Shown: in pieces, positions 1 through 64,000 of the stretch | Position numbering within the stretch: the first letter of the stretch is position 1 | Layout of the letters: the number at the start of each line of letters is the position of its first letter | Assembly (NCBI RefSeq): GCF_020297055.1 | Contig: NZ_JAIXCQ010000006.1 | Coordinates: forward strand, 124,001-188,000 | DNA from: Isoptericola luteus | Lineage (GTDB): Bacteria > Actinomycetota > Actinomycetes > Actinomycetales > Cellulomonadaceae | Length of the DNA stretch: 64,000 bases | Direction: 5' to 3' | Notes under the pieces: generated by a model | Told to the model about the DNA's origin: nothing | What the model saw: the letters and a program-made list of their open reading frames with translations, nothing else | Database searches by the model: none | Position numbers and translations under genes: made by a program

Positions 1-815
1 CCGATGCCCTTGAGCTCCGCCTTGCCCTCGGGCGAGGTGAGATAGGCGATCGTGGCCCGCAGGTCCTCGAGGTCGAGCAGGGCCAGGCCCTGGGCGTCCG
101 CCCAGTGGAAGATCAGCTGCAGGCTGGACGACTGCGTCTCGTTGAGCCCCAGGACCTTGCTCAGCAGCAGGGGGCCGAAGTCGGTGACGGTCGTACGGAC
201 GGGGACGCCCGTGCCGAGCCCGCCGAGGGCGTAGAACTCGACGGGGAACGCGGTGGGCTCCCAGTCCTGGCCGATGCTCGACGCGCGTGAGGCGATCTTC
301 TCGTTCGCCGGGCCGGGGACCGCGAGACCTGACAGGTCCCCCTTGACGTCCGCGAGGAAGACAGGGACGCCCGCCGCGGACAGCCCCTCGGCCATCCCCT
401 GCAGGGTCTTGGTCTTGCCCGTGCCGGTGGCGCCCGCCACCAGACCGTGACGGTTGAGCATCGACAGCGGGAACCCGACCTGCACCGACGCGTCGGGCGT
501 CGCCTCGCCGCCCACCTCGCCGGTGAGCAGCGCGCCCAGCGCCAGCGTCGGGCCGTCGTGGGTGTACGCGGTGCGGACCTCGTCGCCGTAGCCGGGCTCG
601 ACGCCGGCGGGGGCTTCCTGAGGCGCCGCGCGGTCCGCCTCGCCCGCACTCTTCGGTGCGGCACGGCGTGCCTCGGCGGGTGCGGCCCGGTGTGCCTCCG
701 CCGCCTCGAGGGCTGCCTGGGCGGCCGCGGCCCTCGCTTCCGCCGCCTGTGCAGCGGCCTGGGTGGCGGCCGCCCGCAGCGCGGCGAGCTCGGCGTCGTC
801 GGCGGTCTGGCCCAT
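1..815 (-). CDS. HerA-like (DUF853) ATPase/helicase, 3' end cut by window
   Basis: The 271 visible residues start at the ATG ending at 815; the C-terminal part lies outside the window. An Ala/Glu-rich leader (residues 1-75) precedes the ATPase core. A Walker A motif, GATGTGKTKT, lies near residues 128-137. It is followed by VFLADVKGDLSGLA, which is typical of the DUF853 branch of HerA/FtsK-like P-loop ATPases. These are thought to be DNA-translocating motors; the exact role here is unknown. The gene is divergent from degV, with about 100 bp of shared promoter region. Family assignment is secure, biological role is not. Confidence 0.85.
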   Translation of the reverse strand, partial: MGQTADDAELAALRAAATQAAAQAAEARAAAAQAALEAAEAHRAAPAEARRAAPKSAGEADRAAPQEAPAGVEPGYGDEVRTAYTHDGPTLALGALLTGEVGGEATPDASVQVGFPLSMLNRHGLVAGATGTGKTKTLQGMAEGLSAAGVPVFLADVKGDLSGLAVPGPANEKIASRASSIGQDWEPTAFPVEFYALGGLGTGVPVRTTVTDFGPLLLSKVLGLNETQSSSLQLIFHWADAQGLALLDLEDLRATIAYLTSPEGKAELKGI

Positions 816-915
816 GGCGGGCACGCTAGCGCGGGGGTGGGGCGCGTGCGCGCCGAGCCGTCGAGAGGGAGCGGTGCGGAGCCGGCCGCCGGGGCGCCAC
901 TAGACTGCGGGTGCC

Positions 916-1794
916 ATGCCCTCAGCCCCTCCCACGGTTCGCGTCGTCACCGACTCGACCGCCTGCCTGCCCGCCGCACCGCGGGACGCCTCGAGCCCCG
1001 TCGTCGTCCCCCTGAGGGTGGTGTCGGGAGACTCGGCCTGGCTCGAGGGCGTGGACATCACCCCCGAAGAGGTGGCTGAGCGCATTCGTGCCGGCGAGCG
1101 GCTGAGCACCTCTCAGCCGCCGGCCCAGGACTTCTCCGCCGCGTACCGCGACCTGGCCGCCGCCGGGGCGCGCGCCGTGGTGGCCGTCCACCTGTCGGGG
1201 ATGCTGTCCGGCACGGTGGACGCGGCGGCCGCCGCGGGGCAGCGGGCCATGCTGCCCGTGCGGGCCGTGGACTCTGGCACGGTCGCGATGGCGCTCGGGT
1301 TCGCCGCGCAGGAGGCGGCGCGCTGCGCGGCGGACGGCCAGGACGCGGCGCACGTCGCGAAGCGCGCCCGCCAGGTCGCGGCGTCGTCCCAGACGTACTT
1401 CCTCGTGGACTCGCTGGAGCACCTGCGTCGCGGTGGCCGGCTGTCGGGCCCGGCGGCGGCGCTGGGCACCGCGCTGGGCGTGCGGCCGATCCTGACCGTG
1501 CGTGACGGTGCGATCGAGCTCGCGCAACGCGTGCGCACCCGGCGGGCGGCGACCGACCGGCTGGTCGAGCTCACCGTGGCCCGCGCCCAGACCTGTGCGC
1601 GTCCCGCGGTCGCCGTGCACCACCTCGGCGTGCCCGAGCGCGCCGAGGAGCTCGGGCGGGTGCTCGCCGACCGGACCGGGGTGACACCCGTCGTCACTCC
1701 CGTCAGCGCCGTGCTCGGGGCGCACGCCGGCCCCGGGGCGCTCGCCGTCGTGGTCGCGGAGCTCGGCGGCCACGTGCACGAGGACCCCTGGTAG
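916..1794 (+). CDS. DegV family fatty-acid-binding protein
   Basis: 292 residues, the usual length for DegV proteins. The N-terminal VRVVTDSTACL and the STSQP motif near residues 64-68 are hallmarks of the family, which binds a fatty acid between two alpha/beta domains. In Gram-positive bacteria these proteins present acyl chains to the fatty-acid kinase FakA; no FakA gene is visible here. The FLVDSLEHLRRGGRLSG segment matches the family's second conserved block. It lies upstream of comEA on the same strand with a 146-bp gap, so co-transcription is possible but not certain. Confidence 0.9.
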   Translation: MPSAPPTVRVVTDSTACLPAAPRDASSPVVVPLRVVSGDSAWLEGVDITPEEVAERIRAGERLSTSQPPAQDFSAAYRDLAAAGARAVVAVHLSGMLSGTVDAAAAAGQRAMLPVRAVDSGTVAMALGFAAQEAARCAADGQDAAHVAKRARQVAASSQTYFLVDSLEHLRRGGRLSGPAAALGTALGVRPILTVRDGAIELAQRVRTRRAATDRLVELTVARAQTCARPAVAVHHLGVPERAEELGRVLADRTGVTPVVTPVSAVLGAHAGPGALAVVVAELGGHVHEDPW

Positions 1795-1940
1795 GACGGC
1801 GGAGCCGGGCGGCGACCCGGCCGACCACTGAGGTCGTGACTCCGGCGGCAAAAGGAGCCGAACCTGTGCACAGGGCGGCGCCGTCCACAGCGTGACCCGG
1901 AACTCCTGGTCGGGCCCGACGGCGGTCCTACCGTCGCCGG

Positions 1941-3041
1941 GTGACCTCGACCGCCCCCCGCGACCCCCTGCCCCACGAGCCGCGCGCCGCGGCGTCGACC
2001 GGTGCCCGGACCGGTGCCCCCGACCTCGACGAGGCGGTGGCGCGGCTGCGTGCCTGGCGGGTAGGGCTCGGGGCGACCGCTCCGGGGCAGCACCGGCCGG
2101 CGGCACCACCGCCAACGTCGTCCGAGGCCGCGCACACCGGCGCGACGGTCGCCACCGACGCGACCGTCGCCACCGACGACCTCGCGGGCCGGTTGGCCGC
2201 GCGGCGCTCGGCCCGACACGTGGCGGCGGCCTACGCCGCCGTGCACGGGCACCCGATCACGGGGGCGGAGGCGGGCGAGACCGCGCCCGGTCGACGACGC
2301 TGGAGGCTTGGCCTGCGCGCCGCGGTGGTGGCCTCCGTGGCCGTGCTCCTGCTCGGGATCGTCGCGTCGGCGCTGGCGCTCGGCGGGCCGGACGACGTGA
2401 CCACCCTCGCGGGTGCGGGCCCGGGAGCGACCGCCGGGGGAGTCGACGCCGTCGGCGAGCTGCCGTCGTCAGGCTCGCCGTCGGCAGGCTCGCCGTCCTC
2501 CGGCTCGGCGTCGGCGCCGTCGTCGTCCGGAGCGACGTCCGACCAGGCGTCGGCGGCCCCCACGCCCGAAGGGGCGGGCACTGACGCCCGGGCGGAGGTC
2601 GTGGTGCACGTGGTCGGGGCGGTCGGCGAGCCGGGCCTCGTGACCGTGCCGGCCGGTGCGCGCGTGGCCGACGCCATCGAGGCGGCGGGCGGCGCGACGT
2701 CGAAGGCCGACACGGCGGCGCTCAACCTCGCGCGAGCGGTGGCCGACGGGGAGCAGATCGTGGTGCCCGAGCCCGGTGACGTCGTGGTTCCCGCGCCCGA
2801 GGCCGGCACCGGGACCGCGGCCGGTGGAGGAGCGGACGGGCCGGGCGCGGCGGTGCTGGACCTCAACGCGGCGAGCGCCGCCGACCTCGACGGACTGCCC
2901 GGCATCGGTCCGGTGCTCGCCGAGCGGATCGTCGCGTGGCGAGCGGCGCACGGCCCGTTCACCGCCGTCGAGGAGCTGGACGAGGTGTCCGGCATCGGTC
3001 CTGCCGTGCTCGAGCGGCTGCGCGACCTGGTCCGCGTGTGA
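1941..3041 (+). CDS. comEA: ComEA family DNA-binding competence protein
   Basis: 366 residues from a GTG start. In order: a cytoplasmic Pro/Ala-rich N-terminal region of about 120 residues, one membrane helix (about 124-148), a Ser/Gly-rich linker, an SLBB domain (about 220-280), and two helix-hairpin-helix motifs (LPGIGPVLAERI and VSGIGPAVLERL) at the C-terminus. The helix-hairpin-helix part binds double-stranded DNA on the outer face of the membrane during uptake. The long cytoplasmic extension is common in actinobacterial homologues. The stop overlaps the comEC start by 4 bp (GTGA), so the two are translationally coupled. Confidence 0.9.
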   Translation: MTSTAPRDPLPHEPRAAASTGARTGAPDLDEAVARLRAWRVGLGATAPGQHRPAAPPPTSSEAAHTGATVATDATVATDDLAGRLAARRSARHVAAAYAAVHGHPITGAEAGETAPGRRRWRLGLRAAVVASVAVLLLGIVASALALGGPDDVTTLAGAGPGATAGGVDAVGELPSSGSPSAGSPSSGSASAPSSSGATSDQASAAPTPEGAGTDARAEVVVHVVGAVGEPGLVTVPAGARVADAIEAAGGATSKADTAALNLARAVADGEQIVVPEPGDVVVPAPEAGTGTAAGGGADGPGAAVLDLNAASAADLDGLPGIGPVLAERIVAWRAAHGPFTAVEELDEVSGIGPAVLERLRDLVRV

Positions 3042-5584
3042 GTGCGGCCGCGCCTGTCGACCTCCGTCTCGTCCCCGCCGTCCTCGTCGCCTTCGCCGCC
3101 GCGTGGTGCGTGACCGGCCCGGCACGCGGCTGGGCGGGAGCCGCTGCCGTGGTGGGCGTCGTCGGCCTCGCGCTGGTCGGGTTCGCGCTCGCCTCGCGCA
3201 CCTGGATCGCGCGGCTCCGGTCGCCACGCTCCCGGACGGCGCGCGTCGCGACCGCGCGATCGAGGACGGCCGGCGCGCCGGGTGCGGGCACGGTGGCGCA
3301 CGTCGTCCTGGCCCTGGCGTGCCTGGCGGCCGTCGGTACGGGCGCGCACGTGCAGCTGGCACGGCAGGAGCCGCTCGCCGCGGCGGCGGGCTCCGGTGCG
3401 CTCGTGCACCTGACCGGGCGGGTCGCCTCCGAGCCCCGCCCCGCCGTCTTCGGCCCGGGCAGCCGCTGGGTGCTGGCGACGTCGTCCGTCACCGTGCGCG
3501 GTGCGGCGACCGGCACGGCGGGGCTCGTCGAGGTCACCGCACCGGGGGACCCGCCGCGCTACGGCGCGCTGGTCGCGCTGCGCGGGGTGCTGCGTGTCGA
3601 GGGCCCAGGCGACGGTGTCCTCGCCCGTACCTCGGTGGACGGCCCTGTCCCCGAGCGGGCACCGCCCGGGGCGGCGCTGCGGGCGACCGACCGCCTGCGC
3701 TCGGCGCTGCTGCAGGTCACCGACCCGCTGTCCGAGCAGGCCCGTGGGCTGGTGCCCGGGGTGGCGGTCGGCGACACGTCACGACTGTCGCCCGACCTCG
3801 ACGAGGCGATGCGCACGACCTCCCTGACGCACGTCACCGCCGTCTCGGGCGGGCATTTCGCGATCGTCGTCGCCACCTTGACCGCCCTGTGCGCGGCGCT
3901 GCGGGTGCCGCGGGTCGTACGGGTGCTGGCGGTCGCGACGGTGGCCGTCGGCTTCGTGCTGCTCGTGCGACCGGAGCCGAGCGTGCTGCGGGCGGCCTGG
4001 ACCTGCGCGGTCGGGCTTCTGGGGCTCGCTCTCGGCCGGCCGTCGGCCGGGCTGCCCGCTCTCGGCGCGGCGGCGATCGCTCTCCTGGTCGTCGACCCGT
4101 GGCTGGCCCGGTCGTACGGGTTCGTCCTGTCGTGCGCGGCGACCGCGGGGCTGGTGCTGCTCGCCGGGCCGCTGGCCCGCCGCCTCGCGCCCTGGACGGG
4201 GCGACCGCTCGCCTTCGCGCTCGCGGTGCCGTGGGCGGCGCAGGCGGCCTGCGGCCCGGTGCTCATGCTCCTGGACCCGCGCGTGCCGCTCACCTCGGTG
4301 CCGGCGAACCTGCTGGCCGCGCCCGCGCTGGTGCCCGCCACGGTGCTGGGTCTCGTCGCGACGCTGCTGGCCCCCTGGGCGCCGGGCCCGGCCACCGCCG
4401 TCGGGTGGTGCGCCGGGCTGGCGACGGGCTGGATCGCGATGGTGGCGCGCTGGTTCGCCGCCCTGCCGTGGGCGTCCGTCCCGTGGCCGGGTGGCATCGG
4501 CGGTGCCCTGGCGCTGGCGTTGCTGACCGGCGTCTCGGTGGTGCTGGTGCTGCGACGAGGTCCCGCCGAGGGGTGGCCGCGACGGTGGAAGGAGGCGGGC
4601 CCGCGGGTCGTGGACCGGGCATGCCGGGCCGTGCGCCGCCGCCGGGACCGTCGGCAGGTCGTCCACCTGCTGCTCCTCGCGGGCGCGGGAGCGGCCGGGC
4701 TGGCGCTGATCGTCGCTGCGGCCGCGCCCCGGCTCGGGCTGGTCCCCGGCGCCGTGCCCGACGACTGGCAGGTGGCGGCCTGCGACGTCGGCCAGGGTGA
4801 CGCGCTGGTGGTCCGCACGGGGCCGGCGTCGGGCATCGTCGTGGACGTCGGCCCCGAGGGCGGGGCGGCGGGGCGCTGCCTGGACCACCTCGGGGTCGAG
4901 CGGGTGGACCTGCTGGTGCTCAGCCACTTCCATGCGGACCATGTCGGAGGCCTGCCGGCGGTGCTGCGCGGCCGCACCGTCACCGAGGCGCTCGTCTCCC
5001 CGCTGGAGGCTCCCGCGGGGCAGGCCGAGGCGGCACACGTGGCTCTGGACGACGCCGGCGTGCCGGTCCGGGCCGCGAGCCCCGGCGACCAGGGGAGCGT
5101 CGGGGACGTCGGCTGGCAGGTCCTGGGCAGCGGTGTGGGCGGTGGTGTCATCAGCGCGGCGTCGGTCGGTGGCGGGGGCGGTGGCGCCGAGGGCGACCGC
5201 GCCAACGACGCGAGCGTGTCGCTGCGCGTGCGCACCGCCTCCGGGCTCGACGTCGTCGCGCTGGGTGACCTGGAGGAGCCGGGCCAGGACGCGCTGCTGC
5301 GCTCGCTCGCCGCCGTCCAGGGCAGCGACCTGGCGGGGGTCGACGTCGTGAAGATGGCGCACCACGGCTCGCGGGCTCAGTCCGCCGCCCTGGCCGGGTT
5401 CCTCGCGCCGCGGGTCGCGCTGGTGAGCGTGGGCGTGGACAACACCTACGGGCACCCGACGCGCGACGCGCTGGACCTGTACGCGGGCGTCGGGTCGGCG
5501 GTGGTGCGCACGGACGAGTGCGGCACCGCCGTCCTGGTGGACCGCGGCGGCGAGATCGGCCTGGCGTGCACCTCGCCGTCCTGA
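3038..5584 (+). CDS. comEC: ComEC/Rec2 competence DNA channel protein
   Basis: 848 residues when started at the GTG overlapping the comEA stop. The reading frame is open further upstream, but that part is a shadow of comEA. An N-terminal hydrophobic block is followed by the Competence domain (SHLTHVTAVSGGH-type motif, here TSLTHVTAVSGGH), several membrane helices and a C-terminal metallo-beta-lactamase domain. That domain has QGDALVV, LSHFHADHVGG and KMAHHGS motifs. ComEC forms the inner-membrane pore for single-stranded DNA, and the metallo-domain probably degrades the second strand. The DNA polymerase III delta gene (holA), often next in actinobacteria, is absent; a convergent regulator lies there instead. 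Confidence 0.93.
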   Translation: MSAAAPVDLRLVPAVLVAFAAAWCVTGPARGWAGAAAVVGVVGLALVGFALASRTWIARLRSPRSRTARVATARSRTAGAPGAGTVAHVVLALACLAAVGTGAHVQLARQEPLAAAAGSGALVHLTGRVASEPRPAVFGPGSRWVLATSSVTVRGAATGTAGLVEVTAPGDPPRYGALVALRGVLRVEGPGDGVLARTSVDGPVPERAPPGAALRATDRLRSALLQVTDPLSEQARGLVPGVAVGDTSRLSPDLDEAMRTTSLTHVTAVSGGHFAIVVATLTALCAALRVPRVVRVLAVATVAVGFVLLVRPEPSVLRAAWTCAVGLLGLALGRPSAGLPALGAAAIALLVVDPWLARSYGFVLSCAATAGLVLLAGPLARRLAPWTGRPLAFALAVPWAAQAACGPVLMLLDPRVPLTSVPANLLAAPALVPATVLGLVATLLAPWAPGPATAVGWCAGLATGWIAMVARWFAALPWASVPWPGGIGGALALALLTGVSVVLVLRRGPAEGWPRRWKEAGPRVVDRACRAVRRRRDRRQVVHLLLLAGAGAAGLALIVAAAAPRLGLVPGAVPDDWQVAACDVGQGDALVVRTGPASGIVVDVGPEGGAAGRCLDHLGVERVDLLVLSHFHADHVGGLPAVLRGRTVTEALVSPLEAPAGQAEAAHVALDDAGVPVRAASPGDQGSVGDVGWQVLGSGVGGGVISAASVGGGGGGAEGDRANDASVSLRVRTASGLDVVALGDLEEPGQDALLRSLAAVQGSDLAGVDVVKMAHHGSRAQSAALAGFLAPRVALVSVGVDNTYGHPTRDALDLYAGVGSAVVRTDECGTAVLVDRGGEIGLACTSPS

Positions 5585-5611
5585 GCGGACACGCTCCGCA
5601 GGGACAGGTGG

Positions 5612-6577
5612 TCAGGATCGATATCGAGCCGCCAGGGCTTCGGCGCGCTCGCGCATCGCGTCGCGGACGGAGTCCGGTGCCAGTACCTCGGCATCCGTCC
5701 CGAGCTGCCACACCGCCCAGACCGCGTGCCGCAGGTCGTCGAACGTCACGTCGAGCCGGACCCAGCCGTCGGGCTGCGGCTCCTCGGCGCGCACGGCCCG
5801 CGCGGTGCTCAGGAGCTCGTCCCGGCGTGCCGGCCGGACCCGGACGACCACGGGGATGTGGTCTTCGGAAAGGAACTGGGCACTGCGCTCGGCCCAGATA
5901 CGGTCGAGGTCGACCTGCGCAGGGCGCTGTGCCCGGTCGGGGAGTGCTTCGGCGCTGCTCATGCGTGTCAGCCGGTAGGTGCGGTCCTCCCCGGACCTGG
6001 TCGCCAGCAGGTAGGTGCGGCCGCGCACGGTGACCAGGCCGACGGGATCGACGGTGCGCAGGCTCGGCGTCGAGCCGGGTGGCGCGTAGTCGAAGCGGAG
6101 CCGACGACCGGCAAGGACGGCGGCGCGCACCTCGCTCATCACTTCGTCGGCAAGGTTCTCGGTGATCGCTCGTCGCGACAGCAGGTCGGTCTCCGGCTCG
6201 ACCAGGAAGCGTCGGGCGGCGTCCTCCAGGCTCGCCTGGTGTCCCTCGGGCAGCGCATCGACGACCTTGCGCATCGCCGAGGCGAGCGGCGCGCTGAGGC
6301 CGAAGATCTGCTCGCCTCGGCCGGATCCTGCGGTGAGCAGCGCGAGGGCTTCGTCGTGGTTCAGGCCGGTCAGCTCCGTGCGGAACCCGGGCAGCAGCGA
6401 GTAGCCGCCGTGGCGGCCGCGGTCCGCGTAGACGGGGACGCCGGCGGTCGAGAGCGCGTCGATGTCGCGCAGCACGGTGCGCTCGGACACCTCGAGCTCC
6501 TGTGCCAGCCGCCCCGCGGTCATACGACCTCGCTGGCGCAGCAGCAGCACCAGCGAGACGAGTCGGTCTGCTCGCAT
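5612..6577 (-). CDS. WYL-domain helix-turn-helix transcriptional regulator (YafY type)
   Basis: 321 residues from the ATG at 6577. An N-terminal HTH-11 domain (MRADRLVSLVLLLRQRG, then TAGRLAQELEVSERTVLRDI) is followed by a WYL sensor domain and a WCX-type C-terminal domain. The reading frame stays open upstream to beyond 8000, but only through out-of-frame alpha-galactosidase and homopolymer sequence. WYL proteins sense ligands, often nucleic acids or nucleotides, and regulate stress or metabolic genes. It is divergent from the RidA gene with a 123-bp gap that contains an inverted repeat, so it may control that gene and itself. Confidence 0.88.
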   Translation of the reverse strand: MRADRLVSLVLLLRQRGRMTAGRLAQELEVSERTVLRDIDALSTAGVPVYADRGRHGGYSLLPGFRTELTGLNHDEALALLTAGSGRGEQIFGLSAPLASAMRKVVDALPEGHQASLEDAARRFLVEPETDLLSRRAITENLADEVMSEVRAAVLAGRRLRFDYAPPGSTPSLRTVDPVGLVTVRGRTYLLATRSGEDRTYRLTRMSSAEALPDRAQRPAQVDLDRIWAERSAQFLSEDHIPVVVRVRPARRDELLSTARAVRAEEPQPDGWVRLDVTFDDLRHAVWAVWQLGTDAEVLAPDSVRDAMRERAEALAARYRS

Positions 6578-6595
6578 CGGTCCATCCTTACCAGA

Positions 6596-6620
6596 AATCA
6601 CGACAGGAGATGGCGTGATT
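6596..6620. promoter_or_regulatory. Inverted repeat between WYL regulator and RidA genes
   Basis: AATCACG (6596-6602) and CGTGATT (6614-6620) form a perfect 7-bp inverted repeat with an 11-bp spacer, in the divergent intergenic region immediately upstream of the WYL regulator start. The position fits an autoregulatory operator. That role is inferred from position and symmetry only. Confidence 0.4.
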
Positions 6621-6700
6621 CGCGGGGACGCTGGACGTGCGGTGTCAGGACGACGGCCACCGGGCCGCCGGGCACCCGCGGTCGAAGGATCGGAGAAGCG

Positions 6701-7096
6701 ATGGAACGCACGGCAGTCAATCCGGTGACGTGGTCCAAGGAGCTGGGCTTCAACCAGGGCGAGCTGGTCTCGGGCGGGACGCGGACCCTGTACCTCTCCG
6801 GGCAGACGGCGATGAGCGAGGACGGTCGACCCGAGCACGACGGGGACGTCGCGGCCCAGCTCGAGCTGGCCCTGGACAACCTCGAGGCCGTGCTCGCCGA
6901 AGCGGGCATGTTGCTGGCGGACCTGGTCCGCCTCAACGTCTACACCACGGACGTGGACGCGCTGTTCGGGCACTACGGCGTGCTCGCCGGGAGGCTCGGG
7001 GCCGCCGGCGTCTCTCCCACGACCACGACGCTCGGAGTCACCCGGTTGGCGATCCCCGGCCAGCTGGTCGAGCTCGAGGGAACCGCTGTCGCATAG
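6701..7096 (+). CDS. RidA family (YjgF/YER057c/UK114) protein
   Basis: 131 residues from the ATG at 6701, preceded by GGAGAAG. The core LYLSGQTAMSEDGRPEHDGDV and LADLVRLNVYTTDVD match RidA enzymes, which hydrolyse reactive enamine/imine intermediates released by PLP enzymes. The Arg that binds the substrate carboxylate in true RidA (RNQ/RGP contexts) is not clearly present near the C-terminus (TTLGVTRLAIPGQLVELEGTAV). It may therefore belong to one of the Rid-like subfamilies of unknown substrate. The gene stands alone, next to a divergent WYL regulator. Confidence 0.85.
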   Translation: MERTAVNPVTWSKELGFNQGELVSGGTRTLYLSGQTAMSEDGRPEHDGDVAAQLELALDNLEAVLAEAGMLLADLVRLNVYTTDVDALFGHYGVLAGRLGAAGVSPTTTTLGVTRLAIPGQLVELEGTAVA

Positions 7097-7119
7097 CGGC
7101 ACCTCGTCCACCTCTTGTC

Positions 7120-7292
7120 GTCGGGGGGCGGGGGGGGGGCCCCCCCGCCCCCCCCCCCCCCCCCCGCGGCGGCCGGGGCCCCCCCGCCCCCCCCCCCCGG
7201 ACCCCCCCCCCCCGGGGGCCCCCCGGCCCCTCACGGGGGGGGGGGGGGGGCGGCCCCCCCCCCCCCCCCCGGGGGGGGGCCCCCCCCCCCGC
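7120..7292. repeat. G/C-only homopolymer-rich stretch, probable assembly artefact
   Basis: About 170 bases consist almost only of G and C runs (many of 8-20 identical bases) between the 3' end of the RidA gene and the convergent alpha-galactosidase stop codon at 7293-7295. No open frame of interest exists. A strong GC-rich convergent terminator may lie here in reality. The present sequence looks like a misread or consensus failure rather than natural DNA. Confidence 0.75.
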
Positions 7293-9530
7293 TCACAGCA
7301 CGGGTGGCCGTCGGTCCACCTCGGACACCCGGAGCAGCAGCGAGCGGTCCGGGTCGAGCACGGGCATCGCCAACCCGGCGTCGGCGAGCAGGTGCCCGGG
7401 CAGGGTGACGCCCCCGTCGTCGAGCCAGGGCAGCGACGCTCCCCAGCGGGACGCGACGCCGTCCGCGGTGGCGACGGGCCCGTCCGGGCGCACGCGGTAC
7501 GTGCGCCGCGGGTCCAGGCCCGGCAGCCGCACGGGACCCGGGGACCAGGTCGGCGACGTCGCGGTGCACACCCAGGCGAACAGGGCGTCGTCGCGGTCCG
7601 GCGCGACGACCCCGTGCAGCCGGTAGGCGGGATCGGCGTGCTCGCCGTGCACGACGGTGCCGGAGTGCAGCAGCCCCCGCACCCGCTTGTAGTACGCGAC
7701 CCACTGCGCCACGCGCGCCTGGTCGGCGGCACTCGCACCGGTGAGGTCCCACTCGATGCCGAAGTGCCCGAACAAGGCGGTCGCCGCGCGGAAGTCCAGG
7801 GGCAGTGCGCGGCCCGACGTCGGCGCCACCGGTGAGCTGACGTGCGCCCCCAGCAGCTCGTAGGGCACCAGCAGGCTGGTCCAGCGCTGGATGTCCTGCC
7901 GCTCGTGCGCGTCTGTGGAGTCCGACGCCCACACGCGCTCCGTGCGCTGCAGGACCTCCAGGTCCACGCGCCCGCCGCCCGACGCGCACGACTCGACCTC
8001 CAGGGCCCGGTGCCGGTGGCGCAGCACGTCCAGCAGCCGCTGCAGGGCGGCGTTCTGGCGGTGCGCGGCGGCCCGCCCGTCCGCGGGGACGACCGCCCCC
8101 ACGAGCTCCCGGTTGTGGTCCCACTTGAGGGAGGCGACCGGGTACTCCACAAGGAGGGCGTCGAGCCGGCCGAGCACGTGCTCGAAGGCGTCCGGGTGCG
8201 TCAGGTCGAGCACCTGCTGGTGGCGGGCGGGGCCCAGCGGCGCGCCGTCGGCGCCCGTCAGGAGCCAGTCGGGGTGCGCGCGCGCCAGGTCGGAGTCGGG
8301 GTTGACCATCTCCGGCTCCACCCACAGCCCGAAGTCCATGCCGAGGGAGCGCACGTGCTCGACGAGCGGCCACAGCCCCTTCGGCCAGACGTCGGGCGAG
8401 ACCACCCAGTCGCCGAGCCCGGCGGAGTCGTCCCGGCGGGCGCCGAACCAGCCGTCGTCGAGCACGAACCGCTCGGCGCCCACCCGGGCCGCCGCGTCCG
8501 CGAGTGCGGTCAGCCGCTCCAGGTCGTGGTCGAAGGTCACGGCCTCCCACGTGTTGACGACGACGGGCCGCGGCGAGCGCGGGTGCTGGGGCCGGGCTCG
8601 CAGCCAGGCGTGCACCCGCCCCGACGCCTCGTCGAGCCCGGTGCCGTGCGTGCCGTACACCCAGGGGCTGGTGTACGACTCCCCGGCCGCGAGCCGCACC
8701 TCGCCCGGCTCGAGCAGCTCGCCGCCGCCCAGCACGGAGCGACCGTGGTAGCTCCGCTCCGCGAGCAGGCGCGGGTTGCCGGACGTCGCGGCGTGCAGCG
8801 CCCACACCTGCCCGCGGCGATCGCCGAACCCCGCCTCGCCCGCCGCCAGCAGGAACGCGGCGTCGAAGCCAGGCCGCCCCCGGTGCGCCGCCCGCAGGTG
8901 CGTGCCGTGCCCGAACGGCGCCCGCTGCGGGGCGCGCTCGCGCAGCTGGTGCCCCGTGAAGTCGAGCAGCTCGGTCGCCCGCGCCGGGACGGGCAGCGTG
9001 AGCAGCACCTCGGCGAGATCGAACGGCACGTCGCCGGCGGTGCCGTCCGGCCCGGCTCCTGGGGCCCCTTCGGGGGCACCGACCGGCCCGTTCGCCGGCA
9101 CCGAGGTCAGCCTGGCCCGCAGCCGCACCAGGCCGGAGTCCGCCTGCTCCACCTCGAGCCGCAGGCCGAGCCGCGCCGCGTCGTCGACCGCCTCGACGAC
9201 CAGGCCGTGCCGCCAGGGGGCCGCGCGCCCCGAGACGTCCGCGCCCGTGACGCGGAACCGCGTCCCGGCCGCCACGCCGCCCCGGTGCCCGCCGACGCCG
9301 GGCGTCCCGGGCCAGCCTGCCGACGTCTCCGGCAGGACGGCGACGGGCATCGGCCCGTCCACGGGGTTGCCGAACGGCTGCTCGGCCAGCGCGCCGGCCA
9401 GCGCGGCGCCGTCGTCGCCGAGCTCGCCGAGGTCCGTGCCCCAGTGCAGGACGACGGGCAGGCGGTCGCCGTCGAGCTCCAGCAGCAGGCTGACCCCGCC
9501 CGCGCGCAGATGGACGTGGCGTGCGCTCAC
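7293..9530 (-). CDS. Alpha-galactosidase, GH36
   Basis: 745 residues from a GTG start that overlaps the beta-mannosidase stop by 4 bp (GTGA). An N-terminal beta-supersandwich domain precedes the TIM barrel. The nucleophile Asp lies in KWDHNRELV (about residue 469) and the acid/base Asp in SDSTDAHER (about residue 535); CASGGGRVD is the third family signature. It removes alpha-1,6-galactose from galacto-oligosaccharides. No signal peptide is evident, so it acts in the cytoplasm on imported sugars. As last gene of the operon after a beta-mannosidase and an Opp-type importer, its likely substrate is galactomannan-derived oligosaccharide. Raffinose-type sugars are an alternative. Confidence 0.92.
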   Translation of the reverse strand: MSARHVHLRAGGVSLLLELDGDRLPVVLHWGTDLGELGDDGAALAGALAEQPFGNPVDGPMPVAVLPETSAGWPGTPGVGGHRGGVAAGTRFRVTGADVSGRAAPWRHGLVVEAVDDAARLGLRLEVEQADSGLVRLRARLTSVPANGPVGAPEGAPGAGPDGTAGDVPFDLAEVLLTLPVPARATELLDFTGHQLRERAPQRAPFGHGTHLRAAHRGRPGFDAAFLLAAGEAGFGDRRGQVWALHAATSGNPRLLAERSYHGRSVLGGGELLEPGEVRLAAGESYTSPWVYGTHGTGLDEASGRVHAWLRARPQHPRSPRPVVVNTWEAVTFDHDLERLTALADAAARVGAERFVLDDGWFGARRDDSAGLGDWVVSPDVWPKGLWPLVEHVRSLGMDFGLWVEPEMVNPDSDLARAHPDWLLTGADGAPLGPARHQQVLDLTHPDAFEHVLGRLDALLVEYPVASLKWDHNRELVGAVVPADGRAAAHRQNAALQRLLDVLRHRHRALEVESCASGGGRVDLEVLQRTERVWASDSTDAHERQDIQRWTSLLVPYELLGAHVSSPVAPTSGRALPLDFRAATALFGHFGIEWDLTGASAADQARVAQWVAYYKRVRGLLHSGTVVHGEHADPAYRLHGVVAPDRDDALFAWVCTATSPTWSPGPVRLPGLDPRRTYRVRPDGPVATADGVASRWGASLPWLDDGGVTLPGHLLADAGLAMPVLDPDRSLLLRVSEVDRRPPVL

Positions 9531-12163
9531 GCCGTGGCCTCCGCCGTGACCTCCGCCGTGACCTCCGACGTGACCTCCGCAGCGTCCACCGCCGTGACCC
9601 GCGCAGGCCGCACGAGCTGGTTGAGCGAGCGCAGCACGCGCGGGTGCGTGAGCACGGCCGGGTCGAGCCGGGCGTCGTCGGGCACGGTCACGCGCAGCTC
9701 GACCCGCTCCCCGGGCAGCAGCGTGACGAGCATGGCATCCACCCTGGCGTCGGGGTGGGCCTTGTCGGCCAGCAGCGTGAGGTCGCGCACCAGGTGCCGC
9801 GCGGTCACGTCGACGACGTACCCGCCCTCGACGGGCCGCACCTCGGCCTCGACCAGCCCCGACCCGCTGTGAGCGGGCGTGACCAGCGCGCTGTCGCGCG
9901 GCTCGGCGAAGAACCACAGGCCCCGCACGCCGTCCAGCGTCGCCGTGACCAGCTCCGCGGCCGCCTCGCCCGGCGTGCCGACCTCGGTGGGCAGCACGAC
10001 GGTGGCTGCCGCGCGCGGCGCGACGTGCACGGGCACCGTCGCGTCCGCCACCGGGGCGCCGTCGAACGTGAGACGACGCAGCACGACGTCGCCCGCCCAG
10101 GCGGCGTCGGTGTCGTTGACGACGACGGCCGCGAGCGCGTCCGTGCCGTCCCGGCGCGCCTCGCCGCCGTCCGCGGCACGCGGCTGCAGCGTCACGAGCC
10201 GGTCGGCGTGCGCGTGGGCGAGCGCGTGCAGCAAGGGCTTGGGCCGCCCGTCGCCGTCGACGGCCGCCCAGGACGTCACCGGCCAGCAGTCGTTGAGCTG
10301 CCACACCACGGACCCCGTGCAGCGCGGCGACCAGGAGCGCAGGTGCTCCACGGCCGTACGCACCGCGGTGGCCTGGTTCCACGACATGGCCCAGTGCCAG
10401 TCCTCCATGTCGTCGGGCAGCGGCACGTGCGCCACCAGGCCGTCGGTGAGCTTGTCGTTGCCGCCCATCGCCTTCTGGTGCACCTGCATCCCCGGCGACT
10501 CCGGCGTCAACGGGTCGTCGCTGATCGACCGGGTCAGGGTCGACCAGGTCGGCGGGCCCTGCCAGCCGAACTCCGCCATGAACCGGGGCACGACGTCCCG
10601 GTAGTGCGGCCAGTCCTCCCGGTTCCACAGCTCCCACGAGTGCATCGACCCGTGGTCCGGGTCGTTGGGGAACACGTCCAGGCTGCCCGACCAGGGGCTG
10701 GACGGCGTGTACGGGCGGGTGCCGTCGAGCTCGGCCACGACGCCGGGCAGGAGGTCCGTGTAGTAGCCGAGCCCCCAGCTCCTGCCGTCCAGCCGCTTGA
10801 TCCAGCCCCACGTCTGGTGGCCCCAGATGTTCTCGTTGCTGCCGTTCCAGAGCACGAGGCTGGGGTGCGGGGCGAGCCGGGCGACGTTGTCCCGCGCCTC
10901 CGCCTCGACCTCCGCCCGCAGGGGCTCCTCCTCGCTGTACGCCGCGCAGGCGAAGGCGAAGTCCTGCCAGGTGAGGATGCCGCGCTCGTCGCACAGGTCG
11001 TAGAAGTCGTCGGCCTCGTAGACCCCGCCGCCCCACACCCGCAGCAGGTTCATGTTCGCCGCCTCGGCCTGGTCCAGCCGGGCCGCGAGGCGGCCCCGGT
11101 CCACGCGGGCCACGAAGGCGTCGTCCGGGATCCAGTTGGCGCCCTTGACCCACACCGGGCGGTCGTTGACGACGATCGTGAACGACGTGCCGTGGGCGTC
11201 CGGCACCATGTCCAGGCCCACGGACCTGAAACCGGTGCGGCCGCTCCAGGCGTCCAGGGCCGGACCCTGCGCGGCACCGGTCGCGTCGGTGCCCGACAGG
11301 CCCACCTCGACGGCGTACAGCGGCTGGTCGCCGTGCCCGCGCGGCCACCACAGCGCGACGTCCGGCACCTCCAGGTGCACGACGGCGGAGCTCTGCCCCG
11401 CAGGCACCGCGGCGCGGGCGGTGCGCTCGGCCCCGTGGCCGGACAGGCGCACCGTGACCTCGAGGGGGCCGGCGACGCCCGGGGCCCGCTCGACGTCGAC
11501 GGCGAGGTCGAGGAGCCCGCGGCCGGCGGCCACGTCCGCCGTGGCCAGCGGCCGCACCGACGCGAGACGTGCCGTGCTCCACGACTCGAGGCGCACGGCC
11601 CGCCAGATCCCGGCCGTCGCCGCGTCGATCCCCCAGTCCCAGCCGTAGTTGTACGCGGCCTTGCGGATCGCGTTGAACGGGTGGTGGTTGACCTGCGGCC
11701 GGTAGCCGAGCGCCAGGCTGCGGGCGTCGGCCTCGCGCACGGGCGACGCGAACCGCACCACGAGCTCGTTCTCGCCCGCACGCAGCAGGTCGGTGACGTC
11801 GAACCGGTAGCGCCGGTGCTGGTTCGCGGTGCGGCCCACCTCGGCGCCGTTGAGGGTGACGGTCGCGACCGTGTCCAGGCCGTCGAAGGCGAGGTCGTGC
11901 CAGTCCCCCGTGCCCGGACCTGACCGGAAGGTGGTGCGGTACTCCCAGTCGCTCTGCCCGATCCACTTGAGCAGCGCCTCGTGGTCGTCGAGGTACGGGT
12001 CGACGATCAGCCCGGCGGCGAGCAGGTCGGTGTGCACGCAGCCCGGCACCGTGGCCGGGACGTCGCGGCCGGCGAGGTGCTCGGGCACGGGGCCGCCCGC
12101 TCCCCGGACGGTCCACCCGTCGTGCAGGAGAAGCGTGTGACGGGCAGCAGCGATGGGGGCCAT
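9527..12163 (-). CDS. Beta-mannosidase, GH2
   Basis: 878 residues from the ATG at 12163, preceded by GGAGGAA at good spacing. Domains: jelly-roll sugar-binding domain, immunoglobulin-like domain, and TIM barrel with acid/base Glu in WNGSNEN (about residue 442) and nucleophile Glu in AEFGWQG (about residue 530). The motifs and length fit the beta-mannosidase branch of GH2 rather than LacZ. It releases mannose from the non-reducing end of mannooligosaccharides in the cytoplasm. The last 15 or so residues are a short degenerate repeat (VTSEVTAEVTAEATA). It is coupled to the alpha-galactosidase gene and lies 50 bp after the ROK gene. Confidence 0.92.
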   Translation of the reverse strand: MAPIAAARHTLLLHDGWTVRGAGGPVPEHLAGRDVPATVPGCVHTDLLAAGLIVDPYLDDHEALLKWIGQSDWEYRTTFRSGPGTGDWHDLAFDGLDTVATVTLNGAEVGRTANQHRRYRFDVTDLLRAGENELVVRFASPVREADARSLALGYRPQVNHHPFNAIRKAAYNYGWDWGIDAATAGIWRAVRLESWSTARLASVRPLATADVAAGRGLLDLAVDVERAPGVAGPLEVTVRLSGHGAERTARAAVPAGQSSAVVHLEVPDVALWWPRGHGDQPLYAVEVGLSGTDATGAAQGPALDAWSGRTGFRSVGLDMVPDAHGTSFTIVVNDRPVWVKGANWIPDDAFVARVDRGRLAARLDQAEAANMNLLRVWGGGVYEADDFYDLCDERGILTWQDFAFACAAYSEEEPLRAEVEAEARDNVARLAPHPSLVLWNGSNENIWGHQTWGWIKRLDGRSWGLGYYTDLLPGVVAELDGTRPYTPSSPWSGSLDVFPNDPDHGSMHSWELWNREDWPHYRDVVPRFMAEFGWQGPPTWSTLTRSISDDPLTPESPGMQVHQKAMGGNDKLTDGLVAHVPLPDDMEDWHWAMSWNQATAVRTAVEHLRSWSPRCTGSVVWQLNDCWPVTSWAAVDGDGRPKPLLHALAHAHADRLVTLQPRAADGGEARRDGTDALAAVVVNDTDAAWAGDVVLRRLTFDGAPVADATVPVHVAPRAAATVVLPTEVGTPGEAAAELVTATLDGVRGLWFFAEPRDSALVTPAHSGSGLVEAEVRPVEGGYVVDVTARHLVRDLTLLADKAHPDARVDAMLVTLLPGERVELRVTVPDDARLDPAVLTHPRVLRSLNQLVRPARVTAVDAAEVTSEVTAEVTAEATA

Positions 12164-12213
12164 ACGGGGTTCCTCCGGGAGCGGGCGGTCGTGGGTGGTC
12201 GTGGTCGAGCGGG

Positions 12214-13449
12214 TCAGGCGGGGCGTCCGACGGCGATCCGGACGCTGCCGCCGGCGGCGACGAGCTCGCCCTGGAGGACGAGGGCCGCCGCGCCGATCGC
12301 CGCCGCCTCGTTCGCGTGCGGTGAGATCACGACCTCGACGCCGTGGTCGCTGCGCGCGAAGAACGACGTGTCGAGCCGCTCCTGGACGACAGGCAGGTAC
12401 AGGGAGCCCGCGAGCGCCATCGCCGGACCGGTGAGCACCAGGCGGTCGATGTCCAGCACCTGTGCCAGCGTCTGGGCGGCGATCGCCACGTACCGGGCGG
12501 AGCGGTGCAGCATGCTGGCCGCGACCGCGTCCCCGCCGATCGCGGCCCGCGCGAGCACCGCGAACCGCTCCGACGTCGGGCGGCCGGGCCCGCCGAGGTC
12601 GAAGCCCGCGGCCTCCGCGGAGGCGACCACCACCTGCGGGCCGCCGAGCGCCTCCAGGCAGCCGCGCGCGCCGCACCAGCACTCGGGGCCGTCGGCCTGG
12701 ACGCACACGTGCCCGATCTCGCCGGCGTTCGAGCTGGCGCCGCGCAGCGGCACGCCGCGCACCACGGCTCCCGCCCCGATGCCGGTCGCGAGGTAGAGGG
12801 CGGCGAACGCACGACTGCCGTTCGCCCCGCCCGTCCAGTGCTCCCCCACCGCGGCGGCGGTCGCGTCGTTGTCGAGCAGGATCGGCAGGCCCGTGGCCTC
12901 CCCCAGCCGCTCGCCGAGCGGGAAGCCCGCCCACCGCCCCATGGCTGGGCCGGTGAGCACCGTCGGCGACGACCGGGCGAGCGGCCCCGGCGAGACGACG
13001 CCGAGCCCCAGGACCTTCTCCCAGCGGGCCCCGGCGCTCTCCACGAGCTCCCGCACGGTGCGGGCCATGCGCCGGACGACCGCGGCCGGCTCGGCGTCCG
13101 GCCGCGTCGCCCGCTTGAGCCGCGCCACCACGCCGCCGTCCAGGTTCACCAGGGCGTACGTGATGTCCGCCGAGTCCAGGTGGACCCCCAGGGCGTGCCG
13201 GCTCGCCGGCACCAGCTCCAGCAGGACCCGCGGCTTGCCCCCGGTCGACTCGCCGCGGCCCGCCTCCTGGACGAGCCCGTCGACGATGAGCCGGCGCACC
13301 GTCGTGGACACCGTGGCCCCGGTGAGCCCGGTGGCCGCAGTGATCTCGACCCGGCTGATCGACCCCGCGGCCCGGATCGCGTCGAGCACGAGGGCACGGC
13401 TCGACGGCGTCGCACCGGGGTGCCCGGGCGCCTGGATCACCTTCGTCAT
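12214..13449 (-). CDS. ROK family transcriptional repressor
   Basis: 411 residues. An N-terminal winged HTH (VLDAIRAAGSISRVEITAATGLTGATVSTTVRRL) is followed by a ROK sugar-kinase-like domain with the zinc motif GHVCVQADGPECWCGARGCLE. The HTH makes it a repressor (XylR/NagC type) rather than a glucokinase. It sits inside the mannooligosaccharide operon, between the transporter ATPase genes and the beta-mannosidase gene, so it probably represses this operon and responds to a mannoside or related sugar. A candidate operator overlaps the operon promoter at 19163-19187. Confidence 0.9.
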   Translation of the reverse strand: MTKVIQAPGHPGATPSSRALVLDAIRAAGSISRVEITAATGLTGATVSTTVRRLIVDGLVQEAGRGESTGGKPRVLLELVPASRHALGVHLDSADITYALVNLDGGVVARLKRATRPDAEPAAVVRRMARTVRELVESAGARWEKVLGLGVVSPGPLARSSPTVLTGPAMGRWAGFPLGERLGEATGLPILLDNDATAAAVGEHWTGGANGSRAFAALYLATGIGAGAVVRGVPLRGASSNAGEIGHVCVQADGPECWCGARGCLEALGGPQVVVASAEAAGFDLGGPGRPTSERFAVLARAAIGGDAVAASMLHRSARYVAIAAQTLAQVLDIDRLVLTGPAMALAGSLYLPVVQERLDTSFFARSDHGVEVVISPHANEAAAIGAAALVLQGELVAAGGSVRIAVGRPA

Positions 13450-13539
13450 GGTCGACCTCCCGGGTCAGGGTGACACGACTGGGGCGCGATGCCGCGCCCG
13501 GCCGCGCCGTGCGCCGTGCCATCGGCGCGTCCGTCGCCG

Positions 13540-14339
<800 letters not shown>

Positions 14340-14343
<4 letters not shown>

Positions 14344-15272
14344 CGCTCCCCCCCGGAGTCGGCGAGGTCCGCGGACCCGCTGCGGACGAAGTCGCCGTGC
14401 GCACCCGTCAGGCTCGGGAACGACGACAGCAGCGTCTTCGTGTAGTCGTGCTGCGGCCGGGTGTAGAGCGTCATCGCCGGCGCCTCCTCGACGATCCGCC
14501 CGGCCCGCATGACGGCGATGCGGTCGCTGATCTCGAGGAGCAGGGGCAGGTCGTGCGTGATGAAGACGACGGCGAAGCCCAGCTCGGCCCGCAGGCGGGA
14601 GATCTCCTGGAGGATCTCGCGCTGCACGACGACGTCGAGGGCCGTCGTGGGCTCGTCCATGATCATGACCTGCGGGTCGAGCGCCATCGCCATGGCGATC
14701 ATCACGCGCTGACGCATGCCGCCCGACAGCTCGTGCGGGTACGCCAGCAGCCGGTTGCGGTCCACCCCGACGCGCTCGAGCAGGTCTCCGCTGCGCAGCA
14801 CGCGCTCGCGCCTGGTCATCGACGGGCGGTGGGTGGCGAACACGTCGCCGAGCTGGTCCCGGATCTTCTTCACCGGGTTCAGCGAGTTCATCGCGCCCTG
14901 GAAGACCATCGAGATCTTCTCCCAGCGGAACAGCCGCAGGTCGTCGCCGTCGAGCACGCTCGTGTCCACGACGTGCCCTTCGCGCGAGTGGAACCGCACC
15001 GCGCCGCCCGTGACGACGGCCGGCGGCTTGAGCAGCCGGTTGACGCCGTACGCCAGCGTCGACTTGCCGCACCCGGACTCGCCGGCGAGCCCGAGGACCT
15101 CGCCGCGGCCCAGCGTGAGCGAGACGTGGTCGACCGCCCGCACGGTGGTCTCGGCGCGGTACTCGACGCTGAGGTCCTCGATCGTGAGCACGGGGTCGAC
15201 CTCGTGCCGCGGAGGGCGCACGGCCGGCCCCTGCGCCTGGCCGTCGGCCGTCGGTGCCTGCGCGGCGCTCAT
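14340..15272 (-). CDS. Oligopeptide/oligosaccharide ABC transporter ATP-binding protein (OppD type)
   Basis: 310 residues from the ATG at 15272. A short Pro-rich leader precedes the ATPase domain: Walker A GESGCGKST (GLAGESGCGKSTLAYG), signature ELSGGMRQRVMIAMA, Walker B VMIMDEPTTALD and H-loop ITHDL. OppD and OppF ATPases act as a heterodimer on the permease pair encoded just upstream. It overlaps its neighbours by 4 bp on both sides (ATGA), so the four membrane and ATPase genes are tightly coupled. Confidence 0.9.
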
Positions 15273-16300
15273 GCCGTCGCCTCCGTGGGGGTGTCGGTGG
15301 TCCCGGCCGCCACGGGTGCGGGCCGGTCGAGGTGCCAGCGCTTGCGGGCCCGCCGCGTCTGGCTGCGCAGGCGCGGGTTGATGATCTCGTCGATGGAGAA
15401 GTTGATCAGCGCCAGCGCGGCGCCGAACAGCGCGATCATCAGGCCCGGCGGGACGAACCACCACCACGCGCCCAGGCGCAGGGCGAGGCCGTTCTGCGCG
15501 TAGTAGAGCATCGTGCCCCAGGTGAACGAGCCGGTGGCTCCCAGCCCGAGGAACGACAGCCCCGCCTCGCCGAGGATCGCGAAGATCACCGCGAACATCG
15601 CCTGCGACGCGAGCAGCGGCACGAGGTTCGGCAGGATCTCGACCAGGAGCACCCGGGACGGCGGCTCGCCGGCCACGCGGGCGGCGAGGACGTAGTCCCG
15701 GGACCTGACCGAGAGCGTGTAGCCGCGCAGCACCCGGGCGGACCCGGCCCAGCTCGTGACGGCGAGGACCACCGCCACCAGCCAGACGCTCTTGTTCGGC
15801 ACGTAGCTGGAGATGATGATCACGAGCGGCAGGCCGGGGATGACGAGCATGACGTTCGAGAACAGGGAGAACGACTCGTCCACGAACCCGCCGGCGTAGG
15901 CGCCCACCACCCCGAAGAAGCCGGAGAGCACCAGGGCGATCACCCCGACCACGAGGCCGATGATGAGGGAGCCCCGGGAGGCGTAGGCGAGCTGGGCGAA
16001 CACGTCCTGGCCGGTCTGCGTCGTGCCGAGCAAGTGCTCGGCGCTCGGCGGGGTCAGCCCGATGTCGTCGACGCGCGACGGGTCGGCGACGAAGAACGGT
16101 CCGACGACCGCGAACAGGACGGTGACGGCCACGATGGCGAGCCCCACCACGAGCTTGGGGGTGAGCGGGACCGACGGGCCGCGCCGGCGCCGCGCGGTGC
16201 TCCTCGCCGGTGCGGCGTCCGGGGTGCCCGGCGTCGCGCCGTCCACCTCGCGGGCGCGCGACGTCCTGGGCGGCTGCGGTTCTTGCGTGCTGATCGACAT
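15269..16300 (-). CDS. ABC transporter permease (OppC type)
   Basis: 343 residues. A charged cytoplasmic N-terminus of about 50 residues is followed by six or so membrane helices. The OppC-type N-terminal domain is visible (VGPFFVADPSRVDDIGL, then HLLGTTQTGQDVFAQLAYASRGSL), as is the EAA-like loop RVAGEPPSRVLLVEILPNL. It forms one half of the membrane channel. It follows the OppB-type gene after 10 bp and overlaps the next ATPase gene. Confidence 0.9.
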   Translation of the reverse strand: MSISTQEPQPPRTSRAREVDGATPGTPDAAPARSTARRRRGPSVPLTPKLVVGLAIVAVTVLFAVVGPFFVADPSRVDDIGLTPPSAEHLLGTTQTGQDVFAQLAYASRGSLIIGLVVGVIALVLSGFFGVVGAYAGGFVDESFSLFSNVMLVIPGLPLVIIISSYVPNKSVWLVAVVLAVTSWAGSARVLRGYTLSVRSRDYVLAARVAGEPPSRVLLVEILPNLVPLLASQAMFAVIFAILGEAGLSFLGLGATGSFTWGTMLYYAQNGLALRLGAWWWFVPPGLMIALFGAALALINFSIDEIINPRLRSQTRRARKRWHLDRPAPVAAGTTDTPTEATA

Positions 16301-16310
16301 CGTTGTCCTT

Positions 16311-17300
16311 TCAGCTCCGGTTCCGGGTGCGCGGGTCGATCACCGAGTACAGGAGGTCGACGAGCAGGTTCGCGCCGAGCACCGAGATGGTGATGACGAG
16401 GAAGATGCCCTGCATGAGCGCGTAGTCGTTCGAGTTGACGGCCGACAGCAGCGCCGAGCCGACGCCGGGGTAGGAGAACACCGCCTCCGTGACGAGCGAG
16501 CCCCCGACGACGAACCCGAGCGAGATCGCGAAGCCCGAGATCGAGGGCAGCATCGCGTTGCGGGCGGCGTAGGTGCGCATGATGCGCCCCGGGGCGATGC
16601 CCTTTGCCTCGGCCGTGAGGATGTAGTCCTCGGACAGCGTCGAGACCATCATGTTGCGCATGCCGACCATCCAGCCGCCGACGGACGACAGGACGATGGT
16701 GATGGCCGGCAGCGTGCCGTAGAAGATCACCGACGAGACGAAGGGCGCGTTCCACCCGATCTCGGTGGTATAGACGTCGTAGCCGCCGTGGAGGGGGAAG
16801 ACGGCCCACACCGAGCCGAGCAGGTACAGCAGGATGAGCGCCAGCCAGAAGTACGGCACCGACTGGAACATCGTCGTGACCGGGACGAAGTTGTCCAGCC
16901 ACGACCCCCGCTTCCAGCCGGCGAGGGTGCCGAGCCCCACGCCGAGCAGGAACGAGATGATCGTCGAGAGCCCGACCAGGCCGATCGTCCAGGGCAGGGT
17001 CTGGCCGATCACCTGGGTGACCGGTGCGGGGAAGTACGTGACGGACACCCCGAGGTCGCCGTGGGCGAGCTGGGCGAGGTAGTCCAGGTACTGCTTCCAC
17101 AGCGGCGACGAGGTGTCGGCGCCGAGGAGGAGCTCGATGGCGTGCCGGGTGGCGGGCGTGACCTGCCCCTTCTGGGCCAGCTTCGAGACGAGCTGATCCA
17201 CCGGGTTGCCCGGCATGAGCCGTGGGATCAGGAAGTTCAGGGTCAGCGCCGCCCACAGGGCGATCGCGTAGAACCCGAGCTTTCGTGCGACGAACGTCAT
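16311..17300 (-). CDS. ABC transporter permease (OppB type)
   Basis: 329 residues with an N-terminal helix (KLGFYAIALWAALTLNFLIPRLMPGNP, the classical OppB opening) and five further membrane segments. The conserved cytoplasmic loop EAKGIAPGRIMRTYAARNAMLP is present. It pairs with the OppC-type permease. The gene begins 49 bp after the binding-protein gene stops, consistent with one transcript starting upstream of 19065. Confidence 0.9.
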   Translation of the reverse strand: MTFVARKLGFYAIALWAALTLNFLIPRLMPGNPVDQLVSKLAQKGQVTPATRHAIELLLGADTSSPLWKQYLDYLAQLAHGDLGVSVTYFPAPVTQVIGQTLPWTIGLVGLSTIISFLLGVGLGTLAGWKRGSWLDNFVPVTTMFQSVPYFWLALILLYLLGSVWAVFPLHGGYDVYTTEIGWNAPFVSSVIFYGTLPAITIVLSSVGGWMVGMRNMMVSTLSEDYILTAEAKGIAPGRIMRTYAARNAMLPSISGFAISLGFVVGGSLVTEAVFSYPGVGSALLSAVNSNDYALMQGIFLVITISVLGANLLVDLLYSVIDPRTRNRS

Positions 17301-17349
17301 GGTGCGACCTCGCGAGTTCCTCCTCGGCGCCTACGGTGGGCCTGCGGCG

Positions 17350-19065
17350 TCAGCCGGCGGGCTGGATCGTCTTGAGGACGATGCCGTTGTCCCACGCCTT
17401 CCACGACGCGGCGAAGGCGTACTTGTCGTCGTTGCTCGGCCAGCCGGTCACCGTCGCGTTGTTGAACTCGGTGAGCGTCGAGTTGATGTAGATCGGCACG
17501 TACGGCAGGTCGGTCACGATCTCCTCCTGGACGATCGCGTACTGCGCCTTCTGCTCGGCCTCGTCGGACGTCGAGGCGGCCGCCGTGATCGCCGCGTCGA
17601 CCTTCGGGTTCGAGTAGCGCGCGTAGTTGCCGCCGGAGGCCTGCTCGCCCACCTTGGCCGAGTTCGCCGACAGGTACTTGCCGTTGTACGTGTAGTACGG
17701 GTTGTCCGAGGCGCCCAGGCCGATCGAGTCGAGCGAGAGCTGGTAGCTCCCCTTGACCTGGTTGTCGTTCCACTCGTTCCAGGCGAGCTGGGTGGGCTCG
17801 AGCTCGATGCCCACCTCCGCGAGCTGCTGCTTCATCGTGTCGTTGAGCGAGATGTAGTCCGACCAGCCGGACACCGTCTGGATCGTCATGCTCAGGCGCT
17901 CGCCGTCCTTGGCGCGGATGCCGTCGTCGCCGGCCTCCCACCCCGCGTCGTCCAGGATCTGGTTCGCCTTGGCCACGTCCGCCCCCGCGGGCGTGGTGGC
18001 GTGCGCGGGGTCCGCGATCCAGTCGGTGTCCCGCTCCGGCAGCAGCAGCGTCGGCGAACCGGTCCCGGCGAAGCCGCCGCCCGCGAGTTGGTTGAGCTGC
18101 TCGCGGTCGAGCGCCCAGTACATCGCCTGCCGGACCGCGGGGTCGGTCTGCGGCCCCTCGCAGCCCAGGTCGGCGTTCGAGCAGGTGAAGATCGACGTCG
18201 TCAGGGCGGGGGTGTTGACGTACGAGATGTGCTCGTTGCCCTCGAGCATCTGGTCGAGGCCCGGCAGGAACGAGCTCATCCAGTCGACCTCGCCGGCGAG
18301 CAGCGACGCCGACGCGGCGTCCGCGGTGTCCAGCGAGATGTAGCGGACCTCCTGGACCGAAGGCTTGCCCTCGATCCAGTAGCTCTCGTTCTTCTGCAGG
18401 ACGTAGCTCTGCGACGAGAACTCCTTGAGCGTGTACGGCCCGGTGCCCACCGGCTCGGGGTTGATCGTGGTGATCGGGTCGTCGATCCCGGACCAGACGT
18501 GCTCGGGCACGATCGCCTGGTTGCCCAGCACCTGGGCCTCCTGCATGAAGGAGTCCGGCTCGGGGAACGTCAGGGTCACGTGCGTGTCGTCGGTGGCCTC
18601 GGCGGTGGCGGCGGTGCCGGACGTGTTGAGCTCCGGGGTCTTCTGCAGCAGGTTGAACGTGAAGGCCACGTCGCCGGCCGTGAACGGCTCGCCGTCGGAC
18701 CAGGTCACGCCCTCGCGGGTGGTGACGGTCAGCTCCGAGCCGTCGTCGTTCCACTCGGCGCCGGTGGCGAGCAGGGGCGTGGGGTCGGAGGTCTCGGCGA
18801 GGTTGTACCAGAACAGCGGCTCGTAGATCACGCCGAGGGTGGGCTGCAGGGCCGTGGGCGAGAACGGGTTCCAGTTCTCGTTGATGGTGCCGGTCGAGCC
18901 GTTGAAGACGGTGATCGACGCGTCCTTGTCCCCGGGTGCGGACGACCCGCCCCCCGTGCCGCCGGCCCCGCCGGAGCAGGCCGTGAGCGCGAGCGCTGCG
19001 GCGGTGGCCGCGGCCACCGCCGCGAGCACCCGGCGCCGGGTCGTGCGTGGCGTCATGTCGGTCAT
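17350..19065 (-). CDS. ABC transporter substrate-binding lipoprotein, SBP family 5
   Basis: 571 residues when started at the ATG at 19065 (AAGGACA upstream); the frame is open a little further but without a ribosome site. A signal peptide ends in the lipobox LTAC, followed by a Gly/Ser linker and the large SBP_bac_5 fold (GVIYEPLFWYNL, EVRYISLDTADAASASLLAGEVDW). Family 5 proteins bind peptides, nickel or, in several actinobacteria and Thermotoga, oligosaccharides. The operon has two glycosidases and a ROK repressor, so mannooligosaccharide or galactosyl-mannooligosaccharide binding is the best inference. It is the first gene of the operon. Confidence 0.9.
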   Translation of the reverse strand: MTDMTPRTTRRRVLAAVAAATAAALALTACSGGAGGTGGGSSAPGDKDASITVFNGSTGTINENWNPFSPTALQPTLGVIYEPLFWYNLAETSDPTPLLATGAEWNDDGSELTVTTREGVTWSDGEPFTAGDVAFTFNLLQKTPELNTSGTAATAEATDDTHVTLTFPEPDSFMQEAQVLGNQAIVPEHVWSGIDDPITTINPEPVGTGPYTLKEFSSQSYVLQKNESYWIEGKPSVQEVRYISLDTADAASASLLAGEVDWMSSFLPGLDQMLEGNEHISYVNTPALTTSIFTCSNADLGCEGPQTDPAVRQAMYWALDREQLNQLAGGGFAGTGSPTLLLPERDTDWIADPAHATTPAGADVAKANQILDDAGWEAGDDGIRAKDGERLSMTIQTVSGWSDYISLNDTMKQQLAEVGIELEPTQLAWNEWNDNQVKGSYQLSLDSIGLGASDNPYYTYNGKYLSANSAKVGEQASGGNYARYSNPKVDAAITAAASTSDEAEQKAQYAIVQEEIVTDLPYVPIYINSTLTEFNNATVTGWPSNDDKYAFAASWKAWDNGIVLKTIQPAG

Positions 19066-19162
19066 CAGGTGTCCTTCTGTCGGTCGCCGTCGTTGGCGAG
19101 ACCTGGACGCCGGGTCCTCGGTCCCCACCCCCATCGGTGGGCCGAGCTGTCGAGCCGGCGTT

Positions 19163-19187
19163 ACTTTTGTAGTCGATCTAAGAAAGT
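19163..19187. promoter_or_regulatory. Candidate ROK-repressor operator overlapping the promoter
   Basis: An imperfect 25-bp palindrome of the form ACTTT-N2-TAG-N5-CTA-N2-AAAGT covers the spacer and -10 element of the promoter. ROK repressors of this type often bind long A/T-rich palindromes with TTAG/CTAA cores. A repressor here would block the operon directly. Assignment to the ROK protein encoded in this operon is inference. Confidence 0.5.
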
Positions 19188-19195
19188 CCGGTCAA
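19166..19195 (-). promoter_or_regulatory. Predicted sigma70-type promoter of the mannooligosaccharide operon
   Basis: Read on the minus strand, TTGACC (19195-19190) is followed by an 18-bp spacer and TACAAA (19171-19166). This is about 100 bp upstream of the binding-protein start codon. The surrounding sequence is markedly richer in A/T than the rest of the region. The match is good for an actinobacterial housekeeping promoter but has not been tested. Confidence 0.55.
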
Positions 19196-19345
19196 GGGGT
19201 GTCTCACTCCGTGTCCGGCGACCGTCGTCCCCTGATAGACCAGTTCGGCCGAAATGACCGCGCTAGACGGTGGCGAACTTCGATCGGTGCGTGAACGAAC
19301 TCGCGGCGAGGTCCGCGGCCGGTCGGCGGCCGGTAGCGTGAGGCC

Positions 19346-20317
19346 GTGCAGCGCGCGAACCTTCCTGAGGTGCCTCCCGACGTCGTCGGGCTCGTCCTGG
19401 CCCGGCCCGCCCGGATGCTCGCGATCGAGCCGTTCTTCATGGAGCTCGTCGCAGGGATCGAGGAGGTGCTGGGCGCCGTCGACATGTCGCTGCTGCTGCA
19501 CGTCGTCCACGACCTCGACGCCGAGCTCGCCACCTACCGGCGCTGGGCGGCGAACGGCACCGTCGGCGCGACCGTCGTCACCAACGTGCGCACCGACGAC
19601 CCGCGGCCCGCGGCACTGCGCGAGCTCGGGATCCCCTACGTCGTCGCCGGCGGCCCCCGGCCCGACGACGACGCCCCCCACGTGTGGATCGACAACGCCC
19701 GGCCCGTGCGCGACGTCGTCGCCTACCTCGCGGGCCTCGGGCACGGCGTCATCGCGCATGTCACGGGCCCGGCGGTGTTCGCGCACACGCGCACGCGCAC
19801 GCAGGCCTTCGCCGAGCGGTGCCGGTCCGTGGGCGTCGAGGCGCGCACCATCGAGGGCGAGTACACCGAGGAGTCGGGGGCGCGGGCGGTCCAGGAGCTG
19901 CTCGGGCTCGACCCCCAGCCCACCGCCGTCGTCTTCGACAACGACGTCATGGCCATCGGCGGCCTGGAGCAGGCGCGGTCCTCAGGGGTCGACGTCCCCG
20001 CCCGGCTGTCGGTCGTCGCCTGGGACGACTCGGCGCTGTGCCGGCTCTCCTCTCCCCCGCTGTCCGTGATGCACCACGACGTGCACGGGATGGGCCGCCT
20101 CATCGGCGAGGCCGTGCTCGACGCGATCGGGGGCGCGGCCCCGGTCACCCGCACCGCGCCCTTCCCCCGGCTGATCGTGCGTGGCTCCACCTCGTCCCCG
20201 GCCGCCGTCGATCCCGCGGCCCCGGCCGCCGTCGATCCCGCGGCCCCGGCCGCCGTCGATCCCGCGGCCCCGGCCGCCGAGAATCCCGACCCGGATCGTG
20301 GAACAGTGGGCCCATGA
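19346..20317 (+). CDS. LacI-type effector-binding domain protein lacking the HTH
   Basis: 323 residues from a GTG. The sequence begins almost at once with the periplasmic-binding-like domain of LacI regulators ([26 protein letters not shown]; later [33 protein letters not shown]). The N-terminal DNA-binding domain is missing, and an in-frame TAG lies four codons upstream, so no extension is possible. The C-terminal tail contains three exact 24-bp repeats (20201-20272, encoding AAVDPAAP). It overlaps glgB by 4 bp. It may be a sugar sensor that works with another protein, or a decayed regulator. Confidence 0.75.
20201..20272 (+). repeat. Three tandem 24-bp repeats inside coding sequence
   Basis: Three exact copies (20201-20224, 20225-20248, 20249-20272) of a 24-bp unit encode AAVDPAAP in the tail of the LacI-like protein. 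A partial fourth copy follows. The copy number may vary by slippage. Confidence 0.85.
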
Positions 20318-22548
20318 CCGGGCCTGCCGAGCACCCCACGCCCCCGCCGCCTCCGCCCGTCGACCCCGAGGTGCTCACTGCGATCGCGCAGGGCACCACG
20401 CACGACCCGCACGCGGTGCTCGGCCCGCACCTGCTCGACGACGGATCCTGGGCCGTCGTGCGGGTGCTGCGCCCGTTGGCCGACGAGGTCGTCGTGATCA
20501 CCACCGGCACCGACGGCGCCGTCGAGCACGCGGCCTCCCACGACGCGGCGGGCGTGTGGAGCGCCGTCGTGCCCGCCCTCGACGACGACGACGGCACCCG
20601 GCACGCTCCGGACTACCGGGTGCGCACGCGGTACGAGGACGACGATCAGACGGCGGACGACCCCTACCGGTTCCTGCCCACGCTCGGCGAGGTGGACCTG
20701 CACCTCGTCGCCGAGGGACGTCATGAAGAGCTGTGGCGCGTGCTCGGGGCCAACCCGCACCGCTATCCCAGCGCGCTCGGGGACGTCACGGGCACGGCGT
20801 TCGCGGTCTGGGCGCCGAACGCGCGCGGCGTGCGGCTCGTGGGCGACCACAACCGGTGGACGCCCGTGCACCCGATGCGCTCGCTCGGCTCGAGCGGGGT
20901 GTGGGAGATCTTCGTCCCCGGCGTCGGCCCGGGGACCCGGTACAAGTACGAGATCCTCGGCGCCGACCGGGTGTGGCGCGCCAAGGCCGACCCGCTGGCC
21001 AAGGGCACCGAGGTCCCGCCGGCCACGGCCTCCGTCGTCGTGGGCTCCGACCACGAGTGGGGCGACGACGCCTGGCTCGCCGCGCGCGCCGGACGGGACC
21101 CGCACACCGGCCCCGTCAGCGTGTACGAGGTGCACCTCGGGTCGTGGCGGCCGGGCCTGGGGTACCGCGAGCTCGCGGACGAGCTCACCGCGTACGTCGT
21201 CGACCAGGGGTTCACGCACGTCGAGCTCCTGCCCGTGGCGGAGCACCCGTTCGGCGGCTCCTGGGGTTACCAGGTCACCAGCTACTACGCGCCCACCGCG
21301 CGGTTCGGGCACCCGGACGACTTCCGGTACCTGGTGGACCGGCTGCACCAGAGCGGCGTCGGCGTCATCCTCGACTGGGTGCCCGCGCACTTCCCGCGCG
21401 ACGAGTTCGCCCTCGCGCGGTTCGACGGCTCCCCGCTGTACGAGCACCCCGACCCGCGCCGCGGTGAGCAGCCGGACTGGGGCACGCTCGTCTTCGACTT
21501 CGGACGCCGGGAGGTGCGCAACTTCCTGGTCGCCAACGCCACCTACTGGTTCACCGAGTTCCACGTGGACGCGCTCCGGGTCGACGCCGTGGCGTCGATG
21601 CTCTACCTCGACTACTCCCGCAAGCCCGGCGAGTGGGAACCGAACGTCCACGGCGGCCGGGAGAACCTGGAGGCGATCGCGTTCCTCCAGGAGGCCAACG
21701 CCACCGCCTACCGGCGCCACCCGGGCGTGATGCTCATCGCCGAGGAGTCCACCGCGTACCCGGGCGTGACCCGCCCCACCGACGCGGGCGGCCTCGGCTT
21801 CGGGCTCAAGTGGAACATGGGCTGGATGAACGACTCGCTGCGCTACGTCGCGCACGACCCGATGTACCGCCGTTACCACCACCACGAGCTCACGTTCTCC
21901 CTGGTGTACGCGTTCTCGGAGCAGTACCTGCTTCCCATCAGCCACGACGAGGTGGTGCACGGCAAGGGGTCCCTGCTGCGCAAGATGCCGGGCGACCGCT
22001 GGCAACAGCTCGCCGGCGTGCGCGCCTTCCTCGCCTACCAGTGGACGCACCCGGGCAAGCAGCTGCTGTTCATGGGCAGCGAGTTCGCGCAGGACGCCGA
22101 GTGGAACGAGGGCGCCGGGCTCGACTGGTGGTTGCTGGAGAATCCCGGCCACGCCGGCGTCCAGCGCCTCGTGCGCGACCTCAACGCCCTCTACCGCACC
22201 ACCCCCGCGCTGTGGGAGCAGGACTTCGACACCGCCGGTTTCGAGTGGCTCGACGCCGACGACGCCGACCACAACGTGCTGTCGTACGTCCGCCGCGACC
22301 GGGAGGGTCGCCCCGCCGTCGTGATCGTCAACTTCGCCGGCACCCCGCACGAGAGCTACCGCCTGGCCCTGCCCCAGGGCGGTACGTGGGCCGAGGCCCT
22401 GAACACCGACGCCCAGGACTACGGCGGCTCAGGGGTGGGCAACCTGGGGCAGGTGGAGGCGGCCGCCGTGCCCTGGAAGGGGCGCCAGCACTCGACGACG
22501 CTGCGCGTCCCCCCACTCGGGGCCCTGGTCCTCACCCCGTCCGCCTGA
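20314..22548 (+). CDS. glgB: 1,4-alpha-glucan branching enzyme (GH13)
   Basis: 744 residues from the ATG that overlaps the preceding stop (ATGA). Two N-terminal beta domains (CBM48 type, [23 protein letters not shown]) precede the GH13 barrel: nucleophile Asp in [11 protein letters not shown] (about residue 423), acid/base Glu in LIAEEST (about 476) and transition-state Asp in [10 protein letters not shown] (about 543). It makes alpha-1,6 branches in glycogen. The usual partner glgE or other glycogen genes are not adjacent. Coupling to an HTH-less LacI-like sensor is unusual. Confidence 0.95.
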
Positions 22549-22568
22549 CCCCTGCTTCGGCTGGGACG

Positions 22569-23510
22569 TCAGTACAGGCTGATCGCGAGGCGCTGCCGGG
22601 CCTTGCCGACGCGCGGGTCCGTGGGGCCGACGACCTCGAAGTAGTCGACGAGCCGGGCCCGGAGCGTCTCCTTGGTGTCCGCGTCAGCGCCGGGAAGCAG
22701 CTCCAGCAGGCGCGCGAACGCGTCCTCCACCTTGCCGCCGAGCATGTCCAGGTCCGCGACGGCCAGCTGGGCGTCGACGTCGGCCGGGGCGTCGGCCGCG
22801 GCCGTACGGACGGCCTGCAGGTCCGCACCCTGCGTGCGCTGCAGCAGCCTCACCTGCGCCAGGCCCGCCACCGCCTGGGCGTCCTTCGGGTCCTGCTTGA
22901 TGGCCTTCTCGTAGGCGGCGACGGCGGTGTCCAGGTCGTCGCGCTCGATGGCGTCGTACGCCTCCTGGTGCAGCGGGGGCAGCGGCTCCTCGACGGGCTC
23001 GGCCTCCTCCACCGGCGCGTCGCCGCCCTGGCCGGGGGCCCGGCCGGTGACGCCGCTCTGCTCGGCCGCGGCCAGCACCTGGTCGAGCACGCCGCGCACC
23101 TGCTCCTCGCCCGCCGCGCCCTGGAACAGCGGCAGCGGCTGGCCCTGGATCACGGCCACGACCGTCGGCACGCCCTGCACCTGGAAGGCTGCGGCGACCT
23201 GCGGGTACGCCTGCGCGTCGAGCCGTCCCAGGAGGAACCGGCCCGCGTACTCCTCGGCGAGCCGGCCGAGCAGCGATCCCAGCTCGGCGTTCGACTGGTC
23301 GGTGGGGATCCACAGCAGCACCACGACGGGATACGTCGTGGAGTCCTGCACGACCTGCTGGAAGTTGGCGTCCGTCACGTCCAGCACGTACCCGCCGGCG
23401 GACGGCGCGCCGCCGGGCTCCCCCGGCGGTGGCGACTGCGGCCGGTTGAGCGCGGAGAGGTCGACGGCGCCGCGCGTGCTGATGCTCGGCTCGGGCGTGG
23501 CGTGAGTCAT
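22569..23510 (-). CDS. Tetratricopeptide thioredoxin-like co-chaperone (CnoX-like)
   Basis: 313 residues from the ATG at 23510, which has AGGAT at good spacing; an ATG 9 bp upstream has no such site. The N-terminal thioredoxin fold carries WIPTDQS where thioredoxins have WCGPC, so the redox cysteines are lost. A linker rich in Glu/Pro is followed by TPR-like helices (AIERDDLDTAVAAYEKAIKQDPKDAQAVAGLAQ). This architecture matches YbbN/CnoX holdases that protect proteins and hand them to GroEL or DnaK. It lies 18 bp downstream of a lipoprotein gene on the same strand. Confidence 0.85.
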   Translation of the reverse strand: MTHATPEPSISTRGAVDLSALNRPQSPPPGEPGGAPSAGGYVLDVTDANFQQVVQDSTTYPVVVLLWIPTDQSNAELGSLLGRLAEEYAGRFLLGRLDAQAYPQVAAAFQVQGVPTVVAVIQGQPLPLFQGAAGEEQVRGVLDQVLAAAEQSGVTGRAPGQGGDAPVEEAEPVEEPLPPLHQEAYDAIERDDLDTAVAAYEKAIKQDPKDAQAVAGLAQVRLLQRTQGADLQAVRTAAADAPADVDAQLAVADLDMLGGKVEDAFARLLELLPGADADTKETLRARLVDYFEVVGPTDPRVGKARQRLAISLY

Positions 23511-23528
23511 GGACGACATCCTAGGAGG

Positions 23529-24548
23529 CTAGTTGGAGGCCGACGTGGCGACGTGCGAGTAGCCGAGGCTCCGGACCTTCTCCCCGGAGTCCTTGGGCGG
23601 GACGTAGAGCGCGACCGTGTCCGTGTACCCCACGACGAGCTTGTTCGTCGGGTCGGCGTCTCCCAGCAGCGTCTCCTGCGTCTTGGAGTACGCCTGCACC
23701 TCCGCGCCCTCCTCGGTGGTCAGCTTCGACTTGCCGTCCAGCACGCCGACGACGAGCGCTCCGCCGTCGGCGGTGCGCACCACGCGCACGTCGTCCTCCC
23801 GGGCGGTGAACTCCACGGTGTACTTGCCGTCGGCGTCGTCGAACCCGGGCGTCGCGCGTACGTTCTTGGCGTCACCCTGGACCCGGGCGACGAGATCGGC
23901 GTCCGGCAGGTCGAACGTGTCGGCGAACGACGACTTCTTGGTGCCGAGCGAGACGATGTCCGCGTACTGCGCGAGCGCGTCGGCCGGGGACGCGACGAGC
24001 AGCTCGCCGTCGTCCGGCGCCAGGGGCTCGCTGCCGATCCGCGTGTCGGCGAAGTGCGGCATGTTGATGCCGGGTACGAGCTGCACCCAGGCCCACATCT
24101 TGTAGGGCTTGCGCGCGGTGTCCTGCTCGAAGACGACCAGGCGAGGCGTCTCCATGTTCTCCAGCCTCTCGGTGATGGAGAAGCTGGTCCGCGGCCAGGT
24201 GTTGGTCGTGGGGATGATCATCTGCTGCGAGTTGTTCGGGATGGCCGTCACGAACTCGTTGCTGTCGTTCGCCTTCGCCACCTTGAGCTGGCTCTTGCGC
24301 ACCTCGAGCGCCGGCCCCGTGACCCGCGCCTTGAGGTCCGCGGACGTGCGGCTCTTGTCTGCCTTGTCCAGCGTCGCGGAGACCGCCTCGATGATGGCGA
24401 CGTCCTGCTCCTCCGTCAGCACGGGACCGCTGAACGGCTCGCCCGCCTGCGGCGCAGGGATCTCCTCCGCGCACCCGGCGAGCAGGGCCGACGAGACGAC
24501 GGCGGCGCTCACGACGGCGAGGGGACGACGTACGGTGCGGCGGTTCAT
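23529..24548 (-). CDS. Putative lipoprotein of unknown function
   Basis: 339 residues. The signal peptide ends in LLAGCAEE, a clear lipobox, so the mature protein is membrane-anchored on the outside. The mature part begins with an acidic helix (EEQDVAIIEAVSATLDKADKSRTSADLKARVTG) and has no motif I can name. It overlaps the upstream membrane-protein gene by 4 bp (ATGA) and precedes the CnoX-like gene. Conserved lipoproteins in this context are common in related actinobacteria. I cannot assign a function. Confidence 0.8.
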   Translation of the reverse strand: MNRRTVRRPLAVVSAAVVSSALLAGCAEEIPAPQAGEPFSGPVLTEEQDVAIIEAVSATLDKADKSRTSADLKARVTGPALEVRKSQLKVAKANDSNEFVTAIPNNSQQMIIPTTNTWPRTSFSITERLENMETPRLVVFEQDTARKPYKMWAWVQLVPGINMPHFADTRIGSEPLAPDDGELLVASPADALAQYADIVSLGTKKSSFADTFDLPDADLVARVQGDAKNVRATPGFDDADGKYTVEFTAREDDVRVVRTADGGALVVGVLDGKSKLTTEEGAEVQAYSKTQETLLGDADPTNKLVVGYTDTVALYVPPKDSGEKVRSLGYSHVATSASN

Positions 24549-26011
24549 CGGTTCTCCTGATCGGTCGTACCGTCGTTCTGGTCGGAGCCGAAGCCCCACG
24601 TGGCGCGCCACGCCGCTGCCCGGCCGGCCGGCGTGGACAGGTCCGGGGACCCCTCCTGCTCGGTGGCCGCAGGTTCTGCGGCGGGCGACTGCCGCACGGC
24701 CGGGACGGAGCCCGTGACGGCGCGCAGCACCCGCGCGACGCCGCCCTGCTCGGCGGCGCGCCGCGCCTCCTCCTGGGCGCGCAGCTCCCGGCGGGTCAGC
24801 CGCGGCATCGACCCGGTGATGGTCGGCTCGGGGGCCGCGTGATCCGGGACGGGCTGCGGTACCGGTGCCGGCGCGACGTCGGCGACCGGCTGCCCGACGG
24901 CGCCGGCCTCCTCGGGGGCGGCGTTCTCGCCCTGGGCCGGCCAGCCGGCCTGTTCCCGCTGCTGGCGCCGCGAACGGCGCAGGAGTCGCGCGGCGACGGG
25001 CACCTCGGCCGTCCCGCTCCCGTTCTCGCCGGCGACGGGCTCGGCGGCCTCGTCGGGTGCCGGGGGGATCGAGGATGCGGCCGCGCCGGCGGGCGCAGCG
25101 GGTTCGGCGGGCTCGGACGCCCCGGCGGGACCGGCCGTCCAGGCCGGCGTGTTCGCGGGCCGTTCCGTCGCACGCACGGGGGCGAACGGGTTGGCGCCGG
25201 CGAACGGCGCAGGGCTCGCGTCCTGGGCCCCGTCGTCGGTCTCCGGTGCGGAGACGGAGCCCAGGTCCCGCGACCCGGCGCGGGACTCCTGGCGCGTGGT
25301 GTCGCCCCGCCCGGTACGGGCGGCGCGCGCCTTGCTCCGCCGTCCGCCGACGACGATGACCGCGGCGCCGAGGAGGACCAGGACGGCCCCGACCCCGATC
25401 CCGGGCCACAGGTACGGCGTGCTCACGGCACGCGGCCACGTCAGCTCGAGCGTGGGCGCCTGCGCGCCCTCGCCCACGCCGGCCGCCAGGAGGGTCCAGC
25501 GGCCCGGACGGTCGCTCCACCGCAGGGTCACGGTGCCCTCGTCCGACGTCTCGGCCACCCACATGTCGGAGCCCGCCGGCTCCGGGCCGGTCACCGGCTC
25601 CTCGGCGGCAGCCTCGTCGTCAGCAGCAGCCTCGTCGTCGGCAGCAGCCTCGTCGTCGGCAGCGGCCTCGTCGGCCGGCGCCTCGCCCTCGGTGACCCGC
25701 AGGCTCTCCCAGTCCGACAGACCGGTGACGCGCGAGAACGGGTCCTCGCCCACCCAGCCGAGCACGTCGACGTCACGCCCCACGGCGAGCGTCACCCGCT
25801 GGCCCTCGGGAACGGTCGCGGTGACGGTGACGTCGTCGCTCACCAGACCCAGGACACCGGGGTCCGTGATGATCATCGTGCCGTCACCGACCGGTTCGGC
25901 CGTGGCGACCACCGTGTCGGTGGCGCGCCAGACCGTGGCGGACGCGACACCGAGCGCGACGGTGGCCAGCCCCAGAAGGACCAGGACACCGCCCAGAATG
26001 CGTTGCAGCAC
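24545..26011 (-). CDS. Membrane protein with extracytoplasmic domain and long disordered tail
   Basis: 488 residues from the GTG at 26011 (GGGAAG upstream); the frame is open for 20 more codons. A first hydrophobic helix (RILGGVLVLLGLATVALGVASATVW) is followed by an extracellular beta-rich domain. An acidic repeat (AAADDE, coded by 18-bp units near 25611-25672) interrupts that domain. A second helix (GIGVGAVLVLLGAAVIVVGG) then leads to a cytoplasmic Pro/Ala-rich tail of more than 200 residues. It overlaps the lipoprotein gene by 4 bp, so they may form one envelope complex. I do not recognise the family. Confidence 0.7.
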   Translation of the reverse strand: MLQRILGGVLVLLGLATVALGVASATVWRATDTVVATAEPVGDGTMIITDPGVLGLVSDDVTVTATVPEGQRVTLAVGRDVDVLGWVGEDPFSRVTGLSDWESLRVTEGEAPADEAAADDEAAADDEAAADDEAAAEEPVTGPEPAGSDMWVAETSDEGTVTLRWSDRPGRWTLLAAGVGEGAQAPTLELTWPRAVSTPYLWPGIGVGAVLVLLGAAVIVVGGRRSKARAARTGRGDTTRQESRAGSRDLGSVSAPETDDGAQDASPAPFAGANPFAPVRATERPANTPAWTAGPAGASEPAEPAAPAGAAASSIPPAPDEAAEPVAGENGSGTAEVPVAARLLRRSRRQQREQAGWPAQGENAAPEEAGAVGQPVADVAPAPVPQPVPDHAAPEPTITGSMPRLTRRELRAQEEARRAAEQGGVARVLRAVTGSVPAVRQSPAAEPAATEQEGSPDLSTPAGRAAAWRATWGFGSDQNDGTTDQENR

Positions 26012-26307
26012 CGAGCTTCCCTTTCGACGTGGACAGTCCAGCATAGGGACGGCCGCACTCCGGCCGTCCACGCACGGGCACCCGAGCCCGCCGGTTCACC
26101 AACCCTTCACGAGTCGCGTACCAGCACCGCGCCCCGACCTCCGCCACCGCTCACAAACTGCCCGGAGCCTCGGCCGTCGCGCACGAGTCGGGCGCGCGGA
26201 CAGCACGATTGTCCAGGAAGGGGAAGAATGTCATGAGTATCGACGCCGACCGCACGCCACTATCCTGGCGGCGCCCGCGGCCAACCACCACGTACGGAGG
26301 TCTGCAC

Positions 26308-27936
26308 GTGTCCGACGAGCGCACGCTCTTCCCCATCACCATGCGCGGCTACGACCGCGTCCAGGTCGAGAGCCACATCGCACGACTCGAGCAGGCCCTG
26401 GAGGAAGCCCGGCGCAGCGTCGAGGCCACCGACGCCCGCACGATGCAGCTGTCGTCCGAGCTGGCCGAGACCCAGCGCCAGCTCCGCGAGAACGAGAAGC
26501 CGTCGTACGCCGGCCTCGGCGCCCGCGTCGAGCGGCTGCTCCGTTCTGCCGAGGAACAGTCGGCCGAGGTGCTCACCCAGGCCAACCAGCAGGCCGCGGA
26601 CATCATGGCGCGCGCCAAGCTGTCCGCCGGTCAGGTCCGCGCCCGCGCCGAGTCCGAGGCGTCCGAGCTGCTGGGCAGCGCCCGCCGGGAGGCCGAGGAG
26701 ATCCGCTCGACGACGGCGTCCGAGGCCGAGGGCACCCTCCTGGCCGCCCAGCGTCGTGCCGAGGAGCTGGTCGGCTCCGCCGAGCGCGAGGCCGCACTCA
26801 TCACGAGCACGCTCAGCGCGGAGGAGAGCGAGCGCCGCGCCGCGCTCGAGCGCGAGATCGGCGTCCAGCGCTCCACCGCGGAGCGCGAGACGACCGAGCT
26901 GCGCGTGACCGCCGAGCGGGACACAGCGCAGCAGCGGGCACAGGTCTCGGCCGAGGCGGCCGCCCTGCGCGAGGAGGCCGAGCGGGAGTCGAACGACCTG
27001 CTCGAGCGCACCCGTCGCGAGGCCGCGCGGATCATCGCCGAGGCCAAGCACCAGGCCGCGGAGTCGGCCGACACGGTGACGACCGAGCTCGAGGACCTGC
27101 GTGAGCGGGCTCGCGCGATGCTCGCGAACTCCGAGCTCGAGCTCGCGCAGCGGCGCGAGCAGGTCGAGCACGAGGCCGCCGCGCGGCACGACGCTGCCCG
27201 TCAGGAGACCGAGCAGCTCGTCCGGGCCGCGGAGGAGCACGCCGCCGAGGCCGAGAAGCGCGTCGCGCTGGCGCTGCAGCAGGCCGAGAAGGTGCGGACC
27301 GAGTCGGACGCGTACGTCAAGCAGCTGGTGTCCGACGCCCGCCGGACGGCGGACGGGATCGTCGCCGAGGCCCGCCAGTTCGCCGAGCAGACGGTCAACG
27401 ACGCCCAGGCCGAGTCGGAGCACCACCGCACCACCGCACAGCGCCAGCTCGAGGACCTCACGCAGCGCCACGACTCGATCAACTCCTACCTCGAGGAGCT
27501 CCGCGGGCTGCTGGGTGCGGAGAAGCGCGGCGCCGAGGCGCCGGACGACGACGCGTCCGTGACGCAGGACCGCGACTCCACCCGGGGCGACCGCACGCCG
27601 GGCCAGGCCGCGCGCGCGTCACTGGCACAGCCCGCCCCCGTCGCGAGCCTCTCGCTGCCCGTGCCGGACGCGGAGCCGGAGGCGGACGACACGGCCGGAC
27701 GCGCCGACACGGCGGAGAGCACCACCGCCGACGCGGCGGACGCCGACGACGTCGCGGACGGCCCGTCCGCCGCTCAGACCGGCGAGACCGAGGCCGCCGC
27801 CGCGCAGGCCACCGGTGCCGCCAAGGCGACCAAGGCCGCGAAGGGCACCAAGGCAACCGGGGCCGCCGGGACCGCCAGGACCACCGGAACCGGCGGCGAC
27901 GCCGACGACGAGACCGCCGCACCGACCAAGGCCTGA
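26308..27936 (+). CDS. DivIVA-domain coiled-coil protein
   Basis: 542 residues from the GTG at 26308, which has GGAGG seven bases upstream; an ATG at 26233 in the same frame is an alternative start. The first 25 residues contain FPITMRGYDRVQVESHIARL, the DivIVA N-terminal membrane-binding motif. Residues about 30-420 are an almost unbroken coiled coil rich in Ala/Glu/Arg heptads. The last 110 residues are a disordered Ala/Thr/Asp-rich tail. Such proteins (Scy/FilP/Wag31 relatives) organise polar growth or division in actinobacteria. It is larger than Wag31, so an additional scaffold is likely. Confidence 0.8.
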   Translation: MSDERTLFPITMRGYDRVQVESHIARLEQALEEARRSVEATDARTMQLSSELAETQRQLRENEKPSYAGLGARVERLLRSAEEQSAEVLTQANQQAADIMARAKLSAGQVRARAESEASELLGSARREAEEIRSTTASEAEGTLLAAQRRAEELVGSAEREAALITSTLSAEESERRAALEREIGVQRSTAERETTELRVTAERDTAQQRAQVSAEAAALREEAERESNDLLERTRREAARIIAEAKHQAAESADTVTTELEDLRERARAMLANSELELAQRREQVEHEAAARHDAARQETEQLVRAAEEHAAEAEKRVALALQQAEKVRTESDAYVKQLVSDARRTADGIVAEARQFAEQTVNDAQAESEHHRTTAQRQLEDLTQRHDSINSYLEELRGLLGAEKRGAEAPDDDASVTQDRDSTRGDRTPGQAARASLAQPAPVASLSLPVPDAEPEADDTAGRADTAESTTADAADADDVADGPSAAQTGETEAAAAQATGAAKATKAAKGTKATGAAGTARTTGTGGDADDETAAPTKA

Positions 27937-27967
27937 GCCTGACCGGCGGCGTCCGGGACCGATGCCG

Positions 27968-28795
27968 TCAGCGCTGCCAGGGCCAGCGCGGCGGCGCCGC
28001 CCGCTCGGACACCCGCCGGTGCAGCAGCGCGAGCGCGGCGGCGACCGTCGCCGGGTCCTCCACCGCGCTCATGTGCCCCACCTGGGGAACGACGGTGAGG
28101 GCACCGTCCTTGGCCGCGTGCACCATGTGCTCCGCCTCGACGAGCGGCGCGACCTCGTCCTCCGCGCCGACGACCACGGCGACCGGGCCGTCGAACCGGC
28201 GCACCACCTCGGTGCGGTCGGGCCGCGCGGCCATGGCCCGCTGCGCCCAGGCGACCCCGGCCGGCGACTGTCCGCGGATCCACGACTCGAGCGTGGGGAA
28301 CAAGTTCCGGCGCTGCGTCACGCTCGTGCGGCCGAGCAGCGTCGCGGGCATGCCGAGCACGGCGTCGAGCGTCTGCGTCTCGGTCACGGTGTCCGCGATC
28401 CGGCGTCGGTGGTCGCGGGCCGCCGCGGTGTCGGCGGTCGACCTGGTGTCGACCAGCCCCAGCCCGACGACGAAGCCCGGGTGACGCTCGGCCAGCGCCA
28501 GGGCGACGTAACCGCCCATCGACAGGCCGACCACCACCGCGTTGCCCTCCCCCTGGTCCCGCAGGGTCGCGTGCACGGCGTCGGCGGCGTCCTCGAGCCG
28601 CGGCGGCATGCCACCCAGCTCGGAGTGGCCCTGGCCGGGCAGGTCGACCCCGATGGCACGCACCCCGGCGGGCAGGGCCTGCGCGGCCGCCGCCCACATG
28701 CGGTGGTCCAGCGGGAAGCCGTGCAGCAGCACGAGCGGGATCCCGGCGCCGTCGTGCAACGGGTACGTCGCCAGGGCCGCGGAGGTGGTGGTCAT
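27968..28795 (-). CDS. Alpha/beta hydrolase
   Basis: 275 residues. The fold is shown by LVLLHGFPLDHRMW (oxyanion region), the nucleophile elbow GLSMGGY (Ser near residue 93), an acid in VVVGAEDEVAP and the His in VPQVGHMSAVEDP. It resembles 3-oxoadipate enol-lactonase and general esterases in size. The substrate cannot be told from the sequence. It lies 55 bp downstream of a second hydrolase gene on the same strand. Confidence 0.85.
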   Translation of the reverse strand: MTTTSAALATYPLHDGAGIPLVLLHGFPLDHRMWAAAAQALPAGVRAIGVDLPGQGHSELGGMPPRLEDAADAVHATLRDQGEGNAVVVGLSMGGYVALALAERHPGFVVGLGLVDTRSTADTAAARDHRRRIADTVTETQTLDAVLGMPATLLGRTSVTQRRNLFPTLESWIRGQSPAGVAWAQRAMAARPDRTEVVRRFDGPVAVVVGAEDEVAPLVEAEHMVHAAKDGALTVVPQVGHMSAVEDPATVAAALALLHRRVSERAAPPRWPWQR

Positions 28796-28849
28796 CGTCG
28801 ACTCCTCACTGGTTCGTCTCGTCGGGCGGGCGCCCGGCGGGCTGTGGTG

Positions 28850-29617
28850 TCAGGTCGTGGGTGCGTCCTGGACGGCGCGGACGACCTCGCCGTCGTGGTG
28901 CGTGGGCAGGGGCGGGTGCCCGGGGAGCACGTGCGCCACGATCTCGTCGAGCACTCGACGCACGGCAGGCTCCCCCACCCACAGGTGCTTGGCGCCGTCC
29001 ACCCCAATGACTTCCGCCTGGGGGACGCGCGCGAACCGGCGGCGGGCCTCGTCGGGGCGCAGGTAGTCGTCGTGCTCGGGCACGAGCACGACCAGCGGCC
29101 TGCCGAACGCGGCCCACCGGTCGAGGTCCTCGTCCGTGGCGCGGTGCAGGGGCGGGGAGAGCAGGATCGCGCCCTCGACGCTCGGGTCCGCCCCGTGCTT
29201 GAGGACGAGCTCCGTGCCGAACGACCAGCCCACGAGCCACGGGCGGGGCAGCTCGCGGAACTCCGCGAGCTCGATCGCGGCGGCGACGTCGTACCGTTCC
29301 GCGTCCCCGCCGTCGAACGCCCCCTCGGACGTGCCGCGGGGCGACGAGGTCCCCCGGGTGTTGAAGCGCAGCACCGCCAGGTCGGCGAGCTCGGGCAGGC
29401 GCCAGGACGCCTTGCGGTAGACGTGCGAGTCCATGTACCCGCCGTGCGTGGGCAGCGGGTGGAACGTCAGGAGCGTCGCGACGGGGTCGCGCTCCGCGGG
29501 CAGCGCGAGCTCGCCGACGAGGGTGAGCCCGTCCGCGGTGTGCAGCTCGACGTCTTCCCGCCGTGCCGGCAGCACGGTGAGCGAGCGGATCTGGTGGCCG
29601 GTGGCGTCGTCGTTCAT
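28850..29617 (-). CDS. Alpha/beta hydrolase, dienelactone hydrolase-like
   Basis: 255 residues from the ATG at 29617 (a GTG lies two codons upstream). LTFHPLPTHGGYMDSHVYRKASWRLPELADLAVLRFNTRG is typical of the KANL3/YheT-like subgroup. The nucleophile elbow is GWSFGTE, the acid lies in LVPEHDDYLRPDEA and the catalytic His in GAKHLWVGEPA. Probably a cytoplasmic esterase or lipase; the substrate is unknown. Confidence 0.8.
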   Translation of the reverse strand: MNDDATGHQIRSLTVLPARREDVELHTADGLTLVGELALPAERDPVATLLTFHPLPTHGGYMDSHVYRKASWRLPELADLAVLRFNTRGTSSPRGTSEGAFDGGDAERYDVAAAIELAEFRELPRPWLVGWSFGTELVLKHGADPSVEGAILLSPPLHRATDEDLDRWAAFGRPLVVLVPEHDDYLRPDEARRRFARVPQAEVIGVDGAKHLWVGEPAVRRVLDEIVAHVLPGHPPLPTHHDGEVVRAVQDAPTT

Positions 29618-29686
29618 CGCCACCAGCCTAGATCCGGCGCAGGGCCTCGGCTGGCCGGACGACGACGGGCACCTGCGGGCGGCACG

Positions 29687-29986
29687 TCAGCGCAGCCGGC
29701 CGCGGCGTTCCCAGCACGAGCCGTGCCAGTGGCGGCGGTCCTGGAGCCCCGCCTCCTCGCCGCCCACCACGTCACGCGGCCACGCCACGACGTGCGGCGT
29801 GCCCGGGGGGATCTCCTGCCGGCACGTCGGGCAGCGGTAGGTCTTCTCGCCGCCGCGCACCCGCCGCACCGTCCACTCGCCGTCGGCGGCGCTCTCCCGG
29901 CGCACGCCGCCGAGGGCACGGTCGAGGTCGAGCGGGGGCGGCTCGGCCCCCCAGGGGCGCTTGCGGGACGGGCGACGCGACGGCAT
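29687..29986 (-). CDS. Small zinc-ribbon protein
   Basis: 99 residues from the ATG at 29986. After a basic N-terminus (MPSRRPSRKRPWG) comes TYRCPTCRQEIPPGTPHVV and later HWHGSCWERRGRLR, giving a CxxC...HxxxC metal site. This family is widespread in actinobacteria, often mislabelled as ATP/GTP-binding; no P-loop is present. It lies between a hydrolase gene and the divergent FKBP gene. The function is unknown; nucleic-acid or protein binding is plausible. Confidence 0.75.
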   Translation of the reverse strand: MPSRRPSRKRPWGAEPPPLDLDRALGGVRRESAADGEWTVRRVRGGEKTYRCPTCRQEIPPGTPHVVAWPRDVVGGEEAGLQDRRHWHGSCWERRGRLR

Positions 29987-30215
29987 GCCTCCCATTGTCA
30001 CGCCGATGGTCACGCCGATGACCACCTGGGCCGGGACGGCCAGCGACTCTCGCGCGCCGTGGCGCCGGCGTGTGGTGCGGCGCAGGCACGCCGGCCGCGC
30101 CGTTCGGGCACGAGGTCGGCACAGGCTCCCCACGCCCGCTCTGCGCTCTCCCTGCCCGCGATCAGGTGCGGCCGTTACAGTGTCCCGGTTCGCCCCCACG
30201 ACCGAAGGACCCTTC

Positions 30216-31184
30216 GTGAAGCTCCGTACGTCCGCCGGCGCCGTCGCGCTCGCGCTGACCGCAGCCCTGACCCTGACCGCCTGTGGCGACGACGGGGCCG
30301 ACTCCGATCCCCAGCCCGAGGAGTCCTCGTCGTCCGCCGCGGCGACCGAGGCTCCCGCGCCCACCGCCGAGGACGTCGCCGCGCTCGAGGCGGTCACCGT
30401 CGAGGGCGAGCCTGGAGAGGAGCCGAAGCTCACCTTCGAGGCCCCCCTCGAGGTCTCGGCGCCCACCACCCGCGTCGTCGACGAGGGTGACGGCGACGCC
30501 CTCGCCGAGGGCTCGCGGGTCACCATGCAGTACATCGCGTACGACGGGAACGCGGAACGCCTCGGCTCCACGTGGGAGACCGACTCGCCGGAGACCTTCA
30601 TCCTCGGCGACCAGAACTATGGGCTGCTCACCGATGCGCTGGACGGCCAGAAGGTCGGCGCCCGCATCATGGTCGCCAACTCGGTCGCGGGCAACGACGG
30701 CACCACGCAGACCGTGCTGAACTTCCTCGAGATCACCGACACCGCCCCGACACCCAGCCGCGCCGAGGGCACGGCCGTCGAGCCGGCCGAGGGCCTCCCC
30801 ACCGTCACGCTGGCGGACGACGGAGCGCCGAGCATCGAGATCCCCGAGGGCTACGAGGCTCCTGACGAGCTGGTCAGCCAGCCGCTCATCAAGGGCGACG
30901 GCGAGAAGGTCACCGCCGACCAGCAGGTGTACGTCCAGTACTCCGGCTGGACGCTCGACGGCGAGCAGTTCGACTCCTCCTGGGAGCGCGGCGTCCCGTT
31001 CACCTTCTCGATGCAGGGCGGCGTGATCCCCGGCTGGATCGACGGCGTGAAGGGCCAGCCTGTCGGCAGCCAGCTCCTCCTGGTGATCCCCGCCGACCAG
31101 GCGTACGGCGCCGAGGACGACGGGTCGCACGAGCTCGCCGGCAAGCCGCTCGTCTTCGTGGTCGACGTCCTCGCCGCGTGGTGA
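30216..31184 (+). CDS. FKBP-type peptidyl-prolyl isomerase lipoprotein
   Basis: 322 residues from a GTG with GAAGGA upstream. A lipobox (LTACGDD) is followed by a Ser/Ala/Glu-rich linker, a degenerate FKBP-like domain (about 90-170) and a canonical FKBP domain at the C-terminus (VQYSGWTLDGEQFDSSWERG, VIPGWIDGVKGQPVGSQLLLVIP, YG). It should help fold exported proteins on the outer face of the membrane. The first domain lacks several aromatic active-site residues and may be structural only. A strong hairpin follows the stop. Confidence 0.92.
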   Translation: MKLRTSAGAVALALTAALTLTACGDDGADSDPQPEESSSSAAATEAPAPTAEDVAALEAVTVEGEPGEEPKLTFEAPLEVSAPTTRVVDEGDGDALAEGSRVTMQYIAYDGNAERLGSTWETDSPETFILGDQNYGLLTDALDGQKVGARIMVANSVAGNDGTTQTVLNFLEITDTAPTPSRAEGTAVEPAEGLPTVTLADDGAPSIEIPEGYEAPDELVSQPLIKGDGEKVTADQQVYVQYSGWTLDGEQFDSSWERGVPFTFSMQGGVIPGWIDGVKGQPVGSQLLLVIPADQAYGAEDDGSHELAGKPLVFVVDVLAAW

Positions 31185-31222
31185 CCTCCAGCACTGCTCC
31201 CTGAGCTGAAGGTCTCTCACCT

Positions 31223-31256
31223 GACGACGGGCCCCGGTACGCCGGGGCCCGTCGTC
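31223..31256 (+). terminator. Hairpin terminator after the FKBP gene
   Basis: A perfect 15-bp stem (GACGACGGGCCCCGG and its complement) encloses a TACG tetraloop 38 bp after the FKBP stop. There is no U-run, as is common in high-GC actinobacteria. Confidence 0.8.
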
Positions 31257-31273
31257 GCGTCTAGCCTCGACGC

Positions 31274-31813
31274 ATGAGCCCACAGCCCGCCGAGACGGCG
31301 ACCGAGACGATGGCACCGACGAGCCCTCCGGAGCGCGAGGTCCTCACCTGGACGCGGCTGCCTGTCGCCGTCCGCGAGCTCGCGGAGCAGGTCGTGGCGA
31401 GCGGGTTCCTGCCCGACGTCGTCGTCGCGGTGGCCCGCGGCGGCCTGGTCCCCGGTGGCGCCATGGCGTACGCGCTCGGGACCAAGGGGGTCGGTACGCT
31501 CAACGTCGAGTTCTACACCGACATCGGCCAGACCCTCGACGACCCGCGAGTGCTGCCGCCGCTCATGGACACCTCCGAGCTGCCCGGCGCGAAGGTGCTG
31601 GTCGTCGACGACGTCGCCGACTCCGGGCGCACCCTCGCGCTCGTCATGGGGATGCTCGCCGCGCAGGGCGCCGACGCACGGTCCGCGGTGCTGTACACCA
31701 AGCCGCGCACGATCATCCGGCCCGACTACTCGTGGCGCGACACCGACCTGTGGATCACGTTCCCCTGGTCCGCCGACCCGCCCGTCACCGGCGCGGGCAG
31801 CGCCCCCGCCTGA
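31274..31813 (+). CDS. Phosphoribosyltransferase
   Basis: 179 residues. The PRPP-binding motif is VLVVDDVADSGRTL, with a PPi loop region VAVARGGLVPGG near residues 50-61. The pattern matches the type I PRTase group that includes xanthine/guanine and related purine enzymes. The W near the end (PDYSWRDTDLWITFPW) is typical of the xanthine-guanine-like clade. The exact base is not certain. An internal ATG at codon 13 could be the real start. Confidence 0.85.
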   Translation: MSPQPAETATETMAPTSPPEREVLTWTRLPVAVRELAEQVVASGFLPDVVVAVARGGLVPGGAMAYALGTKGVGTLNVEFYTDIGQTLDDPRVLPPLMDTSELPGAKVLVVDDVADSGRTLALVMGMLAAQGADARSAVLYTKPRTIIRPDYSWRDTDLWITFPWSADPPVTGAGSAPA

Positions 31814-31837
31814 CGGCGCCGGGTCGGCCGGCCGACG

Positions 31838-32230
31838 TCAGCTCGTGGCGCTGCGGCAGGCCGCGCACGTACCGAAGAGCTCGACCTCGTGCGTGATGTC
31901 GGCGAACCCGTAGGTCGCCCCGACCTCGTGGGCCCAGCGCTCGACGCTGGGACCGTCGATCTCCTCGGCCCGGCCGCAGACGCGGCACACCAGGTGGTGG
32001 TGGTGCTTGCGCGTCTCGCACCGCCGGTACAGGTTCTCGCCCTCGCCCGTCCGCACAGTGTCGAGCTCGCCCGCGTCGGCGAGACGCTGCAGCCCCCGGT
32101 AGACGGTGGCCAGGCCGACCTTGTCCCCACGCTCGAGCAGGGTGCGGTGGATCTCCTGTGCGCTGCGGAACTCGGACAGGTCGTCGATCGCGTCGTTCAG
32201 CGCCGCGCGCTGGCGGGTCATCCGTGCCAC
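31838..32230 (-). CDS. zur: Fur family regulator, probably Zur
   Basis: 130 residues from the GTG at 32230, eight bases after GGAGG; the frame extends ten codons further up. A winged HTH (SAQEIHRTLLERGDKVGLATVYRGLQRLADAG) is followed by a metal-binding domain with KHHHHLVCRVCG and FGTCAACR, giving the two CxxC pairs of the structural zinc site. Its place directly after the zinc-binding lipoprotein and AztD-like genes, and near several TGAGAA-N3-TTCTCA boxes, favours Zur over an iron Fur. It would repress these genes when zinc is sufficient. Confidence 0.85.
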   Translation of the reverse strand: MARMTRQRAALNDAIDDLSEFRSAQEIHRTLLERGDKVGLATVYRGLQRLADAGELDTVRTGEGENLYRRCETRKHHHHLVCRVCGRAEEIDGPSVERWAHEVGATYGFADITHEVELFGTCAACRSATS

Positions 32231-32337
32231 GGCGGTCACCTCCTTCAGGCAGGGGAACACCCGAGGATCTCACAGGATTCCGCGGCGCCGGCCCCCGGGC
32301 CGGGGTGCTGTCCGGCCGCTCAGTCGGCCCTGGCGGG

Positions 32338-33282
32338 TCAGGGAGCCTCGTCGCAGACCAGGCCGCTCCGCAGGGCGGCGAGGTTGGCGCGCATGACGTC
32401 CAGGTAGTCGGAGCCCGCGTCCGACTGCCCCTCGAGCGGGTCGAGCCTGTCGGTGGCCACACCGAGATCGTCCACGAGGGCCTGGGCGACCTTGGGGCTG
32501 GTGATGACCTCGAAGTAGATCGTCTCGACGCCCGCGTCCCGCACGACGGACCGGACGTGACGCAGGCGGGCGGGCGACGGCTCGACCTCGGGGTCGAGGC
32601 CGACGATGCCGACCTGGTTCAGGTCGTAGCGCTCCGCGAGATAGCCGAACGCCTCGTGCGAGGTCACGAGCGTGGCGCCGGCGCACGGAGCGAGCGAGGT
32701 GCGGTACTCCTCGTCGATCGCGGCCAGCTCGTCCGCGAGCGCCGCGGCGTTCGCCGCGTAGTCCGCCGCGTTGCCGGGGTCCGCCGCGGCGAGCTCGTCC
32801 GCGACCCTGCGGGCGGCGGCCGCCAGCAGGGCCGGGTCCTGCCAGAAGTGAGGGTCGACGGCGTCGCCGGGCCTGGTGTCCGCGGCCGTGCCCTGCCCAC
32901 CGGCCTCACCGGGGCCCGGACCGGCCACCTCGGCGGTGTCGACGACGTGGTCGGGCCGTTGCGCCGCGACCGCCTCGTCGGTCGCGGCCTGCATCCCCGA
33001 CAGGTACACCACGACGTCGGCACTGCCGAGCAGCCGCACCCTCGCCGGCGACAGCTCCAGGCCGTGCGGGTCGGCAGCGGGAGGCGTGAGGTTGTGCACC
33101 GTCGTGTGCTCCCCGCCGACGCGCTCGGCGACGAACTGCAGCGGGTAGAAGGACGCGACGACCTCGACGGCATCGTCCGACGGCGGGGAGGCGCAGGCCC
33201 CGAGGGCTCCGGCGGCCAGTGCCGTGGTGATCAGGGCGGTGAGCGGGGTGGCGAGCGGCCGGCGGGTGCGCAGCGTGGGCAT
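32338..33282 (-). CDS. Zinc ABC transporter substrate-binding lipoprotein (AztC/ZnuA type)
   Basis: 314 residues from the ATG at 33282. The signal peptide ends in LGAC. The cluster A-1 metal-binding fold shows VVASFYPLQFVAERVGGEH, the ligand His in PPAADPHGLELSP, DPHFWQDP and TSHEAFGYLAERYDL, and the acidic ligand near GQSDAGSDYLDVM. A His/Asp-rich loop is reduced to GPGPGEAGGQG. It follows the AztD-like gene by 128 bp. No cognate permease or ATPase gene is adjacent, so they must be encoded elsewhere or the protein works with another system. Confidence 0.88.
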   Translation of the reverse strand: MPTLRTRRPLATPLTALITTALAAGALGACASPPSDDAVEVVASFYPLQFVAERVGGEHTTVHNLTPPAADPHGLELSPARVRLLGSADVVVYLSGMQAATDEAVAAQRPDHVVDTAEVAGPGPGEAGGQGTAADTRPGDAVDPHFWQDPALLAAAARRVADELAAADPGNAADYAANAAALADELAAIDEEYRTSLAPCAGATLVTSHEAFGYLAERYDLNQVGIVGLDPEVEPSPARLRHVRSVVRDAGVETIYFEVITSPKVAQALVDDLGVATDRLDPLEGQSDAGSDYLDVMRANLAALRSGLVCDEAP

Positions 33283-33410
33283 GGTGGTGGGGCTCCAACG
33301 GGTAGAGACGGTGCGGTGAGGCCGGGCGACGCACGACGGCGGTGGCACCGGCCGGGTGCCACCGCCGTCGCGTCGTGTGCGGTGGGTCGTGCGGTCAGGG
33401 TGGCGCAGGG

Positions 33411-34766
33411 TCAGTGCGCGTCGCCCTCGCCCTCGGCGTGCTCGTGCTCCTCCTCGGAGTGCTCGCCGCTCTCGGCGTGCTCGGTGGAGCCGCCCTCGAC
33501 GTCGCCCGAGATGCCGTTGATCTCGTTGGGCACGACGTCGAGCTGGACCGTGCTCCACACCTCGCCGGACTCGATGTCGACCGCGCTGACGGTCCGGTGC
33601 GCCGGGTCGGTGACGTACGCGGAGCCGTCCAGCATGAAGATCGCCGGACGCGGCTGCTGCCACTCGGCCGGCTCCTCCCACGCGTCGATGACCGGGACGG
33701 ACTTGGTGATCTTCGCCGTCCGAGGGTCGATGACGTGGATCTTCCCGTCCGTGCCGAGCACGAGCCCTTCGCCGTGCTCACCGCGGGCGAGGGACCGGAA
33801 CGTGTAGCTGGACGGCAGGTCGACCAGCGTGATGGTGCCCGTGGTCGTGTCGGTCAGCGACACGCGCGTGGGCCGCTCCAGCTCCGCGTCCGGGTCGGAC
33901 TTGTAGTCCCCGAGCACGACGGGCGAGGTCTCGCTCCCCGCCTGGTTGCCGATGCGCCCGTAGGCGTCGGGGCTGTCGACCTTGGTGATCTTCTGGTCCT
34001 TGACGATCAGGACGCCGTCCTCGCAGCCCGCCAGCACGACCTCGTCGGCGGCGACGGCCTCGCCGTGGATGCCGGGGCACTCGTCCGAGGCCGCGATCTC
34101 GCGGTCGTTCTCGTCGAGCACCTTCAGGCCGGTCCGCGCGTCGGCCGTGCCCTCGGAGACGATCAGGCTGCCGTCGGTCAGCTCGACGGCGACGCCGTGG
34201 TGAGCCACCGGGGTGGTGTGCTCCCGGACCTCGGGCTCGGCGTCGTCGACCGCGGTGGAGTCGAGCACCGTGACCTGCCCCGTGCCGTCGTCGAACAGCG
34301 CCGTGCGACCGTCGTGCACCACGGCGTGCCCGGGCGTCGTGGCCTCGAACATCGTGTCGGTGAGTCGGGGGTCGGCGGTGTAGTAGTGCGCGTGGTCGCC
34401 GTGCGGCTCGGCCCAGGCGCCGCCGTCCAGCACCTGGAAGCCGCCCGTGGTCGAGACCAGCAGGTGGCGGCCGTCGCCGGCCCCGTTGATCCGGTTGAAG
34501 CCTTCCAGCTCGATGTCGCCCACCTGCTCCAGCGAGCCCGCGTCGAGCACCTGGATGCCGCCGTCGTAGGTGATCGCGATGCGTGGTGTGTAGGTGGCCG
34601 CTTCGGTGGCCTGCGCCTGCTCCTCGGCCGGGGTCTGGGCCGCCGACGATCCGGCGCCGGGTTCGGCGTCCCCCGACGAGCAGGCGGCCAGGGCGACGAG
34701 CGGGAGGACCAGCCCGAGGGAAGCGAGCCCTCGGGCGCGCGTCCGCTTTCGTGCAGTGAGAGTCAT
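33411..34766 (-). CDS. aztD: AztD-like zinc metallochaperone lipoprotein
   Basis: 451 residues. The lipobox is LAACSS. The mature part is a beta-propeller of repeated blades (for example IQVLDAGSLEQVGDIELEGF and FQVLDGGAWAEPHGDHAHYY) with clustered His residues (EPHGDHAHYY, TPVAHHGVAVEL). It ends in a His/Glu-rich tail (HSEEEHEHAEGEGDAH) that should also bind zinc. AztD hands zinc to the AztC binding protein, whose gene follows. The gene has a Zur-like box about 100 bp upstream. Confidence 0.85.
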   Translation of the reverse strand: MTLTARKRTRARGLASLGLVLPLVALAACSSGDAEPGAGSSAAQTPAEEQAQATEAATYTPRIAITYDGGIQVLDAGSLEQVGDIELEGFNRINGAGDGRHLLVSTTGGFQVLDGGAWAEPHGDHAHYYTADPRLTDTMFEATTPGHAVVHDGRTALFDDGTGQVTVLDSTAVDDAEPEVREHTTPVAHHGVAVELTDGSLIVSEGTADARTGLKVLDENDREIAASDECPGIHGEAVAADEVVLAGCEDGVLIVKDQKITKVDSPDAYGRIGNQAGSETSPVVLGDYKSDPDAELERPTRVSLTDTTTGTITLVDLPSSYTFRSLARGEHGEGLVLGTDGKIHVIDPRTAKITKSVPVIDAWEEPAEWQQPRPAIFMLDGSAYVTDPAHRTVSAVDIESGEVWSTVQLDVVPNEINGISGDVEGGSTEHAESGEHSEEEHEHAEGEGDAH

Positions 34767-34868
34767 GGGGTGCTGGACCTCGCGGCGGACGGGCCGACGC
34801 GAGGCCGTCTCCTTTCAGGTGGGGGTGTCTTCCGGGGCCGTTGAGGCGACCGGGGCAGAACGTACCAC

Positions 34869-34889
34869 GAATGAGAATCGTTCTCATTC
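34869..34889. promoter_or_regulatory. Zur box upstream of aztD
   Basis: A 21-bp palindrome with 9-bp arms and a TCG centre. Its core TGAGAATCGTTCTCA fits the actinobacterial Zur consensus (TGAnAAnnnTTnTCA). It lies about 100 bp upstream of the aztD start on the minus strand. Binding by the nearby Fur-family protein is inferred. Confidence 0.75.
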
Positions 34890-34983
34890 ACATTGATTGA
34901 GACCGGCTGCGAGCCGCGGACGACCCCCGGCCGGCGCGTGACCAGGCGAGCAGCCGGCAGGCAGCCGGCAGGGTGCCGTCGGC

Positions 34984-35150
34984 TCAGCCGGGCGTGACCA
35001 GGCCGCGCCGGACGGCCCGGTCAAGGCGCCCAGGCACCGGGACGGTGCGGCCGTCGACAGCGACGGGCACCAGGGGTGGCACCGACGCCTTCACCGGGCC
35101 CGGCGGGACCGGGTGCGCGACCTCGACGTCTTGCCCCTGGGGACGGCCAT
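34984..35150 (-). pseudogene. rpmF: Zinc-free ribosomal protein L32, frameshifted
   Basis: Starting at the ATG at 35150 the frame reads MAVPRGKTSRSRTRSRRAR and then stops. One base further the L32 sequence resumes (KASVPPLVPVAVDGRTVPV and on to GLVTPG, stop at 34984-34986). Restoring one G, so that TGA becomes TGG followed by AAG (the family's Trp-Lys), gives a 55-residue protein of normal length. The zinc CxxC pairs of L32 are absent, as in the zinc-free paralogues. It is last in the operon after rpmJ. Either a true loss or a sequencing error. Confidence 0.75.
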
Positions 35151-35182
35151 GGGGCGCCGCCCATTCTGATCGGCCTAGGGAC

Positions 35183-35305
35183 TCACCCCTGGCGGGCCTT
35201 GAACCGAGGGTTCTGCTTGTTGATGACGTACGTCCTGCCGCGGCGGCGGACGATCTTCGACCCCGCGGCGAGCCTGAGCGAACGCAGCGAGGAGCGGACC
35301 TTCAT
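35183..35305 (-). CDS. rpmJ: 50S ribosomal protein L36, zinc-free paralogue
   Basis: 40 residues: [20 protein letters not shown], then [20 protein letters not shown]. The Cys/His zinc site of the standard L36 (CxxC...C...H) is missing, so this is the alternative form made when zinc is scarce. Its ATG overlaps the stop of rpmE by 4 bp (ATGA). Confidence 0.93.
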
Positions 35306-35583
35306 CGCGCCCCCTTCGTGCCGTAGCGTTGGTGGAACCTCTCGACGCGGCCCGCTGTGTCGACGACGCGCGCGCTGCCGGTCCAGAACGGGTGGGAGGC
35401 GCTGGAGATCTCGACGTCGACCACGGGGTACGTGGCGCCGTCCTCCCACTCGATCGTGCGGGCGGGCACCCCGGGCCCGCCGGGAGCCTGGCCCGCGAGC
35501 GTGGACCGCGTGAGGAACGCGGACCCGGCCCCGGGGTCGCGGAAGACGACGGGCCCGTACGTGGGATGGATGCTCTTCTTCAT
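35302..35583 (-). CDS. rpmE2: 50S ribosomal protein L31 type B
   Basis: 93 residues starting [17 protein letters not shown]. Type B L31 lacks the CxxC zinc motif and has the typical [10 protein letters not shown] segment. It replaces the zinc-bound L31 during zinc limitation. It starts 16 bp after the S14 stop and is coupled to rpmJ. Confidence 0.95.
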
Positions 35584-35599
35584 CGATCTACCTCTCTCA

Positions 35600-35902
35600 T
35601 CAGCTGGACTTGGTCACGCCGGGCAGCTCGCCGCGCCTCGCCTGCTCGCGCAGCCGGATGCGGGACAGGCCGAACGCACGCAGGAAGCCGCGAGGCCGGC
35701 CGTCGACAACGTCGCGATGGCGCACCCTGGTGCGGCTCGCGTCGCGGGGCTGACGCTGCAGCTCCATCACGGCGGTCGCGCGGTCCTCCGCGCTCGACGA
35801 GGGGGACGCGACGACCGCCTTGAGCTCGGTGCGCCGCACGGCGTACCGGGCGACGACCTCCTGACGGCGGTCGTTGGCGGCGATCTTGGACTTCTTGGCC
35901 AT
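35600..35902 (-). CDS. rpsN: 30S ribosomal protein S14, zinc-free paralogue
   Basis: 100 residues, the longer S14 class without the CxxC-CxxC zinc ribbon. [21 protein letters not shown] and [28 protein letters not shown] are diagnostic. Its ATG overlaps the L33 stop (TGATG). In the present sequence this gene is in frame with the over-read rpmB, a consequence of the G10 tract. Confidence 0.95.
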
Positions 35903-36069
35903 CAGCGCTCCTCGCGGAAGTCGACGTGCTTGCGGATCACCGGGTCGTACTTCGTGAGCACGAGCCGGTCCGGGTCGTTGCGCCGGTTCTTGCGGGTCAC
36001 GTAGGCGAAGCCCGTGCCGGCCGCGGACCGGAGCCTGACGACCGGGCGCAGGTCGGTGCGGGACGCCAT
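35902..36069 (-). CDS. rpmG: 50S ribosomal protein L33, zinc-free paralogue
   Basis: 55 residues: [20 protein letters not shown], then [20 protein letters not shown] and [15 protein letters not shown]. No cysteine pairs are present, so it is the zinc-independent form. The ATG at 36069 overlaps the expected rpmB stop (TGATG), and its own stop overlaps rpsN in the same way. Confidence 0.95.
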
Positions 36070-36307
36070 CAGACCCTCCCCCCCCCCGCGCGAGGATCCT
36101 GGCGACCACGACGTCGATGCCCTGGCGGTCGACGGTCTTGATCCCCTTGGCGCTCACGCGCAGGGTGACCTTCCTTCCGAGCGAGGGCACCCAGTAGCTC
36201 TTCTTCTGGATGTTCGGGTCCCAGCGGCGCTTGGTGCGCACGTGGGAGTGCGAGACCGAGTGGCCGAAGCCCGGGGCCGTCCCGAGGACCTGGCAGCGGG
36301 CGGACAT
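36069..36307 (-). CDS. rpmB: 50S ribosomal protein L28, zinc-free paralogue, with G10 tract near the 3' end
   Basis: The first 75 residues ([20 protein letters not shown] ... [15 protein letters not shown]) are an intact L28 of the alternative type. A run of ten G (minus strand; 36078-36087) then shifts the frame so the expected stop at 36069-36071 is missed. With eight G the protein would be exactly 78 residues ending RGGRV, with a TGATG overlap to rpmG. As written, translation would run on through rpmG out of frame and into rpsN. A homopolymer sequencing error is the simplest explanation. First gene of the operon, 30 bp from a Zur box. Confidence 0.85.
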
Positions 36308-36336
36308 GGCGCCCCCTTCCTGAGTTGGCAAGTTGT

Positions 36337-36351
36337 TGAGAACGCTTCTCA
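36337..36351. promoter_or_regulatory. Zur box for the alternative ribosomal protein operon
   Basis: TGAGAACGCTTCTCA is a perfect 15-bp palindrome (6-bp arms, CGC centre) with the same core as the aztD box. It lies 30 bp upstream of the rpmB start codon on the minus strand, between two divergent genes. Confidence 0.8.
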
Positions 36352-36373
36352 GCAGGCTAGATTCTGGCACAAC

Positions 36374-36388
36374 AGATAATCATTATCA
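36374..36388. promoter_or_regulatory. Second Zur-like box, facing the mrf-like gene
   Basis: AGATAATCATTATCA is a near-perfect palindrome (6-bp arms GATAAT/ATTATC) that resembles the A/T-rich Zur consensus. It ends 16 bp before the GTG of the disrupted mrf-like gene. Two boxes about 37 bp apart would let one repressor control both divergent units. Confidence 0.65.
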
Positions 36389-36404
36389 ACAAGAAAGGGA
36401 TCCC

Positions 36405-36491
36405 GTGCCCGCAGCGCCCCACCCGAACCTGATCGCCCTCAGCATGCTCGTCACCGTCGACCCGGTCCTGCGCGAGTCGGCAGTGGCCGGG
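36405..36491 (+). pseudogene. 5' fragment of a CobW/Mrf-like GTPase gene, split by an IS21 element
   Basis: A GTG at 36405 with GAAAGGG upstream opens MPAAPHPNLIALSMLVTVDP, then VLRESAVAG. The frame is cut by the IS21 element at 36492. If the element and one copy of the 6-bp duplication are removed, it continues in frame as LVLGSPGTVAVRHDLLPGEG at 40592. The gene resembles the CobW-type GTPase (Mrf) encoded with zinc-free ribosomal proteins in mycobacteria, which recruits a hibernation factor to ribosomes in zinc starvation. The family assignment is from memory of its N-terminus and context. Confidence 0.7.
36486..36491. repeat. Left target-site duplication GCCGGG
   Basis: GCCGGG directly abuts the left inverted repeat and is matched by GCCGGG at 40586-40591 directly outside the right repeat. 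Six base pairs is within the usual 4-8 bp for IS21. Confidence 0.8.
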
Positions 36492-36541
36492 TGGCTATGA
36501 CAGGTTCGTTGAGGACCACCGTGACGGCTTGACTTGGGACC
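36492..36541 (+). repeat. Left terminal inverted repeat of the IS21 element
   Basis: About 50 bp beginning TGGCTATGACAGG. It contains two copies of GGACCACC, and matches the complement of 40536-40585 at about three quarters of positions with an identical GGACCACCTG block at the inner end. Repeated blocks at the ends are typical transposase-binding sites of IS21 elements. Confidence 0.8.
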
Positions 36542-36635
36542 ACCTGGGTCGGGCTGGTTGTGGTGTGACGGTCTGATTCGGACCCACCCCGAGCGTCTAC
36601 CCGGGTTGCGGCACCGATGCCGTGAGCCTGGATGG

Positions 36636-38315
36636 ATGGAGACGTCGCGAGTGGAGCTGTATGCGCTGATCAGGCGGGATGCGAGAGTCGAGGGTGCCTC
36701 GATCCGCGAGCTCGCGCGCCGGTACCGCGTGAGCCGGAACACCGTCAGGCAGGCGTTGCGGTCGGCGACTCCGCCGCCGAGGAAGACGCCGGTGCGAACG
36801 GCCCCGAGGTTGGAGCCGTTCAAGTCTGCGATCGACGGGATGCTCCGGACGGACTTGACCGCACCGAAGAAACAGCGTCATACGGCCCGCCGGGTTTGGG
36901 TGCGATTGGTCGAGGAGCACGACGCCGGCGATCTGTCGTACTCCACGGTGCGGGACTACGTCCGGAATCGTCGTCCGCAGATCCTGGCCGAGGCCGGTGT
37001 CCCGGTGGGTGAGGTGATGGTGCCGCAGGAGCATGCCTGGGGCGGCGAGGCGGAGGTCGACTTCGGCGAGGTCTACGTGATCCTCGCTGGGGTCAAGACG
37101 AAGTGCCACCTGTTCACCTTGCGCCTGTCCGCGTCGGGCAGGGCGGTGCACCGCGTCTATGCGTCCCAGGGGATGGAAGCTTTCCTCGAAGGCCACATCG
37201 CGGCGTTCACCGAACTCGGCGGCATCCCCACCCGCCACATCAGGTACGACAACCTCTCCTCCGCGGTCTCCGAGGTGCTCTACGGAACCGGCCGGCGCAG
37301 GACGGAGAACCAGCGCTGGACGGTGTTCCGCTCGCACTACGGGTTCGACGCGTTCTACTGCCGCCCGGGGATCGAGGGCGCACATGAGAAGGGCGGCGTC
37401 GAGGGCGAGGTCGGCCGGTTCCGACGGCAGCGGCTCACGCCTATGCCTGAGGTCGCCTCGTTGGACGAGCTGAACCAGCAGATCATCGCCTGGGACCTGA
37501 CCGACGACAATCGGCGAATCAGCGGGCGAGCTCGCACCGTGGGACAGGACTTCGCCGTCGAGCGCGAGCACCTGGCCGCCCTTCCCGATGAGGTCTTCGA
37601 CCCCGGCACCATCCTCACCCCCAGGGTCGACCGGTCCGCGCTCATCACCGTGCGCACGGCCCGCTACTCCGTGCCCGCTCACCTGATCGGGCGCAAGGTG
37701 CGTGTGAGCCTGCGCGCGTCCCACCTGGTCGTGTTCGACGGCCGCAAGATCGTCGCGACGCATCCGCGGGTGATCGCCAAGGGCGGGCAGTCCGTGCTGC
37801 TGGACCACTACCTCGAGGTCCTCAAGCACAAGCCCGGAGCCCTGCCCGGGGCGACGGCTCTCGCGGCTGCGCGGGCGGCTGGCACGTTCACCCCGGCGCA
37901 CGACGCGTTCTGGGCCGAGTCTCGCAAGGTCAACGGCGACGGGGCCGGGACCCGTGAGCTGATCGAGGTCCTGCTGCTGCACCGCCACCTGCCCGGCCAC
38001 GCCGTCGCGGCCGGTATCGAGGCCGCGCTCCAGGTCGGCGCGGTGAGCGCCGACGTCGTCGCACTCGAAGCACGCCGACTCACCGCCGGCCAGCCCTCAG
38101 GCGGCGGTGATGTCCCGGCGTCTGGGTCGGCCTTGGCGGGGAAGGTCGTCTCGCTGACCCAGCGTCGCCTCGCGGACCCGGCCGCGGTCATCGCCGGCCT
38201 GCCACCCGATGCTCGCCCGCTGCCGACCGTGACCGCCTACGACGACCTCCTCGCGGCCCGACGCACCACAACGAACGAGACCACGCCCACCGACCTGGAA
38301 GAAGGAACCGCATGA
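36636..38315 (+). CDS. istA: IS21-family transposase IstA
   Basis: 559 residues from the ATG at 36636 (the frame is open from 36534). An N-terminal HTH (SIRELARRYRVSRNTVRQAL) is followed by the DDE integrase core: Asp in EVDFGE (about residue 140), Asp in RYDNLSSAV (about 202) and Glu in HEKGGVEGEV (about 250-255). A C-terminal beta domain (SALITVRTARYSVPAHLIGRKVRV) is also present. Length and motifs are complete, so the transposase may be active. It overlaps istB by 4 bp (ATGA). Confidence 0.95.
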   Translation: METSRVELYALIRRDARVEGASIRELARRYRVSRNTVRQALRSATPPPRKTPVRTAPRLEPFKSAIDGMLRTDLTAPKKQRHTARRVWVRLVEEHDAGDLSYSTVRDYVRNRRPQILAEAGVPVGEVMVPQEHAWGGEAEVDFGEVYVILAGVKTKCHLFTLRLSASGRAVHRVYASQGMEAFLEGHIAAFTELGGIPTRHIRYDNLSSAVSEVLYGTGRRRTENQRWTVFRSHYGFDAFYCRPGIEGAHEKGGVEGEVGRFRRQRLTPMPEVASLDELNQQIIAWDLTDDNRRISGRARTVGQDFAVEREHLAALPDEVFDPGTILTPRVDRSALITVRTARYSVPAHLIGRKVRVSLRASHLVVFDGRKIVATHPRVIAKGGQSVLLDHYLEVLKHKPGALPGATALAAARAAGTFTPAHDAFWAESRKVNGDGAGTRELIEVLLLHRHLPGHAVAAGIEAALQVGAVSADVVALEARRLTAGQPSGGGDVPASGSALAGKVVSLTQRRLADPAAVIAGLPPDARPLPTVTAYDDLLAARRTTTNETTPTDLEEGTA

Positions 38316-39145
38316 CCACCACCACCGCAGCACCGACGTCGACAACCTCCCTTGGAACCTTTCCCGGTTCTCGGCGGCGGGGCCCGCTGACCGAGCAGGC
38401 CGCTGCCGCGGCGATCGACCAGGCCTGCCGTCGCCTGCGGCTGCCGACGATCCGGACCAACGTCGAGGCCACCACCGCTGCGGCGCAGCGCGACCAGATG
38501 TCCTACGAAGGGTTCCTCGCCGAGCTGCTGCTCGCGGAGTGCGACGACCGCGACCGCCGCTCCACCATCCGACGGGTCAAGGCGGCCGGGTTCCCGCGCA
38601 ACAAGTTCCTCGACGACTTCGACTTCGATGCCAACGGCGACATCAACCCGGCCACCATCGGGGCCTTGGCCACGTGTGACTGGGTGCGCCGCGGCGAGCC
38701 CCTGTGCCTCATCGGGGACTCCGGCACCGGCAAGAGCCACCTGCTCATCGCCCTGGGCACCGTCGCCGCAGAGCAGGGCTTCCGCGTGAAGTACACGCTC
38801 GCGACCAAGCTGGTCAACGAGCTCGTCGAGGCTGCCGACGAGATGCGCTTGGCGAAGACGATCGCCCGCTATGGCCGTGTCGACCTGCTGCTGATCGACG
38901 AGCTCGGATACATGGAGCTCGACCGCCGCGGCGCGGAACTTCTCTTCCAGGTTCTGACCGAACGCGAGGAGAAGAACTCCGTCGCGATCGCCTCGAACGA
39001 GTCCTTCTCCGGCTGGACCAAGACGTTCACCGACCCCAGGCTCTGTGCGGCGATCGTCGACCGCCTCACCTTCCACGGCACCATCATCGAGACCGGCACC
39101 GGCTCCTACCGCCTCGCCCACAGCCGACAGGCCCAGCAGGCCTAA
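38312..39145 (+). CDS. istB: IS21-family ATPase helper IstB
   Basis: 277 residues. A DnaC-like AAA+ domain has Walker A GDSGTGKSHLL, Walker B VDLLLIDELGYM and sensor motif VAIASNESFSGW. IstB loads IstA on target DNA. The N-terminal 40 residues are a low-complexity Thr/Ala leader. It is intact and coupled to istA. Confidence 0.95.
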   Translation: MTTTTAAPTSTTSLGTFPGSRRRGPLTEQAAAAAIDQACRRLRLPTIRTNVEATTAAAQRDQMSYEGFLAELLLAECDDRDRRSTIRRVKAAGFPRNKFLDDFDFDANGDINPATIGALATCDWVRRGEPLCLIGDSGTGKSHLLIALGTVAAEQGFRVKYTLATKLVNELVEAADEMRLAKTIARYGRVDLLLIDELGYMELDRRGAELLFQVLTEREEKNSVAIASNESFSGWTKTFTDPRLCAAIVDRLTFHGTIIETGTGSYRLAHSRQAQQA

Positions 39146-39176
39146 GTAGCCCGATTCCTTGCCTTCGTGAGGACAA

Positions 39177-39212
39177 CAGTGCCTCGTCCGTCAGATGACG
39201 GACGAGGCACTG
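39177..39212 (+). terminator. Hairpin terminator after istB
   Basis: A perfect 16-bp stem (CAGTGCCTCGTCCGTC and complement) encloses AGAT, 31 bp after the istB stop. It also faces the 3' end of the convergent passenger gene, so it can stop both transcripts. Confidence 0.8.
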
Positions 39213-39237
39213 TCTGCGCATGCTGGGGCGAGAGCGC

Positions 39238-39465
39238 TCAGCCGCGTCGGATCCAGTCCGCCTGCCAGGAGTAGTCGCCGTGCGCCACCTCGGAAACCGT
39301 GAGGGTGACCTCCTCGCCCGGCACCAACTCACGGAACGCTCCGTCCGGTGCGTCGATCGCCGCGAACAGCGCCCAGACCGCCCGGCCATCGGCGAGGCGC
39401 ACCGCCCCGACGCCCTGTTCCTCGTCCCACGCGGTGACCACACCGCGGAATCGCTCCGATCCCAC
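39238..39465 (-). CDS. Cold-shock-like small protein, IS passenger
   Basis: 75 residues from the GTG at 39465, after GGAGGAGG. RGVVTAWDEEQGVGAVRLAD, then FAAIDAPDG and LVPGEEVTLTVSEVAHGDYS, resembles the cold-shock/S1-like beta-barrel, but the RNP-1 and RNP-2 motifs are degenerate. It lies inside the IS21 element, 17 bp after the secreted-protein gene on the same strand. A nucleic-acid-binding role is possible but not shown. Confidence 0.65.
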   Translation of the reverse strand: MGSERFRGVVTAWDEEQGVGAVRLADGRAVWALFAAIDAPDGAFRELVPGEEVTLTVSEVAHGDYSWQADWIRRG

Positions 39466-39482
39466 GCGACCTCCTCCGTTTG

Positions 39483-40394
39483 TCACTTGCGAGGGTAAAT
39501 CGTCGTCGTGACCGTCAGCGCGCCAGGGAGAATCTTGCCCTTGCACTTCACCTCGAACGTGATGAGGTCGGAGGACTTGACCGTCGAGGGCACCTTCACC
39601 GGCTTGAACGAGCCGTGGAAGAGGTAGGACTTGGGCACATTCTTGTGCGGTGCGTTCATGCCCTGCTTCTTGCCGTTCAGCCACCACTTCATGCCACGCT
39701 CATTCACCTTCCCCACGATCTGACGCTGAAGCGACGGCTGGATCTTCAGCCCCCAAACGACGTTCTTGTACTTGGGGCAGTTGTTCTGGAACGTGATCGT
39801 CATGTTCGCATCCCAGAACGACTTCGCCTGCTTGCACTTCAGCGTCTTGTTTGTGGCCGCGCGGAGCACACCGCGAGAAGCGGCATCGTCACGCACCGCG
39901 GCCACCTGCTCATCCGTCGGGAGCCCCGGCACCGCTTCCGTGACCGCCTGCTCCAGATTCGCCGCCACCGCAGGGACGACCGCGACATCCTCGGGACCCG
40001 CGTCGACGAGGTCGGCAATCTCCTCCGCAGCCTCCTCGCGATCCTGGGGCTCCAGAGCGTCCAGGTTCACAACCAGCGAGGACGCCACATCGGACGACTC
40101 CGCGGCGGGAAGGTCCACCGTCGCCACCTGCGCGAGCGGGTCGGAGAACTCCTCACCGAGTGGAGGCGCTACCGCGACAGCCGCCACCTCCTCATCGCTC
40201 GCGACTGCGGTAGGCGTGTCGAGCTCGTCCGCCAGCACCGCCTCCCACTCCGCCGACGTGAGGCCCCCATGTTCCCCACCGCCCGTGCCGCTATCGGCAG
40301 TCGCCGCAACTGCCGCGGGTGCGACAAGTCCGCAGAGGGTTAGCGTTGCGATTCCTGCAATCACATTGCGCTTCCTCGAGGATCTGTGTTTCAC
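39483..40394 (-). CDS. Secreted protein with acidic pro-region and basic C-terminal domain, IS passenger
   Basis: 303 residues. A Sec signal peptide (MKHRSSRKRNVIAGIATLTL, then CGLVAPAAVAA) should cleave after AVA. Residues about 33-175 are acidic and helical (many Asp/Glu, Ala), with EEAAEEIADLVDAGPEDVA. Residues about 180-303 are strongly basic, rich in Lys and Trp, with four Cys (TLKCKQAK, NNCPKYK, EVKCKGK) and FWDANMTITFQNN. The two-part charge pattern looks like a proprotein, and the lower GC of the gene suggests transfer. I do not recognise the family; a secreted effector or toxin is one guess. Confidence 0.7.
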   Translation of the reverse strand: MKHRSSRKRNVIAGIATLTLCGLVAPAAVAATADSGTGGGEHGGLTSAEWEAVLADELDTPTAVASDEEVAAVAVAPPLGEEFSDPLAQVATVDLPAAESSDVASSLVVNLDALEPQDREEAAEEIADLVDAGPEDVAVVPAVAANLEQAVTEAVPGLPTDEQVAAVRDDAASRGVLRAATNKTLKCKQAKSFWDANMTITFQNNCPKYKNVVWGLKIQPSLQRQIVGKVNERGMKWWLNGKKQGMNAPHKNVPKSYLFHGSFKPVKVPSTVKSSDLITFEVKCKGKILPGALTVTTTIYPRK

Positions 40395-40535
40395 GTTCGC
40401 TTCCTTTCACTGATGGTGCGCGAGAAGTTACGCACAGCGACACCGGAAGCGCAACGCCGAACTAGATGATTCAACGGTCAATAATTCAAAGTAGACCTAC
40501 CTGGGCGCGACCCTGCGTCCACGCGTGGGACAGGT

Positions 40536-40585
40536 GGTCCCGTTTCAAGCCGTCATGGTGGTCCACATTCGGGTTGACACAGCCA
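40536..40585 (-). repeat. Right terminal inverted repeat of the IS21 element
   Basis: On the minus strand this reads TGGCTGTGTCAACCC, then TGTGGACCACCATGACGGC and GGGACCACCTG, matching the left end in the same order and spacing. It ends directly at the GCCGGG duplication. Confidence 0.8.
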
Positions 40586-40591
40586 GCCGGG
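40586..40591. repeat. Right target-site duplication GCCGGG
   Basis: GCCGGG follows the right inverted repeat and repeats 36486-36491. Reading from here in the phase of the 5' fragment gives AGLVLGSPGTVAVRH, so the duplication joins the two halves of the split gene. Confidence 0.8.
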
Positions 40592-41081
40592 CTCGTCCTC
40601 GGCTCCCCCGGGACTGTCGCCGTCCGCCACGACCTGCTGCCCGGCGAGGGCGCGCTGCGCCGGGTCGTCGTCGACGCGCTCGCCGCCCAGCTCGAACAGG
40701 CCGACCTGGTGGTGACCACCGGTGGCTCGCCGACGGGCTCCGGGCTCGTCGACCGCGTGCGGGGCACCGCCACGCGCCGCAGCGACGGGATGCATCGCGA
40801 ACCGCCCCGACTCAGCCTGCCTGTGGGACTCCGCAGGCGGTCAGACCTGCATCGCCGACCTCGGGGGCTGGCAGGAGGCCGCGCCCGGCGTCGAGCCGCG
40901 CACCCGGATCCACGTCGTGGGCGCCGGCGACCCGCACGCCGCGCGCCGCCTGCGGCGCCGCCCCCGCGAGGCGTTCACCGCCGCCCTGACCACCGGCGAC
41001 GAGACGGCCGACGGGGGCCTGCACTGGCTCGGCCGTGCGGACGTGCTCGCACCGTGGCTGGGTGACCGCACACCGGCCTGA
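40586..41081 (+). pseudogene. 3' remnant of the CobW/Mrf-like GTPase gene
   Basis: Beginning in the phase of the 5' fragment, it reads AGLVLGSPGTVAVRHDLLPG, then GALRRVVVDALAAQLEQADL and VVTTGGSPTGSGLVDRVRG. A frameshift follows near 40800, after which another frame gives DSACLWDSAGGQTCIADLGG and ends ADVLAPWLGDRTPA at 41081. The middle of a CobW-type protein, including the conserved Cys region, appears to be missing between VVVDA and LAAQ. The gene is therefore broken by the insertion, a deletion and a frameshift. A hairpin terminator follows. Confidence 0.7.
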
Positions 41082-41122
41082 GCGCCGGCGGCATCACGGG
41101 TGCGCACGGACGGGGGCACGCG

Positions 41123-41164
41123 ACAAGGCCCGGACCCGCGCGACTGCGCGGGTCCGGGCCTTGT
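41123..41164. terminator. Bidirectional hairpin terminator
   Basis: A perfect 19-bp stem (ACAAGGCCCGGACCCGCGC and complement) with loop GACT lies between the mrf-like remnant and the convergent nrdF gene. Suitable for ending transcripts from both sides. Confidence 0.85.
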
Positions 41165-41202
41165 GGTCGGCCGATGCGGGCGGCCGGAGCCTGAGCCGGG
41201 GC

Positions 41203-44371
<3,169 letters not shown>

Positions 44372-44375
<4 letters not shown>

Positions 44376-44803
44376 GCCGAGATCAGTGACTGTCGTTGCC
44401 AAAATCGTCCCAATCCGTCACGGACGCGCTCGGCGTCCTCGGCCGTCCCCAGGAGTTCGAAGGCGTACAGGTAGGGCACCTGACACTTCGCGGAGATGAT
44501 GTCTCCGGCGATGCAGTAGGCAGCGCCGAAGTTGGTGTTGCCCGCGGCGATGACGCCACGGATGAGCGAGCGGTTGTCCACGTCGCCCAGGAAGCGCCGT
44601 ACCTGTCGCGGTACGGCACCGCCCTCGTTGCCCCCGCCGTAGGTGGGGGCCATGAGCACGTACGGCTCGTCGACGGTGAGGAAGCCGTCCGCAGGCCGCA
44701 GCGGGATCCGGTGCACGGGAATCCCGAGATCGGGAAGCCCGAGCCGCTGCACGAAGCGGTGGGTGTTGTCCGAGACGCTCGAGAAGTAGACGAGAGCCCC
44801 CAT
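44372..44803 (-). CDS. nrdI: Flavodoxin-like NrdI
   Basis: 143 residues from the ATG at 44803, eight bases after [25 protein letters not shown] and [18 protein letters not shown] are the FMN-binding loops, and [19 protein letters not shown] completes the site. NrdI supplies the oxidant that assembles the NrdF dimanganese cofactor. It is coupled to nrdE. Confidence 0.95.
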
Positions 44804-44870
44804 GTCACTCACTCCCCGAGGCCTTGCTTGTTGCTGGTGGTGCCGCGTACCCGTCAGGGGTACGCCTCGT

Positions 44871-44894
44871 CACCCGGGCGGGGACGCCCGGGTG
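44871..44894 (-). other. Hairpin between nrdH and nrdI
   Basis: CACCCGGGCG and CGCCCGGGTG form a perfect 10-bp stem with a GGGA loop in the 124-bp gap between nrdH and nrdI. It may act as an attenuator or protect the nrdH message. No function is shown. Confidence 0.5.
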
Positions 44895-44927
44895 GGTGCG
44901 GGCCGCACCCCCGCGCGGCCCGGATGC

Positions 44928-45170
44928 TCAGGCCGAGACGGCCTGCTGCGCCGCGACGGCGCTGATCTGGTCGGGGCGGAAGCCCGACCAGTGCGTGTCG
45001 CCGGCGACGACGACCGGAGCCTGCAGGTACCCGAGCCCACGGACCATCTCCAGCGCCTCGGCGTCCTGCGTGATGTCCACGACCGTGTACTCGACACCCT
45101 TGCGGTCGAGGGCGCGGTAGGTCGCGTCGCACTGCACGCAGGCCGGCTTGCTGTAGACCGTGATGCTCAT
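44928..45170 (-). CDS. nrdH: Glutaredoxin-like NrdH
   Basis: 80 residues. The active site is CVQC after MSITVYSKPA, and the C-terminal block WSGFRPDQISAV is the NrdH signature. NrdH reduces NrdE and is itself reduced by thioredoxin reductase. First gene of the operon. Confidence 0.96.
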   Translation of the reverse strand: MSITVYSKPACVQCDATYRALDRKGVEYTVVDITQDAEALEMVRGLGYLQAPVVVAGDTHWSGFRPDQISAVAAQQAVSA

Positions 45171-45337
45171 GTCCGTCTCTCCCCTTCTCCGCGCCCCCGC
45201 GGAGGCGTCGTCCGATCCGTGCGCCGCTCCTGACCGACCCCGTCCGGCGCCCTTGTCAGGGCCCCGACCTGGGGTGACATCGGTGGAACTACGCCGGTGT
45301 GCTTTGTTCGAGGGCCTGGGCGCCTCGCGTGCTCCAA

Positions 45338-45353
45338 ACACTACACCTAGTGG
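45338..45353. promoter_or_regulatory. NrdR-like box upstream of nrdH
   Basis: ACACTACACCTAGTGG fits the NrdR consensus (acaCwAtATaTwGtgt) at most conserved positions and lies about 170 bp upstream of nrdH. NrdR normally needs two boxes about 31 bp apart; a second one near 45372-45388 is only weakly recognisable. Confidence 0.5.
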
Positions 45354-45635
45354 TCGATGCGCGCTGGGAACCGACATGTTGTGGTTGACACCCGTGTCAT
45401 TCGCCTCGCTTCGGGGCCTTGACAGCACCTCTCGGCGTGTCGTCCAGCGTCCCACGAGCCTCTGACAGCGGCCTCGCACGAGGGGTTCTCCACCGCTCGG
45501 TGCACCCTCGTGGCCGGGCGCCGGCGAGCGTTCCCCGCGCACCACCGTGCGGCTCGCAGCGGGTGGCCGGACCGACCGTCCACAGGCTGCGGACGGCCAC
45601 CGTCCACAAGGTGTGGGCAAGGCCGCCGTCGGCGT

Positions 45636-45662
45636 GTCGCACCCCCGCCAGAGGGGTGCGAC
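45636..45662. repeat. Hairpin formed by an inverted GTCGCACCCC repeat
   Basis: GTCGCACCCC and GGGGTGCGAC enclose a 7-base loop. Further direct copies of TGTCGCACC occur about 120 and 140 bp downstream. The role is unknown. Confidence 0.5.
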
Positions 45663-45879
45663 CGGCGGGCACAGGAGGCGCACCACACACCTGCTCGACG
45701 CCCGGCACGGGGCAGATCGGCCGTCCTGGTCCCCAAAAGTGAGTCGCGCCGCACGGCGTGTCGCACCGGCGGGCGTGTCGCACCCAGCCCGCCCGGCACA
45801 GCCCGGTACCCGCCGGGTGGAGACCGGCAAGGACCGGCACCGCCCGGTCGAGAGGCCTGCCAGGACGCGCCGCGACCGA

Positions 45880-47352
45880 TCAGCGGGCCCAGGGACGCCA
45901 GCCCGCCGGGTCGAGGCCGCCCGGGACCTCCGTCGACGGGTCGTACGGGGCCCGCGTGAGGTGGAACGTCCCGACGTCCAGGGCGACGGGGGACGCCCCT
46001 TCGCCGGAGGGGACGGCCGCCGCGACCGGGCGCAGCCGCTCGCCGAGCCAGTAGCCGCCGTCGACGCCGACCCACGCGCCGGCGGCGTCCGGGTCGGGCT
46101 CGAAGGCGGTGCCCCGCCCGACGTCCCCCGCGGCCCGGAGCGCGAGCGTGCCGTCGGCCTGCAGGCTCACGGTGTGCGGCACCGGCCCCCAGTACCAGGT
46201 GCCGGTGAGCGCGAGCTCAGGCACGGTGCGCCCAGGACCTTGCCGGGGAGCGGGTGCAGAGGAGGGCGCCCGGCCCAGGAGGTCGCGGAACGCGGACTCG
46301 TCGCCGAACCCGGCGGTCGAGCTGCCGCACACGGCGACGACGTCACCGGTGGCGGCGTCTGCGCGCACGGACGCCGTGAACCCCGGCACGGAGCCGCCGT
46401 GCCCGACCGTCCGCGCAACGCTGCCGGGGCGTGGCTGCCGCACGGAGAGCCCGAGCGTCCACGCGGACATCGACGCCGCGCCCGGCTCGTCGACAGCCAC
46501 GCGGGCGATCCGCATGCGGCGGCGCCACTCGGGCGACAGCACCCGTCCGTCGTCGGCCCACCCCCCGGCGCCGACCAGCCACGACGCGAAGAGTGCGAGG
46601 TCGCCGGGCGTCGACCAGACCTCCCCCGCCGGCCCCATCGCGCCGTACGCGGCCACGGGCTCCGGCAGGACGGCGTCCGCGTGGGGGTGCACCGCGTAAC
46701 CGGTCGCGGCCGGCCCGAGCGGGACCCGGCCGGTGCTCGACATGCCCAGCGGCGCCCACACCTCCTCGTGCAGCACGTCGTCCCACGCGCGCCCGTGCGC
46801 CTGGGACAGCAGGTGCCCGAGGACCGCATAACCGAGGTTCGAGTAGTGGTGCCGCTCGCCGGGTGCCCACAGCGGCCTCGCCCCCGACGCGACGAGCTCC
46901 TCCCACGTGCCCGCGCCGTGGCGCTCCCACCACGGGCCGGGCGGTTCGGCGGGCAGCCCCGCCGTGTGGGTCAGGTGCTGCGCGACGGTGGCCGTGGGCG
47001 CCGGGGCGTCCGGCACGTGCCGGCCCACCGGGTCGTCCAGCCCGAGCCGGCCGGACGCGACGAGCCGGAGCACGGCCACCGCCGTCATCGGCTTGGTGAT
47101 CGACCCGACGCGGAACGCGGTGTCCGTGGTGACGGGCTCGTCGCGACCGTCGGCGCCCAGCCGTGCCGCGCCGACCGCGTCCGCCCACACGGTCTCGCCT
47201 CCCCGCGCGACGGCGGCCGACAGCGCGGGCACCCGCCGGTCCCGTCGCACGTGGTGCAGCGTCTCGGCGAGCGCCGCCCCGGTCCCGGCGGGCAGCGAGG
47301 CGGTCGGGGCGGACGCGCCCGTCGGGGTGATCGGGGCAGGCGAGGCGATCAT
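45880..47352 (-). CDS. Serine hydrolase, beta-lactamase/class C-like (PF00144)
   Basis: 490 residues from the ATG at 47352 (a GTG three codons upstream is possible). The active site shows SITK (SxxK), YSNL (YxN) and HGG (in VGHGGSVPGF), the three family motifs. No signal peptide is obvious; the N-terminus is Pro/Ala/Thr-rich. The C-terminal 110 residues form an extra beta domain (TGTWYWGPVPHTVSLQADGT). Such enzymes are mostly esterases or D-amino-acid peptidases rather than antibiotic resistance proteins. It stands alone. Confidence 0.88.
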   Translation of the reverse strand: MIASPAPITPTGASAPTASLPAGTGAALAETLHHVRRDRRVPALSAAVARGGETVWADAVGAARLGADGRDEPVTTDTAFRVGSITKPMTAVAVLRLVASGRLGLDDPVGRHVPDAPAPTATVAQHLTHTAGLPAEPPGPWWERHGAGTWEELVASGARPLWAPGERHHYSNLGYAVLGHLLSQAHGRAWDDVLHEEVWAPLGMSSTGRVPLGPAATGYAVHPHADAVLPEPVAAYGAMGPAGEVWSTPGDLALFASWLVGAGGWADDGRVLSPEWRRRMRIARVAVDEPGAASMSAWTLGLSVRQPRPGSVARTVGHGGSVPGFTASVRADAATGDVVAVCGSSTAGFGDESAFRDLLGRAPSSAPAPRQGPGRTVPELALTGTWYWGPVPHTVSLQADGTLALRAAGDVGRGTAFEPDPDAAGAWVGVDGGYWLGERLRPVAAAVPSGEGASPVALDVGTFHLTRAPYDPSTEVPGGLDPAGWRPWAR

Positions 47353-47622
47353 GCAGCGCACGCTACCGACCTGCCGGCCCCCGACGTCGAGCAGGGCCCG
47401 CTCGGGTCGGTGCTAGCCACGTCGAGCGGTCACTGCTCGACGGCCCCGAGGCGCCCGACGCGCCGAGATCGCGCACCGGCTGGTCCCGTCGCCGGGCGCT
47501 CCCCGCCCGACCGTGGGCGTCACCGCCCGGAACCGTGAGGAGAAGCTAGGGTCCGTCCCGAGTCGAAACGCTGTGCCTGTCGAGATGAGACGGGCCGTGG
47601 CCGAGCGCGAGGGGCGACACCG

Positions 47623-47991
47623 GTGAGAGATATCACGATCGAGTCCCCGCTGATGGGGTCCGAGAGCGACCGCTGGGAGACGCTCGACGGCGGGGTGTAT
47701 CTGGACCTCGCGGACCCCGACACCACCCGCTACCGGGTCGTGCTCTCCTTCGTGTCGGAGCAGGGCGAGGGCCAACACCCCCTGGAGGACGTCCTGGACA
47801 GGTACTCCCTCGATGTCCATCGCTTCGTGACTCCCCCGCCCTCGCACAGCGAGCCCGGTGCTCGTGTGGTGCTCGAACTCGGAGGGGACCTCGAGGACGT
47901 TCGTCGGGCCGCCGAGCTCGTGGGCAAGCGCGTCCGCAACGAGCCCTACACACACGACGGCAGGGACCTTGTCCGGCTCGTGATCGAGTAG
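47623..47991 (+). CDS. Hypothetical small protein
   Basis: 122 residues from a GTG with GAGGGG upstream. It is acidic and soluble, starting MRDITIESPLMGSESDRWET, with no membrane segment or motif I can name. Coding character is supported by the ribosome site and a codon-position GC bias like that of its neighbours. The function is unknown. Confidence 0.6.
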   Translation: MRDITIESPLMGSESDRWETLDGGVYLDLADPDTTRYRVVLSFVSEQGEGQHPLEDVLDRYSLDVHRFVTPPPSHSEPGARVVLELGGDLEDVRRAAELVGKRVRNEPYTHDGRDLVRLVIE

Positions 47992-48159
47992 CCGGATGGC
48001 TGGCGGTGGAAATTTGCGGCCGGCCCGGTTGCTCGCTGAACCATGTCAGGACCGACCGATTCCGAGGCGGCCGGAAGCGGGATCGGAGCCGGACGATCAC
48101 GTACGCCGCTGAACGGCTACGTGCTACCGGGCTCGCAGCCGCGTTCCGGCCGGGTACAT

Positions 48160-48501
48160 CTAGGCCGGTTCTCCGGGGATCGAGCCCGGCGGCGGGCCTG
48201 GGCTCTTGGGCTCGTCGAGGACGTCGTCCGAGGGGGACGTCCCTCTATGAGGCGGCGGGCCGGGGCTCTTGGGCTCGTCGAGGAGATCGTCCGACGGGGT
48301 CGACGGCGCTCCATGAGGCGGCGGGCCGGGGCTCTTGGGCTCGTCGAGAAGATCGTCCGACGGGGTCGACGTCGCTCCATGAGGCGGCGGGCCCGGGCTC
48401 TTGGGCTCCTCGAGGACGTCGTCGGAGCGACGTGCGCCCGGACGGGCAGGAGTGCCGGGACTCGTCGGTTCGGTGGGATCGGAGTGCTCTTGGTCGCTCA
48501 C
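48160..48501 (-). CDS. Tandem-repeat proline-rich acidic protein
   Basis: 113 residues from the GTG at 48501, seven bases after AAGGAG. After a 25-residue leader (MSDQEHSDPTEPTSPGTPAR) come four tandem copies of about 21 residues: SDD(V/L)L(E/D)EPKSPGPPP plus HG and a short Thr/Ser/Pro linker. The underlying DNA repeat unit is about 63 bp. There is no Cys, signal peptide or membrane helix. It could be a disordered linker protein or a multi-core precursor peptide, but no modifying enzyme gene is next to it. I do not recognise the family. Confidence 0.6.
   Translation of the reverse strand: MSDQEHSDPTEPTSPGTPARPGARRSDDVLEEPKSPGPPPHGATSTPSDDLLDEPKSPGPPPHGAPSTPSDDLLDEPKSPGPPPHRGTSPSDDVLDEPKSPGPPPGSIPGEPA
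48190..48425 (-). repeat. Four tandem repeats of about 63 bp
   Basis: Near-identical copies of the coding unit for the EPKSPGPPP motif, all in frame. Copy number may vary between strains. Confidence 0.8.
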
Positions 48502-48725
48502 GACACGTCTCCTTCGGTGGTGGAGTGCGAGCTGCGCGTTCAACTCGATCATCGCCCGGGGGAGCCGTGGGCGCACAAGGTGGGCGCCCTCCTCCAGCCT
48601 CAGCGACCGTCGATTCTGAGGACGCCAGGATCGGGTGACGGAGGCTTCAACGCCTCTGTGTGATGCGAGTGCCGGTCCAGCGGGCCGCTTCGCTCGGGCA
48701 CCGCGATGACACGGCGGACAGCGAC

Positions 48726-49619
48726 TCATTCTGGTGCTGCCGGCAGTCGGATCTGTTCGAGGAACGCCTGTGCTGCCGGCGCAGGGTTGAAGCCGCTCCA
48801 GGCGAGATACTCGATGCGGACGGGGCCGTCGGCGACATCGATGGTGCGGAGTCGTCCGTCTGCTGGGACGACGTCGGGGGCCAGGAGCGCGACGGCGAGG
48901 TCGTGCCTGACAAGGTCGAGGATGAGTTCGGTGTTCGTGGCTTCGAACGCGACCTCGCGGGACAGGCCCAGTGCCTGGAAGGCGTGGTCGGAGGGCGCGC
49001 GGCCGGGGGTGCCGACGGGGAAGTCCACGAAGGTTTCCTGCGTCAGGTCCACCAGCTGCACCCGTCGACGGTGAGCGAGCCGGTGGGTCGCGGAGACGAC
49101 GGCAACAAGGTTCTGGCGGGCGAGCGTTCGTGTCTGCATGCCTTGGACCGACGTGGACTCGGGGAGCCCGAGGACCGCGACGTCCAGACCGCCGTCGGCG
49201 ATGGCGGCGATGAACTCGTGGCTGCCTCCGGTGCGCAGCATGATCCGCACCTCGGGGTGGGAACGGTGGAACTCGCCGATCGAGGCGGGAAGGTCGATCG
49301 CGGTGACGGTGGGGATCACTCCGATCGTCAAGGTGCCGCGAAGCCGTCCGGTCGACGCCGCGGCGTCGTTGACGGCACGTTCGGCGGCTTCGAGGCATGC
49401 CCGTGCCGACGGGAGGAACGCCTCCCCAGCGGGCGTGAGCTCGACCCGACGGCTGGTGCGGGCGAAGAGGACGAGACCTAGCTCCTGCTCGAGTGCCTTG
49501 ATCTGGTGACTGAGCGCTGACTGCACGACGAAACAGCGCTGTGCGGCGCGGGTGAAGTTGCGTTCCTCGGCCACGGCCAGGACGTACCGCATCTGTTGAA
49601 GCTCCACCCGATCAATCAT
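48726..49619 (-). CDS. LysR family transcriptional regulator
   Basis: 297 residues. The HTH (MRYVLAVAEERNFTRAAQRC, then SALSHQIKALEQELGLVLF) and the substrate-binding domain (LRGTLTIGVIPTVTAIDLPA) are complete. It diverges from the EamA transporter gene with a 67-bp gap, so it very likely controls that transporter and the coupled NAD(P)-binding protein. The inducer is unknown. Confidence 0.93.
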   Translation of the reverse strand: MIDRVELQQMRYVLAVAEERNFTRAAQRCFVVQSALSHQIKALEQELGLVLFARTSRRVELTPAGEAFLPSARACLEAAERAVNDAAASTGRLRGTLTIGVIPTVTAIDLPASIGEFHRSHPEVRIMLRTGGSHEFIAAIADGGLDVAVLGLPESTSVQGMQTRTLARQNLVAVVSATHRLAHRRRVQLVDLTQETFVDFPVGTPGRAPSDHAFQALGLSREVAFEATNTELILDLVRHDLAVALLAPDVVPADGRLRTIDVADGPVRIEYLAWSGFNPAPAAQAFLEQIRLPAAPE

Positions 49620-49686
49620 CTCCGATCATCGTTGGCATGAAAACCATGTGTTGGACTCATATCCGGTGGGGGATGACGATGAACCG

Positions 49687-50637
49687 GTGAGCACCACCAC
49701 TACCTCGGTCGCACCCGTCCCGCCGCCGACAGCGGCTCCCCCAGGGGTCGGCTGGACACTGATGACGGCGATCGCGCCGGCGGTCTGGGGAACCACCTAC
49801 ATCGTGACCACCCAGCTGCTCCCCGCCGGGCACCCGGTGTTCGCCGCCCTCATACGGTCGTTGCCCGCTGGCCTGATCGCCCTGATGCTCACACGCCGGC
49901 TGCCGCACGGATCGTGGTGGTGGAAGAGCGTGATCCTGGGCGTGCTGAACGTCGGGGCGTTCTTCCCCCTGCTGTTCCTCGCCGCGCAGCACCTGCCCGG
50001 CGGCGTCGCGGCAACCCTGGGAGCGGGCCAGCCGATAGTGGTCGCCTTCCTGGCCGTCGCGATCCTCCACGAACGACTCTCTACCTGGCGCGTCGCCTGG
50101 GGCGTGGTCGGCATTGTCGGCGTCGCCCTCGTCGTCCTCGGCCCCGAAGCGGACCTGGACCCGATCGGCATCCTCGCCGGCCTCGCCGGCGCGGCATCCA
50201 TGGGCACCGGCGTCGTCCTGACCAAGCGATGGGGGCGCCCCGCGGGCGTGACCCCGATGGGATACGCCGGCTGGCAGCTCACCGCGGCCGGGTTCACCCT
50301 GCTGCTCCCCGCCCTGCTGCTCGACGGCGTCCCGACCGGCGTCGACGGCCCCGCCGTCGCCGGCTACCTCTGGCTAGGACTCATCGGTGGCCTGCTCACC
50401 TACACGCTCTGGTTCGCCGGCATCCGTCGACTTCCCGTCACGGCGACCGCACTCCTCGGCCTGCTCTCGCCGCTCGTCGCCGCCGTCCTCGGCGCCGTCA
50501 TCGCCGGTGAGTCCCTCAACGCGATCCAGCTTGCCGGATTCGCCCTCGCCCTCAGCAGCCTGGTCGCAGGCCAGCTCACCGCACCGAAGATGAAGGACCG
50601 CCAACGGCCGTGCCACTCGAACACCGAAACCCGATGA
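49687..50637 (+). CDS. EamA/DMT family transporter
   Basis: 316 residues from the GTG at 49687 (the frame opens at 49648). Ten membrane helices in two EamA repeats; the first starts TAIAPAVWGTTYIVTTQLLP and the second GILAGLAGAASMGTGVVLTK. These transporters export metabolites or drugs. It is controlled by the divergent LysR gene by position, and its stop overlaps the next gene by 4 bp. Confidence 0.9.
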   Translation: MSTTTTSVAPVPPPTAAPPGVGWTLMTAIAPAVWGTTYIVTTQLLPAGHPVFAALIRSLPAGLIALMLTRRLPHGSWWWKSVILGVLNVGAFFPLLFLAAQHLPGGVAATLGAGQPIVVAFLAVAILHERLSTWRVAWGVVGIVGVALVVLGPEADLDPIGILAGLAGAASMGTGVVLTKRWGRPAGVTPMGYAGWQLTAAGFTLLLPALLLDGVPTGVDGPAVAGYLWLGLIGGLLTYTLWFAGIRRLPVTATALLGLLSPLVAAVLGAVIAGESLNAIQLAGFALALSSLVAGQLTAPKMKDRQRPCHSNTETR

Positions 50638-51329
50638 AGATCGCCGTCCTCGGAGCCACCGGCATGGCCGGCAGCGCCATCGTCACCGAAGCCCTCACCC
50701 GCGGCCACCACGTGGTCGCGCTCGCCCGTCGCATGCCCGACAGACCAGGGCACCCCAGGCTCACCGCATGCACCATCGATGTCGTCCGCACCTGCGAGCT
50801 CGCCTCGGCCCTGGCCGCGACCGACGCCGCGGTCCTGACGATCCGCCTCGCCCCGGGCGAGGAGCACCGGCTCGCTCCACTGACCCGCAGGGTCCTCGAT
50901 ACCGCAGAACGCACCGCCACCCGAGTCCTGATCGTCGGCGGCTCGGCCCCGCTGCGCTCCCCGACCGACCCCGACCTGCGACTGATCGAGGATCCTCGCC
51001 ACGTGCCACCGACCTGGCGAACCATCGCGCAGGCAAGCCTCGACCAGCTTCACGCCTGCCAAGAACACCCTTACACCCGCTGGACCTACCTCAGCCCACC
51101 AGCGGTCTTCGAGCCCGGCACCGGCACGGGCCGTTACCGACGAGGCACCACCACCCTGCTCACCGACCGCGACGGACGCTCACGGATCACCGCACCCGAC
51201 CTCGCTCTCGCCGCACTCGACGAGCTCGAAGACCCGAGCAACGAGCACCACTTCACCGTCGCCGAACCCAGCACGTCGTCCACCGCCGAGGGGGAGGTCC
51301 GAGAAACGGTCACGACCGACCGATGCTGA
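50634..51329 (+). CDS. NAD(P)H-binding protein, atypical SDR
   Basis: 231 residues from the ATG at 50634, overlapping the transporter stop (ATGA). The Rossmann motif GATGMAGSAI is at residues 8-17, and the rest (RVLIVGGSAPLRSP, WTYLSPPAVFEPG) fits the NAD(P)H-binding atypical SDR group close to NmrA and RutG-like reductases. Co-expression with an exporter under LysR control suggests detoxification, but the substrate is unknown. Confidence 0.88.
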   Translation: MKIAVLGATGMAGSAIVTEALTRGHHVVALARRMPDRPGHPRLTACTIDVVRTCELASALAATDAAVLTIRLAPGEEHRLAPLTRRVLDTAERTATRVLIVGGSAPLRSPTDPDLRLIEDPRHVPPTWRTIAQASLDQLHACQEHPYTRWTYLSPPAVFEPGTGTGRYRRGTTTLLTDRDGRSRITAPDLALAALDELEDPSNEHHFTVAEPSTSSTAEGEVRETVTTDRC

Positions 51330-51628
51330 GGCGCGCCACGATCGGGCCGTCACCGTCGATGCGATGTGTCACCACGGAGAGGATCGGACCGTTCGGCCGC
51401 CGATGAACGGCTGCTCGATCAACGGCACGATGAACAGGCGCGCCGTGTCCGGTGCGAACGGGCCGACCCATGTCGGCCTGGGGACCCATGTCGCCTCTGA
51501 CCTGCGGCACCGGTGCGTCTGGACGCACCTGGCCGCTCCCCGCAGGCCCAGGAGGTTGCGCCCGGCATGACGTCGATCTCGGCGTCCATCCCGGCAGCAA
51601 CCTCCTGGGGCCGCGGGTGAGGGCGGCG
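51330..51628. other. Gene-free spacer
   Basis: 299 bp between the NAD(P)-binding protein and the beta-glucosidase 3' ends. I see no credible gene or strong hairpin. Confidence 0.5.
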
Positions 51629-53140
<1,512 letters not shown>

Positions 53141-53202
53141 GATGACTGGTCCTCCGGGTCGGTGTGCGGTCGACGTCGTCCGCACGGGATGGTCACGAGA
53201 GC

Positions 53203-53218
53203 GTGGGAGCGTTCCCAC
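53203..53218. promoter_or_regulatory. CebR-like operator upstream of the GH1 gene
   Basis: GTGGGAGCGTTCCCAC is a 16-bp palindrome that differs by one base from the CebR box of Streptomyces (TGGGAGCGCTCCCA core). A second palindrome, CGAATCGATTCG (53218-53229), adjoins it. CebR represses cellobiose genes; its own gene is not in this window. Confidence 0.7.
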
Positions 53219-53241
53219 GAATCGATTCGAGTGTAGCGGGA

Positions 53242-53273
53242 GGACCCGCCCCGCGCAGGCGCAGGGCGGGTCC
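53242..53273 (-). terminator. Hairpin terminator after the GH31 gene
   Basis: GGACCCGCCC and GGGCGGGTCC form a 10-bp stem with a 12-base loop, five bases past the GH31 stop on the minus strand. It separates that operon from the GH1 gene. Confidence 0.65.
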
Positions 53274-53278
53274 GGGCC

Positions 53279-55585
53279 TCACAGGTCCAGGGTCACCACC
53301 TCGGCGCCCCGGCCGGACGCCGTCCGGTCCCCGGTCCGGACGGACCAGGCTCCGGGTGCGTCGTCGGTGGACACCGTCACGCGGTCACCGTCGCGACGGA
53401 CGCGGAAGCGCGCCGGCGCCTGCCCTGGTCCCCCCGTCGGGACGGCGGTCACGGCGTCGTACCCGTCCGGCAGCTCGAACAGGCGTAGCTCGACGCCGTC
53501 GGCCCACGCGTAGTCCGGTCGGTCGGACCGGGCACCGACGGGCAGCACCGTGCCCGGGCGCACCAGGACGGGCAGCGAGTCGAACCCGTGCGTCTCGGTG
53601 ACCCACCGCGGCCCGGTGACCGTCGCCGCGTGCGCGCCGTCGGCACCGTCCACCAGCCGGGTCCACGTGCCCTCGGGCACGTAGTACTCGACCTCGCCGT
53701 CGGCCGTGAACACGGGCGCCACGAGCAGCGCGTCGCCGAGCATGTACTGCGTGTCGACCCCGAACGTCCCGCGGTCACCAGGGAACTCCAGCGCCATCGC
53801 CCGCATGATCGGGGTGCCCTCGCCGGTCGCCTGCTCGGCGGCGCCGGCCAGGTACGGCATGAGGGACAGCTTGAGCCGCGTGAACCGGCGCGTGACGTCC
53901 ACGGCCTCCTCGTCGAACGCCCACGGCACCCGGTACGAGTGCGAGCCGTGCAGCCGCGAGTGGCTCGAGAGCAGACCGAACGCGGCCCAGCGCTTGAACA
54001 CCCCCGCGTCGGGCGTGCCCTCGAAGCCGCCGATGTCGTGGCTCCAGTACCCGAAGCCGGACAGGCCAAGGGAGAGCCCGCCCCGCAACGACTCCGCCAT
54101 CGAGGCGTACGTGGAGTCGCAGTCGCCACCCCAGTGCACCGGGAGCTGCTGACCGCCGGCCGTGGCCGAGCGGGCGAACAGCACCGCCTCACCCTTGCCG
54201 CGCCGCCGCTCCAGCAGCTCGAAGACCGTCTGGTTGTAGAGCTGCGCGTAGTAGTTGTGCATCCGCTGCGGGTCCGAGCCGTCGTGCCACACCACGCCGT
54301 CGGCCGGGATGCGCTCGCCGAAGTCGGTCTTGAAGCAGTCCACCCCCTGGTCCAGGAGTCGCTCGAGGTGGCCGACGTACCAGGCCTTCGCCTCCGGGTT
54401 CGTGAAGTCCACGAGGCCCATGCCCGCCTGCCACTTGTCCCACTGCCACACGCCGCCGTCGGACGTGCGCAGCAGGTAGCCCTTCTCGACCGCCTCGCCG
54501 AACAGCGCGGCCCGCTGGGCGATGTACGGGTTGATCCATGCGCTGACCTGCAGTCCGCGCTCGTGCAGCCGGGCGAGCATGCCCTCCGGGTCGGGGAAGA
54601 CCCGCGGGTCCCACTCGAAGTCGCACCACTGGTACTCGCGCATCCAGAAGCAGTCGAAGTGGAAGACGCTCAGCGGCAGGCCGCGCTCCGCCATGCCGTC
54701 GACAAAGCTCGTCACCGTCGCCTCGTCGTAGTCCGTCGTGAACGACGTCGACAGCCACAGCCCGTAGGACCACGCGGGCACCTCGGCGGGCCGGCCCGTG
54801 AGCCCGGAGTAGCGGCGCAGCACGTCCTTCGGCGTCGGGCCCCCCACGAGGTAGTACTCGAGCGCCTGCCCCGCCACCGAGAACTGCACCCGGGTGTTGA
54901 CCTCCGAGGCGACCTCGAACGACACCCGCTCCGGGTGCGCGACGAAGACGCCGTAGCCCTTGCTCGTGACGTAGAACGGGACGTTCTTGTACGCCTGCTC
55001 GCTCGACGTGCCCCCGTCCTCGTTCCAGATGTCGACGGACTGGCCGTTCTTGACGAACGGGCCGAACCGCTCGCCCAGCCCGTAGACGTGCTCGCCCGGG
55101 TCGATCGTCAGCTGCTCGTGGACCCAGGACCCGGGCGGCGTGACGCCGTGCGCGGTCGTCATGACGCCCACGGACTTCGGCAGGCTCGAGGTGAGCACGC
55201 GCCCGTCCTGCTCGAAGTCCACGTGCCACCGGCCGCCGCGGTGCGCCCGCACCGTGAGCCCGCCCGTCTCCAGCACGCCGGAGGTCTCGTCGACCTTCAC
55301 CACCGGCCGGTAGCCGTCGGCGGAGGACACCGCGAAGTCCGGGCCGCGCCGGGCCGCGCCGGCGAAGTGCTCCACGCGGACCTTCACGACACCCGGCGCG
55401 GGCGAGGAGTAGGTGACCGTGATCATGGGCCGGTTGAGGGTGTCGCCGCGGGTGTGGATCACGGCGGTCGGCGCGTACACCGTCATCGTGCCCGCCGCCT
55501 CGTCGACGCGGACGTCGTCGACCTCGACCGCGTACAGGGGGTCGATGCCGGGACGGGTCTGCCAGTAGCCGTCGGTGAACTTCAT
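53279..55585 (-). CDS. Alpha-xylosidase-type glycosidase, GH31
   Basis: 768 residues from the ATG at 55585 (GAGG six bases upstream). Domains in order: beta-sandwich, TIM barrel with nucleophile Asp in KTDFGERIP (about residue 421) and acid/base Asp in GDCDSTYASM (about 489), then two C-terminal beta domains. Sequence around FHFDCFWMREYQWCDFEWDP is close to YicI-type alpha-xylosidases. It removes alpha-1,6-xylose from xyloglucan oligosaccharides (isoprimeverose side chains). It lies 64 bp after a sugar permease gene and belongs to that operon. Confidence 0.92.
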   Translation of the reverse strand: MKFTDGYWQTRPGIDPLYAVEVDDVRVDEAAGTMTVYAPTAVIHTRGDTLNRPMITVTYSSPAPGVVKVRVEHFAGAARRGPDFAVSSADGYRPVVKVDETSGVLETGGLTVRAHRGGRWHVDFEQDGRVLTSSLPKSVGVMTTAHGVTPPGSWVHEQLTIDPGEHVYGLGERFGPFVKNGQSVDIWNEDGGTSSEQAYKNVPFYVTSKGYGVFVAHPERVSFEVASEVNTRVQFSVAGQALEYYLVGGPTPKDVLRRYSGLTGRPAEVPAWSYGLWLSTSFTTDYDEATVTSFVDGMAERGLPLSVFHFDCFWMREYQWCDFEWDPRVFPDPEGMLARLHERGLQVSAWINPYIAQRAALFGEAVEKGYLLRTSDGGVWQWDKWQAGMGLVDFTNPEAKAWYVGHLERLLDQGVDCFKTDFGERIPADGVVWHDGSDPQRMHNYYAQLYNQTVFELLERRRGKGEAVLFARSATAGGQQLPVHWGGDCDSTYASMAESLRGGLSLGLSGFGYWSHDIGGFEGTPDAGVFKRWAAFGLLSSHSRLHGSHSYRVPWAFDEEAVDVTRRFTRLKLSLMPYLAGAAEQATGEGTPIMRAMALEFPGDRGTFGVDTQYMLGDALLVAPVFTADGEVEYYVPEGTWTRLVDGADGAHAATVTGPRWVTETHGFDSLPVLVRPGTVLPVGARSDRPDYAWADGVELRLFELPDGYDAVTAVPTGGPGQAPARFRVRRDGDRVTVSTDDAPGAWSVRTGDRTASGRGAEVVTLDL

Positions 55586-55649
55586 CAATACCTCGTCAGG
55601 GTTGAGGGTGCCGGGAGCGGGCTCGGGCCGGGCGGTGCCGGCCGGTGCG

Positions 55650-56561
55650 TCACTTCACGGCGCCGGCGGTGACGCCTCGGGTCAGGGTGCGCTGGAAGAT
55701 CAGGAAGAAGATCAGGGCGGGCAGCAGGGAGACCAGTGCGCCGGCGTTCGTCGTCGGTGCATCCATCATCCGGTCCCCCTGCAGAGACGCCAACGCGATC
55801 GGGATCGTCTGGGTGTCGTTGGTGGTCAGCATCACCAGCGGGATGAAGAACTCGTTCCAGGTCCAGATGAAGAAGAAGATCATGAGCACCATGAGCGTCG
55901 GCCGCACGATCGGGAAGACGACCTGCCACAGCGTCCGCCACCGGCCCGCGCCGTCCAGCGCCGCCGCCTCGAGCAGCGCGGGCGGGAACGTGCCCAGCAC
56001 CGAGGCCAGCAGGTAGGTGCCGAAGGCCGACTGGATCGCGGTGAAGATGATGATCACGGACCACTGGGAGTTCGACAGCCCCACCTGGCGCGCCATGTCG
56101 AACAGCGGGTAGATCAAGGCCTCCTGCGGCAGCATGTTCGCCAGCAGGAACAGCAGCACCACCCACATGCGGCCCTTGATGCGGCCGACGCCGATCGCGT
56201 AGGCGTTGAGCAGGGACAGCAGGCACGCGACGACCGAGACGACCGCGGAGATGAAGAACGAGTTCCACAGCTTCACGGGGAAGTCGACGCGGGTCCAGAA
56301 GTTCACCAGCCCGTCGAGGTAGAGCTCGGTCGGGAGGCTCAGCGGCCCGTTCTGCGAGTACTCGGCCGGGGACTTCACCGCGTTGAGCAGCATGATCACC
56401 ATCGGCGACAGCACCGCGAGGGCCACCAGCACGACGGCGGCGAGCACCAGCCACCGCCCTGGCCCGCGGCGGTGCCGGGCGCCCGCGACGGTGGCCCGCA
56501 CCGCCCGCCGGGTGGTGGACGGCGGCGTCGCCACCGGGGGGTTCTCGAGGGTCGTGGACAT
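55650..56561 (-). CDS. Carbohydrate ABC transporter permease (MalG type)
   Basis: 303 residues with six membrane helices and the EAA loop LLEAAALDGAGRWRTLWQVVFP. A basic cytoplasmic leader of 30 residues precedes the first helix. It overlaps the MalF-type gene by one base and precedes the GH31 gene. Confidence 0.93.
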   Translation of the reverse strand: MSTTLENPPVATPPSTTRRAVRATVAGARHRRGPGRWLVLAAVVLVALAVLSPMVIMLLNAVKSPAEYSQNGPLSLPTELYLDGLVNFWTRVDFPVKLWNSFFISAVVSVVACLLSLLNAYAIGVGRIKGRMWVVLLFLLANMLPQEALIYPLFDMARQVGLSNSQWSVIIIFTAIQSAFGTYLLASVLGTFPPALLEAAALDGAGRWRTLWQVVFPIVRPTLMVLMIFFFIWTWNEFFIPLVMLTTNDTQTIPIALASLQGDRMMDAPTTNAGALVSLLPALIFFLIFQRTLTRGVTAGAVK

Positions 56562-57493
56562 CAGCGACCTGCCTCCTCACGGCGCTCGGCGCGCGACTGC
56601 AGCGCCAGGACGACGGCCGCCACCGCGACGATGACGACGGTCAGGACGGTCGCCACGGCAGCGCCGTACCCGACCTGGGACTTGTCGAAGAAGCTGAGGT
56701 ACGAGTAATAGCTCGGCACCAGCGTCGAGCTCTCCGGGCCGCCCCGCGTCAGGACGTAGATGGGACCGAAGACCTTGAGGGCCGCGACCGTGCAGGTCAG
56801 CGTGACGACGAACGTCTCCGGACGGATCTGCGGGATCGTGATGGCCCGGAACCGTCGCCACCAGCCGGCGCCGTCGAGCTCGGCCGCCTCGTAGAGCTCG
56901 GGGTCCACGCGCTGCAGCGCCGCCATGAAGATGACCACGGGGTACCCGATCTGCACCCACACCAGCACGAGCATCACGCTCGGCATCGCGAACGCGGGGT
57001 CGCCGAGCCAGTTCGGCGGGCTCTGGACGCCCAGCGAACGCAGGATCTCGTTGAGCGCGCCGGTCTGCGCGTTGAGGATCCAGTTCCACAGCACGCCCGC
57101 GACCGCGACCGGGAGGATCTGCGGCAGGTAGAACGTGGCGCGCAGGACCGACGCGACGCGGCCCCCGAAGCGCCGGCCGAGATAGTCGAAGAGCACCGCC
57201 GCCAGGACGAGCCCGATCACCGTCGGGACGACGACCATCGCCACGATCATCGCGACCGAGTTCTGGAACGACGTCCAGAACGCGGCGTCGTGCCAGAGCT
57301 CCGCGTAGTTGTCGAGCCCCACCCAGCGGAGCGGCGCGAGGCCGCCCCGCCAGGAGAAGAGGCTGATGTAGACGTTCGTGACCAGGGGGTACCCGATGAC
57401 GACGGCGAACAGGACGGCGCCGGGAAGCAGGTAGGGCAGGTACGCGAGCCAGGCCGGTCGTCGGCGGGCGCGGACCGTCGTCGGAGCGCTCAT
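56561..57493 (-). CDS. Carbohydrate ABC transporter permease (MalF type)
   Basis: 310 residues, six membrane helices, EAA loop YEAAELDGAGWWRRFRAITIP. It overlaps the binding-protein gene by 4 bp (ATGA). No ATPase gene is in the operon; a shared MsiK-type ATPase, typical of actinobacteria, probably powers it. Confidence 0.93.
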   Translation of the reverse strand: MSAPTTVRARRRPAWLAYLPYLLPGAVLFAVVIGYPLVTNVYISLFSWRGGLAPLRWVGLDNYAELWHDAAFWTSFQNSVAMIVAMVVVPTVIGLVLAAVLFDYLGRRFGGRVASVLRATFYLPQILPVAVAGVLWNWILNAQTGALNEILRSLGVQSPPNWLGDPAFAMPSVMLVLVWVQIGYPVVIFMAALQRVDPELYEAAELDGAGWWRRFRAITIPQIRPETFVVTLTCTVAALKVFGPIYVLTRGGPESSTLVPSYYSYLSFFDKSQVGYGAAVATVLTVVIVAVAAVVLALQSRAERREEAGR

Positions 57494-58815
57494 TCGCCGA
57501 GCAGGTCCGACCTGCCGTCGACGTAGGCGGACTCCATGCCGTCGAGCACCTCGGCCGGCGACTTCGACTGGTTGATCAGCGACTGCAGCTGGCTCACGAG
57601 CACGTCGTAGTAGCCGGGCACGGGCCAGTCCGGGTAGAACGCGAGGCCGTCCGCGTCCAGGATCGCCTGGAAGTTCTCGGTGAGCTCCCGGGTTCGGGGG
57701 TCCTCGATGGTCGTCGCGTCACCGGCCACGGGCAGGCCGCCGGTCCGCGCGAGGACGTCCTGCACCTCGGGGCGCAGCGTCGTGTCGATGAACTCCGTCG
57801 CGAGCGAGGTCGAGTCGGCGTTGGCCGGGACGACCCAGAGGTTGCCGGACGAGCCCACGTGCAGGTCGTTGCCGGGGAAGTTGAACTGACCCCAGTCCGC
57901 CTCCATCTCGGCGGCGACGCGGCCGAACCACCACGATCCGGAGACCATCATCGGGTAGTCGCCCTTCATGAACGACACGCCCATGTCCTCGGCCGTCAGG
58001 CCGGCCGAGTCGGACGCGACGTAGCCCGCCTCGACCCACTCGTCGAGCTGTTCGGTCGCGGCCGTCAGCTCCGGTCCGTGGAAGTCCACGTCGCCGTCGA
58101 AGAGCTGGTAGGAGTCCACGAGCGCGCGGTCGGAGTGCGCGAGCACGAGCTCGTACCAGAGCTGGCCCATCGGGTACTCCGCGCCCGCCTCGGCGAGGGG
58201 CGTGACGCCCTCGTCCTTGAAGGCCTGCATGACTTCTTCGAGCTCGGCGAGCGTGGTCGGGACCTCGAGGCCCTGCTCGGCGAACATCTCCTTGTTGTAG
58301 TAGACGCCGACGAACTCGCCGTAGTTGGGCACCCCGTACCAGTCGCCGGACCCCATCAGGCCGTTCTCGTCGTAGGTCGCGGTGGTGGCGAGCGACCCGG
58401 CGAGCTTGTCCGACCAGCCGTGCTGCTCCGCGGCGTCGGTCAGGGGCGCCAGCAGGCCCTGTGCCGCGAGCTGGCCCGCGGTCGCGTTGCCCTTGTTGTA
58501 CTCCATGACGTCCGGCACGTCGTCGCCCGTGAGCACGATCTTGGCGTTCTTCTGGATCTGCTCGAACGTCTGCTTCTCCACCTCGACGGTGACGTCCGGG
58601 TGCTCGGCCTCGAAGATCTCGATGGCCTTCGCCCAGGCCTGGCCCATGGCCGAGTCGTCGTTCTCGTAGTGCCAGATGGTCAGGGTCGTGTCGTCGGTGT
58701 CACCGCCGGCAGCGGTACCGGCGCCGTCGGCGCCTCCGCCGACACAGCCGGTGAGCGCCAGGGGCAGGACCGCCAGTGCGGCGATCATCGGAGCCTTGCG
58801 AATCCGGGCCTTCAT
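57490..58815 (-). CDS. Sugar ABC transporter substrate-binding lipoprotein
   Basis: 441 residues from the ATG at 58815 (GAGGAGG upstream); the frame is open 19 codons further but without a ribosome site. The lipobox is LTGCVG. SBP family 1 features: TIWHYENDDSAMGQAWAKAI, IVLTGDDVPDVMEYNKGNAT and the Trp-rich binding residues in MVSGSWWFGRV. First gene of the operon with the MalF/MalG permeases and GH31. Two LacI-type boxes lie upstream. Xyloglucan or xylosyl oligosaccharides are the likely ligand. Confidence 0.92.
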   Translation of the reverse strand: MKARIRKAPMIAALAVLPLALTGCVGGGADGAGTAAGGDTDDTTLTIWHYENDDSAMGQAWAKAIEIFEAEHPDVTVEVEKQTFEQIQKNAKIVLTGDDVPDVMEYNKGNATAGQLAAQGLLAPLTDAAEQHGWSDKLAGSLATTATYDENGLMGSGDWYGVPNYGEFVGVYYNKEMFAEQGLEVPTTLAELEEVMQAFKDEGVTPLAEAGAEYPMGQLWYELVLAHSDRALVDSYQLFDGDVDFHGPELTAATEQLDEWVEAGYVASDSAGLTAEDMGVSFMKGDYPMMVSGSWWFGRVAAEMEADWGQFNFPGNDLHVGSSGNLWVVPANADSTSLATEFIDTTLRPEVQDVLARTGGLPVAGDATTIEDPRTRELTENFQAILDADGLAFYPDWPVPGYYDVLVSQLQSLINQSKSPAEVLDGMESAYVDGRSDLLGE

Positions 58816-58881
58816 GGATCCTCCTCGTCGAGTCCGTACGGTGCGGCGGAGGGGACAGCTCATCAAGACCATCTCATCTCC

Positions 58882-58897
58882 GTCGAAGCGTTTCGAC
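58882..58897. promoter_or_regulatory. LacI-type operator 1
   Basis: GTCGAAGCGTTTCGAC is an inverted repeat with one mismatched pair to the TCGAAGCGCTTCGA consensus of this locus. It is about 67 bp upstream of the binding-protein start, in the promoter region. Confidence 0.75.
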
Positions 58898-58950
58898 GTT
58901 GATTATGCGTAAGGATGCTGGCGTCGTCAATCAGGTACGGCGAACTGCTC

Positions 58951-58964
58951 TCGAAGCGCTTCGA
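58951..58964. promoter_or_regulatory. LacI-type operator 2
   Basis: TCGAAGCGCTTCGA, a perfect palindrome, about 55 bp from operator 1 and 18 bp past the GH42 stop codon. Two boxes could loop for tight repression of the transporter operon. Confidence 0.8.
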
Positions 58965-58982
58965 AACGCGCGCTCCTGCGGA

Positions 58983-61079
58983 TCAGTCCGCCGGGGCGAG
59001 GACCGCCGCATCTCCGGCGGCCACGTGCAGCGCGGTGGTGAGCCGCGCGCCGGTCAGCAGGTCGACGAACGGCGAGGTCAACGGCACCCGGGCGGCGTGG
59101 CCGGAGTGGTTGAGCACGAAGAGCGCACCCCCGCGGCGCACCGCCTCCAGACCCGGGTGCCCCGCCAGGTCCGGCAGCACGCCCGTCACGCCGGCCTCCG
59201 CGAGCACGTCGTACAGGACGCGGCCGAGCAGGGGCGCCGGCAGGACGGTGCCGACGTACCAGCCGGCCCCCTCCCCCGCGGCCCGCCGCGCGACGGCGGG
59301 CGCTCCCGCGAGGTGCCCCGAGGCGTACGTCACGAGGATCTCGGCGCCTTCCCCGCGCACGAGCTCGCCCAGGACGCTCGCCCGCGGGGCACCGCCCGGG
59401 GCCCCTGCACCGTCGGGACCGGGCCCGACGCCGCCCCCGTCGAGCGTGCCCCCGGCGCCGTCGAGCGAGAGGGCGTCCCCGAGCGCCAGCGGGACGCCGT
59501 CGTCGGGCAACGGCACCCACTCCTCGCCGCTGAGGCCGAGCACACCCGTCAGCAGCACCGGGAAGCGGCCCGTGCGCACGTGCGCGTTCTCGTCGGCGAC
59601 GCCGCTGAACGGCCCGACGACGACGCTCGCCCCGCGCCGCGCGGCGGCCTCGAGGCCACGGCCCGCCACCTCGGTCAGCACGTACGACTGCGGCACGAGC
59701 ACGACGTCGTACGCCGTCAGGTCGGCGCCGGGCCGGACGACGTCGACCGCGACACCGGCCTCCCACAGCGGCCGGTACCAGGCCCGGAGCTGATCGAGCA
59801 CGCGCAGCCGCTCCGTGGGGCGGGCCTGCTCCTCGGCGGCCCACCACGACTCCCAGTCGAAGAGCATGGCGACACGGGCGTGGACCCGGCCGCCGGCGAC
59901 GGACCCGATCCGGCGCAGGTCGGCGCCCAGCCGCCGGACACCCTCGTGGACGCGGGTGTCGGGGCCGGCGTGCGGCAGCATCGCGGAGTGGAACCGCTCC
60001 GCGCCGGCGCGCGACGCACGCCACTGGAAGAAGCACACGCCGTCGGCACCGCGGGCCACGGCCTGCAGCGACTCGAGGCGGGAGCGCTCGGGCGACTTCG
60101 GCACGTTGTGGGGTCGCCAGCTCACCGCGCCGGCCGCCTGCTCCATGAGCACCCACGGCCGCCCCGCCCCGAGGGAGCGCATGAGGTCCTGGGTGAGGGC
60201 CGTGTCGGCGGGCGCGTGCGGGTCCGTGGGGTCGGGGTACGCGTCGTCTGCCACGACGTCGAGGTCGTCCGCCCAGGACCAGTAGTCCACCAGCGGGAAG
60301 AAGCCCATGAAGTTCGTCGTGACCGGCCGCTCGGCGTCCACCTCGCGGATCGCGTCGCGCTGCTCGCGGTACAGCTCGCGGAGCTGGTCGGACGCGTAGC
60401 GACGGAAGTCCAGCGCCTGGGTCGGGTTGACGTGGTACGGCATGCGCCGCGGCGTGAGCACCTCCTCGAACGAGCTGTAGTGCTGCGACCAGAACGTCGT
60501 GGCCCACGCCGTGTTGAGCCCGTCCACCGTGCCGTAGCGGCGCCGCAGCCAGTCCCGGAACGCCCGCGTGGACTCCTCGCCGTGGCAGACCTGCCCGAAC
60601 TCGTTCCCGACGTGCCACATGCGCACCGCCGGGTGGCCCGCGTATCGGGCGACGAGGTCGCGGGTGATGGCCAGCGCGTGCTCCCGGTAGACCCGCGACG
60701 CGGGGCTGAACTGGTTGCGCGACCCGGGCACGAGCCGGACGCCGTCGGCGTCGACGGGAAGGGTGTCGGGATGACGATGTCCCAGCCACGGGGGCGGCGA
60801 CGCGGTGGGGGTGGCGAGGTCGACGGCGACGCCGGCCGCGTGGAGCAGGTCCAGGACCTCGTCGAGCCAGGCGAAGTCACGCACGCCCGGCCGCGGCTCG
60901 TACCGCGCCCAGCTGAACACGCCGACCGTCACGAGGTTCACGCCGGCCGCGGCCATGAGGCGCGCGTCCTCGCGCCAGACGTCGGGCGTCCACTGCTCCG
61001 GGTTGTAGTCGCCCCCGTACAGGAGGCCGAGATCGTCGACCAGTGCCGCGAACAGGTCGCCGCGCACGCCGTCCGTCAT
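58983..61079 (-). CDS. Beta-galactosidase, GH42
   Basis: 698 residues from the ATG at 61079 (GGGGAG seven bases upstream); an ATG 12 codons earlier is an alternative start. LLYGGDYNPEQW is the GH42 N-terminal signature. The acid/base Glu is in HVGNEFG (about residue 159) and the nucleophile Glu in LMEQAAG (about 312). A trimerisation domain and C-terminal beta domain follow. Cytoplasmic. It could remove beta-galactose from galactoxylosyl side chains or from galactan. A LacI box is 90 bp upstream. Confidence 0.92.
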   Translation of the reverse strand: MTDGVRGDLFAALVDDLGLLYGGDYNPEQWTPDVWREDARLMAAAGVNLVTVGVFSWARYEPRPGVRDFAWLDEVLDLLHAAGVAVDLATPTASPPPWLGHRHPDTLPVDADGVRLVPGSRNQFSPASRVYREHALAITRDLVARYAGHPAVRMWHVGNEFGQVCHGEESTRAFRDWLRRRYGTVDGLNTAWATTFWSQHYSSFEEVLTPRRMPYHVNPTQALDFRRYASDQLRELYREQRDAIREVDAERPVTTNFMGFFPLVDYWSWADDLDVVADDAYPDPTDPHAPADTALTQDLMRSLGAGRPWVLMEQAAGAVSWRPHNVPKSPERSRLESLQAVARGADGVCFFQWRASRAGAERFHSAMLPHAGPDTRVHEGVRRLGADLRRIGSVAGGRVHARVAMLFDWESWWAAEEQARPTERLRVLDQLRAWYRPLWEAGVAVDVVRPGADLTAYDVVLVPQSYVLTEVAGRGLEAAARRGASVVVGPFSGVADENAHVRTGRFPVLLTGVLGLSGEEWVPLPDDGVPLALGDALSLDGAGGTLDGGGVGPGPDGAGAPGGAPRASVLGELVRGEGAEILVTYASGHLAGAPAVARRAAGEGAGWYVGTVLPAPLLGRVLYDVLAEAGVTGVLPDLAGHPGLEAVRRGGALFVLNHSGHAARVPLTSPFVDLLTGARLTTALHVAAGDAAVLAPAD

Positions 61080-61168
61080 GGTCGAGCTCCCCGGCACCGT
61101 CGCCTCCAGATCCATGGGCTCACCCCGTCGGAGCCGCACCGCTCGCTCGACCCGGACGTCCGGTTCTG

Positions 61169-61182
61169 TCGAAGCGCTTCGC
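61169..61182. promoter_or_regulatory. LacI-type operator 3, GH42 promoter
   Basis: TCGAAGCGCTTCGC, one mismatch from the perfect palindrome, 90 bp upstream of the GH42 start. Confidence 0.75.
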
Positions 61183-61386
61183 CACGGTAGCCTGGCGCGA
61201 TGCCAGGTGTCCAGAGCCGTCGCCCCTGCGCCGGCACCCGGCCCAGCCTCCGGCAGTCCGCCATTCCTGGCTCATGCGGAGGCCGCGATCTCGCGGTTCT
61301 TCAGGCTCGGCGAGCCATGCGTCGCGCCGTCGTCGGGCCCGCCCCGTCCTGCGCGGCCCCTCTCACGGAGCCGGCATCGAAGCGCG

Positions 61387-61401
61387 TCGAAACACTTTCG
61401 A
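61387..61401. promoter_or_regulatory. LacI-type operator 4, autoregulation of lacI
   Basis: TCGAAACACTTTCGA has arms TCGAAA/TTTCGA and a three-base centre. It lies 58 bp upstream of the lacI start, which suggests autorepression. It is the most divergent of the five. Confidence 0.6.
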
Positions 61402-61458
61402 GCGGGGCGGGCCGGTGCCTGCCCGCCTCCGTCGACCGACCTGTGAGGAGCTGAGCCC

Positions 61459-62469
61459 GTGGCCACGATCGAGGACGTCGCCCGCGCGGCCGGAGTGTCC
61501 GCGTCGACCGTGTCGTACGTGCTGTCGGGAAAACGGTCGATCTCCGGCCCCACGCGCAAGCGCGTCGAGCAGGCGATCGCCGAGCTCAACTACCGCCCCC
61601 ACGCGGGGGCCAGGGCGCTCGCGTCGAGCCGCACCAACGTCATCGGCCTGATGGCGCCGCTTCGCTCCGGGGTCGACGTCGCCGTGATCATGCAGTTCGT
61701 CACGGGCGTGGTGACCCGCGCACGCGCCGCGGACCACGACGTGCTGCTGCTCACCCAGGACGACGCCGGCGGCCTGGAGCGCGTGGCGGCAGGGTCGATG
61801 GTGGACGCGATCATCGTCATGGACGTCGAGGCGGACGACCCGCGCATCCCCGTGCTGCGCGGCCTGCGCCAGCCCACGGTACTCATCGGCCTGCCCCGCG
61901 ACCCCGCCGGCCTGAGCTGCGTCGACCTCGACTTCGAGGCCGCCGGACGGCTCGGGGCGTCGCACCTGGCCGACGCCGGCCACCGGGAGGTGGCGCTCGT
62001 CGGCCCGCCGCCGGAGGTCATGGCGCGCCACACGAGCTACGCCGACCGCGTGCTGCGCGGCTTCCGCCACACGTGCGCCCACCGGTCCCTGGCCGGGGAC
62101 GTCGAGCCCTGCGAGGCGACCCCCGAGGGAGCCCGGGCCGCGGTGGACGCCATCCTCGACCGGGCTCCGGGGACGACCGGCTTCATGGTGCACAACGAGC
62201 GAGCACTGCCCCACGTCCTGGCCCGGCTCGAGCAGCACGGCCGGTCGGTGCCCGGCGCCGCCTCCGTCGTCGCCCTGTGCCCCACCGACGTGGCGACCGC
62301 GCAGGCCGTGCCCCTGACGAGCATCGACATCCCCGGCGAGGTCATCGGCGGGGTCGCCGTCGACATGGTGCTGGCGCGGCTCGGCGGCGAGCAGCCCGCC
62401 GAGTCCCGGCTGCTGACCCCGGAGCTCACGCAGCGCGCGAGCACGGGCCCCCGCGCCTCCGCCGCCTAG
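61459..62469 (+). CDS. LacI family transcriptional repressor
   Basis: 336 residues from a GTG. The HTH is complete (MATIEDVARAAGVSASTVSY, then VLSGKRSISGPTRKRVEQAI), followed by hinge helix RALASSRTNVIGLM and the sensor domain. Boxes of the TCGAAGCGCTTCGA type occur in front of its own gene, the GH42 gene, the transporter/GH31 operon and the next transporter operon. It is probably the local regulator of all four. The inducer is likely a sugar released by the encoded enzymes. Confidence 0.93.
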   Translation: MATIEDVARAAGVSASTVSYVLSGKRSISGPTRKRVEQAIAELNYRPHAGARALASSRTNVIGLMAPLRSGVDVAVIMQFVTGVVTRARAADHDVLLLTQDDAGGLERVAAGSMVDAIIVMDVEADDPRIPVLRGLRQPTVLIGLPRDPAGLSCVDLDFEAAGRLGASHLADAGHREVALVGPPPEVMARHTSYADRVLRGFRHTCAHRSLAGDVEPCEATPEGARAAVDAILDRAPGTTGFMVHNERALPHVLARLEQHGRSVPGAASVVALCPTDVATAQAVPLTSIDIPGEVIGGVAVDMVLARLGGEQPAESRLLTPELTQRASTGPRASAA

Positions 62470-62681
62470 CCTCTCACCACCCACTCCTCCCCCGCCCCAC
62501 GCGCGGCGCCGCGTGCCGCAGGCCCACGTCGTGGCACGACGACGCCGTCGTGCGCCGTCGTGCGCCGGCGACGCGGCGGCCGACCGTCCATCGAATCGCA
62601 TCGATCGCCGCCGCCCCGGGACGGTCGGCGAACTTCGACCGCGGACAAGCATTGCGGAGCCACCGGTCCGGATGGTTCAAT

Positions 62682-62695
62682 TCGAAGCGCTTCGA
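62682..62695. promoter_or_regulatory. LacI-type operator 5, downstream transporter operon
   Basis: TCGAAGCGCTTCGA, a perfect palindrome, 50 bp upstream of the next permease gene. Confidence 0.8.
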
Positions 62696-62745
62696 CGCTG
62701 CGGCGGTCGCGGAGCGTCCCACGACCCATCACGAAGGAGTGACAG

Positions 62746-63777
62746 GTGAGCATGACCCAGGGAGCGCCGTTGCTGGAACGCGGCGCCGCCACCCAGGCGG
62801 TGGCCGAGCAGCGCCGGCAGAGCAAGCGACGTGACGGCCGGCCCGGGCGCCCGGGGCGCGACGCCGGCCGAGGCCGCGGCAAGGGCTCGTCCAAGACGAT
62901 GTTCCTGCTCATTGCACCGTTCCTGGTGCTCATGTTCCTGTTCTCGTACCTGCCGCTCGCGGGGTGGGCCACGGCGTTCTTCGACTACAAGCCGGCCCTC
63001 GGGCTGGGCGGCAGCGAGTTCGTCGGGTGGCAGTGGTTCAGCATGCTCGTCTCCTCCCCGACGCAGGTGCAGCAGATCGGGCAGGTCATGGCGAACACCC
63101 TCGCCATGAGCTTCCTGGGGATCGCGACGTCGCTGCTCCCCGTCTTCTTCGCCATGCTGCTGAACGAGATCCGGGCACCCTGGTTCCGCAACGCCGTCCA
63201 GACGCTGACGACGCTCCCGAACTTCATCTCCTGGGTGCTCGTCTACATGATCGCGTTCTCCCTCTTCTCCACCTCCGGCCTGGTCAACTCCGTGCTGCAC
63301 GACTGGGGCCTGATCACCGTGCCCCTGAAGTTCCTCGACACGGACCAGAACGTGTGGCTCACCATGCTGCTCTGGAGCCTGTGGAAGGGGCTCGGGTGGG
63401 GCGCGATCATGTACCTCGCCGCCATCACGTCGATCGACCCGGCGCTCTACGAGTCCGCGCGGATCGACGGGGCGGGCCGCTTCCAGATCATGCGGTACAT
63501 CACCTTCCCCCAGCTGATGCCCACCTATGTGGTCCTGCTCGTGCTGTCCATCGCCAACATGCTCAACAACGGGATGGAGCAGTTCTACGTGTTCCAGAAC
63601 GCGTTCAACAAGGAGTACATCCAGGTGCTCGACCTGTACGTCTACAACATCGGCATCACGGGCAACAGCCTGTCGATGGCGACGGCGCTGGGCATGCTCA
63701 AGAGCGTCATCTCCGTCCTCCTGCTCATCACGGCCAACGCGATCGCCAAGCGCGCCCGCGGCACGTCGATCATCTGA
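62746..63777 (+). CDS. Carbohydrate ABC transporter permease (LplB/MalF type)
   Basis: 343 residues from a GTG six bases after AAGGAG. A basic Arg/Gly-rich leader of about 45 residues is followed by six membrane helices (KTMFLLIAPFLVLMFLFSYL first) and the EAA loop YESARIDGAGRFQIMRYITFP. The LplB-type sequence is common in importers for plant cell-wall oligosaccharides. First gene of an operon that continues past the window. Confidence 0.92.
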   Translation: MSMTQGAPLLERGAATQAVAEQRRQSKRRDGRPGRPGRDAGRGRGKGSSKTMFLLIAPFLVLMFLFSYLPLAGWATAFFDYKPALGLGGSEFVGWQWFSMLVSSPTQVQQIGQVMANTLAMSFLGIATSLLPVFFAMLLNEIRAPWFRNAVQTLTTLPNFISWVLVYMIAFSLFSTSGLVNSVLHDWGLITVPLKFLDTDQNVWLTMLLWSLWKGLGWGAIMYLAAITSIDPALYESARIDGAGRFQIMRYITFPQLMPTYVVLLVLSIANMLNNGMEQFYVFQNAFNKEYIQVLDLYVYNIGITGNSLSMATALGMLKSVISVLLLITANAIAKRARGTSII

Positions 63778-63791
63778 CCGGGGGACGCACC

Positions 63792-64000
63792 GTGCCGACC
63801 ACCAGCCTCGCCACGCGGCGCACCCGGGGAGACATCCCCTTCGGTGTCGTGAACTACGCCGGGTTCCTGCTCTTCGCGATCCTGTGCGCCTACCCGTTCT
63901 ACTACCTGATCATCAACTCGGTCAGCGCCAACGACCTGAGCGCCCTCGGCCGGGTCCGGCTGTGGCCCGAGGGCGCGCACCTGTCGAACTACGGGCAGAT
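63792..64000 (+). CDS. Carbohydrate ABC transporter permease (LplC/MalG type), cut by window end
   Basis: 69 residues visible from the GTG at 63792, 14 bp after the previous stop. MPTTSLATRRTRGDIPFGVV, then NYAGFLLFAILCAYPFYYLI and NSVSANDLSALGRVRLWPEG, is typical of the LplC partner permease. A binding-protein gene probably follows outside the window. Confidence 0.85.
   Translation, partial: MPTTSLATRRTRGDIPFGVVNYAGFLLFAILCAYPFYYLIINSVSANDLSALGRVRLWPEGAHLSNYGQ

What the first reader, a model, noticed from the sequence alone, without database searches (positions are those of the whole stretch)
36492..40585. IS21 element with passenger genes, inserted in a zinc-response GTPase gene
The ends are defined by three independent signs: imperfect 50-bp inverted repeats beginning TGGCT(A/G)TG(A/T)CA, a GCCGGG duplication, and restoration of the host reading frame (27 codons, then AG, then LVLGSPGTVAVRH) when the element is removed. 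IS21 elements normally carry only istA and istB. This one also carries a cold-shock-like gene and a secreted-protein gene between istB and the right end.
Basis: partly seen in the sequence, partly recalled or inferred. Interest (0 to 1): 0.85.

Follow-up and report, generated by a model that had tools for sequence, protein, structure and literature searches.

The report
IS21 element with a cargo slot
A bacterial jumping gene of the IS21 family carries two extra genes between its helper gene and its right end, and most of its close relatives that could be delimited carry other, mostly unrelated genes in the same place.

Summary
Confirmed. Window 36492-40585 is one transposed unit: matched ends, 6-bp target duplication, uninterrupted istA/istB, and an unbroken site in 11 of 17 congeners. 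It carries two passenger genes converging on istAB: a secreted-looking protein of no known family and a weakly cold-shock-like protein.

The larger result: of 117 IstB-bearing loci examined, 65 were delimited. 41 non-redundant elements, the window's included, have target duplications of at least 5 bp. Of these, 36 hold 648-6416 bp between the istB stop and the right end, 2 hold about 0.3 kb, and 3 are empty. Mismatched left/right pairs show such duplications in 5 of 990 cases.

Cargos are diverse: metal-resistance genes, sigma factors, acetyltransferases, MscL, a tRNA synthetase, secreted proteins. Many elements with 85-97% identical bodies carry different cargo or none. In 22 pairs compared, homology stopped 0-23 bp after istB in 21 and resumed 50-72 bp before the right end in 16.

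So this actinobacterial IS21 lineage looks like a modular "transporter IS": 2.6-kb engine, open slot, ~50-bp right end. Transporter ISs are known in other families. Ten searches of held papers, with passages opened in 15, showed none described for IS21. How cargo is exchanged is inferred.

The parts
36486..36491 (.). target-site duplication GCCGGG, left copy
36492..36546 (+). left end: terminal motif TGGCTATGACAG and inner repeat; a further related repeat seems to follow to about 36600 (by eye)
36636..38315 (+). istA, IS21 transposase (559 aa), uninterrupted
   Evidence: NF033546 249 bits (cut-off 160), PF22483 above cut-off, rve below cut-off; start at ATG 36636
38312..39145 (+). istB, helper ATPase (277 aa), overlaps istA by 4 bp (ATGA)
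   Evidence: NF038214 255 bits (cut-off 200), PF01695; relatives with solved structure 8q3w, 8q4d, 5bq5
39176..39213 (.). perfect 18-bp hairpin between the converging istAB and passenger genes; probable two-way terminator (inference); the best hairpin within 160 bp of istB in the other 42 first-set elements scores 10 or less
39238..39465 (-). passenger gene 2: 75-aa cold-shock-domain-like protein, GTG start after GGAGGAGG
   Evidence: weak CSD matches; sequence
39483..40394 (-). passenger gene 1: 303-aa protein with an N-terminal signal-like segment (my reading), no Pfam, NCBIfam, PHROGs or PADLOC family; 17 bp upstream of passenger gene 2 (probable operon)
   Evidence: relative in L007/L112 with the same partner in the same order
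40531..40585 (-). right end, about 55 bp, two repeats; the part right of the slot that is shared among relatives
40586..40591 (.). target-site duplication GCCGGG, right copy
36405..36491 (+). host gene (CobW-type GTPase), first 29 codons
40592..41081 (+). host gene remainder, decayed: lacks about 0.33 kb and about 0.23 kb relative to L091, frameshifted

Best explanation
The feature is a transporter-type IS21 element. IstA and IstB move everything between the left end at 36492 and the right end at 40585 as one unit and duplicate 6 bp of target. The stretch between the istB stop and the last ~50 bp is a free slot. In this copy it holds a two-gene module on the opposite strand, a secreted-looking protein and a small CSD-like partner; the pair is also found in one other genome beside a resolvase. 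The same architecture with different cargo is the common state among the delimited members of the related actinobacterial IS21 lineage. Shown: anatomy, target duplications, empty sites in congeners, different or absent cargo in close relatives, and near-identical cargo-bearing units at unrelated sites. Inferred: that IstAB mobilises the cargo-bearing form, that the passengers are expressed, and that cargo is swapped by insertion and deletion between istB and the right end, partly through neighbouring IS copies.
For: Ends, duplication and uninterrupted genes. Joined flanks align across the site in 11 of 17 congeners. 41 non-redundant elements, the window's included, with duplications of at least 5 bp (exactly 6 in 32); 38 of 41 have more than 300 bp after istB; mismatched-pair control, run on the second set only, 5 of 990. 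Close pairs with different or no cargo: L080 (empty)/L089 92%, L032 (empty)/L037 94%, L030/L044/L050 94-95%, L051/L172 88%, L173/L203 90%. Breaks fall 0-23 bp after istB in 21 of 22 pairs and 50-72 bp before the right end in 16 of 22. Near-identical loaded elements with unrelated flanks: L014/L015, L016/L019, L175/L199. Contigs that equal the element: L012, L013 (3065 bp), L017 (7183 of 7184 bp), L064 (4242 of 4243 bp).
Against: The window element is single-copy in its genome, so recent transposition of this copy is not shown. No relative with the same passengers on IS21 was found. 52 of 117 IstB loci could not be delimited, and 23 of the 65 delimited lack a duplication of 5 bp or more. The sample was chosen by similarity to this element's istA/istB, so the proportion with cargo applies to this lineage only. 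Six of 22 pairs do not show the 50-72-bp right-end rule: three share longer cargo (L030, L169, L202), and L173/L203, L010/L014 and L176/L193 share only 28, 12 and 10 bp by the strict extension; the right end called for L176 is itself doubtful. Some close pairs keep the same cargo (L039/L047, the L076 group, the L016 group).
Confidence: 0.92

Rival explanations
1. Nested element: the two passenger genes are a mobile module of their own (a resolvase- or integrase-type cassette) that inserted into a cargo-free IS21 by its own recombinase and is only hitch-hiking.
For: The same pair in the same order lies next to a serine resolvase (PF00239) in L007/L112, and a relative of the secreted protein's C-terminal part lies about 1.3 kb from an HTH_3-like gene and 1.7 kb from a weak phage-integrase match in L111. 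In L202 about 5.2 kb sits inside an older cargo segment shared with L030 and L169.
Against: No recombinase gene was recognised in the window cargo, and no repeat bounding the pair stood out there. In the 22 pairs compared the junction sequences show no common site; breaks fall near the istB stop and mostly at the right-end repeats whatever the cargo.
Confidence: 0.12
2. Decayed composite: two IS21 copies once flanked the genes, and internal deletions left the left copy's istAB and the right copy's right end.
For: L049 keeps a 28-residue istB fragment about 200 bp inside its right end. IS21 elements are described as forming tandem dimers, and an IS21-family member (ISPve1) as causing adjacent deletions (PMC9330008, passages read).
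Against: L049 is the only delimited element in which such a remnant was found, and the window element holds none. This is a route to the present element rather than a different present-day object.
Confidence: 0.25
3. The passengers are ordinary host DNA and the true right end lies just after istB; the distal motif is a chance match or a solo end.
For: Three relatives with duplications do end 64-85 bp after istB.
Against: The right-end motif occurs once on the + strand of the window, at 40585, with the matching 6-bp duplication. The secreted passenger was not found in 15 congeners, and 11 of 17 have an unbroken site.
Confidence: 0.01

Closest known systems
IS21 family (istA/istB insertion sequences, e.g. 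IS21, IS5376)
   Same: Same transposase and helper families above curated cut-offs; istA-istB overlap; TG...CA ends with internal repeats; short target duplications (4-8 bp, range recalled)
   Different: Members are usually described as about 2-2.5 kb with only istA and istB (recalled; a Ralstonia survey lists 1.7-1.8 kb, PMC7371123, passages read); here the slot between istB and the right end usually holds cargo
Transporter insertion sequences (tIS) in other families, e.g. ISArsp12/ISPfr21 (IS481), ISPst2 (ISL3), ISArsp9/14/16 (ISNCY), ISDsp3 (IS6), IS1 and IS1595 members
   Same: Single IS with passenger genes unrelated to transposition inside its own ends (PMC6305408, PMC7986276, PMC8496243, PMC9330008; passages read)
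   Different: Different transposase families; none of the passages read reports an IS21 member or a series of near-identical ISs with exchanged cargo
Composite transposons of IS21 elements
   Same: Move host genes between IS ends
   Different: No second IS copy was found flanking the cargo; one istB fragment in L049

Membership tests
IS21 family | IstA: helix-turn-helix plus DDE (rve) transposase of the IS21 type | tested here: met
   NF033546 249 bits against cut-off 160; PF22483 above cut-off; rve and HTH matches below cut-off
IS21 family | IstB: AAA+ helper ATPase downstream of istA | tested here: met
   NF038214 255 bits against cut-off 200; PF01695 E=8.9e-65
IS21 family | Imperfect terminal inverted repeats with multiple internal repeats | tested here: met
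IS21 family | Short target duplication (4-8 bp) | tested here: met
   6 bp here; 5-9 bp in 41 non-redundant elements including this one, 6 bp in 32
IS21 family | Transposition by IstA with IstB | not testable with these tools
   needs a bench assay
Transporter IS (tIS) | Passenger genes unrelated to transposition inside the two ends of one IS | tested here: met
   two passengers, neither matching a transposition family; one duplication brackets the whole
Composite transposon | Two IS copies flanking the cargo | tested here: not met
   single copy in the genome; no istA/istB piece found in the window's cargo

The most novel reading that the evidence does not exclude
This IS21 lineage is an evolved gene-capture platform: the IstAB machinery and the 50-bp right end actively promote replacement of whatever lies between istB and the right end, so the element samples host genes much as integrons sample cassettes, without any cassette site.
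Probability: 0.2. Interest if true: 0.88.

Novelty: new variant of a known kind. Interest (0 to 1): 0.62.

Why it matters
IS21 elements are usually thought of as istAB-only parasites. If most copies of this actinobacterial lineage carry cargo, annotation that stops at istB misses mobile genes, including mercury, arsenic and other metal-resistance genes and many single genes of unknown use. The series of near-identical elements with different cargo makes the question of how a simple IS turns into a transposon directly testable.

Tried and rejected
AlphaFold model of the secreted passenger alone: mean pLDDT 40.9, unusable, so no fold search was made. Plasmid and viral collections for that protein: no match. 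Motif-free end calling worked in many loci but also gave chance pairs, so motif-based calling replaced it. The 124-bp duplicated right end of L019 was considered as a tandem remnant; the same 123 bp recurs at 7 other places listed for that assembly, 4 of them at contig starts, so I treat it as a probable assembly overlap. The hairpin after istB was considered as a shared cargo-recombination site; none of the other 42 first-set elements has one like it (second set not tested). A PADLOC match of IstB to DrmD probably reflects a shared ATPase fold (my reading). A relation between the window passengers and other cargo proteins was tested and not found. A weak match of the secreted passenger in G128 covers only residues 3-103 of it inside a 582-aa frame and was not pursued.

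Literature: ten searches. Passages were opened in 15 papers, among them 12 of the 15 papers; PMC11628540, PMC11934113 and PMC9484755 were seen in the listing only. No passage described an IS21 element with passenger genes. The Berger and Haas IS21 review is not held. ISfinder and TnPedia could not be consulted, so novelty is provisional.
Full report
Observation. The element at 36492-40585 is real and its borders are exact. The two 50-bp ends agree at 36 of 50 positions without gaps, with a gapped score of 23; none of 20,000 random pairs of 50-mers from the region exceeded 13. On the + strand of the 64-kb window the left-end motif and the right-end motif (0 or 1 mismatch) each occur once, at these two places. 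GCCGGG flanks the unit on both sides. The genome holds one full copy.

Content. istA (36636-38315) and istB (38312-39145) are uninterrupted and pass the curated IS21 models. On the other strand lie a 303-aa protein with an N-terminal signal-like segment (40394-39483; the signal is my reading of the sequence) and, 17 bp on, a 75-aa protein with weak cold-shock-domain matches below the curated cut-offs (39465-39238). A perfect 18-bp hairpin at 39176-39213 separates the converging genes. I read it as a two-way terminator, which is inference.

Site. The host gene is a CobW-type GTPase; the orthologue in L091 matches CobW_C and cobW. Of 17 other genomes of the genus (L091, L092, L094-L102) align to the joined flanks across the insertion point. 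The other 6 gave no alignment across it: in one the orthologue is split by contig ends (L093), and five gave only short matches. The window's own host gene is further decayed, lacking about 0.33 and 0.23 kb against L091. The secreted passenger had no match in 15 congeners.

The passengers elsewhere. A search of 150 family genomes gave 4 with a match (own genome included; one of them, G128, weak and to the N-terminal part only), and of 396 order genomes gave 2 at E 1e-8 or better, own included. In G085 (L007/L112) a 38% relative of the secreted protein is followed by a 36% relative of the small protein in the same order, next to a serine resolvase and with no istA/istB match in the 18 kb read. 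In G245 (L111) a relative of the C-terminal part lies about 1.3 kb from an HTH_3-like gene and 1.7 kb from a weak phage-integrase match. G002 (L113) holds a short piece. So the pair is a rare module that turns up in at least one other mobile-looking setting.

The lineage. With the window this makes 117 loci. In one search, 25 of 396 order genomes, own included, had a close istAB relative, and none of the other 24 was labelled with the window's family, which suggests acquisition from afar. 65 loci could be delimited: 43 in the first set including the window and 22 of 36 in the second. Delimiting was by both end motifs, or by contig ends for L012, L013, L017 and L039. 42 have duplications of 5 bp or more, 41 after removing near-duplicates, and the duplication is exactly 6 bp in 32. 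Pairing left ends with right ends of other loci in the second set gave such duplications in 5 of 990 pairs; since each locus offers several candidate pairs, the chance per locus is a few percent at most. The distance from the istB stop to the right end in the 41 is 64-85 bp in 3, 306-334 bp in 2, and 648-6416 bp in 36. Two more elements without a duplication are empty by motif (L054, L201). I see no reason why empty elements should be harder to delimit than loaded ones, but the sample is confined to relatives of this istA/istB. The remaining 52 loci were not delimited; a number are contig fragments, and others are more distant elements with different ends, some with their own 6-bp duplications 0.6-2.2 kb after istB (L071, L074, L078, L083).

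The cargos (predictions by Pfam, by plasmid annotation, or from sequence where stated): mercury resistance with merA-type, merB and merR genes (L016; the same element in L017 and L019) or merA-type genes alone or with merR (L076, L088, L085, L200; L175, L199), in both orientations relative to istAB; cation-efflux transporters (L025, L051; L172 from sequence and similarity); ArsA-like and arsenite-transporter-like genes (L179, from sequence); a heavy-metal P-type ATPase with a multicopper oxidase and a sensor kinase (L170, no duplication found); ECF sigma factors (L020, L031); acetyltransferases (L044, L050, L197); glyoxalase-fold proteins (L028, L050); a monooxygenase-SDR-regulator group (L027); GGDEF (L065); GAF-ANTAR (L052); MscL (L173); a Trp/Tyr-type tRNA synthetase (L061, no duplication); and secreted-looking proteins without a family (L022, L037, L042, L063; signal by my reading) or with DUF2599 (L082; the related L185). 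On the istA+istB tree (quick method, SH-aLRT support only, 66 rows) at least 30 changes of cargo label and at least 3 changes between loaded and empty are needed. Most cargo labels are unique by construction, so the first number mainly restates the diversity. The window element is a long branch in a 55-row clade with support 100.

Modularity. Among elements whose istA-istB bodies are 85-97% identical, cargo is often unrelated or missing: L169/L170 97% (no duplication in either), L030/L044 95%, L044/L050 94%, L032 (empty)/L037 94%, L080 (empty)/L089 92%, L173/L203 90%, L051/L172 88%. Others in this range keep the same cargo: L039/L047, L076/L085/L200, L016/L182. In the 22 pairs with differing cargo that I examined, homology ended 0-23 bp after the istB stop in 21 (42 bp in one weak case) and resumed 50-72 bp before the right end in 16. 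The six exceptions: L030/L169 share 563 bp and L030/L202 and L169/L202 about 246 bp before the right end, L173/L203 only 28, L010/L014 12 and L176/L193 10. The shared part is two repeats of about 20 bp. L202 is instructive: two separated pieces of the segment shared by L030 and L169 now bracket about 5.2 kb of other DNA, which suggests that new cargo was inserted into old. L049 keeps an istB fragment just inside its right end, the trace expected if a second IS copy supplied the end.

Mobility. Near-identical loaded elements sit in unrelated flanks: L014/L015 (99.9% body, 0.33-kb cargo), L016/L019 (plasmid and genome contig) and L175/L199. L076/L088 share both flanks and count as one insertion. 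Some contigs are the element and little or nothing else (L012, L013, L017, L064; L039 apparently), as collapsed repeats would be.

Interpretation. The best reading is a transporter IS of the IS21 family in which the parts kept are the left end, istAB and a 50-bp right end, and the interval is open to varied DNA up to at least 6.4 kb. The mechanism of loading is not shown. Insertion plus deletion, sometimes via a neighbouring IS copy, fits the traces; a specific capture mechanism is possible but unsupported. The function of the window's passengers is unknown to me beyond a secreted-looking protein with a small nucleic-acid-binding-like partner. Their co-occurrence in a second context suggests that they act together.

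Comparison. Passenger genes in single ISs (tIS) are reported for IS481, ISL3, ISNCY, IS6, IS1 and IS1595 members (PMC6305408, PMC7986276, PMC8496243, and generally PMC9330008; passages read). Ten full-text searches, with passages opened in 15 papers, returned no account of IS21 elements with passengers; three of the 15 papers listed were not opened. Curated IS databases could not be searched, so the novelty claim is limited to what I saw.

Noticed in passing
window 36375-36387: A perfect palindrome GATAATCATTATC upstream of the host GTPase gene and beside alternative ribosomal-protein-like genes looks like a Zur-type box (recalled motif; position, function not tested).
   Followed up: no
window 36069-36310 (- strand): An L28-like ribosomal protein reading frame (my reading) appears to run into a C-run near 36077 that alters its C-terminus.
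   Followed up: no
L112 6809-8705: Relatives of both window passengers, in the same order, beside a serine resolvase and with no istA/istB match in 18 kb.
   Followed up: partly
L202 5150-14211: IS21 element in which about 5.2 kb of other DNA splits an older cargo segment shared with L030 and L169.
   Followed up: yes
L049 about 12124-12405: istB 3' fragment just inside the right end, a trace of a second IS copy.
   Followed up: yes
L016, L017, L019, L182; L076, L085, L088, L200; L175, L199: Mercury-resistance-type genes loaded on at least three IS21 bodies, in both orientations.
   Followed up: partly
L082 7032-8024 and L185 5544-6737 (oriented): Related secreted-looking proteins (DUF2599 in L082), each with a small membrane- or lipoprotein-like neighbour, as cargo of two different elements.
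   Followed up: partly
L071, L074, L078, L083: More distant IS21 elements with different end motifs also show 6-bp duplications 0.6-2.2 kb beyond istB, so cargo may extend beyond this lineage.
   Followed up: no
L019 12278-12402: Apparent duplication of the 124-bp right end; the same 123 bp recurs elsewhere in that assembly, 4 times at contig starts, so it is probably an assembly overlap.
   Followed up: partly
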